This document shows, piece by piece, positions 1 through 38,677 of a DNA stretch of 38,677 nucleotides (its first letter is position 1; each line of letters begins with the position of its first letter). The notes beneath the pieces are model-generated. The model saw only the letters and a list, made by a program, of their open reading frames with translations, made no database searches and had not been told where the DNA came from. Location: the IMG/VR virus record IMGVR_UViG_3300023174_000345, positions 1 to 38,677 of that record. One strand, written 5' to 3'. Both the position numbers and the translations under genes were made by a program. The stretch is from a virus.

Positions 1-1241
1 CTGGTACTGGAGGTCCACTAGCAACAGTATCTCAGTTTCAATATATAAATGCTGATAATATTAATAGCACACAGGGATTAACAGTAACCGGCTCTCTTAA
101 TATAACTGGTAGCCAAACTATAACAGGTTCAATTATATTTAATGAAGGAGCTCGAATAACATCAACTTATTACGGCAACACATTCCCAGGATATATTGAT
201 ATCGTAGCAGGAGCAAAGAATGGATTCGTTGAGTTACTATCATATGATGCGTCATCTTCTCTTTTTATTGATGATTTTGGTGTTTATATAAACACAAACT
301 CAAGTTCATTATTTAATTTATGGGAATTTAGAAACGATGGTAGATTACTAGCTCCTAGAGGAATAGAAGCTCCTTCATTTACAGGATCATTGTTTGGAAC
401 TTCTAGCTGGTCAACAAATGCATTAACAGCATCATTAGCACCGAATTATCTGCCAATAGCTAGTACATCCTCCATGTTAGAATCATTTGTATTAAATTCT
501 CAAACGTCTAGTTTCATAACTAATTCACAAACTAGTTCATTTACCAGATTAGCTACAGGATTAGTAACAGCTAGTGTTACTCCTACGCAATTCCAGGTAG
601 CAAGTGGAAGCTCGACAGAATTTGTAGTTACAGGAACGGGAGTTACTATAGGAAATATAATAACAGATACACATAGAGTAACCGGATCGTTAAATATATC
701 AGGATCAGTAATAGCCACATCCTTTGCAGGAAGCTTATCCGGAACGGCTACGACAGCATCTTATATCGCACCTACAAACGCTGGATTAGCAGGAGTACCA
801 TACACTGTATATAACTTACCGTCGGCAGTTGCATTAAGCCAAATAGTAAGTACTTCAATAGATTTTAACATTGGTACATCTCAACTTAGGAATGGCAGTC
901 TTCTCGTTCTTCAAGGATATATGTCGAGAGCTTCAGGAACAGGTACAGTGACTTTTAGCTGGACTGCTAATTCCAACGCTAACTCAGGGAGTCAGACATA
1001 TACATCCAATACACAATATGGTATACAGTTTTACTGGACAGCTAAATACCTATCAGGTTCAGATAGTTTAAGATTTTTTAGAACTCCTACAACATCGTTT
1101 GTTGTAAACAACACAATCACTCCCACATCATTTGATGTACCATCATCATCTAGCGCTTTTACAATAAACTTTAGAGCGATTGTTACTGCAGGATCTATGA
1201 CAGGAGCAACTGAAAACGTAACTTGCCAAATTATATATTAA
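1..1241 (+). CDS. Tail fibre / appendage protein, 5' end missing
   Basis: The reading frame is open from base 3, well upstream of the first ATG at 390, and stops at 1239-1241, so this is the C-terminal part (about 412 residues) of a longer protein. It is rich in Ser, Thr, Gly and Ala and carries repeats of the type TGSL-x-GT-A/S-S-W/Y. These are typical of beta-structured fibre proteins in marine T4-like phages. The last 150 residues lack these repeats and look like a globular tip. It lies in a run of similar fibre genes upstream of the neck genes. A role in host adsorption is inferred from composition and position; no enzymatic motif is visible. Confidence 0.75.
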   Translation, partial: GTGGPLATVSQFQYINADNINSTQGLTVTGSLNITGSQTITGSIIFNEGARITSTYYGNTFPGYIDIVAGAKNGFVELLSYDASSSLFIDDFGVYINTNSSSLFNLWEFRNDGRLLAPRGIEAPSFTGSLFGTSSWSTNALTASLAPNYLPIASTSSMLESFVLNSQTSSFITNSQTSSFTRLATGLVTASVTPTQFQVASGSSTEFVVTGTGVTIGNIITDTHRVTGSLNISGSVIATSFAGSLSGTATTASYIAPTNAGLAGVPYTVYNLPSAVALSQIVSTSIDFNIGTSQLRNGSLLVLQGYMSRASGTGTVTFSWTANSNANSGSQTYTSNTQYGIQFYWTAKYLSGSDSLRFFRTPTTSFVVNNTITPTSFDVPSSSSAFTINFRAIVTAGSMTGATENVTCQIIY

Positions 1242-1242
1242 T

Positions 1243-1371
1243 ATGAAATACTTATATTGGATACTAGAAGGAGAGGATGTGACACAACATTACTCTGATA
1301 CAAAGCCTGAAAACTATTATAGATTATTTGAATTAGGAGAGGATGGAAACTATTGGGAAATATTTAACTGA
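1243..1371 (+). CDS. Small hypothetical acidic protein, 42 aa
   Basis: A 42-codon ORF starts 1 base after the fibre stop codon (TAA-T-ATG), suggesting translational coupling. The product begins MKYLYWILEGEDV and ends GNYWEIFN. It is rich in Tyr, Trp, Glu and Asp and has no membrane segment. The spacing and codon use fit a real gene, but it is short and I do not recognise a family. It could be a small virion or chaperone-like accessory of the fibre upstream; that is only a guess from its position. Confidence 0.45.
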   Translation: MKYLYWILEGEDVTQHYSDTKPENYYRLFELGEDGNYWEIFN

Positions 1372-1414
1372 CTATAAACAACACATTGATTTTTTTGATA
1401 TTATCTGCTATTTG

Positions 1415-1422
1415 ATATTTAT
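1415..1422 (+). promoter_or_regulatory. Late-type promoter box ATATTTAT
   Basis: ATATTTAT lies 11 bases before the start codon at 1434, with no clear TTGGA box upstream. The same octamer recurs just upstream of several other structural genes here. I take it as the extended -10 element of a phage-directed late promoter, by analogy with T4 late promoters; this is inferred from recurrence. Confidence 0.5.
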
Positions 1423-1433
1423 ATGCGATCCAG

Positions 1434-2009
1434 ATGGCCGAAAACAATCAAATAGTAATCTCCCAAGAAACACGAAAAATCGTAGTTGTAGAACGTGAAC
1501 GTGTTGCTGGACCTATTATACAGGCCGATAGAAAAACTATTGCAGTAGACAATGAGAATCAAGCTAACATAACTGCTCAAGTACCTAATCCAGGTATCAT
1601 TGTTATTGGCAATACTCCGGATACAAATATATCAATATCACATCCAGTAACACGGATTGTAGATGTTGTTACCGCCGGACCTCAAGGACCTCAAGGACTA
1701 AAAGGTGATAAAGGTGATCCGGGAGCTATTACATCTGCTGCAGGTTTAGTAATAGATGATTATCTAATTATTAAAAATGCCTATACTCGTTTAGAATTGG
1801 CAAATAGTAGTAGTGTTGCTTTAAATATATCAAGTAGTGCCGCAACTGTAATGCGTGTACAAGATATCAATCAGCGTAATCTATTTGAAATCTCTGGATC
1901 AGGTGTAGTGCAATTTGCTACCCAATCCAATGCACCTAATAGCACAGAAAATGCTACGCCGGGCAAGCTATGGTTTACTAGTACAGATTTTTACGTAAGT
2001 TTAGATTAA
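1434..2009 (+). CDS. Virion appendage protein with short collagen-like segment
   Basis: This is a 191-residue protein with three parts. Residues 1-80 are beta-rich and Val/Ile-rich with no recognised fold. Residues 82-97 are five Gly-x-y triplets (GPQGPQGLKGDKGDPG), a collagen-like trimerising segment. The C-terminal 90 residues end in a hydrophobic stretch around LWFTSTDFYVSLD, similar to the ends of other phage fibre subunits. Collagen-like repeats are common in trimeric phage fibres. It lies between fibre genes and follows a late-type promoter box. The likely role is a trimeric fibre or fibre connector; the exact position in the virion is unknown. Confidence 0.6.
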   Translation: MAENNQIVISQETRKIVVVERERVAGPIIQADRKTIAVDNENQANITAQVPNPGIIVIGNTPDTNISISHPVTRIVDVVTAGPQGPQGLKGDKGDPGAITSAAGLVIDDYLIIKNAYTRLELANSSSVALNISSSAATVMRVQDINQRNLFEISGSGVVQFATQSNAPNSTENATPGKLWFTSTDFYVSLD

Positions 2010-2013
2010 CAGA

Positions 2014-2021
2014 ATATTTAT
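2014..2021 (+). promoter_or_regulatory. Late-type promoter box ATATTTAT
   Basis: ATATTTAT lies 17 bases upstream of the ATG at 2039, followed by an A-rich leader. It is one of a recurring set of such boxes in front of structural genes. Confidence 0.5.
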
Positions 2022-2038
2022 AAAAAAAGAAATAAGAT

Positions 2039-3907
2039 ATGCCAAGTTGGAAGAAAATAATCGTATCAGGTTCCGATGCTCAATTATCAAATGTAAATAT
2101 TGGTGGCGCTGATTCACAATATGATTCTGGATTATTCGATTCATTTACTGCTCAGACTACCGTTGCCAGTGCCGTACAAAATATCAACGATGTATTAGCC
2201 GGCCTAGCACCTCAACAAGCGCCTGAACTAACTGAGGTATCTCGTATAAGTGGTACAGCTGGTTCAACTGCGTATATAGGATTTGATGATAGCACTACTA
2301 TTACAGGATATACAGGAGTTCAAGCATCTGCATCGGCTATAGGAGCTACGCAGGTAGCCGCATTTAATCAATTTTCAACGGATGGAAGTCTTAGATTAGG
2401 GGTGGTCGGTACTACAATGAATGGGGTTAAGATTCAGTTAAACCCAAATGTATCTGCTAATACTGGTACATATACTAATTACAATCAGTATGCATTTAAA
2501 TCACCCGCAGATCCGACTACAACTCCGGAAACATATTCAATATGGTTGAATGGTTCGAAACTCAATGATTATGTAGTTTCATCTGCAACCGCGACATTAA
2601 GCGCTACAGCATCAGGTAATCCGGCTACTCCGATAGGTACATTTACTTTATCTTCCGCTAAATCAGCTCAATTCACTACTTCCGGTAATACATTAACATT
2701 GTTTAAACATCGGTCTGGTTCATTTTCATTTGGTTCATCAGTATCTTTATGGAGAAATGGTTATAACTATTTAACTATATCACAATCATATGGAGGTACG
2801 TTATATGATACAAATTATATTGATTGGGTATATGATCCGAATTCGACGGCATGTACGGTGAATTTATTTACTACAAGATCTACTACCGAAGGCGGGGATG
2901 ATACTACTATTTATACTGGTACTAAATGGATGTCTGGAATAAAATATTACACCGGAATTTCATTTAAACCTACTGCATCGATATCAAATTGGTATGCTAA
3001 TTCATATACTTTACCCAATGCAACATTCACTTATGCATATACACCTTATGTATATACTGGTACTACGACACCGACAAGTCAGACATCAACAGTAGCCGTT
3101 TCTAATACATCGAATACTGCATCTAGAGCAGAATTAGTAGGTACCACAATAACCATGCCATCAAGTGTAAGATTATTAGGACAAGGTGTTACATTGGCCG
3201 GCTCATTGACACATTTCAAATCATCAAAGACTCCATCGCTTAGTACTATTACAATGCCTAAACCGATGTATGATCCTATATCTACTGCTAATACCGCTTT
3301 AGTTGAAAATTTCTGTCTTGAAAATTATCGATATAATAATATTACATATGTGACCCAAGCAGCTGCAGGAGCGGCTACGGCTCGCGATAGCGGATCATAT
3401 GATTCGACTCAGTTAATTGTTACTAATGGAGCATTGCGTCGTCCTAGTTATTTAATAACTACATTGAGTCTAGGTAGCGGATTATCGACTGTATCGCCTG
3501 TGCAATCTAGTACATTAAGTAATACCAGTACTACAAATCAAGTATATATTCGTAGATTTCAGTTACCTCTTGGTACATATGCCGGTTTATCTGTTACTAT
3601 TGAAGGTTTCGGTATTAATTTACTTACCGCTGGTCAATCTAATTCGATAAATGTTTATTTACATGTACCAGATATGACTAACGATACCTTAGGATATGAT
3701 ACATCATATGTACAAGCAGTTAATGGTATTACTATTGATTCATCATTTCCATTAACATCTACATCTACGAATCCGGCATTGTTTAAATTTAATTTTAGTG
3801 CTGGTCGTATTTCATCCGATGGATCTACGAGTGGATATGTATTTCTTAAATTGGAAAGTACTAATCAAGCTTGGGCAGGATATATTAATAAAATAACAGT
3901 AGCGTAA
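2039..3907 (+). CDS. Large tail fibre protein with PSWKK N-terminus
   Basis: A 622-residue protein rich in Ser, Thr, Gly and Asn. It starts MPSWKKIIVSGSDAQLSN, almost the same N-terminus as the 238-residue protein at 5808. This suggests a shared virion docking peptide with different bodies. Residues about 30-60 (LFDSFTAQTTVASAVQNIND) match a segment often seen in large structural proteins of marine phages. The rest is beta-rich without recognised enzymatic motifs. It is preceded by a late-type promoter box and an A-rich leader without a strong Shine-Dalgarno sequence. A receptor-binding or long-fibre role is inferred from length, composition and position. Confidence 0.7.
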   Translation: MPSWKKIIVSGSDAQLSNVNIGGADSQYDSGLFDSFTAQTTVASAVQNINDVLAGLAPQQAPELTEVSRISGTAGSTAYIGFDDSTTITGYTGVQASASAIGATQVAAFNQFSTDGSLRLGVVGTTMNGVKIQLNPNVSANTGTYTNYNQYAFKSPADPTTTPETYSIWLNGSKLNDYVVSSATATLSATASGNPATPIGTFTLSSAKSAQFTTSGNTLTLFKHRSGSFSFGSSVSLWRNGYNYLTISQSYGGTLYDTNYIDWVYDPNSTACTVNLFTTRSTTEGGDDTTIYTGTKWMSGIKYYTGISFKPTASISNWYANSYTLPNATFTYAYTPYVYTGTTTPTSQTSTVAVSNTSNTASRAELVGTTITMPSSVRLLGQGVTLAGSLTHFKSSKTPSLSTITMPKPMYDPISTANTALVENFCLENYRYNNITYVTQAAAGAATARDSGSYDSTQLIVTNGALRRPSYLITTLSLGSGLSTVSPVQSSTLSNTSTTNQVYIRRFQLPLGTYAGLSVTIEGFGINLLTAGQSNSINVYLHVPDMTNDTLGYDTSYVQAVNGITIDSSFPLTSTSTNPALFKFNFSAGRISSDGSTSGYVFLKLESTNQAWAGYINKITVA

Positions 3908-3921
3908 ACGAAAAATAATAT

Positions 3922-5538
3922 ATGGGATTAACACAAAAAAATCAGTTAGCAATTGCGATAAAAAAATCAGTTGGTAAAGGTCATACTAACACGCAATTCG
4001 GTCCTGAAAATGAATCGGTTGGTTCATATGAACAAATTGGGCCTAATAAAATATTCGGCGAAACTGTCGATTCAACCCCATTATATGCTACAAGTACTGC
4101 TGATACCCATTTATATAAAACGGGATCGGATAGTGTAACGCAATTTACTCGATTTACGTTGCAACGTCTTCAAGATGGTTTGTATACTCCGGCTGCTGGT
4201 GCGTTATCTACCTTAACAATTGAAGATGATTATAATACCGCTGGCGGATATACACCAAGTGTAAATTACCATGCCTATATGGCAAAATTAACAGGTAGTT
4301 ATGTCGCAGATACCACAGCTATAAATTCGTTTACCGGATTAGGGTCATCACCATTTATTAACAATGCCGCGGCTACTGGATCGGATAGTATTCCATTAGG
4401 TCAATTACAAATCATTCCTCCAACCTTTGGATCTGATTATACATTAACTCTTCGGGATGCATCATTTAATGCTATCAAGCCTTTAAGCGGACTTAACTGG
4501 TATTTTGATTATTCCAATGGTATATTATTTGTACAAGATGATTATTCAGGCGTAGGAGATAACGAACCAGCATATGTAGATGCGTATATATACATAGGAA
4601 AATCGTTAGAAACTAAATTAACAGAACTATCTGCTGGATCCGGCGGAGGTGGTGGATCGGGTGTTGGTTGGAGCAAATCAGGTACAGTATTATTTACATC
4701 TGAAAGTTATTCACAAGTACAAATTACCGGTTCATTGTTAGTATCTGGTTCCAATGTGAATTTAAACGTTCTTGGTAACATTACCGGTAGTTATATTTCC
4801 GCATCTTTAGGATTTATTGGCAACGGTAAGCAATTAACAAATGTAACAGCCTCATACATATCACCTGGATCAGTTACCATATTAAAAAATGGTTCCACTG
4901 CTATAGAAGCATTGACAGATAAATTATTCGCCTCTAGTAGTTTAGTTGTATCTGGTTCTGGTATTGCTTTTGCAGTGTCAGGTACGGTTGATATGCAATA
5001 TGCTACATTTACTAGTAGTTTGTTACCAAAAGACAATCAGATACAAAATTTAGGTTCTGATACAAAACAATGGAATAAAGCTTGGATCAAATCTGGTTCA
5101 TTTACAGATCTATCAGTTAGTACTATAAGTGGTAACACTGCAACATTTAGCACCGTTAACGTTACCACATTGAATCAAACAACAACTACTAATCTCAATG
5201 TATCACAATCGTTTATTACATTGTCATCTGGTAGTAACGCATTGCAGCTTAGTAATGGGTTGTTAGTACAAAAAAGCACTTCAGGTACCGGAGTAGCTGA
5301 TGGACTTATCTATGCTCAACCTGAAAATACTGATTTATATGGCACAGCAAATCGTTGGGCATTTTCATCTAGTATTAGTTTAGGAACCGCTCAAACAGCG
5401 AAAGCTCGTAACATTGCGCCATTCATGCAAATCCAAACCGCAGCATTTACTGGCAATGAATCGCCGGTACTTGGTAAAGGAGATTTCTTAATGGTATCTG
5501 GATCTGGTGCAACAGATGGATTATACATTTATTTTTAA
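3922..5538 (+). CDS. Tail fibre / structural protein
   Basis: A 538-residue protein. The N-terminal region (MGLTQKNQLAIAIKK, then SVGKGHTNTQFGPENES and an IFGE motif) matches the start of a structural family I know from many marine phages. A glycine-rich linker of about ten residues near residue 240 (SAGSGGGGGSG) separates this from a second half made of TGSL / ASYIS repeats like those in the first fibre of the window. The end (GDFLMVSGSGATDGLYIYF) resembles a fibre tip. It starts 14 bases after the previous gene, so they probably share a transcript. Function is inferred as a fibre or fibre-base subunit. Confidence 0.65.
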   Translation: MGLTQKNQLAIAIKKSVGKGHTNTQFGPENESVGSYEQIGPNKIFGETVDSTPLYATSTADTHLYKTGSDSVTQFTRFTLQRLQDGLYTPAAGALSTLTIEDDYNTAGGYTPSVNYHAYMAKLTGSYVADTTAINSFTGLGSSPFINNAAATGSDSIPLGQLQIIPPTFGSDYTLTLRDASFNAIKPLSGLNWYFDYSNGILFVQDDYSGVGDNEPAYVDAYIYIGKSLETKLTELSAGSGGGGGSGVGWSKSGTVLFTSESYSQVQITGSLLVSGSNVNLNVLGNITGSYISASLGFIGNGKQLTNVTASYISPGSVTILKNGSTAIEALTDKLFASSSLVVSGSGIAFAVSGTVDMQYATFTSSLLPKDNQIQNLGSDTKQWNKAWIKSGSFTDLSVSTISGNTATFSTVNVTTLNQTTTTNLNVSQSFITLSSGSNALQLSNGLLVQKSTSGTGVADGLIYAQPENTDLYGTANRWAFSSSISLGTAQTAKARNIAPFMQIQTAAFTGNESPVLGKGDFLMVSGSGATDGLYIYF

Positions 5539-5547
5539 AGTTATATC

Positions 5548-5733
5548 ATGGAAATAGGAAAATTACTTAAACTTCAATCTGAAGAAAAGAAAAAGGTAGA
5601 AGTATTTACAGTTACGGAACTAGCATTGTTGCTAACTCTTATTAAAGGAGCATCATTCCGTGGCGAAGATATTGAATCTGTATATAATCTAGTTCTCAAG
5701 CTTCAGGACATGTATCTGGCGCAGAACAAATAA
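5548..5733 (+). CDS. Small hypothetical helical protein, 61 aa
   Basis: A 61-residue protein starting 9 bases after the fibre gene. It is charged and predicted mostly helical: a Lys/Glu-rich N-terminal part (LQSEEKKKVEVF), then a helix-rich region (TELALLLTLIKGASFRGEDIE) and a C-terminal helix. Proteins of this size and pattern occur beside fibre genes in other T4-like marine phages, usually without assigned function. Placement within the fibre operon suggests a structural or assembly accessory. I cannot name a family. Confidence 0.55.
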   Translation: MEIGKLLKLQSEEKKKVEVFTVTELALLLTLIKGASFRGEDIESVYNLVLKLQDMYLAQNK

Positions 5734-5736
5734 TTA

Positions 5737-5799
5737 TTATTGTAATTGTCGGCCCGTAAGGGAAGTGGGCACTGCATTCAGTGTAACCAACCACAATAA
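5737..5799 (+). other. Possible structured RNA leader before fibre gene
   Basis: The gap between the 61-aa gene and the fibre at 5808 can fold. TTATTGT (5737-5743) pairs perfectly with ACAATAA (5793-5799). Inside are GCCC/GGGC (5752-5755 with 5767-5770) and ACTG/CAGT (5771-5774 with 5779-5782). The stretch is visibly more GC-rich than nearby spacers and ends just before an AAAGGA ribosome-binding site. This could be a processed or regulatory leader. No known RNA family was recognised and no folding energy was computed. Confidence 0.3.
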
Positions 5800-5807
5800 A
5801 GGAACAT

Positions 5808-6524
5808 ATGCCAAGTTGGAAAAAACTTATTATCTCGGGCTCCGATGCAGCCTTATCATCGCTTGTATTAACTACCGGGTCATTAGCATTGAATGTTAAT
5901 GGCAGGACGCGATTATCATCGTCTGTTAATGTAACAGGATCTGTTAATATACGTGACGGCTTTTTATATGTACAAAATAGCTTAGATACCGATGCTCGTG
6001 TAGCATATGATAGCACCGGGTATCAATCAATTAATTATCAATCCAGGATGTTAAAAGATGTAGCTGGTAATTCATCTGTAACATATGGAGGCCCATTAAT
6101 ATTATATAAGCATGCTTTAATGTATAATGTCAGTGTCGGTCAAGAAGGGGATATCATAACAATTGCAAATTCAGCCCATGTGACATTGGAAAAACCTACA
6201 GGCTTACTTATTGACTTAACTCAATATGAACCGTTCTCTGGAATCAGCACACAACTATATAATACATACTATCAATATACATATACAATGGCATATCCTA
6301 TAGGTGCACCTAACTCTCTGCAATGGCAGCGTATAGGAACTATTGAAGTATTTAATTATAACAATAGTCTTTCTTTTTCGCAATCTATAAAAATTGAACA
6401 GGGAACTGCTCCTGCTAGTATAGCATTTGATACAGGTGGCACGGTAGACCCTACAAAATTATATTTCACTGCGGATGATGATAATATTCAAATCATTCTT
6501 AAATATAAAGCGTTGATAATGTGA
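5808..6524 (+). CDS. Short fibre protein with PSWKK N-terminus
   Basis: A 238-residue protein beginning MPSWKKLIISGSDAALSSL, nearly the same as the 622-residue fibre upstream, then a TGSL segment and a beta-rich body without enzymatic motifs. An AAAGGA ribosome-binding site stands 5 bases before the ATG. The shared N-terminus argues that both proteins attach to the same virion site or each other. It is the last fibre-type gene before the neck genes, roughly where T4 has its short fibre and whisker genes. Likely an adsorption or appendage subunit. Confidence 0.65.
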   Translation: MPSWKKLIISGSDAALSSLVLTTGSLALNVNGRTRLSSSVNVTGSVNIRDGFLYVQNSLDTDARVAYDSTGYQSINYQSRMLKDVAGNSSVTYGGPLILYKHALMYNVSVGQEGDIITIANSAHVTLEKPTGLLIDLTQYEPFSGISTQLYNTYYQYTYTMAYPIGAPNSLQWQRIGTIEVFNYNNSLSFSQSIKIEQGTAPASIAFDTGGTVDPTKLYFTADDDNIQIILKYKALIM

Positions 6525-6572
6525 TACCTTATAATATCTCATCTCGATAATTATTACAAAAGAGATTAGGTA

Positions 6573-7730
6573 ATGGCAGTTAATATAAGCGTATGGCCAG
6601 GTTCATCATCATTCTTTCCTGGAGATACTGTGTTTGGGTACTATGACTACGACTTCGATTTTCAGACCGATGCCGATGCCACCGCTAAGTGGTGTGCCCA
6701 ACGGTTAGGATATCCGATACAAGAAGTTGAATTACAGCCAAACCATTTCTATATGGCATTTGAAGAAGCCGTAACAGAATTTGGTAATCAAGTTAACATG
6801 TATAGTGCCCGCGATTCTTTCATGAATGTGTTAGGATCATCTACCTCTCTTAACTTAACTAACCGAGTTGTTAGTGCTAATTTTAACGGGGTTCTGCACC
6901 TATCAAAAGAATATGGTAGCCTAGTAGATACCGGAGGATCTTTAACGTTGTATACGGGAAGTATCAATGTGCAATCCGGCCGTGCCGTATATGATATAAC
7001 CGATACTTCTAGAGTATATTTTGAAACTGGATCGGTAGCAAATGATGCTATTACAGTTAAGCGTTTCTTCCATGATAATCCACCTGCAGTTGCTAGATAC
7101 TTTGATCCTTATTTAGGTTCTGGTACCAATACGCAATTAATGTTGAATTCATTTGGTTGGGGTAACTATTCTCCAGGTGTATCGTTTATGATGTTACCAA
7201 TGTATGCTGATGTATTACGTTTCCAGGCAATTGAATTGAATGACATGATTCGTAAATCATCATACGGATTTGAATTCAGTAAAAATAGATTACGTATCTG
7301 GCCAGTACCTACTATGGACTTTACAATCTTTTTCCATTATCATTTGAATTCGGAAAGAGATAATCCATTACGTACTCCTTCTGGATCTATTTCGGATTTA
7401 AGTAACATTCCATATAGTAACATGTCATATGAAAATATCAATGACATTGGAAGGCAGTGGATTAGAAAATATGCATTGGCATTGTCAAAAGAAATGTTAG
7501 GACAGGTACGTGGTAAGTATTCTAGTGTACCTATTCCAAATTCAGAAATCACTTTGAATGGCGCAGATCTTTTAAGTCAGGCACAAACAGAAAAAGACGC
7601 ATTGTTAACTGAATTGAAAGAAATGTTGGATAGTTTTTCTAGACAATCTCAATTAGAACGTAAAGATGCGGAAAGCACTTCGTTACAAAGTCAAATGATA
7701 AAGATACCACTTAAAATTTATACAGCGTAA
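6573..7730 (+). CDS. gp13: Neck protein, gp13-like
   Basis: A 385-residue protein (T4 gp13 is 309). Residues 40-75 (ATAKWCAQRLGYPIQEVELQ followed by a FEEAVTEFGNQV helix) match the N-terminal domain typical of T4-like neck/head-completion proteins. That domain has an RLG-P motif followed by VEL and a helix packed with acidic residues. The C-terminal third is helical and charged. It is followed in the T4 order by genes that look like gp14 and gp15, which strengthens the call. The neck closes the filled head and joins it to the tail. The sequence is diverged from T4, so the assignment leans on motif and order. Confidence 0.6.
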   Translation: MAVNISVWPGSSSFFPGDTVFGYYDYDFDFQTDADATAKWCAQRLGYPIQEVELQPNHFYMAFEEAVTEFGNQVNMYSARDSFMNVLGSSTSLNLTNRVVSANFNGVLHLSKEYGSLVDTGGSLTLYTGSINVQSGRAVYDITDTSRVYFETGSVANDAITVKRFFHDNPPAVARYFDPYLGSGTNTQLMLNSFGWGNYSPGVSFMMLPMYADVLRFQAIELNDMIRKSSYGFEFSKNRLRIWPVPTMDFTIFFHYHLNSERDNPLRTPSGSISDLSNIPYSNMSYENINDIGRQWIRKYALALSKEMLGQVRGKYSSVPIPNSEITLNGADLLSQAQTEKDALLTELKEMLDSFSRQSQLERKDAESTSLQSQMIKIPLKIYTA

Positions 7731-8266
7731 TGGCATTATTTGGATCAGGTAGAGATGCTAACTTTGTTAGATTAATTAACAAAGAACTTATCAATAGAGT
7801 AGTTGATATTGAAATCGAGTACTATCAATTGGCTACCCCATTGACACCTGAAAACTTATACGGTGAATCGACAGAAAAGATATTTTATCAACCAGTTCGT
7901 ATTCCATGTTTAATTGATCGAGCCGAAGTAACTGCCACATCAGATGAAGGTGGTATTAACTTTACACGTACTAGTATATTTGCATTTCTATTGGATACAT
8001 TGAAAGAAAAGAGTATAGTGGCAACGGCAGGTGATTATATAAAATGGGACTCATCATATTACGAGATAGATAACATTCAATTGAATCAGTATTGGGGCGG
8101 CAAGAATCCTGATACATATCCTGGTAATGTATTCAATGAAACCAATGAATTTGGTTATAATATATCATTGATAGCAGAAACACATAAAACTCGTATTGAT
8201 CGTCTTAATATCGAGCAAACACGAATTGGCATTAATAACAATTATTATATGCCTAAAAACTTATAA
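7730..8266 (+). CDS. gp14: Neck protein, gp14-like
   Basis: A 178-residue protein whose ATG overlaps the stop of the gp13-like gene (TAATG), so the two are translationally coupled. The core contains YGESTEKIFYQPVRIPCLI and later KWDSSYYEIDNIQLNQYWGG with NEFGYNISLIAETHKTR. This pattern of a short beta-domain ending in a charged tail is found in gp14-type neck or head-tail connector proteins of T4-like phages. It is shorter than T4 gp14 (256). The call rests mainly on its place between gp13-like and gp15-like genes. Confidence 0.5.
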   Translation: MALFGSGRDANFVRLINKELINRVVDIEIEYYQLATPLTPENLYGESTEKIFYQPVRIPCLIDRAEVTATSDEGGINFTRTSIFAFLLDTLKEKSIVATAGDYIKWDSSYYEIDNIQLNQYWGGKNPDTYPGNVFNETNEFGYNISLIAETHKTRIDRLNIEQTRIGINNNYYMPKNL

Positions 8267-8269
8267 GGT

Positions 8270-9136
8270 ATGGCAAAGTCTAGATTTAAGAAAACACAAA
8301 GTACTTGGAGTCCAGATCCAATTGAATCTAGGGCATTTCAAGTACGTCGCGACAATGATAAAGTGTCATATCGTGGAGTACGTCTATATGATGTGGACTA
8401 TGCAGTATATGCTCATATCAAAAACTATTTGGCATTACCTATTGCCCAAAACAATACCACAATTGAAATTCCGGTAGGTTTTGCAAACGGAGAACACTGG
8501 AGCCAGATTCAAGCTCATGGATACATGCGTGATTCGGGTGGTATGTTAATGGCACCGCTTATCATGATTAATCGTACCGGATTTCAAACTAGAGATGATG
8601 TACCTCAATTAGATGTTAGTCGTAGTCCAGATAATGTTCCGGGGGCAGGTGGTGGTTCTAGTATCATATTGAAGAAAGCGTATACTTCAGCTAATCGTTA
8701 TGATAGATTCAATATCACAAACAATAAAAAGCCGTCTCAAGAGTTCTATGCTTTAGCAACACCGGAATATATTGAAGTATCATATGATATTTTAATTTGG
8801 ACCGAATACCAAGAGCAAATGAATGGCCTAGTAGAACAATTTCAGTTTCATGATGGATTTGCTTGGGGTGATACCTATAAGTTTCCATGTAATCTAGATG
8901 GTGTATCATTTAATATAATCAATGCACCTGGTGAAGATAGATTAGTTCGTGCAACTATTCCGGTTAGAGCCAAAGCTGCTATATCAGTTCCATTCGAAGA
9001 TTTCCGTAGTGCCATTGATAAACGTATCAGTGTTAAACGAGTTGTGTTTGGAGATGAGCAAATATCATTTGATACTCCAAATAATCCAAATGACCAAATA
9101 ACAAATACCGGAGATAGTTTCAAAAAGCTACTGTAA
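8270..9136 (+). CDS. gp15: Tail completion / sheath stabiliser, gp15-like
   Basis: A 288-residue protein (T4 gp15 is 272). Several blocks line up with T4 gp15. Residues 60-90 (NNTTIEIPVGFANGEHWSQI) match its early beta block. A central MLMAPLIMINRTGFQ block matches the ILPRINLHLV region. EYIEVSYDILIWTEYQEQMN matches the YELSIFTRYEDDM block. The C-terminal RATIPVRAKAAISVP resembles the final strand. gp15 caps the end of the sheath/tube and binds the neck. It starts 3 bases after the gp14-like gene and completes a 13-14-15 cassette. Confidence 0.6.
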   Translation: MAKSRFKKTQSTWSPDPIESRAFQVRRDNDKVSYRGVRLYDVDYAVYAHIKNYLALPIAQNNTTIEIPVGFANGEHWSQIQAHGYMRDSGGMLMAPLIMINRTGFQTRDDVPQLDVSRSPDNVPGAGGGSSIILKKAYTSANRYDRFNITNNKKPSQEFYALATPEYIEVSYDILIWTEYQEQMNGLVEQFQFHDGFAWGDTYKFPCNLDGVSFNIINAPGEDRLVRATIPVRAKAAISVPFEDFRSAIDKRISVKRVVFGDEQISFDTPNNPNDQITNTGDSFKKLL

Positions 9137-9150
9137 GGCTTTTGTGAAAC

Positions 9151-9158
9151 ATATTTAT
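9151..9158 (+). promoter_or_regulatory. Late-type promoter box ATATTTAT
   Basis: ATATTTAT lies upstream of the coiled-coil gene and the tail sheath gene. It is followed at 9161-9175 by an imperfect inverted repeat (GGGA ... TCCC). No TTGGA box is evident at the expected distance. Confidence 0.45.
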
Positions 9159-9190
9159 ATGGGAATAAATATCCCTAAATCACAACAGTT

Positions 9191-9454
9191 ATGGAAAAAC
9201 AAAAGTTACAAGATACGGACTTACAACGTATTACACAGTTACGAACTGATTTATCTAATCTAGTAATTCGGATTGGTCAAAATCGAATGGAATCAATGAG
9301 CGTGACTAGGTCATTAATGAAACTAGAATCTGAGTTCAATGACATGAAAACAGAACATGGTAGATTACTTGATCAAGAGCAAGCATTGAATGACGAGTTA
9401 TTTCAACGATATGGTAATGTCCAAATCGATTTGGAAACAGGGACAGTTGGATAA
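9191..9454 (+). CDS. Small coiled-coil protein of unknown function
   Basis: An 87-residue protein, almost all predicted coiled coil, with heptad-like spacing of Leu and Met from residue 10 to 70. The C-terminal motif is RYGNVQIDLETGTV. Small proteins with this layout (coiled coil ending in KYG-x-G-x-IDLETG) are frequent in marine T4-like phages and have no proven function. It lies directly upstream of the sheath gene behind a late-type promoter box. A role in virion assembly is plausible. I considered small terminase (gp16) because of T4 gene order but see no DNA-binding domain. Confidence 0.6.
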   Translation: MEKQKLQDTDLQRITQLRTDLSNLVIRIGQNRMESMSVTRSLMKLESEFNDMKTEHGRLLDQEQALNDELFQRYGNVQIDLETGTVG

Positions 9455-9488
9455 CATTAAAAAATTTTAAACAAAGGAGTAATAAAAC

Positions 9489-11615
9489 ATGGCAGAAAGA
9501 ATTGTAAGCCCTGGCGTATTCACCCGAGAGATTGATCAATCATTTCTTCCCGCAGGTGTATCGGCAATTGGGGCAGCCATCATTGGACCTACAGTGAAAG
9601 GTCCTGCGGGTATTCCGACCCGAGTTTCATCTTATAGTGAGTATGTAAACGTTTTCGGAGATGTAGTTGAATCGGGATCAGGAGCATCTGCAGATCGTTA
9701 CAAATACATGACATCTTATGCAGTTCAAGAGTATTTGAAATATGCTGATAGTATTTTGGTAACACGTATTTTAGCGGGTACACCATCAGTTGCTAGTTCG
9801 CAAGTATCTTCTAGTACTAGCGTTGGATTAACATTTGCATCTGGGTCTGTTACATTGACAGCAGCCGCTGTTGATAATCAAGAATATCGAGTTGTTGACG
9901 GGTCTACTACATATCGTTTCATTGCATCCGGAAATCCGATTCCAGGTGACCAATCTAGCGGTAACGTATATTTCTTCTCGACTGGATCTACTGCTACTCT
10001 TACTGCTACTAATTTACGTAACGAAATTAACGGCGTTTCTGGTATTCCAGTATCTGCTTCCATTAACTCAGCAACTCTTATCTTATCAGGATCTGCAACC
10101 GGTACCCGTTATAACGGAATTACTTTCAGTACTAGTTCCGCTACAGATGCTTCAACATTCGCTACTCAATTTACATTGGCCGGAGGTACAGATACCACGA
10201 CAACTGCTAATACCTTTAAATTGTATACTCTATCAGAAGGCACAATTTTAAATAGTGCCGGGCCAGAAGGATCGAATAATATACTTGCTTCCGGAAGTGC
10301 TAACAATTATCGTTGGGAAGTTTCCAATGTTAACACATCAAAAGGTACATTCTCATTGACCATTCGTCGTGGTGATGATACTATTAATCGTAAATCGATT
10401 CTAGAGCAGTATAACAATGTAACATTGGATCCAAATTCAAATAATTACATTGCCAAAGTGATCGGTGATCAAGTATATACAGTAAGAGATTCTAGTACTA
10501 CATCGCCATTTTTGCAATTATCAGGTTCGTTCCCTAACAAATCTAGTTTAGTAAGAGTTGAAGTTCAAGCAAATACTTTAAATTATTTAGATGCTAATGG
10601 TAACGTACGAGTACCATCATTGTCAGGTTCTTTGCCTCAAGCAGCTTCCGGAACATTTGCCGGCGGATCTAATGGTAATGTTCAACATCCGATTGCTTGG
10701 TATGATGATATTACTAACACCAATACTCAAGGATTTAATTTAGGAGTAGCAGCGAATGGCCAAACGGCATATGAAGATGCTATTAACTTGCTATCTAACC
10801 AAGATGAATATGATTTCAATGTGCTAGTATTACCAGGACTTATTGATAACTATACCAACCATGCCGCGGTACTTACCAAAGCGCTTAACATGGTACAAGA
10901 TCGCGGTGATGCATTCCTAGTAATGGACCCAGTAGAATATGGAGCAGCTCTTTCCACTGCTAAAACCAAAGCCGATTCTCGTGACTCATCTTATGCTGCA
11001 ATGTATTGGCCATGGGTACAAATTCCTGATACCGACTTAGGTGAAAATGTTTGGGTACCTGCCTCCACTTTGATTCCTGGCGTATTTGCGTTCAACGACC
11101 GTACGGCCGCTGAATGGTTTGCACCTGCAGGATTTAATCGTGGTGGAATTGACATTGCAATTCAAGCAGAACGTAAATTGACTCATTCTAATCGTGATGA
11201 TCTTTATGATTCCAATGTGAATCCAATTGCAACTTTCCCAAATAGCGGAGTTGTTGTGTTTGGTCAAAAGACATTGCAAAAGAAATCATCTGCTTTGGAT
11301 CGTATCAATGTTCGTCGTTTGTTGATCGCTGCCAAGAAGTTCATTGCTAGTTCTAGTAAGTTTTTGGTATTCGAACAAAACACATCTGAGACCCGTAATC
11401 GTTTCTTGAACATTGCCAATCCATATTTTGAAAATGTACAGCAACGTCAAGGTCTATATGCATTTAAAGTGGTAATGGATGATACCAATAATACCGCTGA
11501 TGTAATTGATCGTAATGAATTGCGTGGACAAATTTTCTTGCAACCAACCAAGACCGCTGAATTCATTGTAATTGATTTCAATGTATTACCAACCGGTGCT
11601 TCGTTCCCAGAATAA
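9489..11615 (+). CDS. gp18: Tail sheath protein gp18
   Basis: A 708-residue contractile sheath subunit (T4 gp18 is 659). The N-terminus (ERIVSPGVFTREIDQSFLP) and the large C-terminal domain are typical. The C-terminal blocks LDRINVRRLLIAAKKFIASS, EQNTSETRNRFLNIANPYF and QPTKTAEFIVIDFNVLPTG are hallmark sheath motifs. Residues about 100-245 form a Ser/Thr/Gly-rich insertion that probably projects from the surface and is the least conserved part. A strong AAAGGAGT ribosome-binding site fits a major virion protein. It polymerises around the gp19 tube and contracts during infection. A terminator follows the gene. Confidence 0.95.
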   Translation: MAERIVSPGVFTREIDQSFLPAGVSAIGAAIIGPTVKGPAGIPTRVSSYSEYVNVFGDVVESGSGASADRYKYMTSYAVQEYLKYADSILVTRILAGTPSVASSQVSSSTSVGLTFASGSVTLTAAAVDNQEYRVVDGSTTYRFIASGNPIPGDQSSGNVYFFSTGSTATLTATNLRNEINGVSGIPVSASINSATLILSGSATGTRYNGITFSTSSATDASTFATQFTLAGGTDTTTTANTFKLYTLSEGTILNSAGPEGSNNILASGSANNYRWEVSNVNTSKGTFSLTIRRGDDTINRKSILEQYNNVTLDPNSNNYIAKVIGDQVYTVRDSSTTSPFLQLSGSFPNKSSLVRVEVQANTLNYLDANGNVRVPSLSGSLPQAASGTFAGGSNGNVQHPIAWYDDITNTNTQGFNLGVAANGQTAYEDAINLLSNQDEYDFNVLVLPGLIDNYTNHAAVLTKALNMVQDRGDAFLVMDPVEYGAALSTAKTKADSRDSSYAAMYWPWVQIPDTDLGENVWVPASTLIPGVFAFNDRTAAEWFAPAGFNRGGIDIAIQAERKLTHSNRDDLYDSNVNPIATFPNSGVVVFGQKTLQKKSSALDRINVRRLLIAAKKFIASSSKFLVFEQNTSETRNRFLNIANPYFENVQQRQGLYAFKVVMDDTNNTADVIDRNELRGQIFLQPTKTAEFIVIDFNVLPTGASFPE

Positions 11616-11634
11616 CCTATTTATCGAACAAGAC

Positions 11635-11663
11635 AAGGGAGATTTCGGTCTCCCTTTTCTTTT
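11635..11663 (+). terminator. Rho-independent terminator after gp18
   Basis: AAGGGAGA (11635-11642) and TCTCCCTT (11649-11656) form a perfect 8-bp stem with a TTTCGG loop, followed by a T-rich run to 11663. It lies about 20 bases after the sheath stop codon. It would separate sheath and tube transcripts or set their ratio. Confidence 0.85.
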
Positions 11664-11694
11664 GGTTATGTTTTCACAGTTACACGATATTTAT
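11660..11694 (+). promoter_or_regulatory. Promoter before tail tube gene
   Basis: ATATTTAT at 11687-11694 is the late-type box. A TTTTGG (11660-11665) lies 21 bases upstream, close to the spacing seen in the middle-type promoters of this window, so this may be a hybrid of the two classes. The tube start codon at 11720 is preceded by an AGGAG ribosome-binding site. Confidence 0.45.
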
Positions 11695-11719
11695 TGAAAA
11701 TTATTATAGGAGAAATTAA

Positions 11720-12208
11720 ATGGCACAATTGCTAGATCCAACCGAGATTTTTTTCACCGCATTTGAACCTAAAGTAGCTAACCGCTTTATCATGTACGTT
11801 GAAGGAATTCCATCTTATATTATCAAGGCTGCAGGTCGTCCTGGAATCGATCAGGGTGAATTGGTTCTTGATCATATCAACATCGAGCGTAAATTAAAAG
11901 GCAAAAGCCGTTGGCAAGATGTAACTATTACATTGTATGATCCAATCGTTCCTTCCGGTGCTCAAGCAGTGATGGAGTGGGTACGTCTTCACCACGAATC
12001 TGTAACAGGTCGTGATGGATATTCTGACTTTTATAAGAAGGATATCACATTCAATGCTTTGGGACCTATCGGTGATAAAGTTGAAGAATGGACATTGAAA
12101 GGTGCATTTATTTCATCTGCAACCTTCGGTGATTTTGATTGGGCAACAGAAGATGCTATCAACATCGAACTTACATTGAAATATGATTACGCTATCTTGC
12201 AATACTAA
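11720..12208 (+). CDS. gp19: Tail tube protein gp19
   Basis: A 162-residue protein, the same length class as T4 gp19 (163). The fold signature is clear: NRFIMYVEGIPSYIIKAAGR near the start, then the VLDHINIERKLKGK block, the WQDVTITLYDPI strand, and a C-terminal FISSATFGDFDWAT ... IELTLKYDYAIL. It forms the hexameric rings of the inner tube through which DNA passes. It has its own AGGAG site and promoter, separated from gp18 by a terminator, fitting the need for high expression. An unrelated gene cluster follows only 6 bases later instead of the portal gene found in T4. Confidence 0.95.
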   Translation: MAQLLDPTEIFFTAFEPKVANRFIMYVEGIPSYIIKAAGRPGIDQGELVLDHINIERKLKGKSRWQDVTITLYDPIVPSGAQAVMEWVRLHHESVTGRDGYSDFYKKDITFNALGPIGDKVEEWTLKGAFISSATFGDFDWATEDAINIELTLKYDYAILQY

Positions 12209-12214
12209 TACTAT

Positions 12215-13237
12215 ATGAAAAAATCAGAACTAATACAAATTATCCGAGAAGAAGTACGCAACGTACTAAGATCTCGGTTGAATGAAGCGTTCAAGTCTTC
12301 AATTCTACGCGATATTATCAAAACAATTCAAGGTTCTACTAGATTTGGCGTGGCAAAGGATTTTGCTAATTCATTTGTTAAACAATCTAAAATTCCATTG
12401 GATCAAGTAACAGATGATGATATCCAAGAAATGAGTCCGGATGCCGCTTATAAAATGATTCGTAAATCTGGTGACCCAAGATTATATGTAGTGTTCATGA
12501 ACAAGGCAGGTGGTACGAATCCATATGCCAAAGAGAAATGGAACACAACGATCCCAGCTAATAGTGTCATTGCAATTGCCAATGGTCAAAACATGTTTCT
12601 TGATGTAACATATAGCCGTTATGGTTCACGTGAGCCAAGTCTACGAGCATCGAAAGACTATAGTGGTATTGGTATTGAAAAGTCTGGTGGCCGATATGGT
12701 ACTGGTATTGTGAATGTGAAAAGAGCATCGGAAGTATCTGATGTGGCATATGTTATCGATTCTAGTAAAATACATGCCTCAGGTAAAGATACTAGTGCAT
12801 TGCAATCATTGCGTACTACCCAGAAAACTGGTGCGGTAGCATTTATGACTCCAGAACAATTCAGAAAAGATAATTTAACTCGTTACAAAGAAATTCTTCG
12901 AAATCAAGCCGCAGCTACACCGGTTGATAAAATGGTAATGGAATTTATCAATTTGGCAACAGCTGCTATCACTAAAGCAGTGAGCACGGCAACAGTTAAT
13001 AGATACAACCAAATCACGGTGGGTACATTGAAAGGAAGAGATGTTACAGCTTCTGACCTATCATATACAATGCGTAATGTATTAGATAATTTCGAAAGAT
13101 ATACTAGTTACATGAAACAAGCTGCTGAAGCTGGAGAATCACCTACAGGTGGACGTAACTCATACTATACTAACGAAGCTAAAGCATATGCATTGCGAAT
13201 TAAAGAAGAATTGAATTCAATCAAAACTCTTAAATAA
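12215..13237 (+). CDS. Unknown protein with capsid-targeting-like N-terminus
   Basis: A 340-residue protein I do not recognise. The N-terminus, MKKSELIQIIREEVRNVL, is an amphipathic helix shared in pattern with the two genes that follow. It leads to LNE|A (residues 22-25), which fits the (L/I)xE|A/G cleavage rule of T4-type prohead protease gp21. The body is mixed alpha/beta with a Gly/Ser-rich centre (about residues 135-170) and a helical C-terminus; no catalytic motif is clear. It starts 6 bases after gp19, so it would be made late with virion proteins. I infer, without proof, a head-packaged internal protein. Confidence 0.6.
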   Translation: MKKSELIQIIREEVRNVLRSRLNEAFKSSILRDIIKTIQGSTRFGVAKDFANSFVKQSKIPLDQVTDDDIQEMSPDAAYKMIRKSGDPRLYVVFMNKAGGTNPYAKEKWNTTIPANSVIAIANGQNMFLDVTYSRYGSREPSLRASKDYSGIGIEKSGGRYGTGIVNVKRASEVSDVAYVIDSSKIHASGKDTSALQSLRTTQKTGAVAFMTPEQFRKDNLTRYKEILRNQAAATPVDKMVMEFINLATAAITKAVSTATVNRYNQITVGTLKGRDVTASDLSYTMRNVLDNFERYTSYMKQAAEAGESPTGGRNSYYTNEAKAYALRIKEELNSIKTLK

Positions 13238-13258
13238 ACAAAAAAGAAAGTAAAGAAT

Positions 13259-13687
13259 ATGAAACTAACAGAGTTTAGAAAACTAATCCGAGAAGAAGTT
13301 CGTAAAGTAGTAAAAGAATCTAGACGTCCATTAAAAGAAGCTGAAACACCATTTACAGAAGACCTTGCACAAGCAATGTTTAAATATGCAGCAGAGTTTC
13401 TCCCAGCTGATTACGCAAATGTGTATGACAGGAATAAATCTGGATTTAAGTATGATGTGGCAATACGTAGACCGAGTAAAAATAAACTATCGAAGGCAAT
13501 GATTGATATATTATTACTATATAAAATTGATTCGGTTGAAAAACTTTATAAAGCAGGTAATGTAAAATACACAGGTAAAGAGACAATTGAGGATTATTTA
13601 AACGGTCTTGAGGTTGATGAGTTTCGGAACGGAGCCGGAATTGAGCTCATACCGGGAGTTGTAATGTATACTGAAGATAATGAATAA
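13259..13687 (+). CDS. Unknown small protein with capsid-targeting-like N-terminus
   Basis: A 142-residue protein starting MKLTEFRKLIREEVRKVVKE and reaching LKE|A at residues 25-28, the same two-part N-terminus as its upstream neighbour. The remaining 115 residues are acidic, with no family I recognise. They carry a KYTGKETIEDYLNGLEVDEF segment, and the C-terminus is hydrophobic then acidic. A terminator follows at 13706. Cleavage after LKE would leave a mature protein of about 115 residues. The shared leader and a different body suggest a targeting signal attached to varied cargo. Confidence 0.6.
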   Translation: MKLTEFRKLIREEVRKVVKESRRPLKEAETPFTEDLAQAMFKYAAEFLPADYANVYDRNKSGFKYDVAIRRPSKNKLSKAMIDILLLYKIDSVEKLYKAGNVKYTGKETIEDYLNGLEVDEFRNGAGIELIPGVVMYTEDNE

Positions 13688-13705
13688 TTAATCTAAACAA
13701 AAGAG

Positions 13706-13731
13706 CCTCACCATTACGGTGGGGTTTTTTT
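13706..13731 (+). terminator. Rho-independent terminator
   Basis: CCTCACC (13706-13712) pairs with GGTGGGG (13718-13724), with one G-T wobble and a 5-base loop, followed by seven T. It ends the gp19-to-13687 transcript; a new late-type promoter box follows within 10 bases. Confidence 0.85.
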
Positions 13732-13739
13732 ATGTCTAC

Positions 13740-13747
13740 ATATTTAT
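13740..13747 (+). promoter_or_regulatory. Late-type promoter box with duplicated leader
   Basis: ATATTTAT is followed by ACTAAAGAAA. The same stretch, 21 bases from TACATATTT through AAAGAAA (13737-13757), recurs without a mismatch at 14681-14701 upstream of the gp26-like gene. The start codon is 19 bases downstream. Confidence 0.55.
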
Positions 13748-13766
13748 ACTAAAGAAAATTTGCCGT

Positions 13767-14108
13767 ATGAAGGAATCAGAATTACGTAAATTGATTCGTG
13801 AAGAAGTAAAAAAAGTGATGATATCGGAAGCTGATATCATTCCAACTGCTCCAGATGGTACAAAGATTGAAGATCCAAAAATTATCAATAACTTAAATAT
13901 GGCTATCAAAGCTATTAGTTCTAATTTACGATCCAAAGTAATTCAGATAATTGAAGATCCGGAAGCTGTTAAAGAACTTAAAACACCAGCACAAAAAGCT
14001 GCATTGTTAGGAGCATTTGCTATAGCATTTGGTATTACAGAAGAAGATTTCAAAACAATTATCACTAAGATTAAAAACGTACTTCCATCTAAAAATGATC
14101 AAGCTTAA
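13767..14108 (+). CDS. Unknown small protein with capsid-targeting-like N-terminus
   Basis: A 113-residue protein. The start is set at ATG 13767 because the shared N-terminus MKESELRKLIREEVKKVM begins there. An upstream in-frame GTG (13719) would lie inside the terminator and promoter. ISE|A at residues 19-22 fits the prohead protease rule. The body is helical: residues 45-75 carry IKAISSNLRSKVIQIIEDPE, followed by a small hydrophobic stretch (AALLGAFAIAFGIT) that might touch membrane. Family unknown. It overlaps the next gene by 14 bases. Confidence 0.6.
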   Translation: MKESELRKLIREEVKKVMISEADIIPTAPDGTKIEDPKIINNLNMAIKAISSNLRSKVIQIIEDPEAVKELKTPAQKAALLGAFAIAFGITEEDFKTIITKIKNVLPSKNDQA

Positions 14109-14667
14109 ACATATAGCAGAACAAGTACTTCAAGAAGCTGAAGAAAAAGTAACTTGGGGCGATGTGCAGAAGTTTTTAGATGCACTTGTCTCTGCTCAAA
14201 AGCAAGGTGGTAAAAAAGAAGCCGGAGCTGAGATTGCAAAGTCTAGTTTGAAAAAAGTAGGAATGGCCGGAGCCAAATGGGCAGCTAATTTATTAACTGG
14301 TGGTACCGCTGGTGTAATTATTGATTTAGTTGCAGACCATGGCGAAGATGTCGGATCATTTTTATTGAATCTAGGCAAGTCAGTGACACAGAAAGAATTG
14401 GAAGATCCAAAGGCATCTGAATTCAAAGCAATGACAGGACCATTTTGGGATGCAATAAAATTATCACCAGCCGTATCTCAATTATTGGATGATAAAATAG
14501 AAAAGGCTTTTATTGACCAAGTTATATTACCTAAACTAAAAACTCCAGGTGCTGAGTCAGAAGAATTACCAAACATGGATGAATTGTTAGGAACATGGCT
14601 AAATGACATGGCTCAATTAAAAGATAAAGCTGATATACACTTTACAGGTGCATCAGGAAATCTCTAA
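14095..14667 (+). CDS. Unknown protein with LQE|A leader and hydrophobic helix
   Basis: A 190-residue protein. I place the start at ATG 14095, since the upstream in-frame extension would lie wholly inside the preceding gene. The product begins MIKLKHIAEQVLQEAEEK, with LQE|A at residues 12-15. This is a shorter leader than its neighbours but has the same predicted cleavage rule, and resembles the start of the 305-residue protein at 33608. Residues about 60-85 (GMAGAKWAANLLTGGTAGVI) form a glycine-rich hydrophobic stretch that could insert into a membrane. The C-terminal half is acidic and helical. Function unknown; a packaged or ejected protein is the inference. Confidence 0.55.
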   Translation: MIKLKHIAEQVLQEAEEKVTWGDVQKFLDALVSAQKQGGKKEAGAEIAKSSLKKVGMAGAKWAANLLTGGTAGVIIDLVADHGEDVGSFLLNLGKSVTQKELEDPKASEFKAMTGPFWDAIKLSPAVSQLLDDKIEKAFIDQVILPKLKTPGAESEELPNMDELLGTWLNDMAQLKDKADIHFTGASGNL

Positions 14668-14683
14668 GATTTCACCTCGTTAC

Positions 14684-14691
14684 ATATTTAT
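14684..14691 (+). promoter_or_regulatory. Late-type promoter box, copy of that at 13740
   Basis: ATATTTAT within a leader that repeats the sequence at 13737-13757 exactly. It lies 18 bases before the ATG of the gp26-like gene. Confidence 0.55.
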
Positions 14692-14709
14692 ACTAAAGAA
14701 AGTTACGTT

Positions 14710-15591
14710 ATGTCAAATGTAGTTAACAACGAATATCCAGGTAAAAATCCTGCAGAAATGAGCAATGCTGAACTAGCCCAATTAGCGGCACAACAGTATC
14801 AGACTAACAACAACAATGCTCCTACTAGCAATTATCAATTCCCAACCGAAATTGTAGAGTTACCAAGTAAAGGACTTTTGTATCCTGAAGGTAATCCACT
14901 TCGTTCCGGTAAAGTTGAAATGAAGTATATGACTGCTAAAGAAGAAGATATTCTTACTACACAAAGTTATATCAAACAAGGAGTAGTACTCGATAAATTG
15001 TTCCAGAGCCTAATCGTGGGTAATGGTAACGGTGAAAAGATTAATTACAATGATCTATTAGTTTGCGATAAAAATGCAATCATGATTGCTGCCCGTGTAT
15101 TAGGTTATGGTAAAGACTATGAAGTTGAAATTGAAACACCTAGTGGTAACAAACAAAAAGAAACCATTGATTTAACTCAGTTCAAAGAATTGCCATTAGA
15201 TGAATCATTGTATGTTAATGGTAACCGATTTGAATTTCAATTGCCATATTCAAAACGTAATATCGTGGTAAAGTGTCTAACTCATAAAGATACTCAAGAT
15301 ATTGACGCAGAGATTCGTGGCATGAAAAAAGTTAGTTCTGGTACAGATGCCACTTTAAGTACTCGTATGTTTTATTGCATTATATCAGTGGATGGCAATG
15401 AGAAACGCGAATTTATTCGTAACTTTGTTAACAATGATCTTCTTGCAATCGATGCTCGAGCATTGCGTAGCTATATCAAACAAATTACTCCAGACCTAGA
15501 TTTAAACATAGACCTTATTGATAGGGAGGCTGGAGAACCCTTTCGTATTACGCTTCCCATCGGAGTCGATTTTTTCTGGCCTTCCGTCTAA
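14710..15591 (+). CDS. gp26: Baseplate hub / assembly protein, gp26-like
   Basis: A 293-residue protein of the T4 gp26 baseplate family (T4 form 208). Recognisable blocks are VELPSKGLLYPEGNPL (about 50-65), MKYMTAKEEDILTTQSYIK, LLVCDKNAIMIAARVLGYGK and the C-terminal LPIGVDFFWPSV. The last fits the FFWPS ending usual in this family, so the stop codon is genuine. The N-terminal 45 residues are Asn/Gln-rich and probably disordered. The 3' end overlaps a second open frame that lacks a normal start codon, raising the possibility of a frameshifted longer form. It begins the baseplate/tape-measure operon. Confidence 0.8.
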   Translation: MSNVVNNEYPGKNPAEMSNAELAQLAAQQYQTNNNNAPTSNYQFPTEIVELPSKGLLYPEGNPLRSGKVEMKYMTAKEEDILTTQSYIKQGVVLDKLFQSLIVGNGNGEKINYNDLLVCDKNAIMIAARVLGYGKDYEVEIETPSGNKQKETIDLTQFKELPLDESLYVNGNRFEFQLPYSKRNIVVKCLTHKDTQDIDAEIRGMKKVSSGTDATLSTRMFYCIISVDGNEKREFIRNFVNNDLLAIDARALRSYIKQITPDLDLNIDLIDREAGEPFRITLPIGVDFFWPSV

Positions 15592-15790
15592 CTATCGATT
15601 AATAGTACATCAAAACATTTTTGATCTTATACATTATGGTAAAGGATTTACCTGGCAAGATGCCTACAATCTTCCAATATTTATTCGTACCTTTTATATA
15701 AAAAGCATAGAAAAGGTTATCAAGGCTCGTCAAAAATCAGAAGAGAAATCCATGAAGAAGATGCGTAAGCCAAATATACCTAAACGTTGA
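15518..15790 (+). CDS. Overlapping tail ORF, probably a frameshift extension of gp26
   Basis: A frame open from 15512 to 15790 that overlaps the gp26-like gene by about 75 bases in the +1 register. It has no ATG or GTG until near its end; the only candidate start is TTG 15518, with no Shine-Dalgarno sequence in front. Past the overlap the product reads FSGLPSNYRLIVHQNIFDLI, then a YGKGFTWQDAYNLP block and a Lys-rich tail, so it is protein-like. This position, just upstream of the tape measure, is where lambda G/GT-type chaperones use frameshifting. It may equal part of a T4 gp51-type function, but I cannot show that. Confidence 0.6.
   Translation: MIGRLENPFVLRFPSESIFSGLPSNYRLIVHQNIFDLIHYGKGFTWQDAYNLPIFIRTFYIKSIEKVIKARQKSEEKSMKKMRKPNIPKR
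15538..15576 (+). other. Candidate programmed frameshift region
   Basis: Near its end the gp26-like frame contains CCC-TTT (15538-15543), prone to +1 slippage on proline tRNA. It also contains the heptamer T-TTT-TTC (15570-15576) in the exact X-XXY-YYZ register, 13 bases before its stop codon. A +1 shift at the first, or a -2 shift at the second, enters the open frame that runs to 15790. The product would be about 359-360 residues. A plain -1 shift at the heptamer would stop after eight codons. The mechanism is not proven. Confidence 0.45.
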
Positions 15791-15797
15791 TGCTAAG

Positions 15798-15805
15798 ATA
15801 TTTAT
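15798..15805 (+). promoter_or_regulatory. Late-type promoter box ATATTTAT
   Basis: ATATTTAT followed by an A/G-rich leader, 15 bases before the ATG at 15821. It would drive the small membrane protein and the tape measure. Confidence 0.5.
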
Positions 15806-15820
15806 ATCAAAAGAGATACT

Positions 15821-16069
15821 ATGAGCATAGAAAATAAGTATCGTGAACGATTGACAGAAGGTATGTTATCGAAAGGGCTGTTAGCGTTAGCTGCATTATT
15901 CACTGTTTCAAAAACTAGAAAAGCACTTAAACATACGGCATGGGTCATGAAAAACGATCCACAGGCTATTGCCGCGGTAGCAGATTTCAAAGCATCTAGA
16001 AAACGTGTAGAAGCGTTGACTAAATCGTATTGTGAACGAAATCCAAATAGTCCAATATGTAAAAAGTGA
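15821..16069 (+). CDS. Small membrane-type protein with LTE|G leader
   Basis: An 82-residue protein starting MSIENKYRERLTEGMLSKG. LTE|G at residues 11-14 fits the gp21 prohead protease rule seen in five other products here. A hydrophobic stretch follows (GLLALAALFTV, about 19-29), then a basic helical part and a C-terminus with two cysteines (SYCERNPNSPICKK). It sits 7 bases before the tape measure, so it may be a tail-associated rather than a head-packaged protein. No family is recognised. Confidence 0.6.
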   Translation: MSIENKYRERLTEGMLSKGLLALAALFTVSKTRKALKHTAWVMKNDPQAIAAVADFKASRKRVEALTKSYCERNPNSPICKK

Positions 16070-16076
16070 TTGAGAC

Positions 16077-18518
16077 ATGGCAAAGAAAGCAGGCGCACCT
16101 GATACTAAGGCACTTAAAGATGAAGTTGCCTTATATAAATTAATAGAAGAAACGGCTAATGAAGTAAATTTAAGTGTTGAGCGAACTGCCCAGCTTCAAG
16201 AAAGAGCTTCTGAGGCTATTCAAAAGGGACTAGCCGCCGGAAAAACGTTATCACAGATACATGATGAAATACTTGACACCATGGAAGCTCAGGTTGCCGC
16301 GGCAAAGGAAACTGAAAAATCTGAACACCGGCAACAAAAAGCAGCTGAAAAGAAGAAAAAGTTAAAAGATGAGGTATTAAAAGCCGAAGAGACAATAAAA
16401 AATCTTACCGAAGATACGTCTAATATAATGAAGGCAGCTCTTAAGTATGATAAATCTTCAGCAGCAGTAGCCCATCAAGAATTAGATTTGGCTAAAGAAA
16501 ATCTTAAAGCTCGATTAGCATCTGGCCAAATTTCACGAGATGATTATAACACTCAAATAGGAATAGTAGATCAATTACATAGATCGCTTTCTGCTTCCAT
16601 GAAGTTACGAGAATCTATAGGTGATGAAAAAGCTGAAGCATTGGCAGAAGGTTTCGAATCAGCGGGAGGTGCAGTAGAAAAACTTACATTAGGACTAGTT
16701 AAAAGCGAATCAGTTCAAAACGGATTAATGTCGTTGACTAGTAAATTAGGTCCTGGATTCATAGCTGCCCTAGGTCCTATAATGATACTAGTAGATCTTG
16801 GTAAAAAATTATATGATGTCATGGGTGAAATCAATGCCGAGACCCAAGCTACGGCAGATGCCACCGGCCTTTCATTTAGCGAATCCGAAAAATTAGTAAA
16901 GTCAAGTTATGAGGTAGCCGCAGCTGGTGGAACTATATTAGCAAATCAAAAAGATATATTAGCATCATCTACTGCATTAGTACAAGAATTCGGAAATACG
17001 GAAATATTAGCTGGAGATACCGCAGCGAATTTAGCTGATTTATCAAAGGCAATGGGATATTCTGTACAGAGTGGAGCTAAATTACAAAGTATTTTAATGA
17101 ATTCTGGCGGAGCTAGTGCCGATGCAGCGTTAGGTATTCAACAAGCTGGTGCTAGTTTAGCAGAAGCATATGGTGTACCATTTGACGATGTTATTCAAGA
17201 CATAGCAGAATCTGGTGAAGAAGTTGCTAAGTACTTTGCTGGCATGCCAGATGACGCTGTGAAAACTACGGTTCAACTCAAAGCCATGGGACTTAGTTTG
17301 AAACAAGCTAGTAAAATGGCGGATAGTTTACTTGATATTGAAGCATCATTAAAAGCTGAGACAAAAGCTCAAATCATGTTAAACAAGAATATCAATTTAG
17401 ATAAAGCCCGCCAATTGGCAGCCGAAGGTAAGATAGCAGAAGCAGCTGCGGAAGCTACTAAACAAATCGGATCCGCTGCTGAGTTCGCAAAAATGGATCA
17501 GTTCCAAAAGAAAGCAGCTGCTGAAGCCGCTGGTCTAACATTAGAAGAATTATCTAAGACATATATAATGCAAGAAAAGATGGCAAATATGTCTGACGAG
17601 CAAAAAGCGTTAGCTGAAAAATATGGCGATAAGTTAGGAGATATTAGTAAATTAGACAAAGATCAGATATCTGCTAAACTAACTGCATTACAAGGACAAG
17701 AGGCAATGAACGCTTCTATGGAAAATTTCCAAACAGCTATTAAATCAGCGTTGCTTCCGGTAATGGAATTAATAGGTCCGATCTTCCAAGGTATAGGTAT
17801 AGTTATTGATACATTATTAGTAAAACCTATAGGGTTCGTCGTTGGCCTTATTAAATCGATGGGTGATTATTTAAGTAAAAATTTAGATACATTAGCAGTT
17901 TTTGGTACTACATTTTTATTGATTCTAGGATATATGAAGGCAGCAGTAATTCAAGAACAATTATTAGCTGGAATTCAATTAGTAAAATTAGGATATCAAC
18001 AAGCGGCTAATGCAGCGGCGTTAATTTATAATGGAATTCAGACCGCAGCAACTGCAATTGCAACCGAAGGATTATTACCATATATAGCTCGAATGGCAAT
18101 GGCAGCATTTGGCGCGGTTGCAAGTATTCCAATTGTTGGTCCATTTATAGCTCCAGCAGCAGCTGCCGCCGCCCTTGCGTTAGGTTATAACTATATGAGT
18201 AAAGCCGATGATGCTGTTATTCCTCCCGTAGGAGAAGGCGGACCTGGTTATTCACGAGTATTATCTGGACCAGAAGGTAGTATTGCTCTTAATGATAAAG
18301 ATTCTTTAATAGCTGGCACCGATTTAGGAGGCGGCGAAAATGCTCCAGCCGGCGGTGGCGGCGGATCAGTAGACATGTCACCGTTAGTAGCGGCAGTGCA
18401 ACAAACCAATGCATTGTTAGCCCAAATGATTAATAGCCCATCACCTGTATTGATAGGAGATGAAGCGTTACGTAAAATTGGCAGAAATGTAAAAGTACAA
18501 AATTCTAGAGGAGCATAA
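16077..18518 (+). CDS. Tape measure protein, gp29-like
   Basis: An 813-residue protein with tape-measure architecture. A long charged, Ala/Lys/Glu-rich helical and coiled-coil N-terminus runs to about residue 215. Hydrophobic patches occur near 223-245 (LGPGFIAALGPIMILVDLGK), 606-622 and 677-705 (ASIPIVGPFIAPAAAAAALA). The end is glycine-rich and flexible, carrying a GEGGPGYSRVLSGPEGS motif. It fixes tail length, is threaded through the tube and may enter the host envelope during ejection. It is longer than T4 gp29 (590), suggesting a somewhat longer tail. Surrounding baseplate genes support the call. Confidence 0.8.
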   Translation: MAKKAGAPDTKALKDEVALYKLIEETANEVNLSVERTAQLQERASEAIQKGLAAGKTLSQIHDEILDTMEAQVAAAKETEKSEHRQQKAAEKKKKLKDEVLKAEETIKNLTEDTSNIMKAALKYDKSSAAVAHQELDLAKENLKARLASGQISRDDYNTQIGIVDQLHRSLSASMKLRESIGDEKAEALAEGFESAGGAVEKLTLGLVKSESVQNGLMSLTSKLGPGFIAALGPIMILVDLGKKLYDVMGEINAETQATADATGLSFSESEKLVKSSYEVAAAGGTILANQKDILASSTALVQEFGNTEILAGDTAANLADLSKAMGYSVQSGAKLQSILMNSGGASADAALGIQQAGASLAEAYGVPFDDVIQDIAESGEEVAKYFAGMPDDAVKTTVQLKAMGLSLKQASKMADSLLDIEASLKAETKAQIMLNKNINLDKARQLAAEGKIAEAAAEATKQIGSAAEFAKMDQFQKKAAAEAAGLTLEELSKTYIMQEKMANMSDEQKALAEKYGDKLGDISKLDKDQISAKLTALQGQEAMNASMENFQTAIKSALLPVMELIGPIFQGIGIVIDTLLVKPIGFVVGLIKSMGDYLSKNLDTLAVFGTTFLLILGYMKAAVIQEQLLAGIQLVKLGYQQAANAAALIYNGIQTAATAIATEGLLPYIARMAMAAFGAVASIPIVGPFIAPAAAAAALALGYNYMSKADDAVIPPVGEGGPGYSRVLSGPEGSIALNDKDSLIAGTDLGGGENAPAGGGGGSVDMSPLVAAVQQTNALLAQMINSPSPVLIGDEALRKIGRNVKVQNSRGA

Positions 18519-18520
18519 AC

Positions 18521-20110
18521 ATGGCTTTGATAACAATGAAATCTAATTTAGCATTGCAGCGAGACCCAATTCCGTCTACAGGTAATCGGGCAGTTCGTGC
18601 TGGATTAGATGTGGTAAGAATGAGCAAGTTTCTAGCTTCTGGTAAAGGTTTAGAATTTTTAGCAAGACAGCAAGGATTGCAATTAACTAATCCAAATATG
18701 GAATCAGTTAACGGAGTTGTTGATGTTAAAGCTAACTTGAAATTATATCAGACTAAAATATTCAATCCAGCCAAGTTTCTTCGAAATGTAGCAGGCGATG
18801 GTATATTTCCAAGACATACAGAACGTCATGGACTTACCGCGGATCCGACATTTCTTAAGTATGAGCATTTATTAAAGATTCAACGCGTAGATAAAACCAA
18901 TCAAAATAGATTAGTAAAATTACATAACGATTTACTTAAAGATCCGAACTTGACAAGCGTCGGAGGAATTATTAATATACTAAGCGGACCCACTGGTCCA
19001 TCAAGTATATTAGGAGCAGGTGAAACTCGTATTAGACGTTCGGTAAATAGCCGTACGGATTTAAGTTCGTTCAATAATAGAGGCGCTCGAGTTGAACCTG
19101 TGATATATGATTCCGAGACTAAACCTAAATCAAAATTAGAAGATAGATATAAAAAGAATTTATCTACTCCTGAGATACCCGATGGAGTATTTGCGACAAA
19201 GCCAGTTGATATCAATACTCAACGATACTTTACATTGTCATATGGTCAAATTGCTAAAAAGGCAAACGATCGTACACCATCTACAACTGACTTGAATAAT
19301 TTTGGAAATGATATAGCAAATGGTGCATTACAACCTAAACAGAAGACAGAATTTAAAAATGTATATCCATTAGGCGGTGTTATAGGCGGTGATGTTACAC
19401 CAGCGAATGCAACTAATTATCGTACGACAAATTTAGAAAAATTATACGGCTATACATCATATCGTAACTTAGATCGTAGTAATACCACAAAAGGAGCAGC
19501 TCCAGATAAATTTATGCGGGGTGAACATGGTCGTGACATTATTAACTTTTCTATTGGAGGTATCAAATTTCGGGCTTATATTGATAGCATATCAGATAAC
19601 TTTAGTCCAAATTGGAATGAAGCAAATGACCAAGGCCGAGCAGATCCTAAAGTGATGTTAACTTCATTTACTCGTACCATAAGCGTATCATTTAAAGTGG
19701 TTGCTACATCTCGAGCAGATTTGGGGTCGGTTTATGATAAATTGAAAAGTTTAGCAAGACTTACCATGCCTAAGTATTTAGGTAACGGTTTTACTGGAGA
19801 CTTTGTGCAATTAACTATTGGTAACTTGTATCGCAATGAATATGGATACATTACCGGTTTGAGTTATGATTGGGACAGTGAATCTCCATGGGAAATCGAT
19901 GAAGGTATTGAATTGCCATTATATACAAGTGTAACTTTGGACTTCACATATATTGGTAACACCCGTATGAGTAATGGACATAACGTATTCAATTATAACT
20001 ACGGTAAGAGTAAATTACCAGTTGTTAGTGGTATCACAGATGAGCCAGGTGTATCGGACCCAACTGATAAGTTTAAAGATAGTACAGGCGAAACAGGAAA
20101 AGCATCATGA
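18521..20110 (+). CDS. Baseplate tube initiator / cap, gp48 or gp54-like
   Basis: A 529-residue protein. The N-terminal 320 residues are variable. The C-terminal part from about residue 328 carries the conserved blocks FSIGGIKFRAYIDSISDNFS, then GRADPKVMLTSFTRTISVSF and YDKLKSLARLTMPKY, ending in VTLDFTYIG. This pattern (FRAyIDSisDnfsP, SvSFkVvA, L-LA-MPkY) recurs in gp48/gp54-type baseplate proteins of large myoviruses. Those proteins link the hub to the tube and nucleate tube growth. It begins 2 bases after the tape measure and its stop overlaps the next start. Confidence 0.65.
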   Translation: MALITMKSNLALQRDPIPSTGNRAVRAGLDVVRMSKFLASGKGLEFLARQQGLQLTNPNMESVNGVVDVKANLKLYQTKIFNPAKFLRNVAGDGIFPRHTERHGLTADPTFLKYEHLLKIQRVDKTNQNRLVKLHNDLLKDPNLTSVGGIINILSGPTGPSSILGAGETRIRRSVNSRTDLSSFNNRGARVEPVIYDSETKPKSKLEDRYKKNLSTPEIPDGVFATKPVDINTQRYFTLSYGQIAKKANDRTPSTTDLNNFGNDIANGALQPKQKTEFKNVYPLGGVIGGDVTPANATNYRTTNLEKLYGYTSYRNLDRSNTTKGAAPDKFMRGEHGRDIINFSIGGIKFRAYIDSISDNFSPNWNEANDQGRADPKVMLTSFTRTISVSFKVVATSRADLGSVYDKLKSLARLTMPKYLGNGFTGDFVQLTIGNLYRNEYGYITGLSYDWDSESPWEIDEGIELPLYTSVTLDFTYIGNTRMSNGHNVFNYNYGKSKLPVVSGITDEPGVSDPTDKFKDSTGETGKAS

Positions 20111-20409
20111 ACAGATATAATGGATTACAGATAGTTAATAAACCAGAGCGAGTATATCGTACCACAAGATATCCTGTGTTTCCTAAACTAGCAACGGATA
20201 TCTATGTGCTAACAACATCTGGTGATAGATTGGATTTATTAGCAAACAAATATTACAATGATACTCGTTGGTGGTGGATCATTGCCCGTGCAAATAATAT
20301 TGGCAAAGGAACATTTGCTTTAGAGCCAGGTATGCAATTACGTATACCATTTCCAGTATTTTTAGGAGATATTGAATCTAAGATAGAAATAGTAAACAAA
20401 GAACGATGA
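20107..20409 (+). CDS. gp53: LysM-like baseplate protein, gp53-like
   Basis: A 100-residue protein with a single LysM-like domain: DIYVLTTSGDRLDLLANKYY, NDTRWWWIIARANNI and LEPGMQLRIP (about residues 31-78). T4 gp53, a baseplate wedge protein of 196 residues, has a similar LysM-type domain. This one is about half that length, so it is the domain with little else. Its ATG overlaps the stop of the upstream gene (ATGA) and the next gene overlaps its own stop, showing a tightly coupled baseplate operon. A peptidoglycan-contact role is possible, but the structural one is more likely. Confidence 0.7.
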   Translation: MNRYNGLQIVNKPERVYRTTRYPVFPKLATDIYVLTTSGDRLDLLANKYYNDTRWWWIIARANNIGKGTFALEPGMQLRIPFPVFLGDIESKIEIVNKER

Positions 20410-22205
20410 TACCTGATTTTATATCAAGAAAAGCTGGAGCACCTGCTCCACCGGGCATAGCTAAAGGTCCTAATAGATCTCGTAGAGGGTCTGCCTATCT
20501 ACGTATACCCGGACTGACAGATAAGCAAGGTGGTCATACATTTAGTAGTATTTATCCAGGCGAAGGTCGTCCAGCGTTACAAGTTACTAGTTGCGACTTG
20601 ACCATTAATGGTAAAGACTATGGTTTGATTGTCGAAGCGGCAATATCATTTGTATGTAATACATTGGATCAGTTTAGGTCGGTTCAAGAATTCTTAAAAC
20701 CAAAAAAAGAAATTACAATTAGTTTTGGTTATACTGATTACAACCCATGGGGCAGTGGTGGCAGTGCAACATACAAAGTAACATCATATAAATACTCTTT
20801 TAGTTTAAATGCTAGCAATCAAATCGAGTGTACGGTGAATGGTATCGGAAGAGCTAGTGGATTTAAAAGCTTTCAAGTTAATAGAACAATTCCTAGTAAG
20901 TCTGGCCAATCAATTGCAGTAGCTGGCGGGCAACCAAATGTTTATGATAGTATACTTCAGGCAATTCAATATCCGATATTACAAAAATTCTCAGCTATAT
21001 TTCCAAATGGTATTGAGCCATTAAATGAAGATACAACTATAATGCCAAGTACTGGTCCAGTATCTGATGGTATTCATTTATATTATAAACCACCAAAAGA
21101 ACAACAATCAAAAAAGGATCGTGGAGCTAATACATTAGAGCCATTATTAATGGTCGAGTTAGGTACATTGTTAGGTTGGGTACATGAAATATTACAAACA
21201 CAAGAGTCTACTGCGACAATGGATTATCAAAGTTTAGCAACCGGCCGAAAGATTAGCGGTATCTGTACATGTAATCCATCTAAAATATTTTTCGCTGACA
21301 ATACTACACATAACTTATGGACCCAGGTAAAAGCTTTAGAAGCTCAAAATACTATTGATAGTGATAATACTAACGGTAAGATTTTTGTATTCAGCGGCGC
21401 GCCAGAGTTCACCGGTAATTTATTAACGGAAATGTTAATCGGATATGATTTATTGTTTGAAATACTCACGGAAGTAGATACTAATAAAGCAAAATCTGAA
21501 AGTGGAATAGATCGTAGAAAGCCAGGTAATATTACATTGGAAGATTTTTTAGCTAAAATCGGATCTGCTGTAAATGATGCCTCCGGTGGTGTATATGATT
21601 TACGTTTAGTTACCAATCCGACAGAAACTAACCAAAATAAATTTTATCTAGTAGATCAGGCAGATGCTGGTAATACAGCACCATCGCCTACAGTATATCG
21701 AGCATTGACCGGGGACGGTGTAACAAGATCTGTGGAAATGACAGGCGAACCTGATCAGGATATGATTAATGGAGCATTGTATGCATCTGGTATCAAATCA
21801 GGTACATCTGATGCCGCTTCAGGTACTCCAGTTAATCCAGATCTGGCAGCTAAGGCAGCTACTGCAAAAACCAATTTAGTTACATTGATCACAAACTCTA
21901 TACAACCGGACGGTCAAGGATTTACAGATGATACGGTTAGTAAATTGAAAGCAGAAATTGTATCAATACTACAAGGACAAAAAGCATCTGATCCAGCAGT
22001 TCGTATGCAAGTACCTGGTCCATTGAATCTCGGAATTACAGTTGATGGTAATGACGGATTCAAATTTGGACAAATTATTACAGCAGATGTAGTTCAAGGA
22101 TTAGCAGGATATGATCAAGTATGTTTTCGAGTAATTGAAATCAAGCATTCGATCAAAGAAAATGATTGGGAAACAAAAGTATCAACAGTAATGGATATTA
22201 TCTAA
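20406..22205 (+). CDS. Baseplate hub protein, gp27/gpD-like
   Basis: A 599-residue protein. Residues 60-150 hold a beta-domain (LQVTSCDLTINGKDYGLIVE, then KPKKEITISFGYTD). This resembles the hub proteins of contractile tails (T4 gp27, P2 gpD, VgrG N-terminal part). The C-terminal VCFRVIEIKHSIKENDWET is the closing motif often seen in these hubs. The middle (about 200-450) is long and less familiar. No lysozyme catalytic motif is visible, so the T4 gp5 cell-wall enzyme must lie elsewhere or be replaced. It overlaps genes on both sides by a few bases. Confidence 0.6.
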   Translation: MIPDFISRKAGAPAPPGIAKGPNRSRRGSAYLRIPGLTDKQGGHTFSSIYPGEGRPALQVTSCDLTINGKDYGLIVEAAISFVCNTLDQFRSVQEFLKPKKEITISFGYTDYNPWGSGGSATYKVTSYKYSFSLNASNQIECTVNGIGRASGFKSFQVNRTIPSKSGQSIAVAGGQPNVYDSILQAIQYPILQKFSAIFPNGIEPLNEDTTIMPSTGPVSDGIHLYYKPPKEQQSKKDRGANTLEPLLMVELGTLLGWVHEILQTQESTATMDYQSLATGRKISGICTCNPSKIFFADNTTHNLWTQVKALEAQNTIDSDNTNGKIFVFSGAPEFTGNLLTEMLIGYDLLFEILTEVDTNKAKSESGIDRRKPGNITLEDFLAKIGSAVNDASGGVYDLRLVTNPTETNQNKFYLVDQADAGNTAPSPTVYRALTGDGVTRSVEMTGEPDQDMINGALYASGIKSGTSDAASGTPVNPDLAAKAATAKTNLVTLITNSIQPDGQGFTDDTVSKLKAEIVSILQGQKASDPAVRMQVPGPLNLGITVDGNDGFKFGQIITADVVQGLAGYDQVCFRVIEIKHSIKENDWETKVSTVMDII

Positions 22206-22750
22206 TGAATAGGCCACTTAAATTTGTACCAAAAATAGCACAAGCCACCCAACGTAATGAAATATCTCGAGGCGAATTCACATATAACAATGTGCCATAT
22301 TATGGTTTAGTACTTCGTGTACAAGGTGAGCCATATGGAATTGTTAATGGACGCCGTGTTGCGTTAAACAATACTACTGATGCAATTGTTACTCGTAATA
22401 GCATATACGAATCACTTACCAAATTCAATCCAACCAAATGGATTGTACCTGTACAGGAATATCGTAAGGTAACCGATGAAGAAAGAGCTGCTGGTGTTAT
22501 AACACGACATCTTTTCCGGAAACGTACCACCGGTGAATTCGTTGAAACTGCTAAGACCCGTAAAATAACGCCAAATGATTCCGCAGCTATCAATGGATCA
22601 TTATATGAGTCTATCGAAGTGCCATGGAAGATATCCGGTGAAGAATTCGATGTTCGGTTAGCAAATGAAATCACATTGACAAAGTTTGAGCAGTATTATC
22701 CAGGCATAAAAAAATACTTGTCAGATTATTTGGAGTTTTACCGAAAATGA
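22205..22750 (+). CDS. Unknown protein at end of baseplate operon
   Basis: A 181-residue protein. The start is ATG 22205, overlapping the hub stop codon (TAATG). An upstream in-frame TTG (22166) would lie inside the hub gene. The sequence begins MNRPLKFVPKIAQATQRNEI, then has a FTYNNVPYYGLVLRVQGEPY block and a basic central region; the end is aromatic and charged (LSDYLEFYRK). No enzymatic motif or membrane segment is visible. Operon position points to a baseplate or tail role. It is followed directly by a promoter and the replication genes, so it is the last structural gene here. Confidence 0.55.
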   Translation: MNRPLKFVPKIAQATQRNEISRGEFTYNNVPYYGLVLRVQGEPYGIVNGRRVALNNTTDAIVTRNSIYESLTKFNPTKWIVPVQEYRKVTDEERAAGVITRHLFRKRTTGEFVETAKTRKITPNDSAAINGSLYESIEVPWKISGEEFDVRLANEITLTKFEQYYPGIKKYLSDYLEFYRK

Positions 22751-22761
22751 CCTTATATTTA
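22729..22761 (+). promoter_or_regulatory. Middle-type promoter, Bacteroidota-like
   Basis: TTTGGA (22729-22734) and TATATTTA (22754-22761) are 19 bases apart and overlap the end of the previous gene. The predicted start of transcription is within a base or two of the ATG at 22766, so the mRNA should be nearly leaderless. Confidence 0.65.
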
Positions 22762-22765
22762 ATGC

Positions 22766-24112
22766 ATGGTTATTATCGAGACAGAGAAAGAGTTTCAGAA
22801 GTTACAACGTAATATAGAGGCTCAGGAATCTATTTGGATTCCGGTATTCTCTGATTCTTTCAAGCATTACTGTAATAACCGGATAAGTTTTGTATACATT
22901 TATTTGTTAGAAGACAATCAAGACTATATCATATCATTCAATCATAAGGATTGTATAAATTGGAAATCCGAACGTCTACAACAACTTAAAACAAATCATA
23001 ATATCTATGCCCTGAACAAGAAATCGTTTAGTTATTTCTATCCATATACGGTACTAGATATAGATTTAATGAATTGGTTCATAAGCAATGATACCATGCC
23101 ATTAGAAGATTGTGATACTGAAGTGCATGAGAGTTTCAATAGATGGTATTACAATGTGCCATGGATCAATGACTTGATTCCTATTACTAGGCATTATGAG
23201 CGATGTAGATCAATTCGGCAGCATGTGCAATCCATTATGCCTGATATTCATATTGATACTAGTTTTGAAGAGTACAATGCCATTGTAATTGATAACCTAG
23301 CCGTTATTGAACGAAATGGATTGCATATCGACTATGATAAGTTTGTAGAGAAACTAAGTGCCAATGGCATAGAACGTAACACCGCGTTTACAGAGTATAA
23401 CATTTATACTAATACGGGTCGACCTAGTAATAGATTTGGAGGAGTTAACTACGGTGCTCTGAAAAAAGATGATGGATCTCGAGAAGCGTTTACAAGTAGA
23501 TTTGAGCGTGGCATGCTAATTGAATTTGACTATGATAGTTATCACGTAAGAATTATTGCAGAACTTATCGGGCATCCATTACCAAAAGATTCAATACATG
23601 AATGGTTAGGTAGACAATATTTCAATACACCGGTATTATCTGATGAACATTACGAACAGGCCAAACAGATAACATTTCGACAATTGTATGGCGGAGTTGA
23701 AAGCCAATACGAGCATATTCAATTCTTTCAAGACATCAAATCGTTTATCAATAAGCTATGGATTCAATATCAAACTCAAGGATACATTCAAACTCCTATA
23801 TTTGGTCGTAAGATAAAAAGAGCCTGGTTCCCGGACATGAATGCCAATAAACTATTCAATTATTATCTCCAGGCCACTGAGACAGAGCAGAACATGATTA
23901 TTCTTAACAATGTGAATGAAGTATTGCAACATAAGACATCTAAACTTATATTGTATACATATGATTCATTTTTATTTGACTATGATCTATCTGATGGCAA
24001 GGATTTACTATTACAAATACGACAAGTGTTGGAGCATGACAAATTTCCAGTAAAAATAAAAGCTGGTAAAAATTTCAACGAAATGGTTGATTATACGAAA
24101 AAGATTTCTTAA
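22766..24112 (+). CDS. Divergent family A DNA polymerase
   Basis: A 448-residue protein with the polymerase core of the Pol I family. TNTGRPSNRFGGVNYG (215-230) matches the TGRLSS block. Motif A is EFDYDSYHVRIIAEL (253-267), with D255 as the catalytic Asp and His260 where E. coli has Glu710. Motif B is AKQITFRQLYGG (299-310), keeping K300, F304, Y308 and G309 but with the usual Arg replaced by Tyr. Motif C is YTYDSFLFD (397-405), with D400 kept and the VHDE pattern changed to TYDS. There is no 5' nuclease domain; the N-terminal 200 residues may be a degraded 3'-5' exonuclease. It opens the replication module. Confidence 0.75.
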   Translation: MVIIETEKEFQKLQRNIEAQESIWIPVFSDSFKHYCNNRISFVYIYLLEDNQDYIISFNHKDCINWKSERLQQLKTNHNIYALNKKSFSYFYPYTVLDIDLMNWFISNDTMPLEDCDTEVHESFNRWYYNVPWINDLIPITRHYERCRSIRQHVQSIMPDIHIDTSFEEYNAIVIDNLAVIERNGLHIDYDKFVEKLSANGIERNTAFTEYNIYTNTGRPSNRFGGVNYGALKKDDGSREAFTSRFERGMLIEFDYDSYHVRIIAELIGHPLPKDSIHEWLGRQYFNTPVLSDEHYEQAKQITFRQLYGGVESQYEHIQFFQDIKSFINKLWIQYQTQGYIQTPIFGRKIKRAWFPDMNANKLFNYYLQATETEQNMIILNNVNEVLQHKTSKLILYTYDSFLFDYDLSDGKDLLLQIRQVLEHDKFPVKIKAGKNFNEMVDYTKKIS

Positions 24113-24117
24113 ATTTA
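24087..24117 (+). promoter_or_regulatory. Weak middle-type promoter
   Basis: TTGA (24087-24090) and TAAATTTA (24110-24117) lie 19 bases apart and overlap the end of the polymerase gene; the next ATG is at 24125. The upstream box is degenerate, so this is less certain than the others. Confidence 0.35.
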
Positions 24118-24124
24118 TGTTATA

Positions 24125-25084
24125 ATGGTTACAAAAGAAAATTTCATTCAACAAATGCAATCTGATACTGGATTTGATTCTGGTATCTGTGAGCAAGTAT
24201 GGCAATGTATTGATAGCGACAAATACGATGAGTTCCGAAACGAGTTCTTTAAGTTGTATCGCACATTGACCATTGATCAATTAACAGCAAACTTCCAAGT
24301 CTTTGCTCCATTCTATAATATAGTGCATACCGATAAGGTTGCCGGTGGAATGGGTCGAGGTGAGGTTGCCTGTGTTCTAGCATTGAAAGATTCACAAACA
24401 GGTGGTACAGTTGAGCATGATGTTATTGTTGGTGATAGGTTATATGAAGTAAAGGAATTGGAAGATGACATGTTCCGTCCAGCTAAGTATGGTAACGCCT
24501 TCAATTTCATGTTTACCGAACATATACAACGTTTTTATCGTGACATTGTATCATATTCCCAATTTCATTCTGATATCTGGGCACATGTAGAGCCTATCGC
24601 TGATCAATCAGATAGAGTAGCATCTGGATATGAATGGCCAGTTAAAACATCGTTATCAGCTTGGTATGAAACATTTAAACTGCTATATGAATGTATTACT
24701 CCAATACAAAGTGATACAATAGCTATCAAGACATCTGCCGCGGCCACATTTATTGAAGTGCCGATAAAGATTCTAGATATACTAGCCGACTATGACAAAA
24801 TGGCTAGCATGTTAACCATGGATCCAGATGTATTCCATTGGAAATTGCAACGGCATAGATATGTAGCCAATCCAGAATATTTCATTGACGATCTTCGTGA
24901 CATTAGAGATGGGTTCTTTGATAAAATTGATTCATTGATTTGTTTTGCAAAAGGCAAACCTGCCGAGCCAATTATATGTAAAAAAGAAGACTTTTGTATA
25001 TTTGCTTTGAGCCAAGGGCAGTATCGATTTAGATTAAAGGATCGAAAAGCCTCGCATAAGTATGATTTCTTGCAAAAACAGTGA
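24125..25084 (+). CDS. PD-(D/E)XK nuclease-like protein
   Basis: A 319-residue protein with a visible PD-(D/E)XK arrangement. It has GRGE (E80) on a helix before the core, then HDVIVGDRLYEVKEL, in which D99, E108 and K110 would be the metal-binding and catalytic residues. The C-terminal 200 residues are mixed and not recognised. Nucleases of this fold act in phage recombination, repair or host DNA degradation. Lying between the family A polymerase and gp32, a replication or repair role is likely. The spacing of the motif is good, but the fold has not been tested by structure prediction. Confidence 0.55.
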   Translation: MVTKENFIQQMQSDTGFDSGICEQVWQCIDSDKYDEFRNEFFKLYRTLTIDQLTANFQVFAPFYNIVHTDKVAGGMGRGEVACVLALKDSQTGGTVEHDVIVGDRLYEVKELEDDMFRPAKYGNAFNFMFTEHIQRFYRDIVSYSQFHSDIWAHVEPIADQSDRVASGYEWPVKTSLSAWYETFKLLYECITPIQSDTIAIKTSAAATFIEVPIKILDILADYDKMASMLTMDPDVFHWKLQRHRYVANPEYFIDDLRDIRDGFFDKIDSLICFAKGKPAEPIICKKEDFCIFALSQGQYRFRLKDRKASHKYDFLQKQ

Positions 25085-25089
25085 TAAGC

Positions 25090-25097
25090 ATATTTAT
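25090..25097 (+). promoter_or_regulatory. Late-type box ATATTTAT
   Basis: ATATTTAT lies 20 bases before ATG 25118, the only clear late-type box between the polymerase and gp32 genes. A TTGC about 17 bases upstream is a poor -33 candidate. Confidence 0.4.
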
Positions 25098-25117
25098 TGC
25101 ATATAGGACTTACATCA

Positions 25118-25513
25118 ATGAAAACACAGTTACTTTGTACTTTTTCGCATAAACGGGATTTAGCAATTACGCTTGACTATATAAAGGCAAACTATACATT
25201 GCCAGAAAACAAGATTTTTGTTTTCGCTAATACCGAAGATGAACAGGAATGCTATTGCACATATAATATTGAATTGACAGCTGGAGTGAAACATAGCCAT
25301 AACACCATACTTATTCATCGTAAAAAAGAAAGCAATTCTTTGTATACGGTCAATGCTTTAAATTGTTTGGTGAAATCGTTGACAGGTAAAATTGATAAAA
25401 CATATCAAGTTAATTGGTCGGATTATCAAAACATGTTGCTGTTGAGTTATGATGGTTATGAAAATGATCTTCGCAAGATATCATTGAAGATGACAAAAAT
25501 ATTTAAGTTATGA
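25118..25513 (+). CDS. Unknown protein upstream of gp32
   Basis: A 131-residue protein. I start it at ATG 25118; an in-frame TTG at 25097 overlaps the promoter box. The sequence begins MKTQLLCTFSHKRDLAITLD and has a NKIFVFANTEDEQECYCTYN block with three cysteines over the whole protein. Homologous-looking proteins occur near gp32/uvsX in other marine T4-like phages, but I know no function. It does not resemble T4 RegA. Its stop overlaps the next start (ATGA). Confidence 0.55.
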   Translation: MKTQLLCTFSHKRDLAITLDYIKANYTLPENKIFVFANTEDEQECYCTYNIELTAGVKHSHNTILIHRKKESNSLYTVNALNCLVKSLTGKIDKTYQVNWSDYQNMLLLSYDGYENDLRKISLKMTKIFKL

Positions 25514-25707
25514 TAGAATTTCTTTTGTATACCATTTTGGGTACAATGTATGTTCATGCCATGGATGCCTTGGCAATAAAAGTTGCTCCAGATAATCGAT
25601 TAAACATCATGGAGACGATAGTTGCGATAGCTTTGTGGCCATTGATGTTACTTGTGACAATTGTGGCGGCAATAGTTACAATAATTCGAATGACAATTAA
25701 AAAATAA
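25510..25707 (+). CDS. Small two-helix membrane protein
   Basis: A 65-residue protein overlapping the previous stop (ATGA). It has two hydrophobic stretches: IEFLLYTILGTMYVHAMDAL near the N-terminus and a longer one in the C-terminal half (IVAIALWPLMLLVTIVAAIV, about residues 37-58), followed by a basic end. It is probably an inner-membrane protein. Its place just before gp32 could mean membrane anchoring of replication, or only that small early genes collect here. Family unknown. Confidence 0.55.
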   Translation: MIEFLLYTILGTMYVHAMDALAIKVAPDNRLNIMETIVAIALWPLMLLVTIVAAIVTIIRMTIKK

Positions 25708-25713
25708 AAAATA

Positions 25714-25745
25714 CTTGGACATTTGCAAAAGTGTACTTATATTTA
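25714..25745 (+). promoter_or_regulatory. Middle-type promoter of gp32
   Basis: CTTGGA (25714-25719) and TATATTTA (25738-25745) are 18 bases apart. It is followed by an A/T-rich, largely unstructured leader of about 43 bases before ATG 25792, containing the 13-base dyad TTTAACAGTTAAA (25760-25772). In T4, gp32 represses its own mRNA through an unstructured leader, so this one may serve similarly. Confidence 0.65.
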
Positions 25746-25791
25746 ATGACAAATAAAAATTTAACAGTTAAACCCTTTAATCAATTTACTT

Positions 25792-26586
25792 ATGGCAATC
25801 AATTTAGATGCGATTAAGAAGAAGCTTGATTCGCTTCAAAATCAAACCAAAAAACAGGACAATCTTTGGAAACCAGAACCTGGTAAACAGCAAATCCGAA
25901 TTGTTCCTTACAAGTACGACAAGGAAAATCCTTTCATGGAGTTGTACTTTCATTACGACCTAGGCAAGAAGAATTTTCTTTCGCCAATGAGTTTTGGTCG
26001 TCCCGATCCTATTGTTGAATTCGCTAACAAGTTAAAGACATCTGGTAATTCCGATGAATGGAAACTAGGTAAGAAGCTTGAACCTAAGATGCGTACTTAT
26101 GTACCTATCGTAGTACGTGGCAAAGAAGCAGAAGGCGTTAAGTTCTGGGGTTTTGGTAAACAAGTATACACTGAGTTACTTGGTTTCATTGCTGACCCTG
26201 ACTATGGTGATATTTCCGATCCAGTTAATGGACGTGATATCGTAGTTGAATTTACTGCAGCCGAAGGAGCATCTTTCCCAAAGACCTCAATTCGTATCAA
26301 GCCGAATACTTCAGTTCTTCACGAAGACCGTAATGTACTTAAGCAAATTGCAGAGCAACCTGAGATCACATCTATCTTTGCCGAACCTAGCTATGATGAA
26401 TTGCAAGGAGCATTGGAGAATTGGTTGAATCCTGATACCGAAGGTGGTATGGGCGAAGTTAGTGCTTCTAAAGATACTGACGAAGATGGACCAATCTATG
26501 CACCTAAAGCTGATTCCAAATCAGGTAAAGGCGTATCTAAAGTAGATGATGTGTCTGCTGCATTTGACGAACTTTTTAACGACTAA
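25792..26586 (+). CDS. gp32: Single-stranded DNA-binding protein gp32
   Basis: A 264-residue protein (T4 gp32 is 301). It has a basic N-terminus (LDAIKKKLDSL) for cooperative binding, then an OB-fold core with LWKPEPGKQQIRIVPY, VKFWGFGKQVYTELL and DIVVEFTAAEG. The C-terminal tail is acidic (DDVSAAFDELFND), for partner proteins. There are no cysteines, so the zinc site of T4 gp32 is absent, as I believe it is in other marine relatives. It coats ssDNA during replication and recombination. It is first in a run with uvsX and the FEN nuclease, and is preceded by a middle-type promoter. Confidence 0.9.
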   Translation: MAINLDAIKKKLDSLQNQTKKQDNLWKPEPGKQQIRIVPYKYDKENPFMELYFHYDLGKKNFLSPMSFGRPDPIVEFANKLKTSGNSDEWKLGKKLEPKMRTYVPIVVRGKEAEGVKFWGFGKQVYTELLGFIADPDYGDISDPVNGRDIVVEFTAAEGASFPKTSIRIKPNTSVLHEDRNVLKQIAEQPEITSIFAEPSYDELQGALENWLNPDTEGGMGEVSASKDTDEDGPIYAPKADSKSGKGVSKVDDVSAAFDELFND

Positions 26587-26592
26587 TAACTT

Positions 26593-27741
26593 ATGGCTAA
26601 ATCAACGAAGACTAAGAGTGAACTCTCTGATGAGTTAGCATCGGCTCTGGTCGATAACCTAAACAAAAAATTCAAGGATGTAAACTACAAAGTAGCATAT
26701 TTCCTTGACGGTGATACTGATACACCTGCCGATGTTAAAGAATGGATCAGTACCGGGTCTTCAATGCTAGATCTAGCCATCTCCAATAGACCAAATGGAG
26801 GCTTTCCCGTAGGACGTATTACAGAAGTAACCGGACTCGAAGCCTCTGGTAAGTCATTGTTAGCTGCTCATGCTTTAGTAAGTACTCAGCAAAAAGGAGG
26901 CTTGGCAGTTTATATTGATACTGAGAATGCGGTTAGCCGAGAGTTTCTAGAAGCAATTGGATTGGATTTGGAAAAGATGTTGTATATTCCGTTGGAAACA
27001 ATTGAAGATATCTTTGAAGCCATTGAAAGTATTATTGAATCAATCCGTAAGAGCAATAAAGATCGTTTGGTTACTATCATTGTTGACTCTGTGATGGGCG
27101 CTTCAACTAAAATTGAAATGGCAGCTGACTATGACAAAGATGGTTGGGCTACTTCCAAATCAATTGTGTTATCAAAAGGTATGCGTAAGCTTACTAACAT
27201 GATTGGCCGTGAGCGTATCTGTTTGATCTTTACCAATCAATTGCGTTCTCGTCTAGGAGTAACATTTGGCGATCCATGGACAACCTCTGGTGGTAAAGCA
27301 ATTCCATTCCATGCTTCGGTTCGTTTACGACTTAAGTCTGTAGGACAAATCAAAGCTAAGAAAGATGGTATCGAGCAAATTATTGGAATCAAGACCCGAG
27401 CCCAAGTTATCAAGAATCGTATGGGTCCTCCATTGAAAAGCATTGACTATGACATTTATTTTGAATCAGGTATCGACAACTATGGTGGTTGGTTGAATAT
27501 CATGAAAGATTATAAATTGGTCAAGCAAGGTGGAGCTTGGTATACTTATACAACCAGAGCAGGTGAAGATATCAAGTTCTTAAGCAAAGATTTTGAGAAT
27601 ACGGTACGAGAGGATCCAGAATTGGATCGGGAAATCTATGAAGAAATTTGCAATGCATATATCTTCAAATACAAGCCTGGTGAAAACATTGGTATCGATG
27701 ACATTGAAATTGCAGAAGATTTTACTAGCGAAGAAGACTAA
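26593..27741 (+). CDS. uvsX: RecA-like recombinase UvsX
   Basis: A 382-residue protein (T4 UvsX 391). The Walker A motif is GLEASGKSLL (81-90), the Walker B strand is in VTIIVDSVMG, and the L2-region block around FGDPWTTSGGKAIPFHASVR is typical of RecA family proteins. The C-terminus is acidic (EIAEDFTSEED), as in UvsX. It catalyses strand exchange, important for T4-type recombination-dependent replication. It starts 6 bases after gp32 and the next gene overlaps its stop, so all three are co-expressed. Confidence 0.93.
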   Translation: MAKSTKTKSELSDELASALVDNLNKKFKDVNYKVAYFLDGDTDTPADVKEWISTGSSMLDLAISNRPNGGFPVGRITEVTGLEASGKSLLAAHALVSTQQKGGLAVYIDTENAVSREFLEAIGLDLEKMLYIPLETIEDIFEAIESIIESIRKSNKDRLVTIIVDSVMGASTKIEMAADYDKDGWATSKSIVLSKGMRKLTNMIGRERICLIFTNQLRSRLGVTFGDPWTTSGGKAIPFHASVRLRLKSVGQIKAKKDGIEQIIGIKTRAQVIKNRMGPPLKSIDYDIYFESGIDNYGGWLNIMKDYKLVKQGGAWYTYTTRAGEDIKFLSKDFENTVREDPELDREIYEEICNAYIFKYKPGENIGIDDIEIAEDFTSEED

Positions 27742-28784
27742 TGAACGATAGACTGTTACAATTGTATGAACAAGTTACAAAGGATCGTTCGGTAAGTAAC
27801 GAGGCCATTCATTCCGATGAAAGAGTATTGATAGTGGATGGCCTCAATACTTATATTCGAGTCTTTTCAGCGGTGCCCGCTCTTAACGATGATGGAGACC
27901 ATGTCGGAGGCGTTGTAGGATTTTTACGAAGCATTGCAGCTTTGGTAAGACAATTCCGACCAACGAGATGTGTGTTAGTATTTGATGGTAAGGGCGGGTC
28001 GGCTAGACGTAAGAAAGTGTTTAGTAATTACAAAGCCAATAGGGCAGTTAAAACTAAATTCAATCGACATTCAGAATTTGAAAGTATTGACGATGAACAG
28101 GCTTCAATGAAAGCTCAGTTTGCTAGAATGGTTGAATATCTACAAACCTTACCGGTAACTTTGATTTCAATTGACCATGTCGAGGCTGATGACGTCATTG
28201 CTTATCTTACTCAAGAAACATTTGTCAATTCAGAACGAGTTATTATTAGTAGCACTGATAGAGACTTTTTGCAATTGATAAGCAACCGAGTACAAGTATG
28301 GAGTCCTGTGAAAAAGAAGCTTTATGATAAACGAGCATTGCAAGAAGAATATCTAGTACATCCTAACAATTACTTGACATATCGTACGGTGATTGGAGAT
28401 AAGTCTGATAATATTCCAGGTGTTAATGGCGTTGCCTTGAAAACATTGGTGAAACTATTTCCAGAATTAACAGAGGAAGAGCAGATTGATGTTGATATGC
28501 TTGTAGATAAAGCTAGTCAGGTGAAAGGTAAAGCCGCTGTTACATTAACAGAATCCAAAACTCAATTGGATATGAATTGGGACTTGATGCAGCTTAAAGA
28601 CGTTGATATCCCTGCCAATACTAAATTATTAGTTCATGACATTGCTCATCGTCCAATCAATAAGATGAATCAATTGGAATTCAAGAAAATGTTCATGCAA
28701 GATAAATTGTATACAGTTATCAAAGATGTAGATTTTTGGTTACGTGATACATTTTTAAGTTTAACAGCTTATTCTCAAAAATAA
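27741..28784 (+). CDS. rnh: 5'-3' exonuclease / RNase H, FEN family
   Basis: A 347-residue protein of the FEN/T4 RNase H family (T4 Rnh is 305). The metal-binding acidic residues can be traced: VLIVDGLN (D33), CVLVFDGKGG (D82), then VEADDVIAYL, SSTDRDFLQL and the helix-three-turn block GDKSDNIPGVNGVA. It removes RNA primers and flaps during lagging-strand synthesis. Its ATG overlaps the uvsX stop (TAATG). The C-terminal 80 residues are less conserved and may bind gp32. Confidence 0.88.
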   Translation: MNDRLLQLYEQVTKDRSVSNEAIHSDERVLIVDGLNTYIRVFSAVPALNDDGDHVGGVVGFLRSIAALVRQFRPTRCVLVFDGKGGSARRKKVFSNYKANRAVKTKFNRHSEFESIDDEQASMKAQFARMVEYLQTLPVTLISIDHVEADDVIAYLTQETFVNSERVIISSTDRDFLQLISNRVQVWSPVKKKLYDKRALQEEYLVHPNNYLTYRTVIGDKSDNIPGVNGVALKTLVKLFPELTEEEQIDVDMLVDKASQVKGKAAVTLTESKTQLDMNWDLMQLKDVDIPANTKLLVHDIAHRPINKMNQLEFKKMFMQDKLYTVIKDVDFWLRDTFLSLTAYSQK

Positions 28785-28816
28785 TTTGGAGTTACGATAA
28801 ATAGCATTTATATTTA
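28785..28816 (+). promoter_or_regulatory. Middle-type promoter of gp41
   Basis: TTTGGA (28785-28790) and TATATTTA (28809-28816) are 18 bases apart. The ATG at 28821 is 5 bases after the box, so the transcript would have almost no leader. Confidence 0.7.
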
Positions 28817-28820
28817 AAGC

Positions 28821-30173
28821 ATGGATAGATTAAGTTCGTTTGGTTATACATTTCAGATAAAGGTTATTTCGTCTCTATTAACGGATAAGGTATTTTTACA
28901 GCAGATTAGCGATATATTAGATCCCGAGTATTTCGAAAGCGATGCCAACCAATGGCTCATTGGTGAAATCTTGGAATATAGCAAAGATTACAAATATAGC
29001 CCGACTCTGGAAGTACTTAAGGTACGCATTCAGTCAATTGACATTGAAATTCTGAAAACGGAGGTTGTTAACAATCTTAAAGAAGCTTGGAAACATGTTG
29101 AATCCAATGACTTGACATTTATCAAAGAGCAAGTAGTAGACTTTTGTAAGAATCAGGAAATTAAAAAAGCTATTCTTGCCTCTGTTGATTTGCTTAAGAA
29201 TGGCAAGTATGATGATATCAAAGCTAAGATTGACCATGCCATGAAAGCTGGATCTGATAAAGATATTGGTCACGAATACAATGATAGTATTGCAGATCGA
29301 TATACTGATGCAGTTCGACATGTAAGACCAACTCCATGGGATATCATCAATGAGTTAACTGATGGCGGATTAGGTAAAGGTGAATTAGGAGTGTTTGTGG
29401 CACCTGCGGGTATTGGTAAGTCTTGGGGACTTATTAATATCGGAGCCAATGCTGTTAAGAAAGGACTTACGGTGCTACATTATACTTTAGAGTTAAATGA
29501 GGCATATGTAGGTTTACGATATGACTCTGTAATTACTGGAATCGCTGCTCAGAACTTGAAACATTATCAAGATGATGTCACTGAAACGGTGCAAAAGTTA
29601 CCAGGCCGACTTATTATTAAATACTATCCAACCAAGACATGTTCTGTAACAGGTTTGCGAGCTCACATTGAAAAGTGTATATTACAAGATAGAAAACCTG
29701 ATATTGTAATTGTGGATTACGCAGATCTGTTACGAGGTCATGGTCAAGAGAAACGACATGAACTAGAAGGCATTTACGAAGACCTTAGAGGAATGGCCGG
29801 TGAATATGATGTTCCGGTTTGGACAGCATCTCAAGCAAATAGATCAGCGTTGGAAATGGATGTTATTGAAGCTGATAAGATTTCTGAATCATATGGTAAA
29901 GTGATGGTAGCTGATTTCATTATTAGTTTAAGTCGTAAGGTTCAAGATAAATTGGCAGGTACCGGAAGGTGGCACGTTATCAAGAATCGATTCGGGCCTG
30001 ATGGTATTACCTTGCCAAGTAAAATGAATACTAGCAATGGACAGATTAATATCTATTCAGAGACTACTCAGGCCGGAAAAGAAACTACAAAGCAAATGCA
30101 AACCGGCGAAGAATTAACAAGGCAATTATTAGCCCGGAAATATAGCGAAGTATCCGGTAACAAATTTGATTAA
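28821..30173 (+). CDS. gp41: Replicative helicase, gp41/DnaB-like
   Basis: A 450-residue protein (T4 gp41 475). Residues 1-160 are helical, as in the DnaB N-terminal domain. The Walker A motif is APAGIGKSWG (194-203), the Walker B strand is PDIVIVDYADLLRG, and the ASQANRSALEMDVIEADK block is the conserved helicase motif with DnaB-like Gln. A C-terminal RFGPDGITL motif completes the RecA-like core. It unwinds DNA ahead of the polymerase as a hexamer. It is expressed from its own promoter. Confidence 0.9.
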   Translation: MDRLSSFGYTFQIKVISSLLTDKVFLQQISDILDPEYFESDANQWLIGEILEYSKDYKYSPTLEVLKVRIQSIDIEILKTEVVNNLKEAWKHVESNDLTFIKEQVVDFCKNQEIKKAILASVDLLKNGKYDDIKAKIDHAMKAGSDKDIGHEYNDSIADRYTDAVRHVRPTPWDIINELTDGGLGKGELGVFVAPAGIGKSWGLINIGANAVKKGLTVLHYTLELNEAYVGLRYDSVITGIAAQNLKHYQDDVTETVQKLPGRLIIKYYPTKTCSVTGLRAHIEKCILQDRKPDIVIVDYADLLRGHGQEKRHELEGIYEDLRGMAGEYDVPVWTASQANRSALEMDVIEADKISESYGKVMVADFIISLSRKVQDKLAGTGRWHVIKNRFGPDGITLPSKMNTSNGQINIYSETTQAGKETTKQMQTGEELTRQLLARKYSEVSGNKFD

Positions 30174-30224
30174 AAAAGATTAGAATTTTTCTTCAAAAAT
30201 TAAATGGAATAGCAGTTGGTAGCG

Positions 30225-30232
30225 ATATTTAT
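30225..30232 (+). promoter_or_regulatory. Late-type box in the nrdJ upstream region
   Basis: ATATTTAT lies in the 114-base gap before the ribonucleotide reductase gene, 55 bases from its ATG. A good AGGAAG ribosome-binding site precedes that ATG. The gap is too short and lacks recognisable conserved boxes for a cobalamin riboswitch. Confidence 0.35.
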
Positions 30233-30287
30233 TAAAGAACGTTAAGGTTTTTGTAGAAAGTTAAAGTTAAATTAAAATAGGAAGAAA

Positions 30288-32144
30288 ATGGAAATTGCTA
30301 GTTCAATTCTATCCGAGATCACCGTGCATATGAAATATGCTAAGTTCGTCCCGGAATTGCAACGAAGAGAAACATGGCACGAGCTAGTTACTCGTAACAT
30401 GGAAATGCATATTCGAAAGTTCCCAAATTTGGAACAAGAGATTCGAGATGCATACAAATTAGTTTATGACAAGAAAGTGTTACCATCAATGCGTAGTTTG
30501 CAATTTGCTGGTAAGCCAATTGAAATTTCTCCTAATCGTATTTACAATTGTGCATATTTGCCGATTGACGATTGGAGAGCATTTGGTGAAGTTATGTTCT
30601 TGTTGCTTGGCGGAACTGGAGTAGGTTACAGTGTTCAGAAACATCACGTAGAAGAATTACCTGAGATTCGTAAACCTAATGCCGAACGCACACGTAGATT
30701 CTTAATTGCCGATTCAATTGAAGGTTGGGCCGATGCCATTAAGATGTTAATGAAGTCATACTTTTACGGTGGAAGTCGTTTAGAATTTGATTTCTCTGAT
30801 ATTCGTCCAAAAGGAGCTCGTCTAGTAACTTCAGGCGGTAAAGCTCCAGGACCTCAGCCATTGAAAGAGGCGTTGGTAAAAATTGAAGGAATTCTATCTC
30901 CAAAACAAGATGGTGAAAAGCTTCGTCCAATTGAAGTGCATGATATTGTTTGTCATATTGCTGATGCCGTACTAGCAGGTGGTATTCGTCGAGCTGCATT
31001 GATTTCATTGTTCAATGCCGACGATTCTGAAATGATTTCATGTAAATCTGGTTCATGGTGGGAAAACAATCCACAACGTGGTCGTGCCAATAACTCCGCA
31101 GTGCTTCTTCGTCATAAGATTACCAAAGAGTTCTTTATGGATCTTTGGAAACGTATTGAAGCTTCTGGAGCAGGTGAGCCTGGTATCTATTTAAGCAATG
31201 ATAAAGATTGGGGAACTAATCCATGTTGCGAAATTGCTCTTCGCCCATTTCAATTCTGTAATCTATGTGAAGTAAATGTATCGGATATTGAATCTCAAGA
31301 AGATTTTGATAATCGAGTGAAGGTGGCATCGTTGATTGGTACTATTCAAGCAGCATATACAGACTTCCATTATCTTCGTCCAGTATGGCAACGAACCACT
31401 GAAAAAGATGCTCTTATCGGAGTTTCCATGACAGGTATTGGTTCTGGTACTGTATTGAAATATGATATGAAGTCCGCAGCCAAGATTGTTAAAGTGGAAA
31501 ATGCTCGAGTAGCTGAGATTTTAGGTATCAATGCTTCGGCACGTACTACCACAGTGAAACCTGCGGGTACCACTTCCTTAACCTTAGGTACGTCATCTGG
31601 TATCCATGCATGGCATAACGATTACTATGTTCGTCGTGTACGTGTAGGAAAGAATGAGGCTATCTATACTTATCTATCAATCTATCATCCAGAATTAGTT
31701 GAAGATGAATATTTCCGTCCTCATGATACCGCTGTTATATCAGTGCCGCAAAAAGCTCCGGTAGATGCAATTCTAAGAAATGAATCACCAATTCAATTGT
31801 TGGAACGTGTTAAGCGAGTACATAACGAATGGATCAAGCCAGGTCATAGATCCGGTGCCAATACTCATAACGTATCAGCTACGGTTAGTATCAGATCACA
31901 TGAATGGCATTCCGTAGGTGAATGGATGTGGGAGAATCGTGATGCTTATAATGGATTGTCAGTGTTACCATATGATGGTGGTACTTATATTCAAGCTCCT
32001 TTCGAGGATTGCACCAAAGAGCGTTATGAAGAAATGTTAAAGTCACTTACCAATGTGGATTTGTCTCGAGTAGTTGAACTCGATGATAACACCGATCTAA
32101 GTGGTGAGTTGGCATGTGCCGGCGGAGCATGTGAAATCAAATAA
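30288..32144 (+). CDS. nrdJ: Adenosylcobalamin-dependent ribonucleotide reductase, class II
   Basis: A 618-residue monomer-type class II reductase, a little shorter than the Lactobacillus enzyme (739). It converts ribonucleotides to deoxyribonucleotides using coenzyme B12, so no separate radical subunit is needed. Visible residues: C88 (YNCAY), the N311-P-C313-C-E315 active-site block with the thiyl cysteine, C324 eleven residues later, and a C-terminal C-x4-C pair (CAGGAC) for reduction. The GGTGVGYSVQ block lies near 108-117. The phage must rely on host or environmental B12. It sits with dUTPase in a nucleotide-supply section. Confidence 0.92.
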   Translation: MEIASSILSEITVHMKYAKFVPELQRRETWHELVTRNMEMHIRKFPNLEQEIRDAYKLVYDKKVLPSMRSLQFAGKPIEISPNRIYNCAYLPIDDWRAFGEVMFLLLGGTGVGYSVQKHHVEELPEIRKPNAERTRRFLIADSIEGWADAIKMLMKSYFYGGSRLEFDFSDIRPKGARLVTSGGKAPGPQPLKEALVKIEGILSPKQDGEKLRPIEVHDIVCHIADAVLAGGIRRAALISLFNADDSEMISCKSGSWWENNPQRGRANNSAVLLRHKITKEFFMDLWKRIEASGAGEPGIYLSNDKDWGTNPCCEIALRPFQFCNLCEVNVSDIESQEDFDNRVKVASLIGTIQAAYTDFHYLRPVWQRTTEKDALIGVSMTGIGSGTVLKYDMKSAAKIVKVENARVAEILGINASARTTTVKPAGTTSLTLGTSSGIHAWHNDYYVRRVRVGKNEAIYTYLSIYHPELVEDEYFRPHDTAVISVPQKAPVDAILRNESPIQLLERVKRVHNEWIKPGHRSGANTHNVSATVSIRSHEWHSVGEWMWENRDAYNGLSVLPYDGGTYIQAPFEDCTKERYEEMLKSLTNVDLSRVVELDDNTDLSGELACAGGACEIK

Positions 32145-32389
32145 TGAGTTCCATGTATAATTTAGTAAGGGTCATTGTAGTGATGGCCCTTTCTATTTTC
32201 GCTAGTTACTACGTGTATAATTGGCATATTGCAGTATGGTGCGGATTAACATGTATTGAAATGAAATGGTTTTCTGTAACATATATTGTATTGTATTTAA
32301 CTAAGGAAAGACATATGGTACCCGTATACCTCGATTGGATCCAACAATTATACTTCAAAGAAATTGCAATGAAACGGCAAGGTCGATAA
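32144..32389 (+). CDS. Small membrane protein, unknown
   Basis: An 81-residue protein overlapping the nrdJ stop (TAATG). Residues 8-30 (VRVIVVMALSIFASYYVY and on) form a strong hydrophobic stretch, and a second weaker one contains FSVTYIVLYLT. The end is basic (KEIAMKRQGR). It is probably in the inner membrane. No family is recognised; translational coupling to nrdJ does not by itself suggest a function. Confidence 0.5.
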   Translation: MSSMYNLVRVIVVMALSIFASYYVYNWHIAVWCGLTCIEMKWFSVTYIVLYLTKERHMVPVYLDWIQQLYFKEIAMKRQGR

Positions 32390-32399
32390 TTATTATTGT

Positions 32400-33176
32400 A
32401 TGGCATATGAAGTTCGTGGATATCTAAAACCAGAATCTGAGTTTAGAACTATTGAAGAATGGCAAGACATAGCTCGTGAGTTTCTTCAATTACAATCAAA
32501 AGGAGTTGATACCCGTGGAGGTATACTTCCAGATGATCCTAAAATTGGACAATTGGTAACAAAATACTTTGGTTGGCTCTATCACAATGAGGCAGCTAGG
32601 TATGAACTGCTTACCGAAAAGAATGTGTTAGATTTCATTGAAGACTTTGTGAATCATAAAGTATGGTTCTTTCCTAGGGAGTTCGGAGATCTCTTTGCAG
32701 ACTTTACCAAACTACGTTATGCCTGGTTTTATAGTAGAGGTGACATTGAACCATATGTATTGTTAGATTCTGAATTTGTACAGCAAACATATGGTACCGA
32801 GCGATTCAAAGTGGAATCATTTCATTGGACATCGGAACTTGGATTAGAAAATTTACGAAAACATATTGTAGGTAAACGAATTGCTTTGTCAACCTTTACC
32901 CATCAATTCAAAAAGTTCTTTCGCAAAGAGTCTACTACATTAGTTAAGTTACAAGGATACCTAGTTGCCGGATTTCGAAGTGATGTGAAATCCTTTGCAA
33001 CTGATACCGGTCTTCGAGCAGCTAATTTGTATCGAATGATCAATCCAGGTGGAGTACCAAATCTATGTACGGACCTGGAATGTACCGATGAAAACGGTAC
33101 TTATTTATGGAATGAGATAGTTATCTATCCAACAAATATTATAGGAATAAACCAAAGTTATGAAAGTAAGATTTAA
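32400..33176 (+). CDS. Unknown protein, 258 aa
   Basis: A 258-residue soluble protein rich in aromatic residues (many Phe, Tyr and Trp). Segments worth noting are the YLKPESEFRTIEEWQDIARE start, an FTHQFKKFFRKESTTLVKLQ stretch and LVAGFRSDVKSFATDTGLRA. I recognise no family or catalytic motif. It overlaps the dUTPase gene by 17 bases, so the two are coupled. Position suggests an early or middle metabolic accessory. Confidence 0.5.
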   Translation: MAYEVRGYLKPESEFRTIEEWQDIAREFLQLQSKGVDTRGGILPDDPKIGQLVTKYFGWLYHNEAARYELLTEKNVLDFIEDFVNHKVWFFPREFGDLFADFTKLRYAWFYSRGDIEPYVLLDSEFVQQTYGTERFKVESFHWTSELGLENLRKHIVGKRIALSTFTHQFKKFFRKESTTLVKLQGYLVAGFRSDVKSFATDTGLRAANLYRMINPGGVPNLCTDLECTDENGTYLWNEIVIYPTNIIGINQSYESKI

Positions 33177-33582
33177 AAAATTATCTGAAAAGGCTGCAAC
33201 ACCAAGTTACGCAAAGCCAGGAGATGCTGGATTGGATCTAGTTGCTATCAGTAAAACAGATTGTGATAGTTACATTGAATACGGTACCGGTATCGCTGTT
33301 GAATTACCAGAAGGATATGTAGGACTAGTGTTTCCACGATCATCTATCAGTTCCAAGTCATTGGCATTATCAAATAGTGTTGGTGTTGTTGATAGTGGAT
33401 ATCGAGGAGAAATTAAATTTCGATTCAAGGCTACTCCGACATTTCATCAGCATCATTACGAAGTTGGTGATAAGATTGGGCAATTGGTTATCATGCCATA
33501 TCCGCAAATCGAGTTAGAAGAGGTTCTAGTTCTTAACGAAACCGTACGAGGTACTGGAGGTTTTGGAAGTTCTGGTTCTTGA
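33160..33582 (+). CDS. dut: dUTP pyrophosphatase
   Basis: A 140-residue trimeric dUTPase with all five motifs: PGDAGLDL (20-27), PRSS (59-62), GVVDSGYRGE (75-84), GDKIGQLVIMP (103-113) and the C-terminal RGTGGFGSSG (130-139) that closes over the active site. It hydrolyses dUTP to dUMP, keeping uracil out of DNA and feeding dTMP synthesis. The length is typical. Its start lies inside the end of the previous gene. Confidence 0.95.
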   Translation: MKVRFKKLSEKAATPSYAKPGDAGLDLVAISKTDCDSYIEYGTGIAVELPEGYVGLVFPRSSISSKSLALSNSVGVVDSGYRGEIKFRFKATPTFHQHHYEVGDKIGQLVIMPYPQIELEEVLVLNETVRGTGGFGSSGS

Positions 33583-33607
33583 TAATTATATGAAAGAAAA
33601 TTGATAC

Positions 33608-34525
33608 ATGATAAAGTTATCTGGTATAGCACGTCGTTTATATGAGGCCACAGAAGCAATTGCACCGGTTGAAGCCGATGATTTCAATGCATTAGTTAAA
33701 ATTTTAGAAAGCGAAGATCTTCGTACCGAATACACTAAACTATTAACTATTTTCAATGCATTCGATCCTAACTCAGTTGGTACTATTTCCGAAATTCTCT
33801 TAACAAAAGCTATTAATAAATTTAATCAAGGATCTAACATTAAGGCACAACATACTGGAGCTAGCGGTGGATTATCTGATTTAAAACTTATGATAGGCGA
33901 CCAGCCTATAGGAATTAGTCTTAAAACGACTGGTGACAATGCTATTAACTTAGGATCAGCTAATATTACTCCTCCTGATAGTGACATTATAGAGAAATTG
34001 AAAAAATATAACGGTCGTAGTATTACCGATGTTAAAAAAGATGGCGATACTAAACTATATGATATGTGTCATAAACGCATTGAAGCAATTGCCGAGAAAC
34101 TAGCAGGAGATAAAGATAACGAGTTATTTTTATGGGTAAACAAACTAATCAGCAAAAAAGATAGCTCACTTATAACAGGAGTTAATTTCTATGTCGTTAA
34201 ATTTAAGAAGACGGCAGTTGTAAATTATTTAGAAGATACTGCTAAACTTTATATTACATCACGACCTGCATGGGGAATTCAAAATCCAGATGGTAGTACT
34301 ATAATATCAGCAGACCTAGGTCCTAAATATCTCAATATAAATAACAAACTATTTTCCAATGATTCGGCTATGTCTGATTTAGGAGCTAGATTTCAAAAAA
34401 TCAATGTACCATTAATAGACGAATCCAAATATAAAAGTCCGGAAGAGTTCAAAGCAAAACTGCAAGGACTTCCAAATAAAATCATGGATGCATTTGTTAA
34501 TTTATATGACGAACTATTCGCATAA
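33608..34525 (+). CDS. Possible packaged nuclease with LYE|A leader
   Basis: A 305-residue protein. The N-terminus MIKLSGIARRLYEATEAI resembles the start of the 190-residue protein at 14095, with LYE|A at residues 11-14 fitting the prohead protease rule. The body has a PD-(D/E)XK-like layout: E62 (TISEILL), then GASGGLSDLKLMIGDQPIGI with D91, and SLK at 104-106. Here Ser replaces the usual D/E, so the active site is uncertain. The rest is alpha/beta. A terminator follows. A head-packaged nuclease that enters the cell with the DNA is an inference worth testing. Confidence 0.5.
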   Translation: MIKLSGIARRLYEATEAIAPVEADDFNALVKILESEDLRTEYTKLLTIFNAFDPNSVGTISEILLTKAINKFNQGSNIKAQHTGASGGLSDLKLMIGDQPIGISLKTTGDNAINLGSANITPPDSDIIEKLKKYNGRSITDVKKDGDTKLYDMCHKRIEAIAEKLAGDKDNELFLWVNKLISKKDSSLITGVNFYVVKFKKTAVVNYLEDTAKLYITSRPAWGIQNPDGSTIISADLGPKYLNINNKLFSNDSAMSDLGARFQKINVPLIDESKYKSPEEFKAKLQGLPNKIMDAFVNLYDELFA

Positions 34526-34555
34526 AACATCATTGCATCAAATTCATAAAACAAA

Positions 34556-34583
34556 AAAAGTTCAGCCAAAAGGTTGGACTTTT
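34556..34583 (+). terminator. Rho-independent terminator
   Basis: A 12-bp stem pairs AAAAGTTCAGCC (34556-34567) with GGTTGGACTTTT (34572-34583), with two wobbles and an AAAA loop; the 3' arm ends in T. Its 3' arm contains the TTGGA of the next promoter. Confidence 0.75.
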
Positions 34584-34604
34584 CACATTTCGTACTTATA
34601 TTTA
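34574..34604 (+). promoter_or_regulatory. Middle-type promoter overlapping a terminator
   Basis: TTGGA (34574-34578), inside the terminator stem, and TATATTTA (34597-34604) are 18 bases apart. It drives the small genes and the queD/queE cluster. The first start codon is at 34621. Confidence 0.6.
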
Positions 34605-34620
34605 GAGAAAGAAAAAAGAT

Positions 34621-34824
34621 ATGACAGCAGAACAATTCGTGTATTGGCTTAAAGGATATATCTCCAATACAGCAACATTAACTGAATCAGATCTTCGTGT
34701 TATCAAGCAACAGTTAACAGAAGTAAGATCAAATAATATGGGCGGTAAACAATTACTTGTTGAGCAGCCTAATTATACTAGTACATCAACTGGGGATGTA
34801 GCTCCCGGGCATGGAGCATGTTAA
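34621..34824 (+). CDS. Small protein with EQFxYWL motif
   Basis: A 67-residue protein starting MTAEQFVYWLKGYISNTATL. The EQF-x-YWL-x-G start followed by a short helix is common in many unrelated phages, where it is always hypothetical. The C-terminus (DVAPGHGAC) ends in cysteine. It is the first gene after a middle-type promoter, so probably expressed before late genes. Function unknown. Confidence 0.6.
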   Translation: MTAEQFVYWLKGYISNTATLTESDLRVIKQQLTEVRSNNMGGKQLLVEQPNYTSTSTGDVAPGHGAC

Positions 34825-34833
34825 ATCAAAGTT

Positions 34834-34977
34834 ATGAAACCAGATAAGCAACTAGTTACATTAATCAAGTCTATTATTAAAGTCGTTGGATTTGGCATGT
34901 TATTATTCAATCCGACTATCGGAGTAGCAATGCTTATTGCCTCAGAATGTTTTACATTAATCAAACAATTGTTATGA
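34834..34977 (+). CDS. Small membrane protein, 47 aa
   Basis: A 47-codon ORF from ATG 34834. The product has a basic N-terminus and a hydrophobic centre (IKVVGFGMLLFNPTIGVAML), with the C-terminus ending KQLL. It overlaps the queD start by 4 bases (ATGA), so the two are probably translated together. It looks like a single- or double-pass membrane peptide. Too short for the usual gene callers; real because of the overlap pattern and composition. Confidence 0.5.
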   Translation: MKPDKQLVTLIKSIIKVVGFGMLLFNPTIGVAMLIASECFTLIKQLL

Positions 34978-35678
34978 AAAAGCAGTACATTACAAGAAAA
35001 GGAACGTTCGATTCCGGCCATCGAGTTATGAATGAGCGTATGAAATGCTTCAATATGCATGGTCATACCTATTTATACGAACTCGAATTTGAATTCAATT
35101 CCATGGAAGCTATTGGCTATGCTATCGACTTCAAGGAAATTAAACGAGTAGGATGCCAATGGATTGATGACATGTTAGATCATGGCTTCATTGTGAATCC
35201 TAAAGATGATGATGTTATCAAGGCATGCCAGTTAACTGGTTCAAAGATTTGGTATATGTCATTGAATGGTAGCAATCAATATTGTAATCCATCAGCTGAA
35301 AACATTGCCAAAGAAGTTTTCTTAGCCATGTTTGTATTGTTTATGCCATATGAAAATTTACGTATTCATAAAATAACATTGTACGAGACTCCAAATAGTT
35401 ATACTACATGTACATTGGAATCATTTGATAATACTGAATGGGACAATTGGATGCGACATAACAAAGATGGTGTAGATTTTTATCGTGATCAGAAAGGCGT
35501 AGTTGAGTATGATGATCGTAGAATCAGTCTAGAAGGTAATCCAAAAGGCAATGGATTGGTAGATAATTTTATCAAAGAAGAACAATCATTCTCAGTTAAG
35601 AATACTCCTAATCGTCGTACAGATGATCAAGAAGCCGCGGCATGGAAAGAATACTTTAAAAATAACAATCATCAATGA
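34974..35678 (+). CDS. queD: 6-carboxytetrahydropterin synthase, QueD
   Basis: A 234-residue protein. The start is ATG 34974, in the ATGA overlap with the previous small gene; an upstream in-frame alternative (34947) would lengthen the N-terminus without family support. The first 130 residues are the QueD/PTPS core: zinc ligands H16, H29 and H31 (FDSGHRV, then CFNMHGH), catalytic C25, IDFKEIK (51-57), LDHGF, SAENIAKEVF and YETPNS. It makes 6-carboxytetrahydropterin from dihydroneopterin triphosphate. About 100 further residues form an extension, charged and partly disordered, not part of the usual enzyme. The stop overlaps queE. Confidence 0.9.
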   Translation: MKKQYITRKGTFDSGHRVMNERMKCFNMHGHTYLYELEFEFNSMEAIGYAIDFKEIKRVGCQWIDDMLDHGFIVNPKDDDVIKACQLTGSKIWYMSLNGSNQYCNPSAENIAKEVFLAMFVLFMPYENLRIHKITLYETPNSYTTCTLESFDNTEWDNWMRHNKDGVDFYRDQKGVVEYDDRRISLEGNPKGNGLVDNFIKEEQSFSVKNTPNRRTDDQEAAAWKEYFKNNNHQ

Positions 35679-36448
35679 GAAAGAGAATAGAAGACTATAA
35701 TAAAGTACTGCCTATTATTGAACTATACGTTTGTGTTCAATCCGAAGGATCTCGTCAAGGAATGCCTACAATTGCAGTAAGAACTACCGGATGTACTCAT
35801 AGATGTTTCTTTGGAGAAGGTGGATGGTGTGATAGTTGGTACACAAGTATTCATCCTGAGAAAGGAAAGTTCACTTTCAATGACATCATTAAGATCTACG
35901 ATGAGAATCCAACTATTACAGAAATGATGCTGACAGGTGGTTCACCTACAATGCACCCAGTTCTAATCAATGAACTAACTCATTTTGCATATGATAGAGG
36001 TATTGTTATCACAATGGAGACAGAAGGATCGCATTATGTTGAAACCGACTATCCTATTGAGTTACTTTCTATTAGTCCCAAGTTCAGTAATAGCGTTCCT
36101 CAGATCGGAGCAGTAACACCTTTAGGAGATGAGGTAGATGAGAAGTTTGTAAAACAGCATAACAAGTTTCGTTTGGATAAAGAGACGATGTTGAAGATGA
36201 TTAACTTCCATTACGATTATCATTTGAAACCGGTATGGGATGGTACAGAGGCAAATATCTTAGAGATCGAATCATTTAGACAGCAAATGGATATCCCAAA
36301 AGACAAAGTATGGTTAATGCCCGCGGGCGATACTAGAGAAGAACTCATTAAGATGTATCCTCTATCCTTAGAGAAAGCAGCTGAGATGGGTTATAATTGG
36401 ACCGGTAGAGATCATATTATTGCGTATGATACTAAACGCGGCGTATAA
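35675..36448 (+). CDS. queE: 7-carboxy-7-deazaguanine synthase, QueE
   Basis: A 257-residue radical SAM enzyme, coupled to queD by an ATGA overlap. The N-terminal QSEGSRQGMPTIAVRTTGC is typical. The cluster-binding cysteines are C40, C44 and C52 (CTHRCFFGEGGWCD), so the spacing is C-x3-C-x7-C rather than C-x3-C-x2-C. LTGGSPTMHP and METEGSHYVE match the SAM- and substrate-binding blocks. It converts 6-carboxytetrahydropterin to 7-carboxy-7-deazaguanine, the precursor of preQ0. The product could supply queuosine tRNA or modified phage DNA. Confidence 0.88.
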   Translation: MRKRIEDYNKVLPIIELYVCVQSEGSRQGMPTIAVRTTGCTHRCFFGEGGWCDSWYTSIHPEKGKFTFNDIIKIYDENPTITEMMLTGGSPTMHPVLINELTHFAYDRGIVITMETEGSHYVETDYPIELLSISPKFSNSVPQIGAVTPLGDEVDEKFVKQHNKFRLDKETMLKMINFHYDYHLKPVWDGTEANILEIESFRQQMDIPKDKVWLMPAGDTREELIKMYPLSLEKAAEMGYNWTGRDHIIAYDTKRGV

Positions 36449-36465
36449 AAAAAGATAAAAAAAGA

Positions 36466-36497
36466 TTTGGAAAATTGATTGTTTCACCTTAAATTTA
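36466..36497 (+). promoter_or_regulatory. Middle-type promoter of the GroES-like gene
   Basis: TTTGGA (36466-36471) and TAAATTTA (36490-36497) are 18 bases apart. The best start codon is at 36506, 8 bases after the box, so the mRNA leader is very short. Confidence 0.6.
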
Positions 36498-36505
36498 TGT
36501 TACTT

Positions 36506-36802
36506 ATGAAAATGACACCTAACGGAGATTACGTACTCCTAAAAGACGAAGCGCCTGTTACTAAAACAGCAAGTGGTATTATTATTCCAGATACCGTAGA
36601 AAACAATTACACTAATGCAGAAGTAATTGCTGTAGGTCCCGGATTGTATACAATGACCGGAGACATGATTCCAATGCAATGTAAGGTAGGAGACCAAGTT
36701 ATGGTACAGACCCATCAGATCAAGAATAGCCGAATCAGTATTGACGGTACGGAGTATTCATTGGTTCATGAGAGCGAGATTGCAATGATTTCAACAAAAT
36801 AA
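36506..36802 (+). CDS. GroES-like co-chaperonin
   Basis: A 98-residue protein. I start it at ATG 36506, since earlier in-frame codons lie in or before the promoter box. It has the GroES pattern: a mobile loop region with TASGIIIPDTVENNYTNAEV, then IAVGPG, KVGDQVMVQ and the closing IDGTEYSLVHESEIAMI. It would cap host GroEL and help fold phage proteins such as the capsid, as T4 gp31 does. It lies between queE and folE with its own promoter. Confidence 0.85.
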   Translation: MKMTPNGDYVLLKDEAPVTKTASGIIIPDTVENNYTNAEVIAVGPGLYTMTGDMIPMQCKVGDQVMVQTHQIKNSRISIDGTEYSLVHESEIAMISTK

Positions 36803-36805
36803 TTT

Positions 36806-37447
36806 ATGGTAAAACTTAAGTACGCAAATCAAAATGTTCCTCGTACAGAAGAGGAAAGGAAACAAATGATTGAAGATGCTGCTATCCATTACGGTAAGTA
36901 TATGGATGCATTAGGCATTGATTGGCAAAATGATCCAAATTCTTCTGATACTCCTCGACGAGTAGCAAAGGCATTTGTCAATGATTTGGCTCAAGGATGT
37001 TTCGATACTCCTCCCAATATCACTGCATTTGATAATCTAGATGGTTATGAAGGCATGGTATTCCAAGGCAATATCGATCTTAAATCATTTTGTTCACATC
37101 ACCACCTTCCATTTGTAGGAGTAGCTCATGTGGCATATATTCCTAGCAAAGATGGCAAAGTAATTGGTCTTAGTAAATTGAATCGTATCGTAGAATGGTT
37201 TGCCCGTAGACCTCAGGTACAAGAAAACCTTACCATGCAAATTCATCAATATCTCAATGAGGTATGTGAAAATAATAATGGGGTAGCTGTGGTATGCGAA
37301 GCTAACCATATGTGTGCTTGTGTAAGAGGTGTTCGTCATAATTCCACAATGATGACTAGTCATTTATCTGGTGCATTTAAGAACGATCCAGCTACTAGAG
37401 AGGAATTCTATAAGTTTGTGGAAAACGTTAAACATTATCGTAAGTGA
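36806..37447 (+). CDS. folE: GTP cyclohydrolase I, FolE
   Basis: A 213-residue enzyme that makes dihydroneopterin triphosphate from GTP, the first step of the 7-deazaguanine route. Residues 94-112 hold the zinc site and active centre ([18 protein letters not shown]), with C96 and H98-100. [20 protein letters not shown] follows, and C170 is in [12 protein letters not shown]. The length agrees with the family. It starts 3 bases after the GroES-like gene and overlaps the hpt start (GTGA). Confidence 0.94.
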
Positions 37448-37950
37448 TCGAATTACTATCACGTAATGATATTGCAGTTCGCATTGCCGGATTGCAACGA
37501 GAAATTTCCGATTTCCATTTAGACAATTATTACTACGAAGGTGCTGTGTTTGTTAGCGTACTTAATGGTAGTTTCATGTTCATGGCAGACTTAATGCGTG
37601 ACATGTCTATCAGCCAAGCCGAAGTTGATTTCGTGCAAATCAAAAGCTATGAAGGTAAGTCTAACGCCGGAGGATGTAAACTTCTCAAAGATATTTCTTG
37701 TGATTTAGCTGATAAGGTGGTATATTTAGTAGATGATATCATTGAGTCAGGTAACACCTTTGATTTCTTGCAAGCTCATATCGAGAAGAAGTTTAATCCA
37801 GTTGATATTAAAACGGTTGCGTTGTTATCAAGATCCGGCGGTAGACAAGCCGACTTCAATGGATTTGCAATTGGCTCAGAATGGGTTTATGGTTATGGTT
37901 TAGACCGGAACGGATTTGATAGAAACCTTCCGGCAATTTATATTGAATAA
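37444..37950 (+). CDS. hpt: Hypoxanthine phosphoribosyltransferase
   Basis: A 168-residue protein starting at GTG 37444, which overlaps the folE stop codon (GTGA). The PRPP-binding loop is [13 protein letters not shown] (93-105), and the C-terminal [20 protein letters not shown] block is characteristic of hypoxanthine-guanine phosphoribosyltransferase. An [18 protein letters not shown] loop precedes it. It salvages hypoxanthine or guanine to nucleotides and could feed GTP to FolE. It is an unusual gene for a phage, and its coupling to folE suggests a shared purpose. Confidence 0.88.
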
Positions 37951-37955
37951 AAGTT

Positions 37956-38677
37956 ATGTATCAAGCAGTAGCGTATAGAAAAGAAGATAATACAGTACAT
38001 ATTTGGGACGATGCTCGCGGTTACTTTCAATTAAAGTATAAGCCATATGCATATCGCAAAGATCCTAACGGGCAACATGTTGCATTGGATGGTACTAAGT
38101 TACGTAAGGTTTATGATTTTGATAGAACAGAATCTAACTTATATGAAGCAGATATCAATCCAGAGACCCGTACATTAATTGACTTGTATTCGGAAAGCGA
38201 TGATTCATCTGTAGGTCATCGAACAATGTTTTTAGATATCGAGGTTGATACTACTAACGGCTTTCCTAGTACAGAAAAAGCAGAGAATGAGATCACTTCT
38301 ATAGCATTGAGATGTAATTCAGATGGCGAAAGTGTTGCCTATGTATTTATTCTAGATGCTGATCGAACAGTTCCCTCTGGTAATCGTAATGGCATTGAAA
38401 TTATTTCGGTGCAAACTGAATTGGAATTGCTTCAAAAGTTTCTATTGATTTATTACGATCTACGTCCTACGATGATTACTGGATGGAACATTGACTTCTT
38501 TGATATTCCATATCTGTATAATCGTATACGTAACATGCTAGGAGAGCAATTGGCAAGAACATTGTCTCCTATCAAAGATGTGATTTGGCTCAAGCATAGA
38601 GATAGATATCGTATCTCTGGTGTAGCTTGTTTAGATTACATGGCATTGTATAAGAATTTTACCTATTCAGAAGAATC
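37956..38677 (+). CDS. gp43: Family B DNA polymerase gp43, 3' end missing
   Basis: The first 240 residues of a replicative polymerase; the frame is open to the window edge. The start is ATG 37956, six bases after hpt. The N-terminal domain is followed by the 3'-5' exonuclease: Exo I MFLDIEVDT (91-99, D94 and E96), Exo II ITGWNIDFFDIPYLYNR (175-191). The family is the T4 gp43 type, about 900 residues in T4. It lies near other nucleotide genes and would be the main replicative enzyme, so the family A enzyme at 22766 probably has another role. Confidence 0.93.
   Translation, partial: MYQAVAYRKEDNTVHIWDDARGYFQLKYKPYAYRKDPNGQHVALDGTKLRKVYDFDRTESNLYEADINPETRTLIDLYSESDDSSVGHRTMFLDIEVDTTNGFPSTEKAENEITSIALRCNSDGESVAYVFILDADRTVPSGNRNGIEIISVQTELELLQKFLLIYYDLRPTMITGWNIDFFDIPYLYNRIRNMLGEQLARTLSPIKDVIWLKHRDRYRISGVACLDYMALYKNFTYSEE

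Follow-up and report, generated by a model that had tools for sequence, protein, structure and literature searches.

The window, by which we mean the whole 38.7 kb stretch of DNA analysed here (virus record IMGVR_UViG_3300023174_000345), comes from an uncultured aquatic phage and carries a T4-like tail module, in which the genes for the adaptor, sheath, tube, gp26-like hub and tape measure start at positions 6573, 9489, 11720, 14710 and 16077 respectively; replication and deazaguanine genes, the latter recognised by reading of their translations, lie downstream. The record is a fragment, and we see no head genes (capsid, prohead protease) within it. Between the tube and hub genes sit four open reading frames, all present where the initial annotation had placed them (Table 1), arranged head to tail with successive gaps of 6, 21, 79, -14 and 42 nt; given this arrangement within the tail operon, they are probably expressed together with the structural genes. 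By its hub gene, the nearest cultured relative of the window phage infects Flavobacterium, and the gp26-like gene is common to the window, RM378 and Flavobacterium phage immuto. Relatives also give matches over cut-off to Gp23 and to the S77 protease; by these genes, the window phage and its relatives may be Far-T4-like, Far-T4 phages having head and tail genes of T4 type yet standing apart from T4 and cyano-T4. Separately, the QueD-, QueE- and FolE-like genes read from translations at 34947–37447 point to a probable deazaguanine DNA modification.

Table 1. Leader genes, candidate leader genes and flanking tail genes in the window (↓ marks a cut or predicted cut, here and in the text)
Feature	Position	Strand	Remarks
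Tail tube protein (gp19-like)	11720..12208	+	Homology to immuto tail tube; separated by 6 nt from leader protein 1
Leader protein 1, 340 aa	12215..13237	+	Leader residues 1-24 (12215-12286), predicted cut LNE↓A
Leader protein 2, 142 aa	13259..13687	+	Two sites, VKE↓S (canonical, after residue 20 at 13318) and LKE↓A (after residue 27 at 13339)
Leader protein 3, 113 aa	13767..14108	+	Leader residues 1-21 (13767-13829), predicted cut ISE↓A
Leader protein 4, 190 aa	14095..14667	+	Short leader residues 1-14 (14095-14136), predicted cut LQE↓A
gp26-like baseplate hub subunit	14710..15591	+	Matches the baseplate hub subunit of Flavobacterium phage immuto by tblastn (52%); starts 42 nt downstream of leader protein 4
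Additional candidate, 82 aa	15821..16069	+	Predicted cut LTE↓G after residue 13 (15859)
Weaker candidate, 305 aa	33608..34525	+	N-terminus MIKLSGIARRLYE↓A, found by regex

Three of the four products (12215, 13259 and 13767, named by first position) begin with similar helices, reading MKKSELIQIIREEVRNVLRSRLNE↓A, MKLTEFRKLIREEVRKVVKE↓SRRPLKE↓A and MKESELRKLIREEVKKVMISE↓A, and have in common a 20-residue leader of the form MKxSE[LF]xx[LI]IREE[VI]xxV[LIV]xE; the leader of 14095 is shorter (MIKLKHIAEQVLQE↓A), all in keeping with the initial description. We take 13767 to start at an ATG within a longer GTG frame, its homologues likewise beginning at MK. The sites first singled out (LNE, LKE, ISE and LQE, each followed by Ala) are indeed all there, but in 13259 the canonical VKE↓S precedes the LKE↓A that had been picked. 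Across the family, the cut-like site falls at residue 20, those of 12215 and 13767 being shifted 4 and 1 residues later; a homologue of 12215 (L165) retains LNE↓ at the body boundary (VISE↓QSLNE↓D), and one of 13259 (L024) retains both sites (INE↓S, VKE↓N). Behind the leaders, the bodies are, as proposed, unrelated to one another, falling into separate homology families. Domain searches of the four proteins return no match, no homologues of 12215, 13767 or 14095 are found among 50,697 named phage records, and AlphaFold2 models of 12215 and 14095 are of low confidence (pLDDT 58 and 53) and too poor to use.

Judged by its sequence, 15821 belongs to the same set and makes a good case: in a nine-member alignment the N-terminal parts diverge in both sequence and length, with Glu as the sole invariant residue there, and the LTE↓G site is conserved in the homologues, where it is always [LIM]xE↓[GS]. 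The gene at 33608 may be a further member, as a weaker case; its leader, like that of 14095, begins in the style of the class-2 leader described below, and no homologue is seen in the loci compared. A possible nuclease identity for 33608 found no support in database searches and was rejected.

Looking beyond the window, a DNA pattern covering leader residues 1–17 finds at least 118 matching stretches in viral contigs but does not match any of 84,980 bacterial and archaeal genomes (257 Gb); the shared leader is thus not a product of chance. A protein regex covering residues 1–18 recovers, from viral-contig loci, at least 140 distinct proteins with different bodies. In a logo of 140 distinct proteins, columns 1–20 of this ‘class-1’ leader are conserved (MK[KIL][ST]E[LF][RK][KQ][LI]IREE[VI]xK[VI][LIV]xE), with Glu20 found in 122 (87%), a position that neither the DNA pattern nor the regex required; information then falls from 3.1 bits to 0.5 at residue 21 and is about background from residue 22. 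The P3 residue is aliphatic, often Val rather than Leu or Ile, and residue 21 is most commonly A, G, S, E or D. Such an abrupt end of conservation at (L/I/V)xE is the boundary expected of a propeptide cut at this point. The helix itself is amphipathic (moment 0.51 versus 0.28 when shuffled). A tblastn search with a 21-residue leader query gave no match, the query probably being too short, and the class-1 leader is not found by profile in T4, RM378, SP-15 or Mel-JY01.

Relatives of the 13767 body occur in 37 distinct N-terminal contexts, with Glu at the boundary in 37/37, Leu or Ile at P3 and, after the Glu, mostly Ala; these contexts include class-1 leaders, the unrelated MTPDKFKQLLKEFAPQxQLQE, the short MTRIKLKGLIKE and two internal fusions (L025, L295) in which the body follows some 90 to 340 residues of a different protein. 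For relatives of 14095, the boundary is mostly LNE↓A, LQE↓A or LLKE↓A, and in L343 a frame from about 1801 encodes a 738-aa protein with a 14095-type body fused behind TLNE↓. This protein as a whole looks polyprotein-like: it combines a zinc-ribbon-like part, a NUDIX domain, the body of 14095 type and other modules, several of them preceded by LNE, INE or MNE.

For a wider view of such exchange, 182 distinct class-1 bodies were sought elsewhere, class-1-like contexts being removed by profile. Behind short alternative leaders, [LIVM]xE lies exactly at the body boundary in 8 of 15 (null 2.9%, P = 3e-9; one of the eight is a leader-like helix with an alignment that starts early), and in internal-fusion contexts it does so in 5 of 15 (P = 5e-5) and lies within 3 residues in 9 of 15; counter-examples are the internal fusions in L180 and L197 and one in L088, which have no site at the boundary. 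In immuto (NC_055915), both gp079 (114006–116531) and gp071 (123578–124660) contain internal copies of the leader helix together with a site (KSELKEIMLEAYIEVLQEE, KKAELKEGFKKLIKKVLSEE).

In T4, IPI, IPII, IPIII and Alt carry a capsid targeting sequence (CTS) that is cut by gp21. A second leader, MIKLxDILxE↓ (M-I-K-L-x-D-[IL]-L-x-E; ‘class 2’), found in the arrays G011 (165621–169062) and G013 (105660–108459), has by eye the same 10-residue register as the propeptides of IPIII (MKTYQEFIAE↓A) and gp24 (MAKINELLRE↓S), with residue types alike; its Glu10 is no independent result, since the class-2 regex asked for Glu, and neither class-1 nor class-2 profiles find a match in T4. The layout of the gp24 propeptide is near identical to class 2 (K3, aliphatic 4, acidic 6, aliphatic 7 and 8, Glu10), although gp24 is a shell protein and the class-2 cargoes are not. 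Within IPIII, residues 4 and 7 govern targeting and residues 8 and 10 processing (PMC9026906); in class 2 the same four positions hold aliphatic residues or Glu.

Nearly all class-1 cargo is orphan. Among the class-2 cargo are an ADP-ribosyltransferase (G002:99190–99810; PF03496 4.5e-8; PHROG RNA polymerase ADP-ribosylase 7e-5), another ART-like protein and two zeta-toxin-like kinases; in the G013 array, a neighbouring gene is ferritin-like. The first of these, seen also as L206:19190–19810, joins the leader MIKLKDLLE↓ to an ADP-ribosyltransferase domain and is a candidate functional analogue of T4 Alt. The possibility, raised in the initial annotation, that the leader is equally common on clearly non-packaged proteins is not borne out: the class-1 leader occurs on 0 of 157 control genes (structural, replication, metabolic) versus 59 of 1,890 others (P = 0.02) and, because these leader-free controls include virion shell and tail proteins, the tag marks accessory proteins.

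In relatives, an AT-rich motif, TATTTATA, precedes 33/112 structural genes, 11/59 leader genes, 4/43 replication genes and 118/1833 others (leader versus other genes, P = 0.0016); being commoner upstream of structural and leader genes, it suggests a shared late expression and may represent a late promoter element. Exact copies of ACATATTTATA stand at 9149, 13738 and 14682 of the window, upstream of structural and leader genes; with one mismatch allowed, ACATATTTATA shows no enrichment in the window alone.

Does the enzyme that could cut such sites accompany the leaders? Of 17 long leader-bearing viral contigs, 16 score above cut-off for a gp21-type protease (S77, PF03420), as do immuto and LR756508, an uncultured record of 484 kb; the single contig without it is also without gp23. 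The protease accompanies the T4-type capsid gene in each of the 18 relatives examined that have this gene (T4 itself not counted). The major capsid proteins of the relatives, in those read, begin with a conserved stretch whose end reads LLENQAKQLVTE↓A, QLVTE↓A, IVSE↓A or similar, which falls where mature T4 gp23 predicts. As this capsid propeptide ends VTE↓A, VxE↓A is a plausible site for the S77 protease, beside LxE or IxE.

We consider it very probable that the leaders are capsid-targeting propeptides, carried as interchangeable cassettes by proteins that would be packaged and probably ejected; the prohead-cleavage signal suggested at the outset predicts the boundary, the swaps and fusions, the S77 protease, the capsid propeptide, the unrelated cargo with an ADP-ribosyltransferase in it and the lack of the long leader on control genes, each of which we see. 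In a Far-T4-like phage, the leader proteins would then be made as precursors of internal head proteins: either the amphipathic helix (class 1) or the MIKLxDILxE-type peptide (class 2) would dock the precursor into the prohead core, and the phage's gp21-type S77 protease would cut after (L/I/V)xE, freeing the mature protein within the head. Present in the virion, this mature protein would probably be ejected with the DNA, acting on the host early in infection. The tag would be exchanged between cargoes, with cargoes sometimes strung together in precursors that have (L/I/V)xE at their joints.

A different role for cleaved head proteins is suggested by gene placement in some genomes: leader genes lie between the protease and scaffold genes in G002, G017 and G008, and positions equivalent to T4 gp67/gp68 and gp21–gp22 are occupied by leader genes in some genomes and, in immuto, by gp072 (gp67/68 position) and gp071, both with leader-like helices. 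T4 gp22, gp67 and gp68 are cut at the same motif (PMC9026906), and the leader proteins could accordingly be core or scaffold parts of the prohead that are targeted and cleaved, then removed or retained, with no ejected effectors among them; we think this unlikely, core proteins being expected to be conserved, whereas the cargo varies widely, with ADP-ribosyltransferases and kinases among it. In immuto, gp069, which adjoins the protease, has the body that class 1 carries in L149, here with another leader, which ends IQE↓. Gene order also counts in favour of the capsid-targeting reading: of 51 leader genes in nine genomes, 11 are placed between the portal and capsid genes versus 4.0 expected (P = 0.003), an enrichment that comes from 3 of the 9; elsewhere leader genes form arrays away from the head cluster, and head-cluster placement as a general rule was rejected, as it holds in these three genomes only. 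Leader genes are themselves clustered (26 close pairs versus 3.7 by chance), and the T4 ip genes likewise stand apart from the T4 head genes.

Leader genes also flank the tail tube gene, both in the window and in several relatives, and an amphipathic helix on cargo mostly of unknown function might instead dock to something else in phage or host (tail tube lumen, baseplate, nucleoid, host polymerase), the proteins not being head cargo at all. This we regard as distinctly improbable, for it gives no account of (L/I/V)xE being kept where an unrelated peptide or another protein takes the place of the helix, of the 10-residue register shared with the T4 propeptides, or of leader genes between protease and scaffold. 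A shared N-terminus that plays no part in targeting, being only a paralogous remnant or a 5' module prone to recombination, with bodies that diverged after gene duplication, would lead one to expect adjacent leader-gene arrays and recombination at the leader, but is very improbable indeed, since conservation ends abruptly at one residue, the same body stands behind several unrelated leaders and in fusions with the site kept, and divergence alone would not preserve (L/I/V)xE.

Returning to capsid targeting as our preferred reading, the resemblance to T4 IPs and Alt lies in a short N-terminal propeptide ending (L/I)xE↓ on unrelated small proteins, in an ADP-ribosyltransferase among the cargo, and in the 10-residue register that class 2 shares with IPIII. 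Propeptides of the T4 CTS are ~10–20 residues long on unrelated mature parts, as are class 1 (20) and class 2 (10), and end in the gp21 site (L/I)xE, as does class 1 (Glu20 87%, P3 aliphatic, Val in part). Unlike the T4 proteins, the class-1 leader is twice as long, forms a different amphipathic helix and commonly has Val at P3, whereas the cargo set of the leader phages is far larger and more varied, with leaders swapped and multi-module precursors. T4 packages the ADP-ribosyltransferase Alt, and the cleavable N-terminal tag known from T4 has been suggested as a general loading route for varied proteins (PMC9026906). The head propeptides of SPN3US and phiKZ offer a further parallel, the prohead protease cutting after xxE, with identical N-termini on the diverged paralogues gp53 and gp54 and redundant sites; unlike the leaders, they are mostly over 100 residues long, with the motif S/A-x-E (PMC5694885, PMC9026906).

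What is new here is a distinct, longer tag, its scale, the swapping and the polyprotein-like fusions. The passages searched in two papers on Far-T4 phages make no mention of internal proteins; within the open-licence literature, no paper joins the phrase ‘capsid targeting sequence’ to metagenomes, and we found no virion proteomics or mass spectrometry of leader-bearing phages, immuto included. On a broader picture, in which Far-T4 and related huge phages use modular delivery, with few cleavable tags, a large, fast-changing effector pool and some polyproteins cut in the head, we find ourselves evenly divided. Should the capsid-targeting reading be true, a short tag would single out, among the many uncharacterised genes of abundant aquatic phages, those whose products are packaged and reach the host with the genome, and hundreds of orphans would become candidate early effectors (for counter-defence or host takeover); it would also provide new packaging tags of the kind used in T4 for foreign-protein loading, and suggest polyprotein processing inside a phage head.

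Some irregularities in genes of the relatives may be recorded. At 156507–158102 of LR756508.1, the S77 match falls in two pieces inside one 576-aa frame, as if interrupted by an insertion (possibly an intein). The portal genes of G002 and G008 are unusually long, at 1008 and 1340 aa respectively, and TerL of G017 is in pieces.
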